Part shown: piece by piece, positions 1 to 64,000 of the stretch
Layout of the letters: each line of letters begins with the position of its first letter
Position numbering within the stretch: the first letter of the stretch is position 1
Source: Acarospora socialis
Taxonomy: Eukaryota > Ascomycota > Lecanoromycetes > Acarosporales > Acarosporaceae
NCBI GenBank assembly: GCA_025617375.2
Contig: JAMYGW020000009.1
Location: 124,001 to 188,000 of the forward strand
Reading direction: 5' to 3'
Length of the DNA: 64,000 bases
The notes under the pieces: model-generated
What the model was told of the DNA's origin: nothing
The model's input: only the letters and a program-made list of their open reading frames with translations
Databases searched by the model: none
Position numbers and translations under genes: made by a program

Positions 1-904
1 GACGGTCGGCCGAGGTTGGTATATATCCGTGCTAACCGGTGGAGGATTTTCGAGTTGTTCGGTTCAAGTTCGTTGGCGAGTTTGGCATCTTCAAGAGCTT
101 CATTGTATCGATTGGCTGAAATCAAGGCTGCCGAGCGATTTGATAGATAGGTGGATGATCGTGGATCGGCTTCGATAGCTATTGAAGTTACCACGCATTA
201 GCCCTCATTGCCACCAAAGCTGCCATAACAAAGCTTCCGTGGTGTAGAGAGTTATTCCAACCTTTGGTATACTCCTTGATAGCCTTGTCATAATCCTTCG
301 CCTTGAAGAATTTATTCCCTGCAGCCTTGCACGCTTCCGCATCAACAGTCGGCTTCGGGGGAGGCGGAGGTTGAGGCTGAGGCTGAAGCTGAGGCTGTGG
401 TGGCGGACTGGTAGGAACCTTGTGAGGAGGAGGAATCGGACTGCCATCATCGTTCAGACCATTAACACCATTGACCCCGTTGGCGCCTGAGACAGGGACC
501 GGAGACATAGCTGGTGGAGGGCTGGAGGGAAGTGAGGATGCCGGGCCTTCCTCATCCTGGTCCATTTCCATGGGAGTCGGAGGATCACTCATGGCGGAGA
601 GAGCCGACAGTCTCCGCAGTTCGTGAGGTGGGAGGTTGAGCGGGTGGGAAGAGCGGTCGTAAGTGTAGCGGGCAGAATTGGAGGAGGAGGGCTTAGAGTA
701 ACTCCGACTGGAACTGGAACGTGGGGAAGCCGGTCTGGACGAATCTTTGTCTCTCGTGGATTTGGTCGGTGACTTTTTGGTGGGTGATGGAGGTGGAGAG
801 TCGAAGGTGTTGCTGCCTGCAAGGTCTTCCTTGTCGTTGCTAGTGTTAGGTTGGTCTTTCTTCTTCTTCGCGGAGGGTCTGGTGAAAAGGCTCGGAAGAA
901 CCAT
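1..904 (-). CDS. DnaJ/TPR co-chaperone (DNAJC7-like), 5' part only
   Basis: The gene is cut by the left edge. Exons are 262-904 and 1-178, with an 83-bp intron at 179-261 (GTTGGA..GCTAAT..ATAG). The first ATG is at 904 and starts MVLPSLFTRP; the frame is open further upstream but has no ATG there. Residues 1-185 are a Ser/Pro-rich disordered tail with a PQPQ/PPPP run. The first TPR motif follows (AGNKFFKAKDYDKAIKEYTK), and splicing joins it to AIEADPRSSTYLSNRSAAL, the classical second helix, then to a second repeat (RYNEALEDAKLANELEP). Fungal proteins with this TPR order end in a J domain and act as Hsp70/Hsp90 co-chaperones. The J domain would lie outside the window, so that part is inferred from the family. 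Confidence 0.85.
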
Positions 905-1974
905 TAGAGTCGATCGATGCTTCGCGAACCTTTTTTCTGACTGTGGTGCACTGCGGCTGCGGAACAATGATTCTGTTGCTTAATCAGTCGGACCAAACTT
1001 TGTTGCACACACGGCGTCCGTTGGTCTCTGTTACTGAATTACACACAACTTTCCAAACCATGTGGTTGTGATGATAATATTCCATTCACTTTTCTTTGGT
1101 TTCTCGGCCTTCTCCCTAGTGACAGTGCTAGACTGGGGTGTCTGACTGATTTGCCTGTCAATTTGCTGCGTTTCTCGAACCTTCCAGCCGTGATCGCTCT
1201 GACTGGGTGAACGGCCCTGCAATGAACGGACATCAACAAACAAAACTATGCACGACAATCCAATATGACAGGACCGTTAATAATGGGTTGCATTCGCACT
1301 TGGTTCTTTCAACGACCAATCTATGGATTGGCCGGTGATTGACCACATTCATGCCCATAGCAAATCAATCCACTTGTTCATACAGTACTTGGACCCTGCA
1401 CATGAGGGTCAGCCTTATGGTGAACCCTGAAGGACAATGCACCCTTGCCAGAGCCGCCGTGGAAGATCATGGGTATGACAAAGCTCTCTCCAGATTATTA
1501 CAAGTCGAAGTCGCAGAGCGACAATCATTCAGTAACTCTGCCTTTACCGATCAGAAGGATTGCTTAGTTGGTTCTGCCTATGAAGGCTTCTCAGTAGAGC
1601 ACTCGACTCGGCGACTTGAAAGGTAGGGAAAGCCGTCTCGAGTGGAAGGAGAGACTACAGCAACCAGGACACCGTGGCATTAAAAGGTGAGCAAGGGGTA
1701 AGAGAAGCTCTTTCGAGTCTAACCACCACAAACTTCTAAGCTACACGGCCGAGCCAGCAATCACAGTCTCTTTGCCAGACCCCGCAGTCCCGTTGCCAGA
1801 CCACTAAGCCCTGACACCAGGACCAGTCACAGAACTACGTGTAAGCTCTGGTCCGCTCCTTCCTTCTCACACTGAAAAGCCGAATCGGGAATCGTTGTGA
1901 TCGTGAAGGAAGTCACACGAAGACCGGAGAAAAAAAGACGAAAGATGACAGAACTTCCACGAAGTCAGTCCACC
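905..1974. other. Intergenic, no convincing gene
   Basis: Upstream region of the DnaJ/TPR gene and 3' flank of the Rua1-type gene. It holds short ORFs on both strands (for example 1339-1626 on the plus strand) with no recognisable domain, no splice-linked partner and no codon bias. I see no RNA gene or repeat here. Confidence 0.6.
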
Positions 1975-3800
1975 CTACGTGAGACTTCTACTAGTTTGTT
2001 CCGATTTACTGAACTCAATTGGTTCAAACGATTTGGTGTTCGTGTCCGTATCTTGGCACACATCCGTACTCGCTGGAGTCGATATGGCAGGCGTAGGCGG
2101 CGGTTCGACTTTTGACGCTGAACTAGGGCGCTTGCCGTGGCGGGTTTCTCGGCGCTTTTTAGGCACGTCTTTGACCTTGGGATGTGTATGGCACTAAAGG
2201 TTATTAGTCCGACGTCTTATTCCGGCTTGCTGTCATTCTAAATATCTACCTTGTAAGCGTGCCTGAACCAAGTGGTTCCTTTCTTTTTGCTACTGATCAG
2301 CGCGATCCACTCTCCACAGCTTGTGCAAAGCCCTTCCCAGACGTCTGGGCTCCCGTCGACGCATCTCGTCTTCTTCGGTCCTTCGAATGCGGTCCCCGTT
2401 GCAGCGCTAACTCCATGCGTGAAGCTTTTGTCGTACCAAAAGGCCGAGTTCTTGAGTACGAGCCAACGCCCAGGCTTGCAGATGCCGCACCAACCCTCGC
2501 GCTTGTTGCCGTGACCCCGGATCCAGCGGGGTGTATAAAGGTCGACCTCGAAGCGAAGTTCCTGCTCACGAGGGAGGAGGTCGGGATCGCTAGGCTTCAT
2601 ATCTTCTGGCGGGGGACTCTCCTGGTCATCGAGTAGGGGAGCGAAGAGGTCCGGTGGATCGATGAAAATGGAGTAGTGATTGGCGAAGTTGTCTTGCGAA
2701 TTTAACGTGGTATGCACCGTATTGAGAAGACCTTGTGATGAAGATGAGGATGCTATCTGTGGATTTGGCAATGAGCTTTGGTACGTTGAGAGAAGTGCTG
2801 AATCGTCATGTAGACATGATATTGAATTAGTGATCGCTCGCTGCTCGGTAAATGGATCATTGATGGACGACATATCAGACATGGGTAGAGCAGACGTCGG
2901 GTGATAAAGCCCGGTATTTGGTGACTGGAACTGTGAACCTTCCCAGATCTGGTGGCTCAAAGGAGAGTTACGTCGTGATGGTAATGTAGAACATGACACA
3001 GAAGACCACGGCTTGCTCGGCACGCCATCGAAGGAATACGGCTCGGCGCGATAGCTTGGGCGAATAGATGGCGAAGCCCGCGATAGACTGCCAGTCCGAA
3101 CTCGATACTGCTGTACTCCAGTGGTGGCTTGCATTGGTGAAGCAATGTTTGTTGATGACTGATTCGAGATCCCAACGGTATAGTCTGCTAGGTGCAGCGG
3201 TAGCTCAGAGGGGGCGGATGGTTCGAAGGCCTCTGTGATCGGTTCCGTACTCGATATCGAGAAGGTGGATAAGGATGATCGCCGTGTGATGTTTCGCTTT
3301 CGGTTGATAGGACTAGCGCCCAGGTCCTGAACGGAGTAATTGCTGAAATTGATAGGGTCGTCGCTGTCGATAGCGAAAACTTCTTGTTCAAGATTGCTTG
3401 AGCCCGCGTCCAAGCTATTGAAGTCATGGAGCTCATGCGGGGCCTCCTGGATTAATGGTGCTGCGAGTATTCTATCAGTAGCAACGTTTGTAGAAATTGA
3501 AAGAGCCTTACCTTCGTCCACCCATGGATAGGGCAAGCTGTTGGTCTGCCTTAACTGTGGCTGTGGCGGAGAATACTGGTACTGAGAGTACATCAGATCT
3601 GGGTTGGTCCACGAGGGTGCAACAGAAACTTTCTCAATGCTAGGTTGGAAGCCGTCCAGACAATATTTCGCGGCCAAGGACGTGCGAGACTCGGATTGGG
3701 CACCTGAAAATGCGTGATAAGGCGATGTCTCTTGCCCGGTTAAATCCACCGGCGCTGCCATGGCCGGCGTTACGACAGGCTTGTATCGTGGAAAGGTCAT
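1975..3800 (-). CDS. Rua1-type zinc-binding transcription regulator
   Basis: Exons are 3512-3800, 2250-3460 and 1975-2193, giving 572 residues in one frame. Residues 1-390 are Ser/Pro/Gln-rich and disordered. Residues about 398-510 match the C-terminal domain of the Ustilago regulator Rua1 (Pfam Rua1_C, formerly DUF4451), with the paired cysteines WCGIC, LCTSC and a final AYKCH. The AYK|CH codons are split by the 56-bp intron 2194-2249 (GTAGAT, branch GACTAATAA, TTTAG), so reading through would lose the last zinc ligand and the basic tail PKKRRET. The other intron, 3461-3511, is 51 nt and free of stops. I chose the ATG at 3800. An in-frame ATG at 3902 is possible, but an ACTGAC..TTACAG signal in between suggests a 5' UTR intron. 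Family members are putative nuclear DNA-binding regulators; targets here are unknown. Confidence 0.85.
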
Positions 3801-5488
3801 CGACCCAGCAAAACGGCCCGGTCGAGGACAGCCATGGCCAATGGGTAGACAAAGCTGTAAGCTTTTAAACTTAATGTCAGTACCACACCATTCCGGTACC
3901 ATATCTGATGATCGCACCGTCGTGCCACGTTAATGTCCATTACAGGAATTCTGCACAGGCAGGTGTCAGCCCTGTACCACTACCATGGACCAAATGTGGT
4001 TCGGTGCGTATGGTATCGTGATTGAGGACGCAAGGGGTATTCGGCCACGCCGAGAGACTCACCACCACCAATTTAAAATTCCAACTTGCGTGTATGATAT
4101 TGGAATATTGGAAATCCCACGGCTGTATGCACGCATATGACGAATCAAAAATCGATGAGCAATGTTTTTGGAAGGTCCACAGTTCTAAGGAATGAAGGCC
4201 TAAATATTAAAAAGCCGTTGTTTCTACCAGCGGAACATGAAGAGCCAGCTCTTCTACAATAGAATAATAGATGTCCTCGAAGTTTGAAATGAACGTCACT
4301 GCCGTCAGCATGACTCCGACAATTGACAAAGGAAAAAGCTGCCATAGCGGAGCTTTGGCCGATAAAGTATGAGGACCAACATCTAGGAAGGTCGGAGGAG
4401 GCGCCGACGGTGCCAAACCTTGCTTCATATGACACAAGGTCCACGAGGCTCATGGTGGCTGGCATTTTAGACCCGGAGGAGGGACGTCTCATCAGGCACC
4501 GCGTTCCAGTGTAGGCTAAGCGCCTGGGGACAATTAACATTTTGCTTTTCATGTCGACGCGGGTCGTAGCAGACAACCATAACGAGACACTCGCCTATGA
4601 CAAGATTCTGGACGAGTGCCAGGTATCACATGGATATCCTTATCTGGATGTTATAGAGGTGCGGTTTGAAATGAATACGAGCAGCCATGCACGCAGGCAC
4701 ACAGATTTTCTGCAGTCTGATAGGCGTCTGAGTGAAGAAAGGAGGGCCTGTCGAAGTATGGTGAGATAGGTAAAGGTAGGTATGTTGGTGGCTGTTCGTA
4801 CCTGGTATGGAGTTCTCGGTTATGTAACATCCTGATCATTTTCTGAAACTCGCATCTAAACAAACCAAGCATTCCCTACCGACATGTATACAAAAGATCT
4901 CCCTTAAACCGCGTTGGGATCCTTCCTCCGACGCCAACAATTGACATCGAGAAGTACCTTTAATATTGCATTTCTGCACAGTGATATGGCGTTGCAGATC
5001 AGTTGTGAAACAGTCTCGGAGGAATTCAGACACTAAGGGATTCCTGCCGGTACGACTGCAACGGGTGGTCCAGGCTGTTGGAGACCCCTGAAAGCAAGGC
5101 GCCGACGCTCACAAAGCGCGAAGGAAAGCCAGCTCCCGAAACAAGTAGCAGATCGATCATCACAGGAACCAGTCGAGGAAGATCAATCCTTCAATTCTAG
5201 TCCCATGGACGTCTTGGAAATAAGCAATTGGAGGCCCTGTCGCTGATCTGGCGATCTGCCCACAACTTGTACAGTATGAAGCACCTACCTTTCCGAAGGA
5301 ACGCTTGTTTAAAGTTTGGTATGCTGCACCGAATCTCTGTTACTATGTATTTGTCATAAGATGATAGAACAGTTGAGCGATGGGACCTTCCTTCGTACAA
5401 TACGCCATCGTCTATGGACAAACCGGCCCTTATTCACAAGCTGAAGAATCACGGCTATAGACTTAGAAATACAGAACGGCCGACCCGA
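3801..5488. other. Intergenic, no convincing gene
   Basis: This is the upstream region of the Rua1-type gene plus the 3' flank of the m-AAA protease gene. ORFs such as 4145-4576 (minus) and 4542-4769 (plus) show no family features. A GGTAAAGGTAGGT tract at about 4768-4781 belongs to an intergenic motif seen elsewhere in the window. Confidence 0.55.
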
Positions 5489-8256
5489 TTATGCGGGACT
5501 TGGGACCTCAGGAGGGTTGTCGGACGATTGTTCGGTGGGTGGCGGGGGAGGCGCGCTCTTGCCCAAACCCCCCGTGCCGTCAAAGTACTTGGCAAAATCC
5601 TTGTTGTCTTCGAACGGTCTCTTCCCCAATATCCTGACGAGATCGTCGCGGCCCAGCACCTCTTTGCTCAACAGCTCCTCCGCCACCAGGCCGATCTGGG
5701 CTTTCTTCTCGATCAGGAGGTCTTTGCATTGCTTATAGGCTTCGTCGACGATCCGGCGGACTTCGTGGTCGATGTTGCGTGCCGTTTCTTCGCTGAACGG
5801 CTTGTGCAGTTTCTGCTCGTCGTCTTCAAAGTACAGGTGGCCGACCTTGTTGGACATACCCCACTTCGTCACCATGGCCGTAGCCATTCGCGTAACTTTG
5901 TTGAAATCGTCGCTCGCTCCACTGGTGACGGTGTCGAAGTGGAGCTCTTCGGAGACACGACCGGCCAGCGTCATGGCCATGCGATCCATGAGTTGATGGA
6001 CGTTCATGAGGTACGTTTCTCCGGCAGGTAAATATTGCGCATAACCGAGTGCGCCTTGACCGCGAGGAATTATAGACACCTTGAGGAGCGGATCGGCGTA
6101 TTTGAAGAACCAGCCGCAGATAGCGTGGCCGGCTTCGTGATACGCCACCGTCTTCTTCTCTTCCGGACTGAGGACGAGAGACTTCTTCTCCAATCCACCA
6201 ACGACACGCTCAATGGCTTGCTCGAAATGAATCATCGCGACTGACTGGGCGTTCGTTCGCGCAGCTGTAACAAGTCAGCCACGCCACCAAACTGTAGGGG
6301 ATTGATGAACATACCAATCAGAGCGGCTTCGTTGACACAGTTTGCGATATCTGCGCCTGAGAAGCCTGGTGTGAGTGCCGCAAGTCTTCCGGTTAGATAG
6401 TCCATATTCTCATTAGTAACGATCTTCCCAAGATGTACGAGGAAAATTTGTTTCCGTCCATCCATGGTAGGCCTGTCGATAGCAATATGCCTATCGAACC
6501 GTCCGGGACGCATTAGAGCCTTATCGAGAACGTCTGGTCTATTCGTGCCCGCAAGCACCACCACCTGCTCCGACGTGTTGAAGCCATCCATTTCCGTCAA
6601 GATCTGATTAAGCGTTGATTCTCTCTCGTCGTTGCCACCACCGAAGTTTTGCTTCGCCCGCGACTTTCCGATAGCATCTATTTCGTCAATGAAAATGATA
6701 CATGGTGTGTTCTTCCTAGCATTCGCGAATAGATCTCGCACTCGTGAAGGGCCCACACCGACGAACATCTCCACGAATTCCGAACCGCTGACGCTGAAGA
6801 ATGGGACTTGTGATTCGCCCGCTGTAGCCTTGGCTAGTAGAGTTTTACCTGTTCCTGGAGGTCCTGACAGGATGGCGCCACGAGGGATCTTAGCACCTAA
6901 CCGCTGGTACTGCCCGGGCTCCTTGAGAAAGCTGACAAACTCCATGATTTCTTGCTTAGCTTCGTCCATCCCAGCAACGTCCTTGAACTTCACCTTGACA
7001 TCGCTCTCGTGGTTGAATTTCTTTGCCCGACTCTTGCCAATCCCGAAGATACCGCTTTGGCCACCGGCACCACTCGAAGCACGCCGCGAAAGCCAGAAAA
7101 CAGAGCCGATGAGCAGTAATGTAGGCCCAAAGGAAAGTAGTGTCGTAGACCAGGGAATTTCGTCTGTATAAGCCACCGGTATTCGTTCGGAGCTCGGTAT
7201 GCCAAGCTCTCGCTGCGCATCATCTAATCTGCGTTCGAAAGCTTCCACGGATCCGATACTAAAGTAGTAATGGAAATTGCTATGTGTTGCAGGCGATTCT
7301 GGGTACATTCGAGCCGTTGACTCGCGGTAGAGGTCGACACGGACACGGTGGCGATTCACGACGGTCAACTTCTCAACCAGTCCCTTGTCGAAGAAGGTAG
7401 TCCTGAACTCTTGCCATGTAATCTCCCTCGAGTTCTCCCCAGGTACCATCATGCGATATAATAGATAGGCGACGAAAGCTGACATTAAGAAGGTACCAGT
7501 ATCAACCTTGATCTCTGGGATCTTGAAATTTTCCTGACTCCCGGACTTCTTCTGATCGCCACTCTGCTTGGACTGGGATGCTTTGAATGCAGTTTGATCG
7601 GCCTGTCCCGTCTTTGCACGATCCGCGGCTTTCCCAGGCTTTGCGGCCATACTCCTCTCAGCTGCCTTTCGAGCCATTTGTGATGTCAACCGAACCAGCT
7701 TCGCGGCCGTTGCTAGGTCCATTTGTTTGCCATTCTTCATGGCGTCCATGATCTCTCGAATCTCAAATGGTATACCCTCGCGCTTGATCTGATCGAAAGC
7801 CTTCTCGATTTCCTTGGCCTGCCCCATGGGCAAGCCCTTCTGAAGAGTTGACACCAGGCCATCTATTGTCTTCTGCTCCTCCGCCGTTAACTTAGCCGCG
7901 CTTTCGGACGCATTAGGAGCGGTGTCCTTGCCATCTTGTGGCGGCGGTGAGATTGGACTGTTGTTATTGTTGTAGAAATGCTCGAAGCCTTGAGGTGCCT
8001 TCCCCGGAGAACTGTCACCTTTCCCTGCTACCGTCTTTCCATTTCCCTCCTCCTTTGGAGTTGCATCCTTGCTATCCTTGGGCTCTTTTGGGTCACCCGG
8101 ATTTACGGTGGCGTAGGTCCGCGATTTGTAGGCCGCGAACCGAGAAAGACGGGTAGGAGAACACCCATTATACTGTAGACTGGTCCGAGCAGCGCTTTCC
8201 AGGCTTGACTTCGACAGTCTTGCTAGGTTACCTGACCGCCTCAAGAGTGTTGTCAT
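5489..8256 (-). CDS. AFG3: Mitochondrial m-AAA protease (Afg3/Yta12 family)
   Basis: Two exons, 6315-8256 and 5489-6264, flank a 50-bp intron (6265-6314, GTATGT..GGCTGACTT..ACAG) and give 905 residues. The first 50 residues are rich in Arg/Ser/Leu and lack acids, as in a mitochondrial presequence. Two membrane segments (about 253-270 and 372-390) flank the intermembrane-space domain. The AAA+ domain follows: Walker A GPPGTGKT (465-472), Walker B IIFIDEID (520-527), and the second region of homology ending RPGRFDR. The M41 zinc protease site HEAGH is at 690-694. The family forms a hexamer facing the matrix that degrades misfolded inner-membrane proteins and matures MrpL32. All catalytic motifs are intact. 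The sequence does not let me decide firmly between the Afg3 and Yta12 paralogues, so the symbol is a family label. Confidence 0.95.
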
Positions 8257-8814
8257 GGTCGAGGGTGCAGGTCGACGTCTATCCGGTAAGGGTTGTAGGC
8301 TCGCCCTTCCGGGAGTCTCGTCGTCGAAAGGTCCCAGACGTCCACTTCGATGGAGGTTGTAGCTGGGAAAGACGACGTTGGATCAGGGCGGCGACACTGC
8401 GATCAAACGTATGACGAGTGGATAATTCGGGATACCTTATTCATTACCGCATCTCAGTTTTGATGGTGCATTTAGTGCTCCGCCGGCTGCTGACTCATCC
8501 ACGCTGTTAGTGACCCAAGGTACGAGTATCGAGCACTACCAGGAGCAAGATATGGTTGAATTCGGATACCACAATCTCAGGGCTGAGGGTGATATATTAC
8601 GCTCTAGAATACATTGTCGTGCTTCAAGTCCTGCACCGCTCATGTGTCGCCTGTGAACCTTGCCTTACAAGCTTCTGTTCAGCGCCTTTCTCTCCGTCAC
8701 CAAACGCCCAGAGCTGAGACCACCGAACCTTTGATCCAAACCAATCCGAAAGTGTACTCCGTCTCCGTTATCAGTCATAATCATGACGCATGATGTACCT
8801 ATCAGTTACAGGTT
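8257..8814. other. Intergenic, promoter side of the m-AAA gene
   Basis: It lies between the start of the m-AAA gene and the stop of the Zn2Cys6 gene, both on the minus strand. No open frame with family features, repeat or RNA gene was seen. Confidence 0.6.
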
Positions 8815-11751
8815 TTACAGCTGACTACCGTTTAACGGCTGTTGCGTGTCGCCAGGGTCGAGTGGAGGGTAGCTCATTCCCGTCATCTCTGCCCAGTCCC
8901 ACTCGAGAGTCATCGGCATTTGCCACAGATCTTGTGGGACAAATGGCTGTTGAAAGGAACCCATGTTCAGCGGAGAACCATCACTGTTAGAGAATTGCGG
9001 AATTTCCTGGAAAGGTGGACCTAAGGCGTTTGGCGTGAGCATGTTAGTAAACTCGCCCGAACTGTAATCAGGCATCAGAGGGATATCCCCGTTCGTGGGA
9101 GGTGTGAAACCGTTCAAATTCGGATTGAAGGACTGGGCTAGACCATCATTATTGAAGTTGGGCGTGAAGACACTTGCAGGTGTTGACGCCGTGCCTGGTG
9201 TGGACAAGGCTGCAGCTTGCGGCTGTAAAGATGGTTGTCGTGCTTTGGGCTCCTCCTTTTCTTCGTTGTTTTTGCGCTTTCTTCTTGAGTGGGACTCCTT
9301 GTCTGCTTTATCGAGGACAACCTTTGCTATCCTCTCAAACTCGGAACAGACACCCAGCATGCGCCTCACGCCACCATTCTCTTCATCGGAGCTCAACATT
9401 GACAGGAAGGTGACCACTTGATTCATCAGCTTGATGTCTGCCCGCGCCCTGGCGTCTTGCGGGTTTTGCAGGATGTTGGCAAACAGCGTTACCAAGGCTG
9501 ACACGGGGAAGTAGAGGATAAGCCTACACATCGTTAGTAAAACGTCATGTCGGTGTAGAAGGAAGACTTCGTACCAGACACAAGCGTAATCGCCTTGCGG
9601 TATGTACTTGATTAGATGTATAGATGCTCGGGCCGCCTGTACACATAGCACTGCTGAAGAGAAGACCCGAGGGTTGAGTGGTCGAGCGTTTAGTCCCTGA
9701 ATAGCAAAGTTCGATAGCCGACTCGTCCAATAACCATGGTGAACCGACATGCGGTGTATCGTGGTGAGACAGTTGTAGTAGGCAAAATGAAGGACAACAA
9801 CGTGAAGTATGAGAGGAGTGTGTGAGGCTTTGATCTCGTGCTCAGGTCTGAAGTCAATAGGAATGCCGTCTTTCCAATCTTCTAACTCTTTATCGAGCTC
9901 ACCGATGGTGTTGAGGAGTTCACCATCAGACTGCTTGGATGCTTTTGTCGAGTACAGCTGTTTGTAGACTTTACTCTCGATAATAGCAAAAGTGCACATG
10001 AGCCTGAAGAGGTTGGTCTTGCCTTTCCCATCCGCAAGTGGTATGTTGCCGATGTTGTCTGGCGGATCCTCGCTGGGCAGTTCGACGTTCATGTCATCGT
10101 CGTCTTGAGCTGGTGGTCTACCGGAGCGAAGGCAGATACTGCGGCATGTCAATTGGATACTCGAGAGAAAGTCAACGACAAACTGACTCTTTGTCTAGCA
10201 GATACGCAATCCAGAAGACGCGCTTCCGTTGCTCTATCTCGACTGGATTTAGATTGAATCCGGATCCTCTCTTGTGAAGGCCGATGCTATGGGAGAGGCG
10301 AATGGCTGCCGCAACAAGGAAAAAAGATGGCTGAGGGTTGGGAGTTCCTTGTAGGAACATAGCCTGAAGGTAGACTTTTAGTATGCGGAATTGCATTCGC
10401 CACGAAGGAAGCTTACCATCCCAAGCAAAGCCTGGACGCTGAGGAGGTCGGTGTTGCGCATCGTAAGCTCAGTAAGAACACCGAGAGCATTCTTAAGATA
10501 AGCCCAGCCCTTCTGGTCCTCTTCTCGGGGCACTAGGTTACTCATGACTCGTAATCTGTGGGCGATGGCGAGAGCGATATTCAGACTCGCGAACCAGCCG
10601 GACCCCTCATACGGATCCCTTGAATAGTGCTTGTTGACAAGATGCATAAAGGTCGGCTCGTGAAATAGTGGGAACATGCAATTGAAATTCTCAAAGTAGT
10701 CCTTCAGCAAAGACAGAGCTTCGTCTCGTGAGGGTAAAGGATGGAACACGCGGCGCATGAAAAGGTCACCGAAGATCTCGGGCTTCCAATAAACCCATTT
10801 GTTGTCGTCCACGGATGCTATCGAGATCATGGCCTGGAATGAATTGTCCCCTGTCTTTTCATTGACCCACTGAATCCCTTTCGGGGAGAATATTGAGAAG
10901 CCTGACGATGAACCTAAAGCGTGTCAGGGAACGACGAGCAATCTGACCGCTGGACTGACCGATATATCTTGTCTCACCACAATTGTTTGTCACCAGCGAG
11001 CACATCATGTCTGATAGCGCCTCCACTTCCTCTTCCCCTGCTCGGTGCGACTCCGGAGAAGCCATGGAACTTCGCGGACTCGAGTTGACTTCTAGCCTGG
11101 GCGTGTTGTGATGAGACTCGGTTGAGGCTCGGGGCGGATTGGCAGAAACCGATCTGTTTGGAGACCTGGACCGGGTATCTCGATTGTGCACAGCCTTATC
11201 GGCCAGCCGCTTTTCCAGTGTACCAAGGTTATCTTCGTCCGAGAGCAGGCCCGAAAGTTTGAGGAGCGACTCCATGCGACCTAGACGATTCTCAAGACCT
11301 TCGATGTACTTTGCCCTAATGAGCGATTCAGCGAGTGTCCGATCACGACGCGCCTCTCGAATAAGTCACCCTTTCGGAGGATTTCGTTTCTTCTCGACCT
11401 GGGTGAAGATACACTCCGTCTTGTAGTTGATGCAATGCGTACACGCTGGCATCTTCCCGTCACATTTGATTTTCTTCTTTCGGCACATATCGCAAGCCTA
11501 CAGCGAATTAGTCGGCAAGGTCCCGCCAACCTCTTCTGTGAGCGGTGATCTACCCTTGCGATCCTTCTCCTCTTTGCTTCATTGTTTTCCTCGACGCTCA
11601 GCTGAGCCTGGTCTTCCGTAAAGATGGGTCCTGGCAATTGCGGCTCCACTGCTGACCCATCTACGTTGAACCCACCGAATATCTGAGGTGGAGGGTTGAG
11701 CAGTTGCGGTAGTTCGAAGCCAGAATCGGGCTGCGGTGAATGAGGCTCCAT
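8815..11751 (-). CDS. Zn2Cys6 fungal transcription factor (fungal_trans domain)
   Basis: Seven exons (11554-11751, 11370-11497, 10960-11315, 10417-10913, 10188-10363, 9575-10138, 8815-9523) sum to 2,628 nt in a single frame, giving 875 residues. Introns are 46-56 bp with good GT..AG and branch signals. The binuclear zinc cluster is at residues 68-95 with spacing C-x2-C-x6-C-x6-C-x2-C-x6-C, and sits on its own small exon. A linker and dimerisation helix follow ([19 protein letters not shown]). The central region is the fungal_trans domain ([20 protein letters not shown], then [18 protein letters not shown]). The tail is rich in Pro/Asn/Ser. Proteins of this class are nuclear activators or repressors binding CGG half-sites; the regulon cannot be read from sequence. 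Intron 9524-9574 is 51 nt and stop-free, so an unspliced form would add 17 residues (CVW to LIL). Confidence 0.92.
9524..9574 (-). other. Stop-free 51-nt intron in the Zn2Cys6 gene
   Basis: GTACGA donor, TTACTAACG branch site and TGTAG acceptor are all strong. The length is a multiple of three and the frame through it has no stop, so automated annotation would easily keep it as coding. Removal restores a continuous ACVW-LILYFP block. Confidence 0.8.
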
Positions 11752-12810
11752 TGCGTGAGATGATCGTAATATGTGGCCTAAGTGAGCGAAGAAGTGGTGG
11801 AGCGAACGTCATCGACAGTGTGAATCGTAAACATGGAGTAAGTTCTGATGGTGGACTTGAGAAGTAGTCAGTTACGGTAAGCTGCTAAGGCTCATTGACA
11901 GTTGGTAGTGATGTCGCACCAAGAAGAAGAAGATGATGATCATTGGCGGATGAGTTGTACTCTATGATTCAGCGATGATATTGCTCTCGATATGAGATTA
12001 CCAATACATTTCTACCAAGGCACGAAGTTACAAGGGACTGTTACTGTACGAGTACGAAGTACTCTACTGTAGGTAGGGAAGAACGCTCGGCTGCAAATCG
12101 GTGGGGGCGGCACATCACTTCTTGGCCTCAACGCCAACGCCAACGCCAAAAGCAGGGCTGCTTGAATTCGAACGTTATCTCTCTACCTACCTTACTACTG
12201 AATATTCCGTAAGTTAGGCGTCGGGATATTCGCTCATCGCCCGTTATTATTGTATGAAATACTGTAGTTCCAAATCCCAAGCCCATACTCGTATGGGTTG
12301 GTCGACGTTGACACAGTATGTGTAAATATATCGAAATATGTATCCTCAGCTACCCACGATAGACACATAATCCGGTCTCCTGCATGCTCAATTCCGCCTC
12401 AGAGTAAGGTAATGGTAACTATCCAGCGTATAAATACATTTGTACTCGTAGCTTTTCGTGAATCTTTTATGTGCACGTAGAAACTGCAGCTCCAGGCAGC
12501 AGACAGCAGTCGTTGACGTGGCCATATTCTCTACTGAGCGAATTCCTGCAGGACCCTTACTTTGGATCTGCAACTACCAGGTACTGTACATACGAAAGGA
12601 CCTAAGGTAAGGTAAGGTAGGTAGCATCGCACATCTCGGTAAGTTAGCTTTAGTGCAATATCAATCCAATCCGACCGAGGCTTGGAGAGAGCACCATCTC
12701 GAGTAGATACGCTTTTATATGACATGGTATAAACCCGTGTTTATCGCAGTCACAACAAAATTACAGTGATAAGAGATTTCTCTCAATCCCCTTGCAACCC
12801 GTCAGCTACA
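11752..12810. promoter_or_regulatory. Divergent promoter region, Zn2Cys6 gene / alpha-beta hydrolase
   Basis: About 1.06 kb separates two genes transcribed away from each other. It is rich in GTAC and TACTGTAC words (near 12042-12066 and 12577) and holds an AGGTA-type tract at 12604-12624. No gene was found. That the two genes share control elements is an inference from orientation only. Confidence 0.5.
12604..12624. repeat. AAGGTAAGGTAAGGTAGGTAG tract
   Basis: Short direct repeat of AAGGT/AGGTA. The same motif or its complement appears in other non-coding gaps: about 4768, 12183, 19665, 22942, 39638, 40075 and 46764. Confidence 0.7.
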
Positions 12811-14319
12811 ATGTAAGCCCAGTTCGCATTCATTCATCAAGCAGGCTAATTCCAAGTCACAGGCCTCCATTGACCGCAGCAGAAATCATTCAGCATCCCG
12901 AATTCGAGCATGTGACATGGAACCTTCCACCGACGAAGAAGGGCAAAGTCTCCGTTGCAGGAGGGCGAGGAGGACCGTTGAACATTGCCTATGAGGTTCA
13001 TGGACATGGACCCATACATCTTGTGGTATGGCTTTCCTTCTCTTTCTTCATATAAGATACGGAACTTCGATACTGGGTAGATCTTGTGATATGTTTTTGC
13101 TATTTATTGCCGGAGTTATATACATCAACAACATTGACCAGGACTGGGTCTCTTTACCTTGTCTGTACTGCGCCAACCAGACTTCTATTGCATAGTTCTT
13201 ATCAGAACTGGGTCTCTTACTTTCTCTGTTCTGCGTCATTCACTCTTCTATTACATAGTTTCTCTACTCGCTCGCTGCGGTATTAATCCATCTTCCACTT
13301 ACTCGTAGTGGATTATGGGCCTGGGTTCCTTCAAAACCGCATGGCAGCGCCAAACAAAAGACTTCGGACATGACCAGGCCTCCAGATACACATGCCTCAT
13401 CCTCGATAACCGAGGCATGGGCGAGTCCGACAAGCCCTTGACGAGATACTCGACGACAGAAATGGCCAAGGACACCTTCGAACTGCTGGACCATCTCGGC
13501 TGGACCGAGGAGAGGCAACTGCACGTCATTGGAGTTAGTATGGGAGGCATGATCGCGCAGGAGCTGGTACGGACACTGCAATCCAACACAGCACAGAAGT
13601 GGTGCGTTCTGACTTGATCATCTAGGCACTGCTGATACCGGAGAGGATCGCGTCATTAACATTACTATCAACAGCAGCCAGACTGGTCAATACAGTCGTA
13701 CGTCCACCTACTTCCCTACTCAATAGAATCGATCATAACTCTAACATTCTTTATAGGGCTTCGTCGAAAACCTCCGAAACCGCATCAACCTCTTGTCCGC
13801 CCCTTCTCTCTCCCACCTTTCCCGTCAATCGGAGCAACTAACATCTCACACCACAGCCTCCCCAAAGACATCGACGTCCAACTCGCCGAGGTGAAAGCCC
13901 GCCTCTTCAGCCCCACCTGGCTCTCCGCGCCCGACGTTGACGGCACCTTCCCTACGAACGGCGACCGGTTCGCGGCGCAAGAAGTCCGCAAGCGTCAAGA
14001 TACGCTGGGATTCACGCGCAAAGGATTCACCTTGCAAGCCGTTGCCGCGGGATGGCATTATAAGAGCGCGGAGCAGTTGAGGGAATTAGGGGATGCGGTG
14101 GGGAGGGAGAGGGTGCAGGTTGTGCATGGGGATCTCGATCAGATGATTACGGTGCCACATGCGGAGGTCTTGGTGAGGGAGCTGGGCGGGGAAGAGGGAG
14201 GGGTGAAGAGGGTTATCTTCGAGGGGAGGGGCCATGTGTTGCCGATGGAGGAGAGGAAGGAGTTCAAGCGGTTGGTTGAGGAGTTGGTGGAGAGGACGGA
14301 GAAGTTGAATGGAAGATGA
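12811..14319 (+). CDS. Alpha/beta hydrolase with an intron-split start codon
   Basis: Six coding exons: 12811-12812, 12863-13025, 13309-13566, 13626-13697, 13757-13794 and 13857-14319, giving 331 residues. The first holds only AT of the start codon; intron 12813-12862 (GTAAGC..GGCTAAT..CACAG) brings in the G, giving MPPLTAAEIIQHPEF. Without splicing the ATG is followed at once by TAA. Alpha/beta-hydrolase hallmarks are the oxyanion region VWIMGLG, nucleophile elbow GVSMGG, acid in HGDLDQM and histidine in EGRGHVLP. The fold fits an esterase/enol-lactonase-like enzyme; substrate unknown. Intron 13026-13308 is unusually long (283 bp) because it carries a tandem duplication. The only weak donor is GTCCGC at 13795. 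Confidence 0.88.
13139..13266 (+). repeat. Diverged 64-bp tandem duplication inside an intron
   Basis: Copy 1 starts CAGGACTGGGTCTCTT at 13139 and copy 2 starts CAGAACTGGGTCTCTT at 13203. Both continue through CTGT.CTGCG and end with CTTCTATT.CATAGTT. The period is 64 bp, and the copies differ by scattered substitutions and short indels. Confidence 0.8.
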
Positions 14320-14706
14320 TGCCTCGAGTCAGAAAGCGGAACATGGAGTTCTGGATCGGATATTGTTTGTACAGTTGCAGGACAAAGGCCGACTCTCCTT
14401 CTTGGACAGTACATAGTGTTCAAGCACTTCAAACTCCAGTCAGTCTCTGTATAATGTCACCTCGCAACCTACAGAATTGTTATGAAGCGTCCAGTACAAC
14501 CCTAACCTTGAACCTATCGCACGTACCTTTACGCCGCAACTCTCATTCTTCCCCACCTCCTAAACCCACCAAACTAAATACAACGCAACAACCCAAACCT
14601 ATTACTATACTTACCCACCAAAACCCCCTCACCTCCAACGTCAAACCTCCGCCTCATCCTCAACCTCCACCTCACCAAACCCAACAACCCCCTCCTCAAC
14701 CCCCAA
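14320..14706. other. Intergenic / pyrimidine-rich leader
   Basis: Lies between the hydrolase stop and the Par32-like start. From about 14530 to the ATG it is strongly C/T- and A-rich on the plus strand, typical of a fungal promoter and 5' UTR. No gene seen. Confidence 0.55.
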
Positions 14707-15446
14707 ATGGCCACTCCACAAACCCCCTACCTCAAACTCGGCCGCGGCGGTGCCGGCAACTACCTCTCCCCCACCGCCCAACCCCTCCAACCCGCCCCGA
14801 ACTCCTCGCTCTCCCCCGCAGCTGTAAGCTCCCTCCGACTCCGACGCTCTATGCCCAACTCCCCACCTCCACCCACCCCTACGTCTCCTCCACACACACA
14901 AGTCTCCACAACAAACCACTCGACTGACTATCCAACCAGGACATCGAATCCCAACCCCCAACAGAGCCCGTCTCTACCCCCACCACGACGGTAACGCAGG
15001 CCGCAGCCACGGCCGCATACGCGCACTCGGGCCGCGGCGGGGCGGGGAATTGGTATTCGCCGAGGGAGCTGGACGCTACGGGCACGTTTGCAAGTACACC
15101 TACGCCCGAGGCCGCGGCTGCCGGTGCCTCGGGCGCTGTCTCGGGCTCCGGCTCGAGTACGACCGCGGCAGTAGATGGCGCTGTGGCGTTGCCTTCTGCT
15201 TCCTCGCTGTCGGTGCCGGTGGCGGGGCCGGGGCCGACGTATTATGGGCGTGGGGGGGCGGGGAATTTCAATGCGAGGTTTGTGGAGGAGGGGGAGGAAG
15301 AGCGGGAGAGGGAGAGGGAGAGGGAGAGGCGGAGAGAGGAGATTGGGGAGATGGCGAGAAGGGAGGTGGAGAGGGGGTTGAGGAGGCCGGAGGGGGTTTA
15401 TTTGCGGGGTGGTGGGGGGCGGACCGTGGAGTTGGGGGATGTGTGA
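14707..15446 (+). CDS. Par32/DUF3602-like protein with GRGGAGN repeats
   Basis: Exons 14707-14823 and 14940-15446 (intron 116 bp, GTAAGC..CTGACTA..CCAG) encode 207 residues. Three identical GRGGAGN motifs lie at 12-18, 70-76 and 142-148, each followed by an aromatic residue (Y, W, F), separated by Ala/Ser/Pro-rich linkers. A highly charged ERERERER helix and a final LRGGGG segment follow. This motif defines the fungal DUF3602 family. The best-studied member, yeast Par32, is phosphorylated downstream of TORC1 and inhibits the Mep1/Mep3 ammonium transporters. Whether this paralogue does the same is inference. GC content and codon use shift strongly to G/C third positions relative to neighbours. 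Confidence 0.85.
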
Positions 15447-15709
15447 GAGGTTGGGACGCGGGAGAAGTGGAATGAGATGATGGTTTATAATTTGACGGGG
15501 CGTGATGGTTTGCAGGACTCCTGATGCCTTCTGTACTTACTTACGAGCGTGCACGTGCACAGTCCCGGCGAACGCGAAGGATGGAAATGCTAATTTTATC
15601 GGTTTGGATCGATGGTCGATAGCAAAAAGACGATCCCTTTTATCCCATCCGCTAGAACGCCAGCCCACATCACGCCACGCAAGAGCCAACGGACCAAATG
15701 CGCCACCTC

Positions 15710-16570
15710 TCAATCCACCTCCATCTCGCCCTCCACCCCGCCGCCAACCAACAACCTCCTCTTGGCCTTGACCTTCGCCTTCTGCTTCGGCACCTCGACC
15801 GCCATCTCCTCCCTCTCCGCCTCCTGCACCCCCTCTTCCGCCACCCTCTCACTCGCCCTGACCCTCGGCAACAAATGCTCGTTCTCCGCCACCAGCTTGC
15901 GATCCGCGGCCTTGGCCCGCTCCTTGTTGCCGGCCATGCGATTGCGATAGAAGACGCGCTCGCGGCGGGCGCGGATCTCGGAGACGCGCTGCATGGCTTT
16001 GAGGGTGGTGGCGACGAGGTCGCGGTTGTAGCGGACGGGCACGTTGCGGCGCGCCGCGAAGGTGAGGGTGCTGTCGACGAGCATCTCTTTGCCGGCGGAT
16101 TTGCGGAAGGCTTTGGTCCATTTTAACTGTGGGGTGGGGAGGGGGTGTTAGTTGTATTGAGAGTGCAAGGGGGGATGAGAATTGGGGAGGGGAGGGGAGG
16201 GAGTCGAGGGGGGGCGGACCTTGCGGGGGTTGCGCTTCATTTTGAACTGTGAGAGATTGGAGTTAGCTTAGTGTCGGCAGGGGGAGAATGTAGGGTGGAT
16301 GGGCGGGTGTAGGGTAGGTCCGGTGACGAGGCCGTACGTTCTTGTGACATTTACTCCTGCAGAAGCGGAAGACGCGGGCGTCGTTGCGCACAAACGTAAT
16401 ACCTATGCGATGCTGTGAGATTCCTGCTGCTCTTGGCGGCGGACGGCGAGCGATCGAGCAAGCGCATACCTTTGGATGGATAGCATGGCTGAGAGCAGAA
16501 ATAACACGTTTCGATTCTGTAACAGGTGAGCTTTTACGATCAGGATGACTCGAAGCTAGCGGTACCTCAT
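15710..16570 (-). CDS. RLP24: Ribosome biogenesis protein RLP24
   Basis: Five exons: 16566-16570, 16470-16516, 16338-16402, 16220-16246 and 15710-16126, total 561 nt and 186 residues. The first coding exon is only 5 nt (ATG AG) and the fourth 27 nt, encoding FKMKRNPRK. The N-terminus carries the L24e zinc finger (C6-x2-C9, C32-x3-C36) within [18 protein letters not shown]. The core [15 protein letters not shown] and [20 protein letters not shown] is the RLP24/eL24 signature, and the longer basic tail ([11 protein letters not shown]) separates RLP24 from ribosomal eL24. RLP24 holds the eL24 site on pre-60S particles and recruits and activates the AAA ATPase Drg1. All elements look intact. Confidence 0.93.
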
Positions 16571-16844
16571 GTTGGCGGCCTCGTGGGAACTGGGATGGCG
16601 CAGTTTGTAGGTCAAGCTGAATTCGAGAATTTGTACGAGTACCCTTGGCTAGGGTCTTCACCGTGGGGTTTGCCGAGCCGGGCGGTCAAGGGTCTGCAGA
16701 GCCGCAGTTGGAGAGAAATCAATCTTGCCGCCACCACCTGCATTATTTGCATTCACTCCGAACGACGTCCCAACACTGTATATCTGCTAAGGTTCCGAGT
16801 CAGGGTGTCCGGGATAGCAACCTCCTATTTACGCGCAGTGAGGG
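16571..16844. promoter_or_regulatory. Shared divergent promoter RLP24 / PAM18
   Basis: Only 274 bp separate the two start codons, so both 5' UTRs and promoters must fit in or overlap here. Co-regulation of a 60S assembly factor and a mitochondrial import subunit is plausible but only inferred. Confidence 0.65.
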
Positions 16845-17311
16845 ATGGCTACGGCGATAGCAGTAGGCGTGGGAGTCGCCGCCGCTGCGTTTCTGGTATG
16901 CCACCCCCCCTACGCAACGTCTGCTACCTTCCGGTCTAACAAGTCCGTTGTCAGGGTCGCGCCGGGCTGGTTGCGATGCGAAGATACAAGAGCGGCGCGG
17001 GAGCCGTGGGAGCGTTGGGCAAAGCATTCTACAAGGGTGGGTTTGAGCCTCGGATGAATCGGAGGGAAGCCGCTCTCATATTACAGCTGAGGTATGGTTT
17101 ACTGCTTTCCACAATCCTGCTACGGTGCGGGTGGAGTGTGAGGTCTTTGTTGGTTGACGCTTCCCTTGACTGCAGCGAACGGAATCTTACGAAAGAGAAG
17201 ATCCGGAAGAACCACCGGCAGCTGATGCTTCTTAACCATCCGGATCGCGGAGGGAGTCCGTATCTTGCCACCAAGGTTAACGAGGCGAAGGAGTTCTTGG
17301 AGAAGAGTTAG
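16845..17311 (+). CDS. PAM18: Mitochondrial import motor subunit Pam18/Tim14
   Basis: Exons 16845-16895, 16955-17091 and 17176-17311 (introns 59 and 84 bp) encode 107 residues. The N-terminus [22 protein letters not shown] is a single membrane anchor in the inner membrane. The matrix J-like domain follows: [20 protein letters not shown], helix [22 protein letters not shown] with the intact HPD tripeptide, and helix [15 protein letters not shown]. Pam18 stimulates mtHsp70 (Ssc1) in the TIM23 import motor and pairs with Pam16. Length and order match the family exactly. Confidence 0.96.
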
Positions 17312-18307
17312 GTTACTTTCACGAGCCGTGTCAGAGACATTGTATACTAGGGCGGGCTACATGTGTGGGGCACATTCTTGGCATAGCGAGGCGTTGCATG
17401 GGATCTAGATGCAGTATTGTCTGCAAGAGCTGTTCTCCCCTTCTGCAATTTCGAATACAGTTGAGGTCTTTGCATGTGTTCGCTATCCCGTCTGAGTTGC
17501 TCATGTCGAATACACTGTATCTTGATACATACTGGGGGTTCCGGCTCATAGATGGCTGTTTTGCACTTTAACTTCCCACGGCATAAGACTCGGCGCCGAG
17601 GCGGGTCTGACCTATACCTTCGAAGAAGTCTGGCTCATGCTTCACGGCCTGGTGCAATGAAAACCTTGGAGAGGGAGGCTTTGATGGGCTCACAAGTGCC
17701 AACGCTGTCAACCTTGATTCGACTCCACATCCGTGACTCGACCGCTGAGATGTGGCCAAACACTTCAATCGAGGCTTCTGTTGTTTGACAGGATATGCAC
17801 GCGACACTTCTCAACTCCACACGAGCATTCGTGAACTGATCCTTCAGAAATTCAACAGCTCGGGTGTTTCTCAAGTCCACCATCGGGTCTTGGGCATCTT
17901 CTGCATGACAATTCGTCGCTTGGGTTGTAGAAAGAATTTACGAACAGCATGGGAGGTAACACTATTCCTCTCGTGAACAAGAATTACGCGTCGAGTGAAG
18001 TAAAGGCGACTTCCCATTTCTTGACTCTCCTCTCACACTCCCATCCAAGCCCTCTACCATCTTATCCTTCCACTCCCACAAGCCACAACCTTGTCGCCAA
18101 CTCGGCGATACCACGTCAAAGCCCACCACTCGCAGCCGGCACAAGCGATTTCCCATCTTCGAAATCTCATCATCTCTCCAACGCGTCTCCCCTCATGGCC
18201 ACAATGTCTCTATCCGCTGAAACTTCCACGGACTTTTGCTTGCACGACCCACCAAGCCTCTGCACGCTCACCACACCGCTAACGCTCCCAGGCTCCTCGT
18301 CGGCGGC
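17312..18307. other. Intergenic with unproven small ORFs
   Basis: An 82-residue minus-strand ORF (17635-17883) and plus-strand ORFs up to 18512 lack known domains. A possible upstream exon of the BTB gene may start at 18195 (see that entry). Otherwise nothing is recognised. Confidence 0.5.
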
Positions 18308-19042
18308 ATGGTCGACATCCACGTCGGCGCATCCGGAAAACACTACCAGCTGCACAAGACGTTGCTCTGCCACCACTCAACCTTCTTCCACTCCGCCTTC
18401 AGTGGGCCCTTCAGAGAAGCCGCGTCAGGCACTCTCAACCTGGTCGACGACGCGCCCGAGATCTTTGATCTTGTCGTCCGCTGGATGTATCAAGGCACCA
18501 TCGAGCCGTTGACGCGCGAATACTTTATCGGCGTCAACAAGAACAACGCCAGCAGCAGCAGCAGCAGCGGCGGCGGCGTGATCCCGCTCCTCCACCTCCA
18601 GCTCTTCGTCCTCGCGGACAAACTGCAGATGCCCGCGCTGCAACACCACGCCCTCGAAGCCATCCGCCGCGGTCTCCGCTGCGCAAACGCCTACCTGCAG
18701 CCTCCGCAGATCCTCTACGTCATGAACAACACGCCGCCGCGATCCGCGCTGCGCCGCTTCGCCATCGACCTCAGCGCCTTCGCCATCTGCCGCATGCGCG
18801 TCCACGCCGAGACCTTCCGGCCGTGCGTCGAGGCGAGCGTGGATTTCGCGTGCGAGGTCATGGGCGCCGTGCAGGCCGCGTATCCGTCGTTTGTGTCCCT
18901 CGACGATCCGAGGGGTGAGACTGCGTACGAGGTGATGTACGGGAACGGGCCGTGTGTGGATGCGGGCAATTCAATGAGGGCGAATCTCAGTCAGGCGGGG
19001 AGCGAGGATTTTCCGGTCGGGGAGGTTCCGTGGCGGTGGTAG
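18308..19042 (+). CDS. BTB/POZ domain protein
   Basis: From the ATG at 18308 the frame gives 244 residues: MVDIHVGASGKHYQLHK, then TFFHSAFSGPFREA, then LNLVDDAPEIFDLVVRWMYQ. This is the BTB fold seen in many fungal proteins that recruit Cullin-3 or self-associate. A Ser6-Gly4 run from an AGC/GGC microsatellite interrupts the loop before the helical part. There is an in-frame TGA at 18218. An alternative start at 18195 would use intron 18206-18291 (weak donor GTCTCT, excellent CGCTAACGCTCCCAG end) and keep frame, giving MATMLLVGGMVDIHVG. That would add LLVGG in front of the domain, which fits the family. The C-terminal half is alpha-helical with no second domain. Third codon positions are strongly G/C. 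Confidence 0.82.
   Translation: MVDIHVGASGKHYQLHKTLLCHHSTFFHSAFSGPFREAASGTLNLVDDAPEIFDLVVRWMYQGTIEPLTREYFIGVNKNNASSSSSSGGGVIPLLHLQLFVLADKLQMPALQHHALEAIRRGLRCANAYLQPPQILYVMNNTPPRSALRRFAIDLSAFAICRMRVHAETFRPCVEASVDFACEVMGAVQAAYPSFVSLDDPRGETAYEVMYGNGPCVDAGNSMRANLSQAGSEDFPVGEVPWRW
18551..18577 (+). repeat. AGC/GGC coding microsatellite
   Basis: (AGC)6 followed by a GGC run, coding Ser then Gly in the BTB protein. Likely length-polymorphic. Confidence 0.85.
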
Positions 19043-20485
19043 GGATGGGCGTACGGAGAACGTCGTCGCCGACGAAGCTGAGATCAATCTTAATGTCCGT
19101 GCGGTCGGGAATGCTGTAAATTCTTCGAGTGTAGCCCCGGAGCCGATGCACGGTCGGTGAGATTCTTAACAGAATGAGTTGCAGACTCTGATGTTTTCTC
19201 ATGTTGGGGTCGTTGGCAGCGGCTGGATGCTGGATGGCAATCTTCTACCTTATGTACGTTTTGTGATCCGGTGCGGTGAGTAGCGCGTGGAGGTATAAAC
19301 CAACTTCCTGGTCGTCTGCTTCTTCGACGCTGTTCGTTCCTTGTTTCCTGTTCATGAAGTCGGCCTGCTCCTTCATATCCTTGCAAGACCTTCGCCGTGC
19401 TCTTCTCAAGTCACATGCATCCGCCCAGACAGGATTCGATCGCGAACATTTACCGCCCAATAGCCTCAGATAGTGAGTGCCGAAGCCACAGATAACTAGT
19501 AACCAACCGTCCAAGTTAATATCTATATGCCTCTAGCCATGGAACAAATGAATCGAATTCAATCGAACCGGCACGGTACGGTACTGACTCCCCAGCGTAA
19601 AGCAAGAACTGAACGTTCTATTTCACGAGACTGCCTGGCGACCTTGCATCTCGTTGTGCACTTGACCTACCTACTATAGCGACTGGCAGAGGGGTTCCGA
19701 TTCGGTTCGGCCAGGTCCACGACGGGTTGGCGCACGGCGGTTGGTGACTTGGGTGGAGGGAGGGCATTGGTAGGTAAATCGTTACGAGGTGGAGGACGAC
19801 GGAATGGTGAGATGGGAATGGAATGGAGTGGAGTGGAATCGACCGGAATACATGGCGAGGAGCGATGTGTCGGTCGTTTGGGACCACGTCCAGGGCAGGA
19901 GTGTTGGCGCTTGTTGTGGCTTGTTGACAATGGTTGGAGGAGGTGGTCCAACTTCGCTCCAGTCGTACGATGCACACGGCGGACGTCGAGCTGATGCGAA
20001 GCGTGGTCTATACAGGAGAGGAGTGTGTTCTGGTGGAATGGCCTTGCAAGGGTCTGAGCGTCAACATATCATTTCACATCAAAGGTAAACAGGAACGTCA
20101 ATATATGAGAATAGCTACATAGCTCGTAATATTCTTGATTCAATACACATCCTTAACCATTCCATATCCCAGATGCTTGCTGCAGCGCTTTCCTCCCTCC
20201 ATGCTGCCCTGCCGGGTTCCGATCGATTCAGTGTCCGCTCAACGCTCGAGATCGGATCCCCACTTTAACCTCGTGAGATCGATCGATCGGTTGATTGATT
20301 GACCGATCCCACTCTTCGGTGTTGAGGATCCGTTGCGGAGACAGGATGCACCTTCAAATTTCAAAGAAAAAGCCTTCCTTCCGTTTCCCGCTATTTGAAG
20401 AAAAGAAGAGATATGAGACCAGAGACGTGGCTTGTTCGTTGGTCCAAAAGGCTTCCGATAATCAACACTGGTGGTGTAGGATATC
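19043..20485. other. Convergent intergenic region
   Basis: Lies between the stops of the BTB (plus) and C2H2 (minus) genes. ORFs at 19245-19514 and 19618-19977 overlap on both strands, lack domains and look accidental. No RNA gene seen. Confidence 0.55.
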
Positions 20486-22124
20486 CTATTCCTCCATTCT
20501 ACCAAACACTCCATCGTCGTCTTCATCACTTCGACCCCGTATAACGGTGCGTTGATAAGACTCGTCTTCTTCGGACACGTTATCGTCATTCCGTCCCCTA
20601 CGCACATCTCTTTCCTGAGATAGCTGATGCGTGAGTGGAGGTACAGCGAACGAGTGTTGGAAAGTCGGCGTCAACGTGCCTTCGGACAGTCCGAGTAAGT
20701 TCTGACCGAGAAACTTAGCCGGCAAAGGAGGGACCGGCGGGACATCTGGAGGGAGATGGACTGGTCCGCTACGAGGAGTACCGAAGCTACACAAAGATTT
20801 CACCGCGGCCACCAGGCCGGCTTCTTCTTCGTCGTCCATGCCATGATTGACGCCCGGTGTCGACGGCCAATGCTCGGAGCTTTGCTGACGGTAGTGTCCA
20901 AGTCCGGAAGATCCAGAAGGAGCACTGCCTGGAACCGCAGAGGCGGACGGCGTAGATTGATAGGAACGCGAATAAGTTGAACTGTTGCTGCTGTACCGCT
21001 TGGATCGACCCAACCCGAAGCTATTGTGGGCCACTGTGTGCTCTTCGCTCGACGGTGGCGGAGTTGTCTCCACGGAGCTGATCTCGTCATCATGCAAATC
21101 CGAGTATCCAGACGCAGCTGGTGATGCCGAGGAATGGTCACTATCCCCATTTTTCGCCAACTCGGGGGGTGTCGTGCTGTCTTGGTTCATGGAGACAAGC
21201 ACAGAAGCAGCTTCAAGTAGTTGGACCTGCTGGTGCTTGGAGATGAGGAGCTTGGAGGTGTAGGACCACTCTGGAGTGTGCTCCCACCTACGGCATTGTC
21301 AGATCCACATACAGCACAGAGTGTATGAGGGAAATGCGAGACCAGGATCCATTGCGCATGTTGGGTTTAGCACGAAGAAGAGGAATGGTGTGTTCATGAG
21401 GGAGAGTTTGCGGAGGATGGGACACTATGGGTACTGACAGATGTTTCGTCAAACAGCTGCTGTGCTTGTACCCCTTTCCGCATTGATCACACCGCAATTC
21501 TCCCCCACTAATCCTTTTGCCCTCTCCCTTGACCAGATGGGCGCCTTCACTGGCACGTCTACCACGGCCTTTATTGTTCGTAGCGTTGTTCTCCAATCCT
21601 GATGACGATGGTAAATCGTCTGCGACCGCGCTACCATCTCTGGCTGCATGCTTCGCACCACCAGCAACATTCGAAGCTTTGCCATGACCCATGCCATTGT
21701 CTGACAACGGGTTGTCGCTGACGCCGAAAGCTCCACCAACGGATGCGGATTCAGTACCCTTATGTCCGACACCACGACTCGACGTCATGCTTCTCCGATT
21801 TGACGGCGTACTGAGGTCGTGAGAACCGTCGGTCGCCTCGTGAATGGCCGCCGCCATTGCTGCGACGTTGGTCGCGACGGCAGATGTCATGCTCTTCCTG
21901 CGTGTAACGCGGTGTGACGGATTGATCGCTCCAAGAGAGTGCGAGTGCGAATGCGAGTGGTTTCTCGACGACGGTTGGCGGACCGAGAGACTCGAGGAGG
22001 GCATGGCGGAGCTGGACAGCCGATGCTGGCTTGCGGGTCGAGACGTTTGCACGTCCTGAGGAATATTCGTCAGCAGTCAGCCCGGAGCGGGAATTGGTGC
22101 GTCAGGCACCTTGTAAGACGACAT
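20486..22124 (-). CDS. C2H2 zinc-finger regulator with one finger
   Basis: Exons 22110-22124, 21439-22055 and 20486-21287 give 477 residues. The first coding exon is 15 nt (MSSYK). The single finger is C194-x2-C197-x12-H210-x3-H214 in CDQCGKGYKHSSCLTKHLWEH, and the 151-bp intron falls inside its last turn (codon Leu, CT|G). Splicing joins it to TPEWSYTSKLLISKHQQVQLLEAASVLVSMN, a conserved helix known from fungal one-finger proteins. N-terminal His-Ser repeats (NHSHSHSHSLG) and an acidic Ser-rich tail are disordered. A conserved block FLGQNLLGLSEGTLTPTFQH lies near the C-terminus. Probably a nuclear regulator; target unknown. An unspliced reading would truncate at the finger. Confidence 0.87.
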
Positions 22125-23881
22125 GTTTATATTGGGTTAGCTTTTGAAACCTGAGTTCTTGGAAGCTCAGAACTCGAGAGCCGATCAGGACAAGAGCAAA
22201 GCGACGTGCGCTTCACGGAGCTCAATCTCGATAATGGTACGAAGCCAGCACGAGGCAGCAGTGTCGAGAACTGGCAGGATGTCGGTAGCAGAAACCCTCT
22301 GTTATGAATCTCAGATCCGTTGTCGCGTTTGAGAAAGTTCAAACTCGGTCACAGTAATAATCTCCGCTTGGTCAAAGGAACGGCAGCAACCAACGCCGCT
22401 GGGCGTAGCTGGCTGCGGGTTTTATTAATAGGCTTGGGCAGGACTGTGAAACAGAGCAGAGTACGGGGAGGGTGACAATCTGATGAACGACAGTAAGGTA
22501 TCGAAAGCTGCAAGTTCATTTGAAGGTCAACGTCCAGTTCACGGCTGCTGTCGAAGACATGGGTGCTTGATCGAAAAAAGTTGGAGAAGCTCTCTGAGCT
22601 GTGGGGGGGGAATCTTGATGCCAGGTGTGCCTGGGCAGACTAAAGTCGACTCCGGACTAGCTCGAATGCGGAGGCGCAACGCAATCTCAGATAGGTCAAG
22701 TGAACAGACAAGGTCCGAAGTCTTAGGTAGTCTTAGTCTCTCGCGACACAGATCAGCTGCTGCCACCCAGATTCATAAATCATTCATGAAAGAGGTGGCT
22801 TGAACTGTGGCGTTCTCGGATAGACCTGCCAATGCCATTGTGATCACTAGGAAGAGATGATACAGTACCAGTGAATTACGTCCTGTGTAGCATTATTCCC
22901 AGTGACATTATTGACATTTCGTTCCTGAAGTCATGTTCGAGTACCTACCTTACCCTGTACCTCAGTTACTTATTCCCTTACAGCGGATTCGTACCTGGAA
23001 CAGCCGCTTGTGCATGAGCTTTATGCAATGGCAGCCGCGCTCCGAGCACTCGTTTCTCTTCTCTATTGGTCGGCACGGGACACACAGGCCACGCTGCTGC
23101 AATCCCCACACTCACGGATGATCGGCGTCACTCCTCCCTTTGTCACTCAGTATGTGTACTGGATTGTCATTTGACTTTATTTCGATGGCGCGTTTGCCTC
23201 GAAAGTCAACTGATAAGGTTGCGGAGTAGGTAGTTTATAAAATGGCCCTTTGAGATGTGCCAATCTTGAGGCCGAGCCGAGACCCACGGGTTCGCGATAT
23301 CCCTGGCTAATGCCACATAACCCCGGACTCGTCATAGTATGTATCAGTCCATCTTCTGACGAAACGACTTGCCTTCAGGTAGTACGAGCAAGAGTACAGA
23401 AATGAGTCGCATGTTTTATCCAGGTACGAAACCATCTCTCCTGCAGGGCCCTTCCTCCTTTCCCAATCTTTCGGAGCCAACCTTGGGGCAAAAGCGGGCA
23501 CCAAAGATGCAAGTCAAGGCGCCATCGAAGCAAGCAAGAAAAAGCCACGCGTAGTTAACTCTCCTGGCCCCGCACCTTCGCTCCGCGGCATTCAGATTCA
23601 AGCTACCTTAGGCACACTTCAGCAAATTACATACCTTACACATATGATATTTAGCGAGTTGTGCGGGTAGAGAGCCATTTTGGACCTTAGGATTGGACTT
23701 GACCCAAAGTTTCGATTGACAGATGAACCGATATCGTCCTTGGAGTAATGTCAGATGCCATTTGGGGAACAGAGCTCGGATTGGAAACCATTTTCGGCGG
23801 TGGTTGAACTTGGTCGCAGGGTTGACTGTTCTGCAAACCACAGCGCGACACAAGGAACCATAGTCCAAGCGTTCAGCTTTC
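22125..23881. other. Intergenic, 1.76 kb
   Basis: Upstream of the C2H2 gene and downstream of the nucleotidyltransferase gene. ORFs (22483-22803 plus, 23608-23976 minus and others) show no domains. A GTACCTACCTTACCCTGTACCT tract lies at 22941-22962. It may include a long 5' UTR of the C2H2 gene. Confidence 0.5.
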
Positions 23882-26001
23882 CTAAACCTCCGGCTCCCCA
23901 CTCCCTCCCCTCCCATTCCCGCTTCCAAAAACCATATCCACCCTCCTCTCCCTCTCCCAGACCAGCACCCCATCACTCACCCTCCGAAACCACAAGATCC
24001 GATGTCCTGGCACGAAATCTTCCTCGCTGCTGTCTCCTTTCCACGCCTCTAATGAGATCTCTTTGACGCCTGCGAATCGGTCGAGGTAGCCGATCGTGTA
24101 AGACTCGCTGGAGAGGGAAGGGTCCCATCGGAGGCGGGAGAGGATGTCAGAAGCTGGTCGGAGTTTGGGTTTCGGTGCGGCTGGGGCTGCATTTGTAGGG
24201 AGGCTAGCATGCTTGGGTTTCAAAGGGTAGACGTTAGTGCTCTTAGGGTTTGAGCTATGTGGATGTTTCTGGGTCGTCTGGTTCAAGCTTTCAATGCCCT
24301 CCTCGTCATCATCGTCAGAGAGAGATTCTATGGTTCGGTCCTCGGCGATGTGGCCCCATTCTCTACAGTCGGGCCTGATGTCTGAGTGTCTTAACTCTGG
24401 TTGCTTGATGAGAGATATGTTGACGAAAGATGAGTTTGGGTCATAGCGGGCGTCGTTGTGGATTTGGGTTGTGAACGTTTCTATCGTGGTATGCAGTGCG
24501 GCTTGAGTGGTCCTGCGTTCCGTATTTTGGTGTGCTGTGCCATTATCTGTTCTGGCTAAGCCAATGAGATAGAAACTTCTGTAACTGTCAATTGCTTCTT
24601 GGTCGTTGTCCGTTGCTAAGATGAAGCGTGAAGGCCAGATTCTGGTATGTAGAACTGGTAGGGTTTGGTTGATGTCTGATAGCTGTTAGCATTATTCGGG
24701 CAGTGTGCTTGGGTGTTTCGTATACCAGCGATTATCAAGGGACATGTGCGATCTATCCATTTGACAAGCTTCCCACATTTGACGGTGGATCCGCCCCAGT
24801 AATGAATCTTAATCCTCATGAATGTTTCGAAGCCTTGCAAGAAGTTAATGACACCTGACTGGATTCTAATGTCTTCGGAAAAATGAGGTAGGCCCATCAA
24901 GCGTGGCCATGTCATATTTTTATCAGCCATCAACTCGTCCGCACCCTTCAACTCCTTAGTGATAGTTCGTAGTGTATCGGTCGAGACATTGGCTGCAACG
25001 TTGACCACAGGGCTGCACATAGTAAGAATGACTATTGGCTCTCGAATTGATCTTTGGTATCGAGGCTTCAGGTTGTGGAACTCCTCGTCGAAGATAATGT
25101 CTCGCTCGAAATCGAAGGCAGCGTAGTATGCAAAGAATGTACGGACAATAACTGTAGGAGATAAGACTACACCTCCTTCGAAGTGCCTCTTGCAGATTCT
25201 TGTGAGCATGAGAGTAATGTGTTGATCTCCTATATATCCGAACTGTGGCGAATATAGGCCTCGCTCTCTGGCCCACGCTGTAAGCACTCGATGAGCCGTC
25301 CGAAACGAGTCTAGGTCTGGGATGGTCCGCAGTAAGTACTCGACATCTCTGTAAGAGTTGAGCCTCTTCAGTGTAGGAATAGGAATATCAAGTATATGAC
25401 TTTCCGGTAAGTGTTCGAAGCGAATCTGTGACCATCTGTATCCTCATTAGATTTGATGTTAGATCCTTAGGGACACTTAGACTTACGATTCAGCAAACCT
25501 GCTTTGGCAATACTGCAGATTCAACTTGACACCCTGAATCTCAACCTCAAACATTGACCCGGATCCTGACTTATCAGCTAGTAGTACCTTCAGACCTTGG
25601 TCGGCCTCTCTTCGCAGGCGCTGATGAGCCATGGAGTAGAAGGTGTTGCTGCTGCATGAGCCGACGCATAAGAAATCAATATCAGAGGTGCTATCCCAGA
25701 CATTCAAGGCGTAGGATCTAATTGGCGCAATAACTAAGGACAGTCCCCGACCGCTCGAGGAGTATGCGACAGGTCCATCACCGCTTCGGATAACTTGTAT
25801 TTCTCCACCTAACAGGATACTCCTCAACTTGGCAAATGCGTTCTCGTATTGAGTTGTGTTATCCTCCGTTGGCGTCATGCCGCGTTGGAGGAGGAACGTG
25901 TTCATCTCTTCCGATAGCTGAATTGATGCTCCAACCGTCATGAGAGTGGTGGATGCTGTCGGAACACCAAACGCCTTGGAAGGAGAAATGGAGCCCGCCA
26001 T
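23882..26001 (-). CDS. PAP-like nucleotidyltransferase fused to MJ1316 RNA-end domain
   Basis: Exons 25487-26001, 24726-25435 and 23882-24675, with introns of 51 and 50 bp, give 672 residues in one frame. Residues 60-170 are a polymerase-beta-type nucleotidyltransferase core with the DxD pair at D107/D109 (TSDIDFLCVG). A poly(A)-polymerase-like central domain follows (RLNSYRDVEYLLRTIPDLD, AWARERGLYSPQFGYIG). Residues about 579-659 are an MJ1316 (DUF504) domain: RPASDILSRLRWD, YTIGYLDRF, FVPGHRILWFRR. This domain is predicted to recognise cyclic RNA ends in RNA repair. Two features look degraded: the GSxxLG turn is R95-S96-Y97, and the third metal Asp (normally DLQY) is N161. Larger fungal relatives also carry 2H-phosphoesterase or nuclease domains, absent here. 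It may be a binding or regulatory pseudo-enzyme. Confidence 0.82.
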
Positions 26002-26758
26002 AACTTTAGTGAAGCCTTTATAGGATGGGATAGAGATAGATAGGAAAAAACACCAACGGCGGAGAACGGAGGAAAACCGAAAGTAGAATGAAAAGTTGTG
26101 AGCGTCAAGACGTCACAAAAAGCACAAAGCAGACCTTTGGAGATCCGTTTTCAGTTTGAAAAGTGTGACTGGTGAAATTAAGCTTGTGAAGACAGATATA
26201 TCTCATCATCCACAGGGCCGTGGCTGGGGCAGAAAACGGACTGACGACTCTGAGTCAGAGCGGCTCAGCCATCACATCAATCTATTCTCGTATCAATTGT
26301 ATCCATTTGCAGTAATGCATCTGGTATCGATTGAAACAGCAATAGATCAAATAAGATAATAGCAGGCACCATGGTATTTTAACAATCCATGACCATCGAT
26401 CTCTAACTTGTAGCAAGAATGACTGTGATGCTTATGTAAGCGAAAGATGTGAGGGAGTTGCCCCCCTTAAGCCTCTCGGGGATGATACTGTACTGTACAT
26501 AGGAGAGTCGGTGGCAGCTCTGCCAATTGCGACGGCCCCTCATGAATCTGTCCGAAAATGCCTACCGCATTCTGGTGGAGGAAAGGCTCGAACCACACAA
26601 ATAGCCGTCACAGCCCGAGGTATGACTGCTGTTTTCGATTCTCATCCGTCTGTATGACTCACCGCGACTGCCAACGCTTATGCCTACCCGCTTACTAAAG
26701 ACAAAGCAGCAGCAACGAGAAATTAGCTGGCCAGAACGGCGAGCCAGCGGGTAATAAC
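26002..26758. promoter_or_regulatory. Divergent promoter, nucleotidyltransferase-MJ1316 / Nudix
   Basis: 757 bp between two start codons on opposite strands. It includes a TACTGTACTGTACAT word near 26487. No gene seen. Confidence 0.55.
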
Positions 26759-27522
26759 ATGTCTGGAACGGCAGGGCGGGCAAAGCCTACCTCGGATAGA
26801 CCAGTCATTGCGAACTTCGACAGCAGCCACTTGACCATAGGAGCCGGTGTTGCCATCTTCCACCTGGCTTCCTCAAGAGTGGTTCTCTGCTGGCACAGTG
26901 CCGAGAAATACTGGTTCTTGCCGAAGGGCAGGAGAGATGCGAGCGAAGACACCGGTGCGGGTGCTGAAAGAGAAGGATTCGAAGAGGTGACGACATCCAA
27001 CAGTGTCTGTACCACATGCAATTCATATATATCGTGCAGTCTGGCTATCGGAATCGATTACTTCCTATACCGCTGAAGCACCGCCAGCCGCAAGCTCACA
27101 ATCCGTCCGGAGACTCTGTCTCGCCGTTCGTTACTGAGCCGATATGGACGCAGCTGGTGCCGCAGACGGCGACCTCCCAGTATATTCTGTTCTGGTACAT
27201 CGCGGAAACGGTGCCTCCGGAGGTGGAAGTCCGACTCAATGAGGATATGGCAGCGAATGCGTCGGAGCACTCGGAAAAGCCTTATCAGTATCCTCCAAAG
27301 TATCCGCAGGACTTGACTTTGGCAGCGCGACGTGCTATGGAAGCGGGGGGATACGAGCCTGTGCATCATGCCAACACGGGGGTGGATTCTGATGAGGCCT
27401 TGTACGAGTCGTATCTGTTAGCGATTGATGAAGCTATACAGAAACTCCGAGGCACTATTCAAGAGGATATCGTTCGTAGAGGTTGGGAAGCGATCTGCTT
27501 GAGAGATAAGATGGAGTCTTAG
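26759..27522 (+). CDS. Nudix hydrolase
   Basis: Exons 26759-26986 and 27040-27522 (intron 53 bp, GTGACG..GTGCAG) encode 236 residues. The Nudix box is perfect: G57-x5-E63-x7-R71-E72-x2-E75-E76-x-G78 in PKGRRDASEDTGAGAEREGF plus EESGY, with the last residues supplied by exon 2. The strand before it (GAGVAIFHLASSRVVLCWH) is typical. Nudix enzymes cleave nucleoside diphosphates linked to another group, including sugar nucleotides, diadenosine polyphosphates and RNA caps. The 160-residue extension after the box, with PIWTQLVPQ and QYILFWYIAE, is shared by a fungal subfamily of unknown substrate. It is transcribed away from the RNA-end nucleotidyltransferase gene. Confidence 0.92.
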
Positions 27523-28384
27523 GGCTCATTAGAATGAGAAGTTACTGGTAATTGGCTTATAGTATGTCCGATGCTCTATAGACCTTAGATAGGTATTTCT
27601 AGACGTCACAATCATCAGGGAAGTTCAAGCTCTTGGTCGTTTAAGTTTTCATGTGGTCTAAGTAGATGCTGCAATAAGTAATGTTTCTATCAAGCCGCAG
27701 CTCGCCCACTGAACGGTACTATTCCGTCTACCAATCCCTCCAATACCGCTCCAGCTCCGCATACACTAGATGACCTAGTCCTCTCCAGACGCACACGCAG
27801 AAGAAACTCGCTGTAATCCTCGTCACCGCATGCTCTCAGGACCGAGGACCGCACAAAGATGCGGTACAACCCGGTCGGAGGAGCAGCCGGATCAGATAGG
27901 TAATAGGAACCACACAACTTGAAACTATATTAACATTAGATCCACCCAGTAGTCTTGATCCCCATGTGGCCAAAACCACCCGTTGCAGAATTCAGCTCCG
28001 CATGCTCTGACAACCGAGGAGCACACGCAAGACTAAGGACCTTCTCGACTCTCGATCGCGAATGAAACTCGTGGTCTCTATCGCCATGGGAGGAGGGGTG
28101 TTCTGATCGTCAGGAGGAGGTTGATCGAAATTCCGCCGAATCATTTCCAGGTAGCCCTAACGTTGTGACGCGACGCGTAATCTTTCATCGTCCATCCCAT
28201 GTAAGCTTCTAACCTTCAACCCATCTTCTTCTCTGTCTACTGTTGAATCACCGCCTCCTATCTCTTACATCAAAGCTTTATAGTTGTCTCAAAAAAAAAT
28301 AACTCACAATTCTGTTACTGAATCCTAACTTTGATCCGACTTCTTTTGACCACCTAACTCTAACCACCCTTCTAAAATCTCTTC
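27523..28384. other. Gene-free accessory stretch with repeat copies
   Basis: 3' flank of the Nudix gene, then the GC-rich repeat copies listed separately (27744-28030), then a pyrimidine-rich stretch with AATAACTCACAATTC before the hypothetical ORF. No coding sequence recognised. Confidence 0.5.
27744..28030. repeat. GC-rich repeat, two partial copies
   Basis: Block A (27838-27897) reads GACCGAGGACCGCA, a hairpin-capable CCGCA..TGCGG, then GTACAACCCGGTCGGAGGAG and CAGCCGGATCAGA. Block B (27993-28025) repeats only its left flank (CTCCGCATGCTCTGACAACC, then GAGGAGCACACGCAAG). A third, well-preserved copy lies at 29392-29453. The element family is not recognised. Confidence 0.65.
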
Positions 28385-28882
28385 ATGTTGGTCAACAGCG
28401 TTGTGTGTCTCACATTATCACAAGTCTTCTCACTATTGAACCAGCAGCATCATCAAACGCCAATTCTTATCAACAAGATGAGGTCTGCTAAGGCTGAGAT
28501 TATTCATGGTGACATGATCAAGTATGAAGGATGGGCCATCGATATTGAAGGGAAACCTAACATGCATCCATGTCTATGTTGCGCTCAATATAAGAAGCAA
28601 GAGGTAGACGTTGTCAGTCATTTTACAGATTGGTCAGATCGCTGCGGTAATTGCGTCGGCAAACATTTTAGATCTCTTCTTACTCATTTATCAGTGCCGA
28701 GCACTGAGAGTAGCCCTACTAGGTCACCAGAAACAGTTGCGATTGTCATACAGTACGGTGTATACACGCTTCGGCCGCGCGTTAAAGCCCAGTCAAAGGA
28801 ACATCAGATCCACCCAGTTCTCTTTATACACCTGTGGTTAGGTGCCCGTTGTAAACTTCAATCTTGCTCAAAAAGGTCTTGA
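28385..28882 (+). CDS. Hypothetical protein with two CxxC pairs
   Basis: A 165-codon ORF with ATG at 28385 (second Met at 28478-28480). The middle region has CLCC and, about 25 residues later, CGNC, spaced like a small zinc-binding module (HPCLCCAQYKKQE, DRCGNCVGKH). I know no family that matches. It lies in a repeat-rich patch and abuts the CpG-poor block, so it could be a young or relic gene rather than a working one. The last 60 codons have poor coding character and an intron after THL is possible. Confidence 0.3.
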   Translation: MLVNSVVCLTLSQVFSLLNQQHHQTPILINKMRSAKAEIIHGDMIKYEGWAIDIEGKPNMHPCLCCAQYKKQEVDVVSHFTDWSDRCGNCVGKHFRSLLTHLSVPSTESSPTRSPETVAIVIQYGVYTLRPRVKAQSKEHQIHPVLFIHLWLGARCKLQSCSKRS

Positions 28883-29381
28883 TGTTGACATTTTGAACTG
28901 TTCATTCAACTGTTTCAATCATCTTAAGCAACTCTCTGAATTGTAGTTGATCTGCTTTCTCACTTGCTTGATCAATTTCTGCTTCACAATCATATTGTGT
29001 CAGTAAGTTGCTGAGATTGTCTGCAGACAACTTGATCTCTTTATTTGTTGCAGTATTGATTAGATCTTCATCGATGAAAAAGAGTGATTGCTGTGCTGAT
29101 TTATTCTGAGATTTCTTCTTGACTGCATGATCAAGTCTTGACTTCAAATGGTTCTGATAGTAGACGCAACAAATCTTGTATATATGATATTAGTCTTCAA
29201 AACTGCATCACCCAATGCTTAATCTGTTTCGACTGCAGCTTTCTCAAAACAGTCTGATAATTTTTGCATTAAACATCACATCATGATCACTTAAGACATG
29301 TAATCTTTGATGATTTTAGAAAAGTTCTTGTCAGTGTTGCTTGATAAAGATATGTCATATTGAAGTTGTTTCTTGATTAAA
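28861..29381. other. AT-rich, CpG-depleted block with a sharp right edge
   Basis: By my reading only 3 CpG dinucleotides occur in these 521 bp, against 4 in the next 20 bases. Minus-strand frames encode Lys/Asn/Ile-rich, broken peptides (for example 28902-29147). This fits an old element altered by C-to-T change (RIP or methylation decay) or foreign DNA; no protein family is recognised. Confidence 0.6.
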
Positions 29382-29460
29382 GACCGCCGCGTGCACGACC
29401 GAGGACCGCACGCAAGCGCGGTACAACCCTGTCGGAGCACAGCCGGATCAGAGCTACCAG
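29382..29460. repeat. GC-rich repeat, third copy
   Basis: GACCGAGGACCGCAC..GCGGTACAACCCTGTCGGAGCACAGCCGGATCAGAGC matches the copy at 27838-27897. It begins exactly where the CpG-poor block ends. From 29460 to 29772 the sequence is unassigned, with broken frames on both strands. Confidence 0.65.
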
Positions 29461-29772
29461 AGATGAACGTATCTTCTTCCGTTGGATGGATCCGTCGCGA
29501 AAACCATGGTAGAATAGAGTGCGAGTATCGAGTGCCATGCTCCTGCAAACTGGTTCGTGGCGCTGGACGTTGGCTTGCGTCAACGGAGCCACTCCTACAA
29601 GAGGTCGAATGTGATACAATAGGGTACCACTTGGCGCATGATCGCGACCTCCACATTCAAACCTCCACTGCCATACTCTTCTGGGTGTTAAGATCCTCTA
29701 GCACTTTAGCAAGAGGAACATCAATTTTCTGTTATTTGAGCGCTATCGTTCCTTCTTTTTCCCTTGCCGTTG

Positions 29773-30507
29773 TCAGGAGAGCCTGAGCTTGGTCTTTTTG
29801 GCTCTGTGCCAAGTCAAGAGCGGCCTTGAGTGCCTCGACGGTGGCGGCAGCTCGGTCAACTTCCTGTTCATGGATGTGCGGCAGGCTTTGTGAAGGTTTA
29901 TACCCACTGAACACGTACGATACGTGGTAATGAGGAAGTCGACCTTGAATTTTGGGTCGTTGAACTTGTTTGCAATGATGGTCCTTTCCTCGTCCGAGTG
30001 CCTGCTCCGAAGACTGAGGGTCCGAAATCCCAGGACGACAAGGAACATCTCCACATGCCACTGGCTCATGGGCCATTCGGCGAATATCAACACCCGGCGG
30101 TTCTGATCTATAACCTTGCGCAGAAGAATTCGGGCGAGGTATCGAAGCTTAGGACAGCTATTTGCGAGGTAGAAGGCGCAGGTACTCCGATCTCGGATCA
30201 GCGGCATGCCGTAGTCCAGTTTAACTTTGTTCATAAACCATGTCAAACCGTCATCCTGATAGTCATGCCACCGGTTAATCCCAGCCATGAGCTTGACCGT
30301 TGATGTAGCAGGCTCTTCCTCTTCCAAGTCTCCAGTGACGAGACCACGCTCGGCCACCTTGCGGAGAACTTTTCTCGCAAGGTTGGCAAAAGCTTTGGAG
30401 AACTCGGGCAAATGAAACGCTCTCTTGGTGAGCTTCCACCGGCCTTGGTGTTCTTCAAGTCCTGCATTTGTCGGGGTTGATACTGAGGAAGGTGAGGTGG
30501 GCGTCAC
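29773..30507 (-). pseudogene. SNF2-family helicase C-terminal lobe, severed fragment
   Basis: The 244-codon frame carries the second RecA lobe of an SNF2 ATPase: RRVLIFAEWPMSQWHVEMFL, SLRSRHSDEERTIIANKFND and motif V DFLITTYRTCSVGINLHKAC. Homology stops abruptly after LHKAC (near 29890), before motif VI (the GRxHRxGQ arginine finger), and the whole first lobe with Walker A/B is missing upstream. The next 110 bp in another minus frame encode a heptad-like helix (VDRAAATVEALKAALDLAQS) of unknown origin. It therefore looks like a moved or truncated copy of a host helicase gene and cannot be an active ATPase. No ATG or promoter is evident; the start given is only the frame limit. Confidence 0.8.
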
Positions 30508-30551
30508 GTAAGTGGTCGCCCTATGCGTTGGGCCTGGTAGCTATGAGCTCC

Positions 30552-33500
30552 CTAGTCCGCCCACTTCGACACATTGCTGTCGCGTGGTGGACCAGCCGGG
30601 CCGCGGGTTGCGCCCTGCCCGAAGTTGTTGTTGGGCAAGGAGAACGGAAACGGCTGGTTTGGCCGAAAGAGAGGCTCACCCCGGTTGGCGGCGGGGAATG
30701 AGAATGGGTTCTGAGGAAAGAGCGGCGTGGTAGGCGGGGCAAACGGAGGAGGTCGTTGCCCAGGAGCCCATGTCGAGCCGGCGTTGTAGGAGGGCGCGAA
30801 GCCCGAGGGAGAGGGAGAAAAGCCCGTGTTGTTGGGGCTGAAGGGGTGACGGGACGGCTGTCCGAAGTTGTAGCCGATTCCGTTGTTTTGCCCAGGAGGA
30901 CGGTAGGGCGGGAAGAGAGTGGAAGGTGACGGATTGAAGGACGCAGGCAGCTGCGGAGAGAAGGGCGGTCGAGGCGGGAGGTTTGGTTGGGGAGATGTGC
31001 TCCCCTCAGACGCCCAGCGGCTGAAGAGTCTGGAAGAACCAGGAGGCGGGAGAGTGGGTTGAGGTGACGTGCTTCCCTCGGGGCCCCAGCGGCTGGAGAG
31101 CATTGAAGAGGCCGGAGACTGCGCGGCATCTTGAGCTTCGGTAGAGTCTTGCTCATCGGCTACCTTACGCCCCTTGGTCCTCTGCCTACGTCTCCGTCGT
31201 GGCTCAGCACTCGGAGTGTCAGCGGACTGGCCCGTTGCTTGGTCCCGCACTCCATCAACCTCACTGCTCTCATCATGCAGTGGGGTATGGCTAGAAGTCG
31301 GACCCGTTGAGCCCGCCGGGACATATCCCCTAGGACCAGGCGTCGTTGCCTGGGCCGCCGGAGAGGAGTTTTGCTTCTGAGAGACTGCAGTCTCTCCAGA
31401 CTGCGGTCTAGCAACCCCTCCAGTGCTTGAACCACCCGCTCCATCGTCGTCTTCCTCCTTCGGGCTTGCCCGAGAGACGAAATCAACCTCGACTGGCAAT
31501 GGAGCTCCACACACCGGACAACGTCTATGCGCCAGTGAGTCGAGTGAGTGCCGCCGACTGCGGACTGGCATGCTACTTTCTGCTGGCTTCTCCCCAGCAG
31601 CCTGTCGCAGCTCCTTCGGTATGCAGGTTACCCTGACTGGCAGTGGGCCACCACATCGTAAGCATGCCTTATGTGCATGCGAGTCCAATGAGTGGCGTCG
31701 AGGGATTCGTTGACGCTTTGCCGCTTGTTGTTTGCCAGCTCGCTTTCGCTTGGCTTTGTGACCTCGTTTCCGCGCTGGGGCTACATTTTGCTCCTGAGCA
31801 GGCTCTGCCACCTCTTGACTCTCTAGGACGGCAGGCGGGACATGATGGGCCGGGTCTGCTTGGTGGGCCAAGCGTTGGGCCTCTGGTTCAGTGGGGTCCT
31901 CTTCCCCATCACCCTGTACCGTGCGCTGTTTTGCCTTGCTCTGGCCACCTTTGGCCCCGGTCTGCACCTCGGTTCGACGAGTCTCGAGTCGTCCCTCCAG
32001 GTCCTTGACCTGCTCCAGAGCTTGCGCAAGCTCCGCGTTTCCCCTCTCTAGCACTCGCTCCTGGTGCTCCGGGTTCCGTTCGTATGCTTGAACGGACGAG
32101 GTCTTGACATCGAGCTCATGCTCCAGGCGGCTGACTCGCTCTTGGAGTCTATCCACCCTCGAACGAGCCATCTCGTTGTCTTGCCGAAGTGCAGCAACTC
32201 CGGCTTCGGCATGGGTCAGTTCTGCATTATTCTGACCCAAGGATGCCCGGTCTCGCTCGGCCTGCGCCTCAAGCGTCTTGACGGCCGACGCTTTAAGCTC
32301 GAGATCGCGTTCGAGCCCCTCCGTCCGCTCCCGGAGACTTACTTCCTTTGCATGAGCTCCTTTGTGCTCGTGCTGGACTGCAGCGAGCTCAGACTTCAGG
32401 CTCGCCAACGCCAGGGCGTTCTGGTCTGAGGCGTTGCGTAGCTGCTGGACCTGCTGCTCTGAGGTCTCAACAGCTGACGAATTGCGGCTGAGATCATTCT
32501 CCAGCCGCTTGACTTCGTCCTCGAGGCTTTGTGATCTCGAATCAGCTTCCATGAGCTTCTGGCTGAGGTCATGGTTTTTGGAGTGTGACATCTCCAAATC
32601 AGTAGCTCCCTGATCAAGTTGCGCTTGAGTGTCCCGCAGCTGCTGTTGGAGACTTGTGATAGCGGAGATCTTGTTGGTAAAGTCGATCTCCAGCTGCTGC
32701 AAGCCAGCACGCAGCTTCTGAGCTGCTTCTTCAGCCACTTTTGCTTGTTCGGCAAGTCCGTCACGCTCAGAGCTTAGCTCCTCGATTTGGGCAGTCTTCT
32801 GCTTCAGAGACTGCTTCTGGCCCTCATATGAGATGTTCACAGCGTTGAGTCGCCGAGTTGTCTCTGCGTGCTTGATTTGTATGGCCCTTGCCTGATCGCG
32901 AGCCTGGTCTGACCGTTGCCGCTCTGTTAGCAACAGGTCATCCAGTGCCTTGTTGCCAGCTCGGAGGCGTTGAGTCTCTTCTTGAGCATGCTTCAGAGCT
33001 TGCTCTTGAGCTTCGGCATGGCGGTGAAGCTGAGCCTGCAATTCGTCTTCCAGGTTGGCAATCTTGTCCTGAGAGTCTCGCAGCTGCCGTTTGGAAGAAG
33101 CTTGAAAGGCTTCGATCTCATGGCGTTGGACTTCGAGCAACTGCTTTTGCTGCTCGAGATCATGCTGTAGAGTGGCCGCATATGCCTGAAGATCCTTTGC
33201 AGCCATCTCTTGTTGCTTGAGACTCTCTTGTCCCTCGGCGAGCAGCTTCGTCCGCTGGTCTAGATCCCGCTGTACAGCTTCCGCGTGTGCCCGGAGTTGG
33301 TCCGCTGTATTCTCAAGCCGTCTGTGATCCTCTTGGCCATCGGCGACCAGCTTCGTGTGCTGGTTCAGATCCCGCTGTAGAGAGTCGGTGTTTATTCGGA
33401 GTTGCATCACAGTTGTCTCGCAGATGTAGAGATCTTCCTGGCTCTTGATGAGCTGCTCCGTTCGCTGATCCAGATCCTTCCGAAGAGTGTCTGCTTGTAC

Positions 33501-34331
33501 CTGCAGTTGTCTCTCATCGGTCTCGCGGAGTTTGAGCGCTTTCTCTTTCTCATCGAGTAGCATGACCTTGGCGTCTAGATCCTTCCGCACGGTCTCCGCT
33601 TGTGCCACAAGTTGCTGGAAAAATGTCTCTTCGTGTTTGAGACCTTCCTTTTCCTTGGCGAGGACTTGGAATTGGGTGTAGACGTAATACCCAAGGCCAA
33701 TAGTCACAACGAAGAGAACAGCAGCGAAGAGCTGAATGAGCATCCCCACCATGAGGCTCAAAGGGAACACTATACGCCCAAACGACCAAAGGAGAGATCT
33801 GACGGCAATTAGAAGAGCTTTCCGCGTCCTCGACGTTGAGGCGTGACTGAAGTCATGGTTGCCGAGATGCAACTCGGCAGAGAAGTCTTTGAGATCCTCC
33901 ATCATGCGGATCAAGCCGTTGAAGACTGACAGAAAGTGCTTCGATATGCCTAGCCAAGCATCTACTACGGCGAAGGCGGCTAGGCGGAATCTGTAGAAGA
34001 TCGATTGGGGAGGGGGCCTGGTGTAGTTGGGCTCACCAGTAACATTCAGGTACGCTGGCTGCTCGTCTAGCTGCGTACCGTTCTGACTCGTTACTGGAGG
34101 TGAGACTGTGTCGTTGGTGACGTTAACCAACGGCACGACGGGAGCGACGATTTCCTGGGTCGAACTCGGCGTGAAGAAGTCAAGGACGTCGGGTACATGG
34201 AACGACGACGTGTAATCTATCGTGCGTTGATATATATAATCGAAGTCGCCATTTCGGCCCTTCTGGATGGCGAGCAGAATGGGCAGGATGACTGAAGCCA
34301 GAGTGGCGATGAGATGAGATACGATGAGCAT
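30552..34331 (-). CDS. Large membrane-anchored coiled-coil protein with CxxCG knuckles
   Basis: A single uninterrupted 1,259-codon exon. In order: a hydrophobic N-terminus (1-22, signal peptide or anchor); a region with five N-glycosylation sequons (N70, N73, N84, N96, N102), so probably lumenal; a strong membrane segment (about 188-217); a long coiled coil (about 220-790) that begins with five exact 35-residue repeats (244-418); a basic nuclear-localisation-like stretch (852-875, RKRGHKAKRKR); two copies of RRHSLDSxAHxxCxxCGxPLPV (878-899 and 926-947); and a Pro/Asn/Phe-rich tail with SRWxxEGSTSPQP repeats ending VSKWAD. No family is recognised. Topology suggests a type I protein with its coiled coil in cytosol or nucleoplasm, perhaps at the nuclear envelope; this is inference. 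Confidence 0.8.
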   Translation of the reverse strand: MLIVSHLIATLASVILPILLAIQKGRNGDFDYIYQRTIDYTSSFHVPDVLDFFTPSSTQEIVAPVVPLVNVTNDTVSPPVTSQNGTQLDEQPAYLNVTGEPNYTRPPPQSIFYRFRLAAFAVVDAWLGISKHFLSVFNGLIRMMEDLKDFSAELHLGNHDFSHASTSRTRKALLIAVRSLLWSFGRIVFPLSLMVGMLIQLFAAVLFVVTIGLGYYVYTQFQVLAKEKEGLKHEETFFQQLVAQAETVRKDLDAKVMLLDEKEKALKLRETDERQLQVQADTLRKDLDQRTEQLIKSQEDLYICETTVMQLRINTDSLQRDLNQHTKLVADGQEDHRRLENTADQLRAHAEAVQRDLDQRTKLLAEGQESLKQQEMAAKDLQAYAATLQHDLEQQKQLLEVQRHEIEAFQASSKRQLRDSQDKIANLEDELQAQLHRHAEAQEQALKHAQEETQRLRAGNKALDDLLLTERQRSDQARDQARAIQIKHAETTRRLNAVNISYEGQKQSLKQKTAQIEELSSERDGLAEQAKVAEEAAQKLRAGLQQLEIDFTNKISAITSLQQQLRDTQAQLDQGATDLEMSHSKNHDLSQKLMEADSRSQSLEDEVKRLENDLSRNSSAVETSEQQVQQLRNASDQNALALASLKSELAAVQHEHKGAHAKEVSLRERTEGLERDLELKASAVKTLEAQAERDRASLGQNNAELTHAEAGVAALRQDNEMARSRVDRLQERVSRLEHELDVKTSSVQAYERNPEHQERVLERGNAELAQALEQVKDLEGRLETRRTEVQTGAKGGQSKAKQRTVQGDGEEDPTEPEAQRLAHQADPAHHVPPAVLESQEVAEPAQEQNVAPARKRGHKAKRKRAGKQQAAKRQRIPRRHSLDSHAHKACLRCGGPLPVRVTCIPKELRQAAGEKPAESSMPVRSRRHSLDSLAHRRCPVCGAPLPVEVDFVSRASPKEEDDDGAGGSSTGGVARPQSGETAVSQKQNSSPAAQATTPGPRGYVPAGSTGPTSSHTPLHDESSEVDGVRDQATGQSADTPSAEPRRRRRQRTKGRKVADEQDSTEAQDAAQSPASSMLSSRWGPEGSTSPQPTLPPPGSSRLFSRWASEGSTSPQPNLPPRPPFSPQLPASFNPSPSTLFPPYRPPGQNNGIGYNFGQPSRHPFSPNNTGFSPSPSGFAPSYNAGSTWAPGQRPPPFAPPTTPLFPQNPFSFPAANRGEPLFRPNQPFPFSLPNNNFGQGATRGPAGPPRDSNVSKWAD
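33078..33602 (-). repeat. Five tandem 105-bp coding repeats (35 residues each)
   Basis: Units at residues 244-278, 279-313, 314-348, 349-383 and 384-418 share the pattern xAxTLxRDLDQxxxLLxxxQExL..xxxxxQLxx. The period is constant at 35 residues, exactly five heptads, so coiled-coil register is kept. Confidence 0.85.
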
Positions 34332-34753
34332 TTTGCTCTAGTGGCTCGTCTTCGGGTGCTTGTTGTGCTGGACCTTGAAAGTTGACAGCTGCTGTGCTGT
34401 CGTATGTAGTGAGAGATGGAGGGTCTGGACTGTTGATCCTCAAGATAAAGTGACGGAGTCCAGCAACTGGCCTACTATCTTTTCGAGAAGTGAATGATAA
34501 GTAGAAGACAGATACAGTGTGAAGACTATCCCAATCTAGGAGTTCTAGATGAGGAGTGATGGATGGAAAGACAAGTGGTACAGTTGCGTCTGAGTGTGTG
34601 TTGGTAAGGAAGAAGGACGAAGGTTGGAGAAACTTGAAGGGAGATAAGTCAGGCAGCAATGTGTTACTCAACGGTGAATGAACTGTCGGAAAGTCTCAAT
34701 CGGAGTGTTACAAACATCAGTGAAGTAGCCTAGCTTCATATTGTTCTATTGTC
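34332..34753. other. Upstream region of the coiled-coil gene
   Basis: A 163-codon minus ORF (34180-34671) overlaps the start of the coiled-coil gene in another frame. It has no domain and probably reflects a 5' UTR or promoter. No other feature seen. Confidence 0.5.
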
Positions 34754-35340
34754 CTATTTATTGGCATTTTGTGCCGCAGTATCCTGCCATCTTCGTCAGC
34801 TTGATCGTATTCGTTTTAGGGCAAACAACGTACAAGATACACTTGGTAGAAATCCATCTTCATACTCCCTCCCTCCTCAACCAGATGCGCTCTCGCAGCC
34901 CAATTAATCTCCGAGCTCTTCCCGTTCTTCAACCCATAACCTACAGTACCGTATAACATGACCTCGTCCGAATCTTGTCCGAACGGAAAGACCTTTAAGG
35001 GCTTGTGCTTGCGACTCGCGACATGCTCCCACATCGCTTTTCGAAGAGCTAGGATCTCTAAATGCGAGAGAAAACGCATCAACATAGAACAGGTAATAGC
35101 GAAAGAAAAATATGTTTTTTAGAAAGCTGCTGCAATGCGAATTGAAAGTACAAGATTTGTCATACCCGATCTTCCTTTTACGGTCTTTGAGGCCATGACG
35201 AGGGTAGCGTTCTCCGTGAAAGAGTCAGCATACTGCTGGTGGGCATCAGGGGTATCTGAGATCTTGTAGAATTGTTCGAAGAACGGTTTGACGGCTGGAT
35301 TGACAGACACGTCAGGGTATTCTGAGGCGTATGAGCTCAT
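34754..35340 (-). CDS. SnoaL/NTF2-like fold protein
   Basis: Exons 35166-35340, 34834-35057 and 34754-34783 (introns 108 and 50 bp) encode 142 residues. The order MSSYASEYPDVSVNPAVKPF, FYKISDTPDAHQQYADSFTE, then ATLVMASKTVKGRSEILALR is the helix-strand start of a SnoaL-like cone. KVFPFGQDSDEVMLYGTVGY and then WAARAHLVEEGGSMKMDFYQ give the later strands. The last exon is only 30 nt (DTAAQNANK). Proteins of this compact fold include small-molecule isomerases, dehydratases and binding proteins; no catalytic pair can be assigned with confidence. The internal ATG upstream of 35340 is not needed. Confidence 0.85.
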
Positions 35341-35891
35341 CCTTAAAATCGTGAATGTAAAGCGCCCTGCACTTTTTGTATGTGATGTGAGCTTGAAGTC
35401 ACTCTGGGAGGATCTCAGCAACGTTCGATGAACTATGTACATGAAATTGAAGCAAACAGCAATTGATATCCTCAGATTGTGACTCCGGTGATCATCATGA
35501 GGTATTGCGAATCCTTGAGGTGATGTCAAACTTAGTGTTTTAGCATGCCCTCGGCTGCGGCTCGGCTTGCGGCAGGCAGCGGCTAAGCTAACATGCCCTA
35601 GGGTATCGCGTTATCGGTCAAATATCTCCTTTTCTACTTTTAATCCAGAACGTGATCTTTTCCACGACTCATACTTTACAATGCAGTACATATCACCAAG
35701 AGACAACTCTCCCTTCCATAGAGTGCCAGTTGTACCTCCAAAAACGTCGCAGATATACCTCAGGATATTCTCGTAGACACCTGCTTACAACCTTCTATGA
35801 CAATATGGTACACAAATGTAATGCCGATATATGTACTACACTCTAGGAGGTTGGGAATTTGGAGCACGCTCCGCGCGACGCTTTGCAAGCC
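35341..35891. other. Intergenic
   Basis: Promoter side of the SnoaL-like gene and 3' flank of the DUF4149 gene. Short plus-strand ORFs (35567-35982) lack domains. Confidence 0.55.
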
Positions 35892-36606
35892 TCAGCGCAG
35901 CCTTTCCGCCAACGTAACCCCATACCACACCGTAGCGAGCAGGCCAAGAAGATTGAGCAATGACGAAGCGCCATGCATCTGAGCGAACGCCTTGTTCATG
36001 CGCGTCATCTCCTTCGAGTGCGGCGGACTATCGTAGCTCTTCTTCCCGTCCTGCGTTTCTAAGAGTACACCGTCAGCTTAGTCCTCCCGATCAAGACCCG
36101 GGAAACGTACCCTGATGTTTCCGCTCCCTCATGATCCTCGTCGTCGCAGGTCCGACGACGGCCAAGTTCATCAGGCTGGTTGCGAAGACGGTCAAGATCG
36201 GCACGAGCACGTGCATGCGATTACTTTCGGCCAACACGCCGCCGAACCCAGAGGGTCCAGAACCGGTCAATGTGCGCTCCCCGGGGTAAGTGAGTGCGAG
36301 TATAACCGGTAATGCGGTTTGGAGTGAGAAGTATATCGGGAAGATGGCTTGTTGTAGTGAGGCAAATTGGGGGCGCGGGAGTGCTCTGTATGCTACTATG
36401 CCTCCGACGAAGGACTGTTGGGGTGATCAGTTATTCGCCTCGACTGGACATGTGTCGATCTACCTGGAAGAATTGCGTGCCAAGCAGTGTTCCATAGCTG
36501 GGTGGAGTGTTAGCTATCACATGGCTGTGAGCGTAGAGGATGTAGGAAGTACGCACCTGAGGACATGATATGGCGCCGGGCTGGCGAGTGTTGAGAAATC
36601 GACCAT
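35892..36606 (-). CDS. TMEM205/DUF4149 membrane protein
   Basis: Exons 36557-36606, 36464-36497, 36111-36414 and 35892-36058 (introns 59, 49 and 52 bp) give 184 residues. The opening YHVLSYGTLLGTQFFQSFVG followed by GGIVAYRALPRPQFASLQQA and IFPIYFSLQTALPVILAL is the hallmark of the DUF4149/TMEM205-like family. Four membrane segments are expected (about 15-35, 55-75, 105-130, 155-175); the last is SLLNLLGLLATVWYGVTLAE. The loop with RMRERKHQ-type basic residues faces one side only. Human TMEM205 is linked to cisplatin resistance, but the fungal role is unknown. The 34-nt second exon would be easy to miss in automatic annotation. Confidence 0.87.
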
Positions 36607-37158
36607 AGCTATCTTTCCTCGGCTTGAGGACGCAGTGAGGAACGGTTTGTTGTGTGCAGCGAATTCTTAATTATTCCGTGTGTTTATGTCGATACACTCA
36701 TGGGGGACCCTCGAGAGAATATGATGACGTAATTGATACCTTACTTTCTCAGGGTCGAGCAAATACAACCAGTATACATTTATTGAGCAGCAAAATAATG
36801 ACTTTAAAAAGTGTTCAAATTGGATGACGGCTGGACTTAACTAGGTTAAGGTAAGCTGATGGTCAGTCTGACATCGATCGTAGAGATTGAGGACTGTATT
36901 TCCTACTACCATAGCCTTGGCTCTCTTTCCAAGCGCATCTAAGGAAGGCCAAGTCCCAGGTAGACATGCCAGGAAAGCATAAGGTAGGCATAGGAGAAAG
37001 CAAACGCCTATAAGGAACGTGTTTCACATCTACCGTCTGTTGAGCTACACCAGCCATGAAGAAGCGCCTTAGCATGACCGGCCACATCAGTCGCTCTGCT
37101 CTGCGCAGAGAATGAACCGTACGCGTTTACCCCTCGTGCTTGTCGGGAGAAGTTTCGC
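36607..37158. other. Intergenic
   Basis: Promoter side of the DUF4149 gene and 3' flank of the Gfd2-like gene. A minus ORF at 36863-37087 has no domain. A GGTTAAGGTAAG word lies near 36844. Confidence 0.55.
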
Positions 37159-39518
37159 TCACCAATACTGCAATGCAGCCTGGTAGGCATTATCCGCCTC
37201 CTCTTTCGCTTTGCTCTTTGCTTTTTTGTCCGCCGTGCGCTTTTCGATGTTAGCTTTACCATTGCCAGGGGCACCGACACCGGCAACGCCAACACGTTGA
37301 CGCTGAGCGCCATCCCCGCCCCCAAGCTCCACCCTCAAACGCTCTGGACTCCCCCCATCGTCTCCCTCCTCTGGACTGGACCACCCCTCTGCGTTTTCTC
37401 TAACCCTTTCCTCCGCCTCTCTAACCGCCCACTCAACCTTCCTCTCCATGTCCTGCTCTCTCTCCTCCCTCTCCCTCTTCGCGTTCAAACCTCTTATCGC
37501 GATGCCCAGCAGCGCATACAGGGTATAGGCCGCGTCGTTGCCGGCATTATGTAGGTTCCAGCCCGCGATGCCGAGATCGAGCAAGATGGAGCCGAGGGAA
37601 CGGGCGTTGTTGTCGCGTGTCAGTGCACGGTAGAGGGAGGCAGTGTCGATGATTTCGAGCAGTGTCGAGAGATTTAGCGGGTTGTAACCTAGGCGTTGCA
37701 GGTAGTTGATGTCTTGGCTGATGTCATGGCCGACGAGGATGATATTGCGTTTTTCCGGGCCCGACTCTTGTGCTAGTGCGGTGCGTGGAGTGGGTGCCGT
37801 TTGAATGGCTGGGTCGGTATCAAGGTTTGGTTCTGCGAAGGGAGTAGCGGAGAACGGAGGACGGAAACATGAGGCTACGGTTCGAGGGGCGTGTTTGATG
37901 GAGATCCATTCGCTTTGACCGTCATTGAACTCGAAGCGGTCGGCACAGCCAGAGACGAAGTCTGTGTTGATTAGATGCGCGTGCTCTCGGATGCGGAAGT
38001 GGCGAGAGCGGATCACTTTCCTCCAAGCCTTGCCATCTTCTCCAGGTGGGATACCCTGAAGATCGCGGCTGTCGAGGGTGGAAACGCCGATCTCGGTGAT
38101 GATGTTGTGACTCCGTTCGTAAGATTCCACATCAACGCAGACGAATACAACGTCTTTGTCACAAGAATATGGCACGGCTTCATCGACAGCAACAGGGGGT
38201 AAGACTTGTCCCGCAGCGAGAGCGTGCTCCTTTCTAGCGTCTTGGAGCTCCGTCCAGCTCAGTTCTGCCTTCTGCAACGGATCGTCCTTTGCAGTGGCCG
38301 TGCGTCGGGGTCGAAGGCCGAGGTATCGTTGAGTGCGTTTCAACTCTCGACACCATTTCTGTTTCTGCTGGATCCGCTCGCCTTGCTTCTTGGCCTTTGA
38401 CGCCTTGGACTTGTTCTTCGAGGCGTCGAGGGCAGCTTCCATTTTCTCCTTGAAAGCTTTGAAAGAACGGTCCGTGGGCTCCTTTGTTGATGGAATCTCA
38501 CTTTCCAGTCTATACTCTTCTTGTGGGGCGTTACTCGTCATCTCGTCGAAAGCGTTCCGTGACCTAGAGCGACCGAGGTAGCGTGGGCGGGGAGTTGTTT
38601 CGTCACGAAACGAAATAAGGAAGCCACTATCTCTTGGAGCTTTGGGGAAAGAAAGATCACAGTTTAGTTCCTTGTTGATCTCTGTGAAAAGAGCCTGAAC
38701 TTGGCTTGAAGGTACGAAGAATATAGGCTTCACCGCTACCGACGGTGGAGGATGTACGTAGTAGCTGTACAGAACTGATCAGCACCACAACTTGCCGGAA
38801 ATGACAGGGAAGATACACCAGGCCGGGATGATGAAAGGAGTTGGTTGCAAATTGAGATAAAAAAGTCAATGTTCAGCGTGCAGGAGTGCTGTATGAACAG
38901 CAAACAAGCCATTGGTGAAGAAACTGTGACAGGCACGGAAGAGAAGGGAGAGGGGTATTCACTAGGACAGCAGGTGTTATCAGGAGCTTACATGTCCCAA
39001 GTCCGTTCCCAGAATTGGCCAGCGTTGAAGTAGCTATCGGCCACGACCTCTGATAAGTCCTTGCCCACGTGTCTGTAAGGATATCTGCTCACTGCCAGAA
39101 TAGGGCAGAACTTCTCGCCGGGAACGGCCAATTCCCCAAGCTGCAGCCCCAGACCTGGGGTATTGTCACTGGTCTCCAATCTGATTACGGCCGTGTGCTT
39201 TGGGGTCGTTGTAGGTCCTTGCTTCCCCTTCTTCTTACCTTTACGCTTCCCCGAGGCCGTTACGGATCCTGGCGCAGGTACGTTCTCATCGCCAGAGTCG
39301 TAGACTACTGGCTCAATATCTTCTCCGTAGCTGGGGTATGACGTCGGTAAGTCCTGGTTCGTGTGAGAAGTTGTTGAGTCGGTTAGGGCGGTCGCTTCGA
39401 AAGGAGGAGTCGTCTCTTGTTGGGCCTCTTCCACAGCTACCGGAAGCTTTGGGAGCCGACCTTCGACAAGATCATCCTCGAAAAGAAGTCTCAATTTCTC
39501 GGCTTTTGACGCCGCCAT
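37159..39518 (-). CDS. Gfd2/YDR514C-like DEDDh exonuclease-domain protein
   Basis: Exons 38992-39518 and 37159-38764, joined across a 227-bp intron (GTAAGC..GTACAG), give 710 residues. The ATG at 39518 has a good context (ACCATGGCG); an in-frame ATG 33 nt upstream is possible. The N-terminal part contains AGQFWERTWDIYYVHPPPS, typical of fungal Gfd2-like proteins. The C-terminal RNase H-like fold keeps the DEDDh residues: D387-x-E389 (FVCVDVESYE), GHDISQD (D523) and H581-x4-D586 (HNAGND). Yeast Gfd2 was linked genetically to the mRNA-export helicase Dbp5, and YDR514C is its paralogue; their catalytic role is poorly known. Retention of all four acids suggests real nuclease activity here. A charged, repetitive tail with a KKAKSKAK stretch follows. 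Confidence 0.88.
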
Positions 39519-40350
39519 GGTACTAGGATCGATATATGAGACGTGAATCATGAAATTTTAGAACATATGGTTTCTCGTTTCTTAGAGGAGATTAGGCGTG
39601 CCGCATGGACACGCACCACAAGGGAATCAGACTACTTAGGTAGGTAATTGATCTCTGGAGTCTGCTTCGACTTCGTCTGCTTTGCCCCAGAGGCCGAAGT
39701 TGTGTGTAAATGAATCTGAATATGTGGGAGGAGAATTAACATGAGAAAGCAACGCTCCTTCTGTTTCTCTTAGTGAATGGTAGGCGCTTAGGTAGCCTTC
39801 GAGCCTGCAGTGCTTCGGCTCATAGCCCTGGGAACAGTCTAAGCTCCATGGTCGGATCTTCTACGAGTACAGGACGATTGTTCATGGAGGCAAAAGGTTG
39901 TATCCATGTGACGGAGCCTGGACAATGCTATACTGTCCCATCCATCCAGACCGTTCACTAGCAAGTCCTTATCCGCCTGATCTCACGCAAACATGACTCC
40001 TTTACGAGAATTGGCAAAGGGTCTCGATATGAGTGTTTTCGGTTATGTCTTATAGCTTGAATTGTTGAGGCGATAAGGTAAGGTAATGAAAGTTATGATG
40101 GATGCCCACGGGTTCCTTGCATTAGCGTCCCTCGCCTAAATTTCCTCTTTGACTGAGCTGCGACACGCGAGTCTGAGCTCTTGACGACCTCTGATAGTTT
40201 ACCTTAGATAGGATAACACAGTTACCAGCAGTCATTGCATGACTCTGCACGACACTTCCTTTCCATGCTCACTTATAGCAGCTAACCCAGGTGCATGTCT
40301 AGAGTGTCATTTGGCTTGTCAGCTGTGGACTAATCGAAAAGCAACATCAA
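39519..40350. promoter_or_regulatory. Divergent promoter, Gfd2-like nuclease / ING protein
   Basis: 832 bp between the two starts. It includes TTAGGTAGGTAATT near 39636 and AAGGTAAGGTAATG at 40075. An ORF at 39773-39961 has no domain. Confidence 0.55.
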
Positions 40351-42870
40351 ATGGCAATGACGGACGCGCTTGGAGACATGACTGTCGATGTGCCTGTGGA
40401 TCCTGATGCACAAGCCACTGTTACCGACTTCCTCGACTACACCGAGTACCTTCCTTCGGATCTCATACGCTCCTTGACACTGATTCGCAAGCTTGACCAG
40501 TCCTACCTCAGCTCGACCTCCGCCGTCCATAACCTCACCAAAGTCTACGGCTCCCTGCCCACTATTCCCACGGATGAACGGCCGGATCCTGTTTCTCTTC
40601 GCAGCCAGATCTCACATAATCTCGATCATGCCATCAGCGCTCGCGAATCCTCTTACGCCGAAGCGTCCCGTCTGTACGACGTTGTGGACCGACACTACAA
40701 TCGCCTGACAAGCATCATTTCGAAACTACAATCCCTTCCCAAACCACCGTCTCGCGATCCAACACCTGTGCCTCAGCCTGCTTCACCACAACAGAACCGG
40801 TCTAGAGGAGGTAATGCCAACGCAGGCGCAGGTACTACGCCTCCACCTCGCATCACACTACGGCTTGATGGCGCACGAGCGGCGGCAGCGGCAGCGGCTG
40901 CTAGAGCGCCTAGCGCTGCACCTCGTGCAAGAAACCGAGGTCGCAAGGTCACTGTTCCGGGCGATGTTCTTCCACCGCCGAATCCTGACTCGCCACCTCC
41001 AAGCACCGTCTCTGATTGGGAGTCATTGCCGCCATCGCCCATACCGGTGGCTACCGCTCGCGTTGGAGCACCGTCGCGAAGTCGGTCCAGCAGACCGGGG
41101 CAAGTAAAGCCTCCTAAGCCACCGAAGCTCCCGAAGATCAAGCTTCCCAAGATCCCTCGCGGTCCAAGACCACCTGGTGTGATGGGCACAAATGTACATA
41201 GTGCGGTTGCCGGCATCTCGACGAGCAATGCACTATCCTTACTCGAACCTCCGCCTCCCGACGCCAAGCCAGGGAGCGAGCACGCTCCATGGATGCGACT
41301 TACGGAGTGGGAGATGGCCAAACTACGAAAGCGAATGAAGAAAAACGCGGTCTGGTCACCTAGCGAAACGATGATCAGGCGGGAACTTGCCGACCGTGGT
41401 CGTGGCCCTGAAAACTATCGCGCGACCAAGTTACGTGCTGAAGCCAACAATGAAGAATTCCTCGACTATGACAAGATCGCTTCAACAGCTCCTGGGAAGG
41501 TCCTTGCGCCTGGCGAGATCAGCGCGGATTCCTTGGGCATGGAAGAATCGCAACTCAGCAACCGCGGCATGAAGCTGAACGAGGCCAAGAAACTGAAGAA
41601 GGAGAACTTAGCAAGGGAACAAGCCGCTCAAGCTGCGATCGAGGCCGAGCAAGCAGCCACAAGACTGGGTGCGGTCGGTAGCGTGATCAGCAATCTGTTC
41701 AGCCCACGAACGGACGACGTCGGCGAGAGTGTCGTTGTCAACGCAGCCAAGGGGAAAGGCAGAGAGACAGCCAAATCTGCGACGGCGAAACGCAAAAGAG
41801 ACACGACGCCCAAGCAAGAAGACAGCCATGCCGAACCACCCGAACCGACCAAATCCCCGATATCCCCCACCAAACGATCTCCCAAGAGACGAAAGCTTGC
41901 AACACCCGCCCCCGCCCCCGTGCTAGCAGCAAACACCAGCACGACCACGACCTCCATCCCGCTCGCCGCAGCAGGCCGCTCCTCCTCCCGAGCATCCACG
42001 CCAACCATGCCCTCGCCAACCGAGACCAAAAAACCCGCAAATACCACCACCACCACCACAGCAACTCATGCCAAATCCCGCCGTCCATCCGTCGCGATCG
42101 CCGCGCCCATCGGCGGCAAAGCCTCCTCCCCTACCTCCCCGCGTCCCCCTTCCCGCAACCAACGCGCCTCCGTCCCCCGCTCCGCCAAACCCTCCGTCGA
42201 ACCGCAACCCGCAACCACCACGACCGCCGCCCGCGACCGCGCCCGCCGCGCCAGCACGACAAGCGTGCGCACCGCTCGCGATCCCACGCCAGCCCGCATC
42301 CCCGCTCCTCGCCGCAGCAAGCGTCCCGCGCCCGGGCCCGTGACGAGCAGCCAGGACGGCGGTGCGGCCGTCAGCGTCGGGCGACGGAAAGCGGCGCCCA
42401 GGAAACGAGGGGGGAGGAGAGTCACTCCGGCCGCAACGGCGACGACGAGAACGAGAGAGGAAGACGTGGAGGAAGAGACGGCGGGCGAGGGCGAGGAAAT
42501 GGACATCGACCCGGACGAGCCGCGCTACTGTCTTTGCGGCGACGTCAGTTTCGGGAACATGGTCTGTTGCGAGAATAGTGATGTATGTTTTCCCCCACCC
42601 CCACTATCGTATGCTCGTCCTTCTCTTCGCTGGATGTTTGTTTCTGTTCGGAGGCGGGATACTTGGGTCTTGGGTTGATGTTGACGTTGATGTGCGATAT
42701 AGTGCGAGCGCGAATGGTTCCATTTCGAGTGCGTGGGGCTCAGCGAGCCGCCTGGAAGGACGACGAAGTGGTACTGTCCGGAGTGTCGGAAGAGGTTGGG
42801 GGTTGGGGAGAAGGGGCAGGGGCTTGGTGGGGGTGGTGGAGGTGGGGGCAAGGGGGGAAGGAAGAAATGA
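40351..42870 (+). CDS. ING-family chromatin reader with PHD finger
   Basis: Exons 40351-42582 and 42703-42870 (intron 120 bp) give 799 residues. The N-terminal ING helical domain is at about 22-130 ([20 protein letters not shown], then [20 protein letters not shown]). A very long basic, Ala/Pro/Ser-rich disordered middle follows. The PHD finger spans 727-772: [20 protein letters not shown], then EREWFHFEC and WYCPEC. The cage residues for H3K4me3 (Y726, M737, W749) are present. The intron falls inside the finger, so both exons are needed. ING proteins are subunits of NuA4, NuA3 or Rpd3L histone-modifying complexes; which one applies is not clear. At about 800 residues it is at least twice the usual yeast ING length, all of the excess in the disordered linker. 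The C-terminus is Gly/Lys-rich. Confidence 0.9.
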
Positions 42871-43814
42871 AGGGGTTGAGGTGGTTTTGATGGGGCAGGA
42901 CGGGGTTAGTTGGGTCGGCTTGTTTGTCTTTGAGGGCAAACGATAGGAGGGATGGAGAGGACAGCGCGGATGTGAGAGATTGGTGTTGGAGACGACGTTC
43001 GCTTTTCGTTACGAAGGAAGGAAATGGGATGCGGAAGCTGGATCATGTGTTTACATTACCATACCTCAACGGAAACGTTGAAAAGTTTCTCGAAATCGTC
43101 AACATACAGTATTACGAACACAACATCACCTCTGCATTCAGATCTCGACATCTTCCTTCATTCCATAGGTAGTAAAATTACACATCGACTAATCCAGCGC
43201 ACCCAGCTTCTTCCGCAGCCGTAGCCACCGGTACAGGCCGTCTGAGTACATAACGTCGCGCACAACAACAACGAGATATCCATCCCATAAAGCGCGACCC
43301 CAATGCGAGGCCCGGTGAAGTGTAAAATCGGGGATGAGAGGCCTCCCAAAGGGCAATAGGATTACCGACACAGAGAGTATTGAAAAAGGAATGGGAATGG
43401 GACATTGGCATCAACAAGAAGTCAATCGCTAGATAGGTAGTCGAGCGAACCGCGGTGGAGCTAAGCCGAGAGATGAGACGAGACGGAAGAGGAAACGGAG
43501 TTGAGATGCGGAGAGGTAGAAGGTCGAGTGGGTTGTGTGAAGTGAAAAAGGTTGGGGTTGGATGCGGGAGGAGGATCGAGAGATGCAGCGTGATGTGGTA
43601 AGGGTAGAGAGAGAGCAATTACAAGATTCAGAAAGAACGCCATCATAGATTTGGGGTAACGTTGCGGAATACGGTCCATAAGTGTCAGGATTTGATGATT
43701 GAGTCTGTTCGAACCAAGATGTCGCAGATCTGGAGCACACAAGATGTCGGAAATGTTATGCCGTGAGGAAAAACAGTGAGCGCTAGGAAATCTCATCGAC
43801 GAGGTGAAGTCATA
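42871..43814. other. Convergent intergenic region
   Basis: Between the stops of the ING and the Ser/Thr-rich membrane protein genes. Overlapping minus-strand ORFs at 43178-43796 include a peptide ending YSDGLYRWLRLRKKLGALD, but I found no start, splice pair or family to support a gene. Confidence 0.45.
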
Positions 43815-45760
43815 TTATATCGTTTCCTCCGTGAACTTGGAGCCTCTTGAGCCAGTGAAGGACGGACGGCTTCGTCCAAACGCATCTCGCGGGTTGCTTC
43901 CAATCGCTGGCGGAGTCGTGCCTCTAGGCGTGGACGGACCTCGTGGTGGACTCGGTAGGCCTTCGAACCCTCCAGGTGAAGTGACAGGTGTTCTCGCCGG
44001 GCTGGGCCTCATGACGGCAACCTCCTTGTTTCTGGCATCGGTCCCTGCACTGGTCCCTCGTCCAGATGGGCCAGCCGAAGGACCGGCGAATCCAGGACCT
44101 GTGGGGGAGCCCGCGCCGCCGTAGAAGTTTCCTTGACTGTCTCGGTAGAATGAGGAGCCGGAAAGCGTCTCCTTGTCATAGCCACCACCGAATCCATCAC
44201 CGCCCGCTGTGAACATGGAAGGGAGCTTCCGACCACCTAGGTTCTGGAACCCACGCTCACTTGGCGCTGTTGAGACCGTTCGGGTTGTCTGACTCGATAG
44301 CGGTCGCAATCTTCTAAGGAAGCCAGGAGCGAGGGCTGCCGCGGCCAACGGGGTGTTGCTAGACCTCTCAGTCATGACGCCTGATTGGGCTGTGCCTGGT
44401 GGGGCAACCTCAGATTCATGCGCTGGTTCAATGGCTCGTTTCCTCCTTCGATGCCACCGGATCAGGAAAAGTAGGAGTACGGCGAGAAGGGCGAGACCAG
44501 CGACTCCGCCAACGACGCTTCCGACTACCGTAGGTGTAGGAGGGGTGGTGCTGTTGCCAGAATCGCTCCCGTTGCCAGATGCTCCTCCGCTTTGTGAGGG
44601 ACCGCTTGCACTCCCAGTTGCAGTGCCTGCGCCACCACCGCCAATACCCCCAACGCCTGTACCGGTTGAGCTGCTATGAAAGCTCGAAGAGTGAGTGGCT
44701 GAGGCCGATGACGAGTCTGCCGATGTCGTTGGGATGGTGCTGCTAGATGACTGAGAAGTAATCTCGGAAGAGCTACTGAAGGTATTGGAGGCACTAGTCT
44801 CCGTGGTAGACGTGAGTGACAAGGGGCTGGAAGTAGTTTCTATAGGGGTTGTGCTGGTGGTAGTGAACGTGGTGGTGCTGTCAGAATAAGTGAATGCTAA
44901 TGAGATTGATCAGTAAGGGCTATTGCCACGATATGGACAGAAGACATACTTATTATACTAAAATTTCCGATTGCGGTAAGTGAAGGAAAATCAGACGAAG
45001 TTCTGACAGAAGCCGACTGAATGGAGCTGCGACTCTGAGGATAATATGACGAGCTCGACGACTGTAGTGTTTGTGAGCTCGATGGATTGGTTCGAGTAGA
45101 GTTTGAGCTTTGTAATGGCGACGAGGGTTCGGGAGCAATGGCTGGGGCCGAGGTGGGTGCAATGCTTGATGCTGAAATGACTGAACTGGTTTGACCTGAA
45201 GTGACTGAATTGCTTGAAGCTGACATGACCGCATTGCTAGAAGCAAGCGGTGTTGTCGTGGTGAAGGGATAGGCCGGCACAGTGGGGAGCGTTTGAGGAG
45301 GCGTTGACGGATAGGGTGGAACAGCTGGTACGGTGAGTGGACCATAACTTGGGAAAGGTACAACGGTTGGAACTGTGGGTAAGGTTAAGGCGCCGATGGA
45401 GCTCTGACCATTCTCAACAACGACTTGCACCACTGACTGGATCACCGTTTTCATAGGTTCTGGAGATCCCGTATTATGTCTTGGTACCATTTGCCCACGG
45501 TGCATTTGTCGATGTCTGGCCCATAACGCCGAACGTCCCCCTATCGATCGACCTTGCTTCTGATTCGAATCGGCAACACCTTGAGTCTCTATCGAAGGAC
45601 CTGGGTGAGGCCCTCTGAGTGGTGGGTCTTTAGGGTCATCTTCCAGACCGCTTGGCACGCCGATGGAACTCATTTTCTCCGTGACTCCAGACCTTGAAAT
45701 GTCGATATTCGAGCGTCTGAATACCCTCGATATCCGTTGCCTTTTTGATGGTTGTTCCAT
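43815..45760 (-). CDS. Single-pass Ser/Thr-rich membrane protein
   Basis: Exons 44950-45760 and 43815-44896 (intron 53 bp, GTATGT..ACTGATC..TTAG) encode 630 residues. The first ATG in this frame is at 45760. Residues 1-110 are basic and lack a signal peptide. From about 120 to 390 the protein is mucin-like (Ser/Thr/Pro, for example SSSSYYPQSRSSIQS and TTTFTTTSTTPIETTSS) and probably O-mannosylated. One membrane segment (about 393-417, VGGVAGLALLAVLLLFLIRW) is followed by a basic stop-transfer RRRKR and a Gly/Ser/Pro-rich cytosolic tail ending KFTEETI. The shape recalls fungal wall sensors of the Mid2/Wsc type, but no WSC or Mid2 cysteine domain is present, and the missing signal peptide is odd; a 5' exon may have been overlooked. 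Confidence 0.75.
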
Positions 45761-47256
45761 AGATCCTCGTGGCAAAATCCACGTAGTGAGTGAATTCCAG
45801 TGTTGAAGCTGGGGGTGTCTTCGACCAGGGCTACCTTTGGATTCTTGAGCCAGGGGAGAGTTAGTGAGCTTGGAATTGCTGTCGCTCTTCGGTACTTGGT
45901 AAGTGTGCTGATGGAGTTTGTTTCTTATCAACGAGTGTGGAGTCCAATAAACTTATCGTATGTAGTGGTAAGCTTAAGCCGATGTGTCGAAAGAGTGAGT
46001 TGAAAGCTGAAGTAAACTGATTATTGGTGTAAAGACTGGAAGGTGTTGCTGCTGAAAAGAAAAAGCCGATGGTGGGCTGCATGTACGTCAAAGTGATTCT
46101 TCTGAAGGAGTGGACGCCTATCGAGTCAATGACTGGCGAAATTGGGGCTTTTGGGTGCTGTGCTCGATGTGTTAATTCCCGTGCTCATGAAAGGGCGAAC
46201 AGCAGCGACGATAGGTTCTCACCTTCCTAATACATGTACATTGCTGGATGTCCCCCAGATGATCAGAAGATGATCTGGTCACAGCTGGTATCGAATTATT
46301 GTACAAGCCGTGTACGTGTACTGTTCGCTCCTGTGTACTGTCGAACGTTGGATGCAGATTGCGCCCGTGTTTCACTGTGTGCGCTCGACCTGCGCCATGC
46401 CCTTCTATCCTCCAAACATCCCCCAAGACCTGAGAGAATTGACGACGACAACGACGAGACCAGGTTGTCGAAAGGTAGGGAGGACCGGAAAGGAATTGAA
46501 GGGAGGGAGATTGTTGATGTCGATGCAGTGGGATCGGCAAAGGGTCAACGGACGGCCAGACAGACGGTTCGATCGCCAAACTGTCGCTGTTCCTAGATAA
46601 CCACGCTTGACCATATTAAGGATATTAACCGAGCACTAGCGTCTAAGCGGACATTCGAAAGCGCAAAGTCTTGCAGCTGAAGATTAGAGGCCGCTTCACA
46701 AAGTAAATTGCATTCAATAAAAGAAGGAGACCGCTACAGAAGAAAGTCGACGACTACAAGACACTACCTTACCTACACAGACTGTATGAGTGCTCATCGT
46801 CTTGATGCCAGAGGCTATTGGTCTCTTGTCCAAACACCAGACTACTCAAGTATGACCATCTCCAGCTGAAAGGATAGCAGAAAGTTAAGACGAGATTAAC
46901 ATCGAGACATGATTGGCGTGCTCAAACTCATACTCTTCTCCAGCTTGAAAATAATAAGAATGCACCAGTCCGTTCTGCTTATCCGACAGGACAAACTCAA
47001 TTCCCACAGTTTGAGAAGTAAGCTAAGGTAATTATAGAACATCGCATGAAGCAAGCAAGCAGCAGCAGCGCAAGGATGCAGGCCCGAATGATGAGATGCA
47101 TGGATTGCAAGCCACAGCGCGCTGCTCATTTCCCTGAAGACTATGAAGACCTGGTCGCGGAAAGAAATCTTTATTTTCGAACCAGCAAACACCAATACCA
47201 ATACCAAGGACGGTTTACCCAGAAGATAACCGCGACATAACGTTACACATGTGTGA
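45761..47256. other. Intergenic with no clear gene
   Basis: ORFs at 46172-46600 overlap on both strands and lack domains. A CTACCTTACCTAC word lies near 46764. The right end (about 46900-47250) may be extra decayed element sequence next to the copia fossil, but I cannot show it. Confidence 0.45.
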
Positions 47257-47487
47257 TCAATCAAGGTTCTTCATTCCATCGACCTTCGATGGCTGTCCTT
47301 TCTGACCAGTAAGGTATGCTTCCGGATCAGCATTCATAGCTCGGAACCCTTCCGCCGCCATAAGGCCAGTTAAGTTCTTATGCCACAGTTGTGCTGACTG
47401 CTTCAATAATCCGTACAATCCCTTCACAATGCGGCAGGCCATCCTATCGGCCTGTTTGACGGTCACACCCTTTGGGATGCGCATATA
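47257..47487 (-). mobile_element. Ty1/copia retrotransposon fossil (reverse transcriptase fragment)
   Basis: The minus strand encodes about 75 residues with the copia reverse-transcriptase signature RIPKGV, CRIVKGLYGLLKQ, LWHKNLTGLM, then FRAMNADPEAYLTG. Only this part of pol is visible; no LTR, integrase or RNase H was found beside it. It is clearly a broken, old fragment, sitting 350 bp upstream of the large hydrolase gene. Confidence 0.8.
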
Positions 47488-47833
47488 GATACTTCATCCA
47501 TATTAAATGGTTACGTGGTGAGCCACGGCTACCTTATCTGGTGGACCTACATACTCCTACATCAACCTCATAGAGATGTTGATACCACATACAGGTTCAC
47601 CTCTGATACTCTCACCCAATGAATGCTGTCACATCCTCTCTGTCAGTATGTTAGCAATCTCCTGTTCTCAGTCTTCCAAGGGTATCCTGCACCCCGCAAT
47701 ATAAGAATCCCGGCCAATAGATCAACCACAGCCAAGTCTGTAACTTCGTACAGCTCGCAATCATTATTTGCGTTGATGATAGCAATCTGCCTCCACTTGC
47801 GCTCGACTGCATTGCCCGCAGATTGGTTCAGAT
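47488..47833. promoter_or_regulatory. Promoter region of the large hydrolase gene
   Basis: A minus-strand ORF (47643-47903) runs across the hydrolase start codon; its product (ERKWRQIAIINANNDCELYE) is not recognised and may belong to the same decayed element. The copia fossil borders this promoter. Confidence 0.45.
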
Positions 47834-50159
47834 ATGGCTGCACGGCAGCAGTATACACCGACATCATCTCAAAGTAGTCTCTCCCGGTCAAGGTCACCAT
47901 CACCGTCGACCAGGTCTCAAGATGGCTGGGCCCCTCAATTACCCCCTAGAGCCGGAACTATACATCTGACACCATACCCACAACCTCCTCCGCCTTACTC
48001 TGAGCATACTCCAGAACACCACTCTCAACCGTTAACGCATTCTTGGTCCTCTCAAGACCCGCGTTCATCGTCCACTCAATCACTTGTGCCCACAGACTCC
48101 GCCAGAGATGGCCTACGAACGTTGCTCCTCATCTACATCCACGGCTTTATGGGTAATGAGAGCAGTTTCAGGAGCTTCCCCGCACATGTGCACAATTTGG
48201 TTACGGCGACGTTGGCGGACACCCATGTGGTGCATACAAAGATATATCCCAGATACAAGTCGAGACGCGCGATTGAGTATGCCAGAGACGATTTCAGCAA
48301 TTGGTAACTCCCTCATGTGTACTTACCAAAGGGTATTGGCCTTGGTGATGCTGACCGTTTTATTCAGGCTCTGTCCACACGAGTCGCCGGAGACCGACGT
48401 GATACTGTTAGGGCATAGCATGGGAGGCATTCTCTCTGCCGAGGTGGCTCTTCTAGCCCCATACTCGCCCGCCAGTCGAGAGCTATCTCGGCACAGGATA
48501 CTTGGGACGATCAGCTTTGATACTCCGTTCCTTGGCATGCACCCTGGAGTAGTCGTCAGCGGCATTGGTAGCCTCTTCCGACCTGCGGCGGATCCGCCAG
48601 AGATGCTATCGGCGCAAGGCAATGGGGATAACACTCCATCATGGCCGGTGGACTCGGCTGCAGCTTCGTCATCGTCGCAGACTGGAGAGTACTTTGATTT
48701 GGTGTCGACAGATGCAGGCAGTGCGCTATCCCCGTTCGCGTCACCCTCGAATGACCCAAACTACAACCCACCGTTTCCAAACGATGTTCGAATCCCAATC
48801 CGTACCGGTTGGGACAATGCGATGCACTTCATTACGAAGCACTCTGATGGTCTGACCAAAGCCACCACAGCTTACGTCACGTCACACCTCGAGTTCGGTG
48901 GCTGTCTTGCCGACTACAGAGGTCTCAAGAATCGCTACGCCAGACTCAGGGCTTTAGAGGACGTGGATGAGTTGAGCCAAGATCTAAATAAGGGTGAGAA
49001 GCTAAAGCGGAGAGTCCGATTTGTCAACTACTATACAGCCAGTACTGGCAGGGGAAAGACGGCACACGAATCTGGGAGACGACAATCTGAGCAGCGGCGT
49101 CGGTCTCCCAGACCGATAGAAATTGAAATGCACGATATGGGCGTCTCAAATAGGCTGTCATCCTCGACCACAAGATCTGTATCGAAAAGTCCACGGATAT
49201 CGATCGAAGAGCATCGAGACGGACACGTGCTTCCTCATCCACTTCAAGATCCAGATGAGGCCGGTTTGGACAGGGAAGCTCGTCAAGATGACACCGGGTC
49301 CGAGGAGAACGAAGGATTGGACAACATCGACCCTTCACCCATCCAAGACAACACCTCACAAGATACGCAGGATGGGGCAATGCAGCCCACTCCGTCACGT
49401 TCAAAAAACGAACCACCACATCCGCCCAACGACCCCCTTTCCCGCTCAGAAACAGACACCTCCCCCCAGCCACCGCCAGACCTCTCCTCTCTCCCTCCAA
49501 TCCCACCCATCCCCACCGCACCAGCCCCTTTCGATCCGACGGCCTACACAGCCAAAGACACGCGCAAGCTGGCCGAGAAGGAACACGCCAGGCTGGTGAA
49601 AACTTACCAACGGGCCCTCAAAGACCGCGACAACGCCATCAAAGACCGACGCAAGCTGCTCGAGAAGCGGGAGAAGAAAGCGCGGCAGGAGCGCGAGAAG
49701 CAAGCCAAAGCGGACGAGAAGCAGCTCCGAGCGGACGAGAAGCAGCGTCTCCGGGACGAGAAGTCGCCGGCTTCGCCTTCCAACTCGACGCGGGAGAAGG
49801 AGAAGGAGAAAGACAAAGACAAGCACAAACAACATCCCCACGCGAAAGCCAAAGCCAAAGACAGACACCGAGAAAAGCACGTCCTGATCAAACCTCTCCC
49901 GAAGGATCGCAAATTCTGCGTCCTCCCGCCGAAGAACGAAGCCGGGATCCGGGACCCATGCTGGGTGCGCGTGTACATGGCCGGCGTCGACGAGGTCGGG
50001 GCGCACTGCGGATTGTTTGTGCCGGCGGGGGCGCATTACGAGCGGTTGGTGGGCGATGTGGGCGAAAGGATTGCGGAGTGGGTGAGGGAGGGGGAGAGCG
50101 TGAGGGTTGTTAGGGCGCTGAAGGAGGGGGAGAGGAAGGGAGGCGGGGTGGGTGGGTGA
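47834..50159 (+). CDS. Alpha/beta hydrolase with charged coiled C-terminus
   Basis: Exons 47834-48303 and 48368-50159 (intron 64 bp, GTAACT..TGCTGACC..TTCAG) give 753 residues. The lipase-type core starts LLLIYIHGFMGNESSFRSFP (oxyanion HG at 103-104) and has the nucleophile elbow GHSMGG (S174). Then come SFDTPFLGMHPGV and, after an insertion, WDNAMHFITKHSDGL. The core resembles DUF676/PGAP1-like serine hydrolases. The catalytic Asp and His are not certain. The second half is disordered, then a very charged helix (about 560-660, KEKEKDKDKHK) and a conserved end domain (KFCVLPPKNEAGIRDPCWVR, VYMAGVDEVGAHCGLF). Fungal orthologues share this architecture; substrate and location are unknown. Confidence 0.87.
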
Positions 50160-50906
50160 GTAATGGACAGTAGGTAAGGAGGGAAGGAGGGAGGGGAAAG
50201 GAAACGATGAGTTTCTGAGTTTGCGAAACTGAATTTTGAGCGGATGGAGAGATACCCCCCTTTTTCTATGACTAGCGAATAGCGATAAGGTACCTAACCT
50301 CATATACGAAGCGCTGGGTTTCGTCCTGTCTGCTGTTCGTTGTGAGGAAATTGCTTTCTATACCGTTCAGATTCTGTGTGCACGCATGTATTGGTCATCC
50401 CTCTCCGCACCGTCCCATAGTAGAAGACTAACACGAAGCCCTCATTCACCATTACCACGTCCCCACACTCCACATAGTCCGATACTTGTCGAAAGTTGAT
50501 GTTGTTACCAAAATCTAATACACAAAAAATCATGTTATCTAACGAAGGAAGCGAGCGGCTAGGCTCAATTTCTGACACACCCCCTTGAGCCATACCGCCG
50601 TGACTGCTGATAACAAAGCCTGAAAAACAGGCAACTGGCTATGCCTTGGAGAAGATGTGCTAGGCTGTCGTCACAGCTGTGAGTGAACAGGAAGAGAAAG
50701 TGAGATCATTCAGCACAGATGAGAAGGAACTCTTGGACAAGATGAGGTCCTGTAAACAACAGCTTGAGGAGTGTGTTGATCTATCAGCACTGATTTCACA
50801 GTCAGGCAGTTGAGCTATCAACTCAGAGATCTAAGGATAAGGGTTAGAATAGAAGACATAATGAGGATACCCTATTGTTATAGGGCATGCAGAGTATGCA
50901 TACAGG
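50160..50906. other. 3' flank, no gene
   Basis: ORF 50300-50593 (minus) has no domain. From about 50640 the sequence appears to be decayed coding-like DNA of unknown origin leading into the minisatellite. Confidence 0.45.
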
Positions 50907-51012
50907 GTGTTGTCCACAGAATGTTGTTCACGAGGTGTTGTCCACAGGGTGTAAGCACAGGCCACATGAAGTGTTACGCATGGAGTGTTATACACAGGGT
51001 GTTACACACGGA
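50907..51012 (+). repeat. 14-bp minisatellite, seven units
   Basis: Units start at 50907, 50921, 50935, 50949, 50971, 50985 and 50999. Consensus is GTGTTRYMCACRGG; six units are 14 bp and the fourth is 22 bp. They group into an earlier GTTGTCCAC subtype and a later GTTAYRCAC subtype. Confidence 0.88.
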
Positions 51013-51158
51013 GTACCTTATTGCTACAACTTCTGCGCCTCTTGACACTTGCAGTGGAATTTACTGTAAGCTTCCTGCTCTTTTGCTCCAAGCATCCTCC
51101 AACACATTCTCCTGAGTGTATTTCCGCAGCTTGCTGCAACCTAAGTGGGTCCTAGTAG

Positions 51159-51416
51159 TCACTCTGCAAAATTGTGCTCTGCGAGTCTAGGAATTGTGGA
51201 GGTGTTGATGTTGACATTTGCCATTTTGTGTGGTAGTACTAGGACTTGTGATAATGGGGACAGCAAGGTAAGAATTGTGGATATAGGGCTGCGGGGGCCC
51301 TTCGTAAGATCGTCGCCGGCTACCAAGATCGTCGGCCACTGAAAGTTGTCCGTAAACTGATTGACATGCAACAAATGGAAATGTCCCCTTCGTGTTTGTT
51401 TCAAGGATACTATCAC
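51159..51416 (-). mobile_element. Possible copia gag-leader fossil
   Basis: The minus strand encodes MANVNINTSTIPRLAEHNFA, resembling the first residues of copia Gag proteins, preceded by leader-like sequence. Only a short piece is visible and no LTR was found. If correct it is a broken remnant, perhaps of the same family as the fossil at 47257. Confidence 0.3.
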
Positions 51417-51747
51417 GTGCTTGTCTATGAGAGTTGATTTTATCTTAAGTGATGATATACTAGTCTACAAGACGGACTTGAGCACAATATTCAAGGGTAG
51501 GGAACTCATCATGTGAAAGGAGAATAGGGTGCAGCTGTTGATGTTGCGAAAGTAGTAATTAGAGTGATATCTCGTAGGTCACTACTCCGTAAAGCGGCTG
51601 TTGGGCTTGAGTCTGGGAAAGACACGTCACGAGATCTCGCGTTCAACGGCGCGTCTGCCTGATTCCACCTCAACTTCACTTATCTCTCCGTCTTGAACAT
51701 GACTTCCGGCCGGCCTGTTGGAGTAGTAGAATTCAACACCTATCATA
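51417..51747. other. Promoter region of Ku80
   Basis: 331 bp before the Ku80 start. Contains ACTACTCCGTAA (about 51583), a word seen again near 63803. No gene seen. Confidence 0.5.
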
Positions 51748-54433
51748 ATGGCTGACAAGGAGGCTACCGTCTATATCATAGACGTTGGGCGTTCCATGGG
51801 AGAAAAGCACAATGGGCGAAAAGAATCAGATTTCGAGTGGGCTATGCATTACGTGTGGGATAAGATAACAAGCACAGTATTGCCCAAGAACAGTCCTTTA
51901 CGGAGAACGATTTCGGTAATTGATGTAGGTAGCTACGAATAGAAAAACGGCTACTGTTGGGGTTATTGGGCTCCGGACAGATGGTATGAGAAAGGACACG
52001 GCATGGTCGTAGCACAGCTGATACAGCCAAGGGACGAGAAATGAGCTCGGCGACGAGGACAACTATGAGAACATTTCGGTACTACAAGAAATAGGGCAGT
52101 ATGATTGTCCGTCGACCGAGACGTTTCCCAGCATGCTAACCCAGGTAGGATCCTCATGCCAGACCTTAGGAACCTGCGGCAGAGGATCAAGCTGAGTAAT
52201 ACTGAGCACGGAGATGGTATGTCGGGGTTCTTCAGATGACGTGCTCTGTCTTGACACATTGCAGCGATATCGGCCCTGGTCATCGCCATTCAGATGATTA
52301 CGAAGTATTGCAAAAAGCTCAAGTATCATCGCAAGATTATCCTGGTCACGAACGGACGGGGCTCCATGGATCCTGACGATGTGAACGATATTGCAAAGAA
52401 GCTTAACGACGATGGGATGGAACTGGTTGTGCTGTTAGTCTAACCCTGCCTCTCCTAAACCTTTGCTTACAGCGGTTAGCGGTGTCGATTTCGACGACCC
52501 TGAATATGGGTTTAAGGAGGAAGAGAAAGATCCTGTCAAAGTAGAACTGCATCTTCGTCAATTCTCGATGGTGCTGACTGTGTGACGAAGGCAAAGAACG
52601 AAGAGGTGCTCAAAGGCCTAGTCGATGGTTGCAACGGCGTGTTTGGGACTCTTGAACAAGCCATCGTAGAGCTCGGTCAGCCCCGGCTGAAGTCTACTCG
52701 CCCGGTAACGTCCTACAAAGGTCAACTCACTCTCGGAGATCCAGAACAGTACCAATCAGCAATGTGCATAGATGTCGAACGTTATCCTCGAACCATGGTG
52801 GCTAGGGCTCCGACAGCGAGTCAATTCGTTCATCATTCGGATCTGTCGAACGGTCATGGCAGTGCTCAGTCTTCGGCAACCATGCTCGTAGACGACGATA
52901 TGCTAGAAGCCGGACAGAACGCGGCTAATCCCAACGGCTTGACTTCTGTCAAGAACGCTCGCACCTATCAGGTAGCAGATGATAGCGCTCCGGGTGGCAA
53001 ACGTGATGTCGACCGAGAAGAACTTGCCAAGGGCTATGAGTACGGAAGAACGGCCGTGCATATCAGCGAGTCGGACGAAAACGTGACGAAATTAGAGACA
53101 AAAGCTGCGCTCGAGATTATTGGATTTGTGCCAATGGCCAAGGTGGGCACACCTTGACCGGGTTAGTCGTACTCAGCGACATTCTGATTGGTATAGTACG
53201 ACCGGTATATGAACATGTCCGCCGCCTCGCAGATAATAGCCCAAAGGACGAACGAGAAAGCCAAGATGGCAATGTCTTCCTTGATCCACGCTCTCTTCGA
53301 ACTCGAGGACTATGCAGTGGCAAGGCTAGTGACGAGAGACGACCGAAGCCCGGTATTGGTCCTTCTCGCGCCAGAGATCACGCCTGACTATGAATGCTTG
53401 GTCGATGTCCAGCTACCGTTTGCAGAAGACTTCCGTTCCTACAAGTTTCCTCCGCTGGACAGGGTCGTCACCGTGTCGGGCAAGTTACTGAAGGAACACC
53501 GTAACCTCCCCAGCGATGTTTTAAAAGAAGAGATGAGCAAATACGTCGACCGAATGGATCTTGCAACATTCGGCACAGACGACGAAGGGTACGGATGACA
53601 CCACCCTCAGCTTGGTACTGCAGACTGACGTCTTTCAGACAGCCAGCCGAATATATGCGGATGGAAGACACCTTCTCGCCCGTCCTCCACCGCATCGACC
53701 AAGCCGTCCGCTGGCGCGCCGTCCATCCCACCGAACCCATCCCCCCACCCTACGAGATCCTCACCAGATTCTCCCACCCTCCAGCCGCACTCCAAACCAA
53801 AGCCCGACCCCAGCTCGAGAAACTCATATCCGCCGCATCCGTCAAGAAAGGCAAGTCTCCACTCCCCACCCCACCATCATGCTCATCCCCATCCTCATAC
53901 TTAGCCCTAACAAATTCTCACCCAACATAGTTCCCCCCAAACTCCGCGGCCGCAAACGCGACCGCACAACCACCAAGCCGCTCTCGGGCCTCGACGTCGC
54001 CACCCTCCTCTCGCACGCCCCGCACGCCCCGCACGCCCACACCTCCACCATCTCCCCCGACAACGCCATCCCCGAATTCAAGCAACTCCTCGCGACGACG
54101 GAAGACGCGTCGGCCATCGCATCCGCCGCGGCGCAGATGGGCACCATCATCGAGTCGCGCATCGCGCACAGTTTCGGTGACAGCGGCTACGCGCGCGCGA
54201 TCGAGGAGATGCGCGTGATGCGGGAGGAGCTGGTCGAGCTGGAGGAGCCGGGGCTGTGGAATGCGTTCGTGCGGGGGCTGAAGGGGCGGGTGTTGGCGGG
54301 GGAGTTGGGGGGCGAGAGGAAGGAGGTGTGGTGGGAAGTTAGAAGGAATGGGTTGGGGTTGGTGGATGCACGGGTCAGTGCGTTGTCGGAGGTGGGCGAG
54401 GAGGAGGCGAGGCAGTTCCTTTCGGCTCGGTGA
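51748..54433 (+). CDS. KU80: Ku80 subunit of the non-homologous end-joining complex
   Basis: Ten exons: 51748-51876, 51929-51983, 52032-52098, 52149-52216, 52265-52433, 52480-52540, 52591-53142, 53197-53588, 53639-53850 and 53931-54433. They total 2,208 nt in one frame, 735 residues. The vWA-like domain comes first ([65 protein letters not shown]). The DNA-encircling Ku core follows ([56 protein letters not shown]). A helical C-terminal domain ends ARQFLSAR. Ku80 pairs with Ku70 to bind DNA ends. Introns are 46-54 bp except the ninth (80 bp), which must use a GC donor (AAAG|GCAAGT at 53851) to keep frame. The short early exons explain why the first half is broken in simple ORF scans. Confidence 0.95.
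53851..53930 (+). other. GC-AG intron in KU80
   Basis: The only donor that joins SVKK to [11 protein letters not shown] in frame is G|GCAAGT; the nearby GT (53855) would shift the frame. The acceptor is AACATAG. AG|GCAAGT is the standard GC-donor consensus. Confidence 0.8.
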
Positions 54434-55394
54434 AAGGTTTTCTTGGCGGAGTGATGAATGAGCGGTAGGGTACTGCGGCTTGGGTCTTGAAGAATCGATC
54501 AGCCGGCGTCCGTCACTTCAAACGTGAGGCACAATAGACCCTCCCTCCACTACCTGCTGCTAGATATCCCACTCTTCCCAACGTCCGCCTTCCCCTTTCC
54601 AAATCCAATGCCTCCCTCTGTTCAAGCGGAGAATGTAATCACCCACCCACCTACAGCATGTGTCCGGGAAACTTTCTACGGAGAAGGAGACCAGACAGAC
54701 CAATCCACACTCCTCACACCATTGTCCACGCCGCCGGCATCGATGGGCGGGGTGCGCAGAACGCAGGCACGTTTGTCGTTCGTTCGTTCGGAGACGCCTT
54801 GCTATATCGCATCCAAGCCGCAGCGTCGTTACGGGAGATAATAGAGTGCTGTAGAGGACTCGTGCGGCTCGGTTCTGTGGCTAGATAGGTGCGGGTGCGG
54901 TTGCGTGGTTGGGGGGGTGGGGGAGGTCGTTGTTGGGCAGTTTGGGTACGTGTTAAGCCTGAGTGCTTTGCTATACGAACTAGCGATCCAGAATAGAGTA
55001 GAGACGATAGGTGACGGACTCCCATGTCGTCGCTCAGGTAGGGAGAGAAAGGTACAGTACAGGTCAGAGACATCCGTTCTCCTAACTAGCTAGCTACAGA
55101 AGACGGTCGGACACACACGGTAGCCGGGATCGTACAGGTTGAGTTCATTGGGTGTACACCGACGTCTAGATAGGAAGAATGCCGACAGGAAGCAAAGTGG
55201 AGAAGGGGAAGGGAGAACTACCGTCTTGTAGTTAGCGTGCAGGGGTTTTGTGGTGGTTAATGTACAGTATCCAGCGAACCGCAGCCATCCAAGTGCAAAT
55301 GCAAGTTGATAAAGGTAACAGAGGTGGTCAACTGCGACCGGGGGAGATACCGTTGATGCTACCCGTCCACCAACGAGTAGCTTTTGAATACACT
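54434..55394. other. Convergent intergenic region
   Basis: Between the stops of KU80 (plus) and the forkhead gene (minus). Several overlapping ORFs (54524-55398) without domains. A GTTCGTTCG run lies near 54780. Confidence 0.55.
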
Positions 55395-57676
55395 TCAACG
55401 ACCGAGTGTTCCGTTGGTCATCTGGCGGTGGAAGGAGCCGATTGGCTGGAAGCCCCTATAAGATCGATGTCAATGAATTCGCCTTCGAAGTATGAGTGAT
55501 TATGTTGCCTACCTCGCCAGATCTATACCCTCGGATTCATCCTCTTCATCATGTATCGCCAACCCATTTCCCAAAAGGATCCCAGAATTTGTGAAGGGTC
55601 CGTTTCTGAGCTTGCTAGGGCTGCCACTCGCAGCTGGCGGGCTGCTACTATGCAATCCGCCCAGAGCAGTTGTGCCACCAGTCTTCAACGGACTCAGGTC
55701 TGGCATTGGCCTCGCAGGTGTGCTTCCATCGTCCGCAAACTTCCAAAATGGCGCCGGCGAGCTGGTTGGCATGTACGTCGAAGGCAAATGCGCGGTACTA
55801 GGAGGCGCGAGCTTTGGATTTTGACGTCTCGGTGCAGGTGTGACGAGAGAGCGCGCTTCGTCGTAGTAAGCGGACGAGGAAAGTAACGGTGGGGACCCTG
55901 CTGCTGCGGCGTCTGAAAATCCATAGACGGCGCTTCTAGAACGTGGCAAGGGCGAGCCATCATCGACTATCTGAGGAAGTCCGTGTGCCAGGTGATGTGG
56001 TAGGTGAGAACCACGCTCGGGTGTGTAAGCCTCCTTGGCTGCTGGTGGGTAGGAACTCAATGGTGGGGTAGTAGAGCGTGGTGAGTGTTTGAGCTGACTG
56101 CTTGAAACTAAACCGTCCTGACTCTGATCCGGTAGACCAGCCTGGCTGCTGGGTTGGCCAAACCCACGAGCATTGTCTTTGGCCGCAGGTGAAGTGGGTG
56201 CCGAAGAACCGCGACCGCCACCTTTGGCATTGCGCGGACCACGGTTATTGAACTCGTGGCGATGCTCGGGAACAATCTGCCACTTCATACCCTTGCCTGG
56301 CTCATCGGTCCTTCGCGGGATCTTCTGGAACGCCTTACTGAGAGACAAGTTGTGGCGGATAGAGTTCTGTAATCCCGATTAGTCTCAAGCACATGGACAG
56401 AATGAACGTCCAATCACGTACCTGCCAGCCTGAGTTCGAATATCTGTAGAAGGAATACTGTTCCTGAATCCACTGATAGATAGAGGCAAGCGTCAACTTT
56501 TCTTCAGGACTTGACAAGATTGCCTGACTTATCAGCGTCGCGTAACTGAACGGCGGCTTGAGATCTTTCGCAGAGTCTAGACTGTAGTCGATGTCTTCGG
56601 TGCTCTCCAGCATGAAACCGCGATGATACGAGGGCGATTGCTTGGGTCGGTTTCCGCCGTCCGGAACACGCGGGCTTGCTGGCGTACTGTGGCGTTTGTA
56701 ATCCGGAGGTGCTGGTGCCAAAGGGACATGGCCAAGGCTGCCACGAGAGCTTGTGGGAACCCCTTGTGAAGAGTCGGAACGGGGCATGTGAGCCGTGCGA
56801 TCCGGATGGGGAGGTGGGGGATGAGGCCATCTCTCTGGTTCCTCTCCATTCGCCAAGGCCTGAGCCGCTTCGATGAAGGTGTGATGGACGACCGCTCGTT
56901 CTCCGGGTAGGACGAACATCATCTGCGTGCCTCCAATCTCGATCACATCTCCACTAGAGAGTGAAGTTCGTTGCCCGCGCCGGATAAGCATTTCATTGAC
57001 CCTTAGTCCATTCCGGCCATTCACTATGATATGCCACTTCCCGTCTTTCATATCGAAGAACAGCTCCGCATGTAATCTGGAGATTACCTTACTTGGGCCA
57101 AGATCGATCTGAATTCTAGTGGTGTCTGCGAAATCCGGAAACGGACTGGATTGCGCTCCATCCTCCACACTCGGGCGCGACACCGTATCGGGAGGACGGC
57201 CAATGTTAACAGTCAGTGTCTTGACATAATAGGTCCACTCTTTTCCCGCCAGCTTCGCATATGCTTGTACTCCATCTTTGTATTCTCGTTCAATGAACGT
57301 GTTCGCATGGTCGATAGCAACCGACACCGGCTCCTTCGCCACAGCCAGGAAAGGGATGACCGAGTCCACAATCTCTTGGCTTTCAGCGACCTCATCTCCT
57401 TCTGATGAAACACCTTCGTCTTTCAGGGGTTCTGATTCCACGGTTGAATCATTGGTCACCAGATTAGGCGTTGTAGCTGCGTTTGTCTAGATTGCCAGCA
57501 TTCAGTATGGCCCAACATACATCGGAAGACTGATGACGAAAGGACTGTAGAGGTGAACGTACTCTTCTTTTCTTTGTAGCCGGTCGAGATGAAGAAGAGT
57601 CTGGTAAATCAGCGTCAGACAAATCTTGAGGTTCAGCTGCCCTTCGACGAGTTCGACGTTTGGAGGAAGGCGGCAT
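55395..57676 (-). CDS. FKH2: FHA-forkhead transcription factor (Fkh1/Fkh2-like)
   Basis: Exons 57563-57676, 56422-57486, 55513-56366 and 55395-55455 (introns 76, 55 and 57 bp) give 697 residues. Exon 1 is basic ([16 protein letters not shown]). The FHA domain (about 114-232) has the phosphothreonine-binding [11 protein letters not shown] and NGRNGLRVN blocks. The forkhead domain starts at about 345 ([35 protein letters not shown]), and the intron splits it exactly before [18 protein letters not shown]. The last exon adds [19 protein letters not shown], easily missed. Yeast Fkh1/Fkh2 share this FHA plus forkhead order and drive G2/M genes; the symbol marks that family, not a proven orthologue. 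The Ser/Pro-rich tail has many SP/TP sites, likely CDK targets. Confidence 0.92.
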
Positions 57677-60609
57677 AACAACAACGTCTTGGGCGCGATT
57701 GTTTCAGTTTCTGTTAGAAGTAATTGATTAGCCTAAGAACCATGGAGTTCAAGAAGTGCGAAAGAGTCAAGATGTGAATATACAGGAAGGTTGTCGCGAT
57801 GTTGGATGTGTTACTAGGGATTGCGAAACTTCACCGATGTCAGTCGCATAGGTGTCAGAATCTTACATTCACCAACAGTCTTCTGCGCTGGTATATCTGA
57901 AGATCGTGATAATGCGATTCTATCAGTTTGAGATCGGCTTGCTGGTTGTTGGTTATCTGGCAAAGTGCCGTATTGCGAAATCGGCTGCAAGGTGGCGGTT
58001 GGAATGGAAAAACACGCGCCTTTGTCGCGTACGTGAGCTGAATCGATAAGCAGGCAGGCGTCTTGACAGATCAGGGTTATTTTTGATATGGTGAGAAGAT
58101 GAAGTCGAGTAGACGGACAGATGCAAAATAAACAGTTCTACTGCCTGTGGGTTGCTGGTCTTCTCAACCGGGCCGCTTGACGGTTTGTTCGTCAGAAGAG
58201 ATGGAATAGAAAAGCTAGTGATATTCTCATTGGCTGAGCCGCACGACCAAAACACAGATTTGCGGGCCGGCTAATGAGTCAGCACATCGTCATTCGCTGT
58301 TGCGAGCGGCTGATGTAAGCTAGGGTCAGATGTCATCATTGATGATTTTGTGCACCAAAGCAGTCTGGATCATTCTCATGGGTACTGTATCATACACAAA
58401 TCTCACAAAATATGATTCCCAAAGTGCTGCTTGTCAATCCATTGAAGCCGTGTATGAAGGACTGCATTAGTAAATGTCTCTTAAAATATTTCGTGGGCCC
58501 AGCTGTTACTGCTTCCGACTATATAGGCTTAGTCATCTTGGCTGCTGTACTCTACCTATGACCATTCTATAGTATTCCGGACTTCATACGAACCGTAGTC
58601 TACCCTTCTTGCTAGCTCTGGGCATAAGCTGCAGTGTTTCGCATGAGGCTATGTATTTAGTGAGTTACTACCCTGCAGTCGGAGAAGTGCCGGATGCACT
58701 CATGCTCTCGGGCTGGACTCGTTCGCTACCAAACGACAATGACGCCGGATACGGAGTTTTGAGGGTTTTTGCCCGGGAAGGGAACCTAGGAAATGCACTG
58801 CGAGGCGGTTCCTAGAAAGAGCATCGCGTCTGGGTGATTAAAGTACCATAGTAACGCTCACCGCTGATGTTGACGTCTCCAGCGCTATGGCGGAATACCG
58901 ATCTGTTCATGTTTTCAATGCTGGGTTGAGTTCGGGAGGAGAAACGAAGATGATGAAGTTAACTCGAGTATCAATGGCCGAAGTGACATGGTTGCGAGGG
59001 CGGAACACGACTCGAATCTGTTGTAGTTGTCTGATCGAGGACTGCACTCACAATGCAGTAACGACTTATTATACACTCTCCCTCTTAGTAAGGAAACATC
59101 CCCCAATAGAAGTTGTGGTTGGTGTGTCTAGATGTTCACCCGTCTCGAGAAGGCAACGACGACACGACGAGAAACTCACATATGCTTGCTAGAAGGGTGT
59201 GACATTCAATATATTACTTGTAAACAGCAAACGCATAGACGCTAACAATGTAGCTCAGACTGTACCCTTCAAGCACTTTCAGCTTGAAGGCGGGCGGACT
59301 GGAAAATCAAGCGTGTCAATCCGAAAAGAGATCACCTTGACCACGCCCTTTCAAATAAACGCGACATCGGCTTGCGATCCTGGTCTGGATTTTGGAACAG
59401 ATTGAGCACTGGAATGGTGTCGGTCCAATACCCCTTTCGGCCGAGGAGGTACGCGGGCGGTTGCTTGTATCCTTTCGTTGACAGATAATGCATAAGAAGA
59501 GTCCAACCCTATCTACCTTCAACCCTGAAGTGGGCAGTCGAAGCCGATAACGAGATATTCTGAGGGAGCGGTAGAGGGCATAACCTGTAAGCCTCGATGT
59601 TGGCTGGGAACCAAAGTCCTTTGATCGCAAGCTTAGGCAAGGTCTTACCCAAACGAGACCTCGTGCAGTCTTCGAATGGCTCACAGTCGATGTCTGCGCT
59701 TGACGTTTGCGTTGGCGAATTTCAAAAAGATGCTGCGGGGCTTCCGGGAGCCTGAGTTTCGCATGCTGGAAACCTCTCCGCTATGGAATTCAAATCGGCT
59801 TGCGCCAACTTCTTGGGTCTCGTAGGCCTCCGGAGTTTGTAGGGCAGGGCTATATTAGATTGGCAACTGACAAAGCTCTGTCAGCGTTGGGACCTCCTGT
59901 AATCAGTTCACGTAAGGCGCCCTTTCCTCCAAGCCTCCTTGTACGACATTGTTCAATTGTCGCATCCGAATAACAAATCCTAGAGCCTCTTTCGAATCAT
60001 GCGTTGTTCTTTCTAGAAGACCTTTCCGGGCATTACAGTCATATCCTCACAGCTTCCCATCAGGATTGCGAACTATCTTTCAAAGGTTCAAAGCAGTCTT
60101 GCTGTGACTGTAGTTATGATTGAATATGAGAATGTCACTTCGTTGTGCTAGTTAGGATTCTTTAGAACATGAGAACAACCAGATCCAGCTGAAGATATAT
60201 CGTAAGTTAATCGATGCTCAGCTAAGCTTTTGAAAATACCTACTTTAGGTATCACAAGTGCCTTAATTTGGCCTCGCTCTGTGCCAAGGAAAAGCTAATG
60301 ACGTATTTATAGAAAACAGAGGTCTGGAAAACTGGGCATTCGTGGTCACAAGCCAAGATTTCTGTTCCCGCCAACCCCAAAGTAGTTAGTTTGATTCACC
60401 TTTACCCGCCTGACAACAATCAACAACCATTGAAAGCAAGAACCTCTCCAATTTCCCTCTTTCCTCTCACCACCACACGACCTGCAACAATCTGGTACGT
60501 TTTCAATGCAATTCTTCATCATTGCATGGCTGAACTGACAGCTACCAGCTTATCGGCCTCTAATATACCCTTGCTCATCTTCATCACATCCACTCAACCA
60601 AGAATCACC
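57677..60609. other. Gene-poor region, 2.9 kb
   Basis: Upstream of the forkhead gene and of the small Cys-rich gene. Short ORFs (57852-58049, 58609-58815, 58887-59192, 59316-59684, 59707-59973) have no domain, splice partner or consistent codon bias. No tRNA was seen by eye. The last 250 bp are CA/CT-rich, as for a 5' leader. Confidence 0.5.
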
Positions 60610-60920
60610 ATGCCTTCCGCCGCGCCCACCAATCTCAGTCAAAACCAGAGCGAGGCTCAGCCCGCCCCTCAAGAACCGATGGTTGCTCAGAACGGCATCG
60701 AGACCGCGCAACCTGTACGTTCTCGTTTCCCCTCTCCCTTCAACTTCCCTTTCCCCAGATTGTACCGTACCGTTCCCTCTTATTCGTACGTGTCGCGGAA
60801 ATGTTACTGATGACTTTCGCGTAACAGAAAGCTCAGCCGCCGATGGAGATGTCGCTTCGTGGCGGTGAGTACGCCAGCTGCAACTGCTGTGGGTGCGGCT
60901 GCTCCGAGGCCTGTTGTTAA
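60610..60920 (+). CDS. Small cysteine-rich tail protein (65 residues)
   Basis: Exons 60610-60714 and 60828-60920 (intron 113 bp, GTACGT..CGTAACAG) encode 65 residues. The first 40 are Gln/Pro/Ala-rich; then comes MEMSLRGGEY and a tail with eight cysteines in 13 residues (CNCCGCGCSEACC). Small fungal proteins ending in an RGG-like turn and clustered cysteines recur in many ascomycetes, without known function; the tail resembles CYSTM-type membrane-associated or palmitoylated ends. A perfect donor GTGAGT is embedded in the coding sequence at GGC G|GTGAGT (60874); I read through it because the Cys tail follows in frame. It is too short for most gene finders. Confidence 0.65.
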
Positions 60921-63900
60921 GGGGGGGCACACACCGCGAGTTCCGGGCGGGAAGTGGGCGCAAAGGATCGTGTCCAATGTATGATGGTGTGATCCATGAT
61001 ATCCTTTTCTCATTTCAGCAGTCGGATAGTGAGAGCCGGTGAAGAAAGTGTTGGTGGAATGATCTCTTGCATTAATCATGAACATGTTCGATCAAGAACT
61101 ACAATAAATGCATATACTCCTACTTGTTTTATGCTATAGACTGCCTTCTGCCATGAGTACCATAAATATCACGACCGGAAGAGAGGTGAGGGTGAGGCTT
61201 GATCCATGTAGGGTAAGGCTTGCTGCGCAACAAGTGTACCTTGACATGCACTTCTATACTTATGGCGACGAATGGATACCCTGTCATCTCGATTACAAAT
61301 ACTGGGTCCTGGCAACTACATTACCACGCACAGACACCACGGCAAGAGCTTCCTCAAGGCCGGTGAGCCCGAGCCTGACCGTTATGTTACTGCACTTTAG
61401 AAAGTGAATCCTCCTCAATCAAACTGCAGAGTGCCTCGTACCTCACCAGCACACTCGCGCCTAAAAGGTCTCTATCGCGAAGGACTGGAAGATGATATCA
61501 ACCGGTTTCGAGACCGCACACTGACTCTCGCAGTTTTACGTGTGGATGTTTGCTGCTGAGCACTACCGAGATGGACTTCAACCTCTAAGAGAATAGAAGC
61601 GATATTCTCGAGAAGTCAATTCACCGTACTAGGACCTTAAGGGTCAGCTCTGTTTGTTTCGCCACACTTGCGAAGTCCTACTACGTTCTTTCGGCCGGGA
61701 AGACGTTGAGACCTCAATTTTGGCAGTTTTGCTCAATGACTCGGAGGGAGATGGCAGCAAGAATCCCCGCGTCGAAGAGAAGTAAGCTCCAGCAGGCCCC
61801 AGTAGTTTGTTCATCTGTCCTGTTAGCAGATCTCCTTACGCTCCTGAACTGACTGCATGAGAAGACAGCTCAAGCGCTTCAGGAAATTATCCCATCTGCA
61901 TCCATTATATTGAGGAGATATGGAGGCTTGTCAAGGAACTAGAGGGCGACCTTCGAGCTGCCCAGGAGCAAGAGGCATGAGATTTCCGTGTCAATCTTAG
62001 ACGGCGTCGGGCTAATACTGGGCAGAGCGCCGCAACATCTCAATGGTCAAAACGCTGCGACATCAATTGTCATAACACTGAAGTCGACTGATCCCTTTTT
62101 AGATGTTGACGACTGACACTTACAATCTCCCAGAGTGGCGAGCCAAGTAACAACTCAAAAGGATCAGGTCCACCTAATCCAAATCAAGCCGTTCAAAACT
62201 TATTGAGTCTTTGAAGGCACAAAGTTATCTCAACTTGGAGGTGACAAAAGACACGATCCCACTTGCCAAGTTACGGCTCGATACAGATCTCTTCCTCGTC
62301 TTGAGAGCATGCGAGTGGAAGCTTCCAATCCGTATGCCGCACTTGAGGCAGTTGGTACTGTACTTTCTGAGCATCCCACGCTGTGAATCTGCGCCTAGGT
62401 CTTCGTTTGGCGGAGGATTCAGAATCTCTCACGGAGAACTATCTGCACCAGAGCGGGTCAGATGAGTTTCGTATTTTGTTCTGCCTAGACTTTCAACCGC
62501 AGGTTGCGCATCAGCTGCTATATATTGGAAGCGGCCGACTTTATGCCTGGGAGTCTGAGGTCAAGCGAAAGCAAGGTTCTTTTTTTCGATGGAGCCAGGA
62601 ATGCTACTTTCACCGAAAATTCGCAAGGACTCATATCAGTCCACCTAGCGGAAAGTGCCTTGGAATCAAATCGTACTCGGTCGCTGTGTGAGGTCGTTCA
62701 AGAAGACAGCAACTGGATCGACGCACGTTCAAAGTGCCTTGGCTTTCCCCTACACCAGTCGGGAGTGTCATACGATCTTTACTCGGTTTAGAACTCTTGG
62801 ATGCGTGGGGCTCAGAGCTCGATGACGCCTTCAGATACGTTGCCCTCAAGGACCGGTCAGGGTTCAAACCCAGACAGTTGGTATACCAACACAAAGAGCT
62901 GCCAGGCACGCTGTCTTTCACATACACTCCAAAAAAAGAACTAGAACCAGACCTGTTTCCTTCGCAGGCCACTTCAACGCTTCCTCGATAACTAAATTAT
63001 CGCCACTCCACAGCAAAGCATCTATAGACGATCCATGTACAAGGCTACGTACGATGTCAAGGTGAAGACAAACGTAGCCAGTTACTCCACAATGGGATGG
63101 ATATGCCGTTGAGACCGTAAACCCATTAATGCACGACTTAGAAGCACTGAGGCACGTGATCTAATCAGACTTACCCTGTTCGGATTCGAGATGTGGCTTG
63201 ATGAGGCGCAGATCCGGGGCGCAGGCTTACGCTAGTAAGCAGATCTTCCCGAAGTCCGGACGCCACTTCGATTTGCAGCATGCTCTGTTACACCTACCTC
63301 CGTACGAATAAGGTAGCAATGCCACCGTTGATCATCTCTTGCGAACATGCCTGGCCCACGGCGTTACCTTATTCTTCCCCAACGAGCATTGCGTGGTTTG
63401 CGTGATCTCCAGCATGTCAACCCGAAAACAGATCAATGCAGTCAGAGCCATAAGTCTTTCACATATGAGAGTACCAAGCAGATCGACTCCAGACTACGAG
63501 TACTATTCTTAGTTTACCCACCGTGAAGAGTTCACGTCACCTCTCTAAAGAGAAAGCTGAGGACTACTCAGCCTCTCGACGTACTCGCTGGATGTACACT
63601 GAAAGGACTCGCAGGAGTCCTGCCCTTCGGATTGATATTGACTAGAGCATGATGACGTAGGTAGCTGGCTTACTGGCACTTCCTACATAGGTGACAGTCA
63701 TTGATTGACGATATACGCAAATATCACGTCTATTTCGGTAATTCTTCGGTTTGGTATGGTATGGAGTATCATCGGTAGTACTCTTATATCTTTTTGAGGG
63801 TAGTACTCCGTAACTTGAGAGATAAAGTGATTCGATCGGCGGCGGAAGTATCGGAGTTTACAACCTGCCTTTGCTGCCCTGCCAAGGCTATCAGAAATTC

Positions 63901-64000
63901 GCCTTTGTTACGAGTCCTCATACTCCAAATTTAGTACCCTGCTTTGAAGTCAATTAGTCGTGACTGACTCATTATTGGACGACGTCCGTTGAGTGGTAAT
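60921..64000. other. Gene-poor right end, possible decayed coding DNA
   Basis: ORFs at 61108-61407, 62211-62465, 62383-62691, 62504-62791 and 62734-62991 shift from frame to frame in the same direction between 62200 and 63000, as a decayed gene might, but I recognise no family. Repeated GTAGTACTC words occur at 63774-63807. No RNA gene seen. Confidence 0.4.

Follow-up and report, generated by a model that had tools for sequence, protein, structure and literature searches.

A predicted membrane-anchored coiled-coil protein of Acarospora socialis, possibly an ER-anchored cytosolic tether

The window analysed here, a stretch of 64,000 nucleotides of Acarospora socialis (GenBank assembly GCA_025617375.2, contig JAMYGW020000009.1, positions 124,001 to 188,000 of the forward strand), holds at 30552..34331 a reading frame that runs from ATG to stop and encodes 1,259 residues, as an earlier sequence-only reading of this DNA had proposed. 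That reading named no strand; the coding strand is the minus strand, and frame 1 of the plus strand has many stops over the same interval. Its claim of a single exon is supported by the relatives, including P0009 (an NCBI record from Acarospora), which align with the product end to end without an intron-like insert here. Searching the own genome with the whole protein, the tail part or the N-terminal part returned one match each, so that no paralogue was found. The parts of the gene and of its product, P0001, are listed below.

30552..34331, minus strand: entire coding sequence of 1,259 codons and a stop, single exon (reading frame and translation; full-length alignment of relatives)
34266..34331, minus strand: N-terminal hydrophobic helix, residues 1-22 (Kyte-Doolittle maximum 2.41; helix at 2-25 in a low-confidence model)
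34203..34265, minus strand: most conserved stretch measured, residues 23-43, of the type QKGRNGDFD.IYQRTIDYTSS (lowest pair 86% identical)
33996..34202, minus strand: sequon-rich loop, residues 44-112
34038..34046, minus strand: sequon N96-x-T/S
33864..34001, minus strand: amphipathic helix candidate, residues 111-156 (helix over these residues in a low-confidence model)
33672..33755, minus strand: likely second membrane helix, residues 193-220, continuous with the rod (one helix, 166-269, in the model)
31917..33665, minus strand: predicted coiled-coil rod, residues 223-805
33072..33671, minus strand: 35-residue (five-heptad) tandem repeats, residues 221-420, where the rod adjoins the membrane helix
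31692..31772, minus strand: basic cluster, NLS-like or RNA-binding-like, residues 854-880
31629..31700, minus strand: first RRHS...CxxCGGPLPV motif, residues 878-901
31485..31556, minus strand: second copy, RRHS...CPVCGAPLPV, residues 926-949
31164..31199, minus strand: second basic stretch, residues 1045-1056, RRRRRQRTKGRK
30555..31151, minus strand: proline-rich tail with SRW motifs and a C-terminal SKWAD, residues 1061-1259

The protein had been described as fitting no family, which holds for the curated libraries (Pfam, NCBIfam and PDB by sequence) but not for public sequence at large, where nine relatives (P0002 to P0010) make up with P0001 a family of ten. All ten share one order of parts: an N-terminal unit, a membrane helix, the rod, the basic cluster, two CxxC motifs and an SKWAD-type end. 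The start at the first methionine is common to seven of the nine relatives (P0007 and P0010 begin later) and the SKWAD-type end is present in six, the sequences of P0004, P0006 and P0007 ending before that point; an S[KR]WAD-like end thus closes all seven members that reach the C-terminus, as SKWVD in P0002 and SRWAY in P0008. Elsewhere in the genome, a pattern for this end with TCN serine matched this gene only and one with AGY serine matched once, reading SHWAD, in what is a partial test, the patterns covering one fixed codon set with TAR stops. The sole named relative is P0009, hypothetical protein MMC16_004299 of the lichen fungus Acarospora aff. strigata, an uncharacterised protein in which the parts come in the identical order all the way from the first methionine to the SKWAD end and which is 40% identical over the alignment; its rod is shorter, with 558 residues from the membrane to the first RRxS against 665 in P0001. 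The locus tag MMC16_004299 is absent from the literature searched, which does not establish that no publication describes the family. Acarospora N-terminal and basic-CxxC parts used as queries at E up to 1 found no relatives beyond the known members. These queries have a limited reach, the former having missed P0007 and P0010 and the latter P0005, P0007 and P0008, so more distant relatives may well exist.

Pfam gave no family at cut-off in the nine members scored (P0001 and eight relatives), and none above a shown cut-off among 25 of 28 families listed for all ten members; NCBIfam, run on four of the ten, gave none above the curated cut-off where one was shown, and a PDB search by sequence returned 0 matches. 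PF24161.2 is annotated on six of the nine relatives in the protein database and was not listed by the Pfam search of nine members at E up to 1. When the PDB was searched by profile, 23 matches were obtained (best E 0.005), all at profile positions 334-765, which correspond to the rod. An SMC/Rad50 assignment by NCBIfam (best E 5.5e-14) was rejected, as it matches the rod only, with at most 50.9 bits against a cut-off of 567, and no ATPase match appears in Pfam. We read both similarities as those of a generic coiled coil. AlphaFold, suggested earlier as a check, gave two poor models (mean pLDDT 55.0 for the N-terminal part and 53.4 for the tail); the second shows no confident fold, but in it the helix at about 754-794 of the rod is well predicted (pLDDT 87-94).

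At the N-terminus, a signal-like sequence and one strong membrane span had been proposed. The span stands, at about 193-220; that there is only one does not, as a second candidate helix at about 2-22 has comparable hydrophobicity (2.41 against 2.60 in P0001) and exceeds the other in P0003, P0005 and P0008. Two membrane helices, at about 2-22 and 193-220, are therefore likely. The hydrophobic run seen as signal-like is real, and since no charged residue precedes it and it is strongly conserved, residues 1-22 are probably a retained membrane anchor. Over 28 pairs of eight members, mean identity is 80% in residues 1-22 and 93% in residues 23-43; in the loop that follows identity is 42%.

The glycosylation-rich segment is borne out in this loop, which holds 28 sequons in nine members against 7.9 expected from shuffles, a 3.6-fold excess reached in 0 of 2000 shuffles, although the members are related and the shuffles overstate their independence. 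Sequons elsewhere are near chance, with 23 against 20.2 expected in the rod and 21 against 19.4 in the tail. Because the excess is confined to the loop, residues 44-112 are likely ER-lumenal, and the rod and tail would lie outside the lumen. The sequon at N96 is kept in all nine members having the region, but when the columns of the loop were permuted, 47 of 3000 permutations likewise produced a 9-of-9 sequon. It is worth pointing out that N1253, at the cytosolic-side C-terminus, is also conserved (six of seven members), so a single conserved sequon is no proof of a lumenal site.

The long coiled coil is confirmed by composition and periodicity, as residues 225-805 contain 1 proline in 581 and their heptad periodicity stands 5.4 SD above shuffles, 0 of 500 of which reach it. 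If it were a single unbroken coil, the rod would be about 85 nm long (computed for residues 225-800). In the repeat region at its membrane end, 35 is the best self-match offset in all six members examined; P0005 is 35 residues shorter there and P0006 is 70 residues shorter. Across the family, the distance from the membrane to the first RRxS lies between about 490 and 730 residues, so the rod seems to be a spacer, perhaps free to drift in its reach, rather than a fixed ruler. Its isoelectric point is 5.4, compared with 9.9 for the tail.

Beyond the rod, the NLS-like cluster noted earlier is both real and conserved, with nine positions from R862 to S881, including the RRHS end, invariant in all ten members and a net charge of +13 over residues 846-880. 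The cluster could equally be an NLS rather than an RNA-binding stretch, a point that counts against reading the protein as a cytosolic tether. The zinc-knuckle-like tail has to be described differently: there are no CCHC knuckles, and the cysteines form two CxxCG[GA] pairs, the RRxS-CxxCG[GA] motifs being spaced by 48 residues in nine of ten members and by 43 in P0008. The Pfam zinc ribbon DZR scored 13.5 bits, below its gathering score of 27.3. No RNA-binding domain was recognised in the protein, and its zinc-ribbon-like Pfam scores lie far under the cut-off. The second basic stretch is replaced in P0002, which appears out of frame there, and residues 1061-1259 are probably disordered.

The reading we favour, at somewhat less than an even chance, is that P0001 is a cytosolic rod tether anchored in the ER or the outer nuclear envelope, with a glycosylated lumenal loop and a tail likely to bind RNA or polysomes near the ER. 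Both hydrophobic helices would remain in the anchoring membrane, and the loop between them would be lumenal and likely N-glycosylated. The near-invariant residues 23-43 predict a conserved partner, on which they may dock in the lumen. The rod, presumably a parallel dimer, would hold the basic, two-CxxC tail out in the cytoplasm, where the four cysteines could bind zinc, the RRxS serines could be switched by a PKA-type kinase (RRxS being the consensus of such kinases), and the tail would grip RNA or ribosomes near the ER. The proposal of an inner nuclear membrane or organelle tether thus divides in two. The membrane-anchored coiled-coil tether agrees with the lumenal sequons, two likely helices, rod and basic tail common to the relatives; the inner nuclear membrane is possible, its one argument being the basic cluster, whose conservation is clear, but in ER proteins such as p180 basic stretches serve to bind RNA as well (PMC3362647).

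Other arrangements have to be weighed against this tether. The topology itself could differ, with helix 1 oriented out-in, helix 111-156 spanning the membrane and the sequons cytosolic by chance. Positive charges, K24 and R26, directly follow the first helix, and by the positive-inside rule they would argue for that helix being inserted the other way round; several relatives also have a hydrophobic maximum above 1.4 within 115-137. Against this stand the sequon excess, found in the loop only, and the insertion energy of helix 111-156, which is the poorest of the three hydrophobic segments in all nine members scored (1.75 to 5.2, approximate values). Helix 111-156 is probably not membrane-spanning, and we regard this topology as very improbable. 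A scaffold of ER exit sites like TANGO1, with a lumenal part, membrane, coil and a proline-rich tail gripping the COPII coat, is distinctly improbable as well. The order of parts is identical and the tail of P0001 is proline-rich (18%, with 10 PP pairs), but the PPP motif, which has a role in Sec23 binding, occurs only 0 to 3 times per tail and is missing from five of ten members, three of the ten tails being incomplete. Compared with TANGO1/cTAGE5, the Pfam matches found in nine members also lack an SH3 domain, and the extra basic and CxxC motifs would be left without explanation; in PMC4565863, TANGO1, with its lumen-membrane-coil-proline-rich order, is reported as metazoan only. The least probable of the readings is a tether of the plasma membrane or septal pore. 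The Woronin-body protein Lah offers a precedent for a transmembrane tether in filamentous fungi, but both the membrane span and the outer domain of Lah fall within its C-terminal 288 residues (PMC5345055), and, compared by description, the membrane part is N-terminal here.

An inner nuclear membrane protein, in which the basic cluster would be an NLS, the extralumenal part would pass the nuclear pore and the rod and tail would form a lamina-like layer or a chromatin tether, is rather unlikely, even though the NLS-like cluster is conserved. Plant NEAPs, whose anchor is at the C-terminus and which have an NLS, are alike by description in combining a coiled coil with a transmembrane anchor. Their placement at the inner nuclear membrane (PMC7746247) provides a precedent. 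The extralumenal part of P0001, computed at 114.8 kDa, is above the passive limit of about 90 kDa reported for yeast and below the yeast bracket of active import, in which 136 kDa was imported and 176 kDa was not (PMC4695851). Taken by itself, this size is compatible with the inner membrane, although the mass would be twice as large in a dimer. The yeast inner nuclear membrane proteins Heh1 and Heh2 likewise have a membrane helix and an NLS-like basic cluster, but import of Heh2 depends on a disordered linker that separates the NLS from the membrane, whereas in P0001 a predicted rod some 580 residues long (223-805) occupies that place. The Pfam matches of nine members include neither a LEM nor a SUN domain, and nothing at E up to 1 matches a LEM, MAN1/Src1 C-terminal or other Heh-type domain. 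Should the protein nevertheless reach the inner nuclear membrane, it would be a case of a membrane protein with a long rod that is imported without a disordered linker.

For the favoured ER-anchored tether, the closest parallels are p180 (RRBP1) and kinectin, coiled-coil proteins anchored in the animal ER; P0001 would resemble them in its predicted N-terminal membrane anchor, its long rod, predicted on the cytosolic side, and its strongly basic region. PMC3362647 describes p180 as a protein of the ER that combines a membrane helix with basic domains and a long coil, and reports in vitro RNA binding by its lysine-rich region. The two designs differ in that p180 has a 7-residue lumenal end, whereas about 150 residues separate the two helices here, and in that p180 carries its basic repeats between membrane and coil, whereas the basic part of P0001 follows the coil. 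Pfam, in nine members, gave no sign of homology to p180 or kinectin, nor was any animal protein among the named matches. As p180, kinectin and CLIMP-63 are found in some metazoa only (PMC9804665), a fungal counterpart would be convergent. A bolder version of the tether, unlikely in our judgement, would be an independently evolved fungal p180-like ER rod, a glycosylated tether of mRNA or polysomes that adjusts its reach as five-heptad repeats are gained and lost and whose grip is switched by RRxS phosphorylation beside the CxxC pairs. A fungal ER-rod protein is of interest because p180, kinectin and CLIMP-63 organise the animal rough ER; a fungal protein with an ER anchor, long rod and basic tail would mean that this solution evolved twice, once in a lineage to which lichen-forming fungi belong.

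P0001, the 1,259-residue protein, is most likely a tether anchored in the ER or the outer nuclear envelope. Its gene is a single open reading frame of 1,259 codons on the minus strand (ATG at 34331), at the interval given by the sequence-only reading, window 30552-34331, and the single exon claimed there is supported by relatives that align with P0001 without any intron-like insertion. Within the 31.1 Mb, 38-contig assembly that it comes from (G000), the protein matched itself only, as did its N-terminal and tail pieces when each was searched alone. When residues 1-330 were searched against 5.8 billion proteins (3,643 candidates), nine relatives (P0002-P0010) came up at E 1e-3 or better; they share 34-65% identity with P0001 over the entire alignment. 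One is named, as a hypothetical protein of Acarospora aff. strigata; Acarospora is a lichen-forming genus placed in Lecanoromycetes, and by this relationship the window is probably fungal too. We do not claim that the family is restricted to lichen fungi, because the search requires shared 5-residue words, restricts length, and in two repeats failed to recover known members. Six of the nine relatives (P0002, P0003, P0004, P0008, P0009, P0010) bear a precomputed PF24161.2 label that our Pfam scans of the members do not reproduce. The start methionine is common to P0001 and seven of the nine (P0007 starts within the loop, P0010 within the rod), and six reach a C-terminal end of the same type (SKWAD, SKWVD, SRWAD or SRWAY), with P0004, P0006 and P0007 ending sooner.

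Features near the P0001 gene in the window.
24616-25287, minus: ORF that covers part of the central domain of poly(A) polymerase (39.2 bits) and is probably a single exon within a bigger gene
29773-30507, minus: helicase C-terminal fragment directly downstream of the P0001 gene (Helicase_C 26.2 bits, cut-off 23.5)
37159-38733, minus: protein scoring strongly for DEDDh_C (233.7 bits), a domain family named from the DNA polymerase III epsilon subunit
40351-42678, plus: ING N-terminal domain protein (33.8 bits, cut-off 23.9), likely a chromatin-complex subunit

The helicase fragment matches six other places in the genome, three of them with internal TGA stops (5, 1 and 1), a pattern to be expected of a repeated SNF2-like gene with decayed copies. 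Beyond it, window 27700-29760 holds no obvious gene, and only two short pieces of it have matches elsewhere in the genome, one of 73 bases at 93% and one of 52-53 bases at 89%.

P0001 has two prominent hydrophobic stretches where one strong membrane span was proposed earlier: residues 193-211 (mean Kyte-Doolittle 2.60) and residues 2-20 (2.41), of which 2-20 is the stronger in P0003, P0005 and P0008. A third, amphipathic stretch at 111-156 has the poorest approximate insertion energy in each of nine members scored. A low-confidence structure model (mean pLDDT 55.0, 9 sequences) places helices at 2-25, 31-41, 50-53 and 111-156, and an unbroken helix at 166-269 leading from the membrane into the rod.

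Mean identity by segment among the eight members whose N-terminus is complete (28 pairs; P0007 and P0010 excluded).
Residues 1-22: 80%
Residues 23-43: 93%
Residues 44-112: 42%
Residues 113-172: 57%
Residues 173-222: 54%
Residues 223-800: 48%
Residues 853-950: 60%

Cleaved signal peptides usually drift in sequence, whereas this N-terminal unit is strongly conserved; it is therefore probably retained, and probably docks on a conserved partner. The signal-like N-terminus of the sequence-only reading is hydrophobic, but the identity over residues 1-43 is not that of an ordinary signal peptide, a conservation invisible to a reader with no relatives in hand.

The glycosylation-rich segment noticed earlier is borne out in the nine members with the region: their 594 residues of loop 44-112 carry 28 sequons (N-x-S/T), where 7.9 are expected. 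None of 2000 shuffles reaches 28, but the shuffles overstate the case since the members are related. Residues 113-186 hold 1 (1.4 expected), the rod 23 (20.2 expected; 560 of 2000 shuffles reach 23) and the tail 21 (19.4 expected; 767 of 2000 reach 21). This pattern would be expected if the loop alone lay in the ER lumen, its predicted side. Sequons are retained at N70 in 7 of 9 members and at N96 in 9 of 9. Against this sidedness count the 47 of 3000 column permutations in which a 9-of-9 sequon also arises, the N1253 sequon, retained in 6 of 7 members at the end placed in the cytosol, and the positive-inside rule, under which the charges that follow helix one speak for the opposite orientation.

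The long coiled coil (570 residues) of the sequence-only reading is upheld as a predicted rod: residues 225-805 contain 1 proline among 581, with heptad periodicity 5.4 SD over shuffles (0 of 500 reach it). Its membrane-proximal part is a tandem 35-residue repeat of five heptads, offset 35 giving the best self-match in all six members examined (P0001-P0006). Counted by eye in the alignment, P0005 lacks 35 residues of P0001, P0006 lacks 70, and P0004 has 63 extra farther along, all multiples of seven; the exception is a 38-residue insert in P0002. The chain from membrane to first RRxS spans 490-731 residues in nine members, and the rod of P0001 would come to about 85 nm as one unbroken coil.

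After the basic cluster (854-880) come two RRxS...CxxCG[GA] copies, 48 residues apart in nine of ten members and 43 in P0008. RRxS matches the PKA-type consensus; the first copy is RRHS in all ten, and the second is RRHS, RRNS, RRYS or RRDS depending on the member. The zinc-knuckle-like tail suggested earlier comes down to these two CxxCG[GA] copies; zinc-ribbon Pfam models score about half of their cut-off and the structure model gives the P0001 tail no confident fold. The C-terminal end is rich in proline, with SRW motifs and SKWAD. The P0002 tail diverges from the other members past the second CxxC and rejoins them at SKWVD; it looks out of frame across part of the tail, which may be real or a sequencing error.

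The basic cluster, invariant at nine positions as far as S881, stands as the NLS-like cluster described earlier. It seems rather unlikely that P0001 reaches the inner nuclear membrane. Work on yeast describes passive passage as ending near 90 kDa and active import as admitting 136 kDa, not 176 kDa (PMC4695851); the extralumenal part of P0001 computes to 114.8 kDa, a size that allows active import of a monomer. A coil can be membrane-anchored at the inner nuclear membrane, as plant NEAPs illustrate (PMC7746247). However, yeast Heh2 is described as arriving there by an NLS and a disordered linker (PMC4695851), whereas P0001 has a predicted rod in place of the linker, which counts against such a route. 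Of the earlier proposal, an inner nuclear membrane protein or organelle tether, the tether is favoured.

As an ER or outer-envelope tether, P0001 would be held in the membrane by two helices with the loop in the lumen, and its rod is predicted to extend into the cytosol, where the basic tail may grip RNA or polysomes; the tail may also bind zinc and be phosphorylated, and residues 23-43 would meet the putative partner. Of this scheme, the predicted anchor, sidedness and rod have support. Among working analogues p180 comes closest; its lysine-rich region is reported to bind RNA in vitro (PMC3362647). P0001 is not classed as p180, because the Pfam scans and protein searches gave no homology and because its basic part follows the coil, whereas that of p180 precedes it; p180, kinectin and CLIMP-63 are themselves described as present in some metazoa only (PMC9804665).
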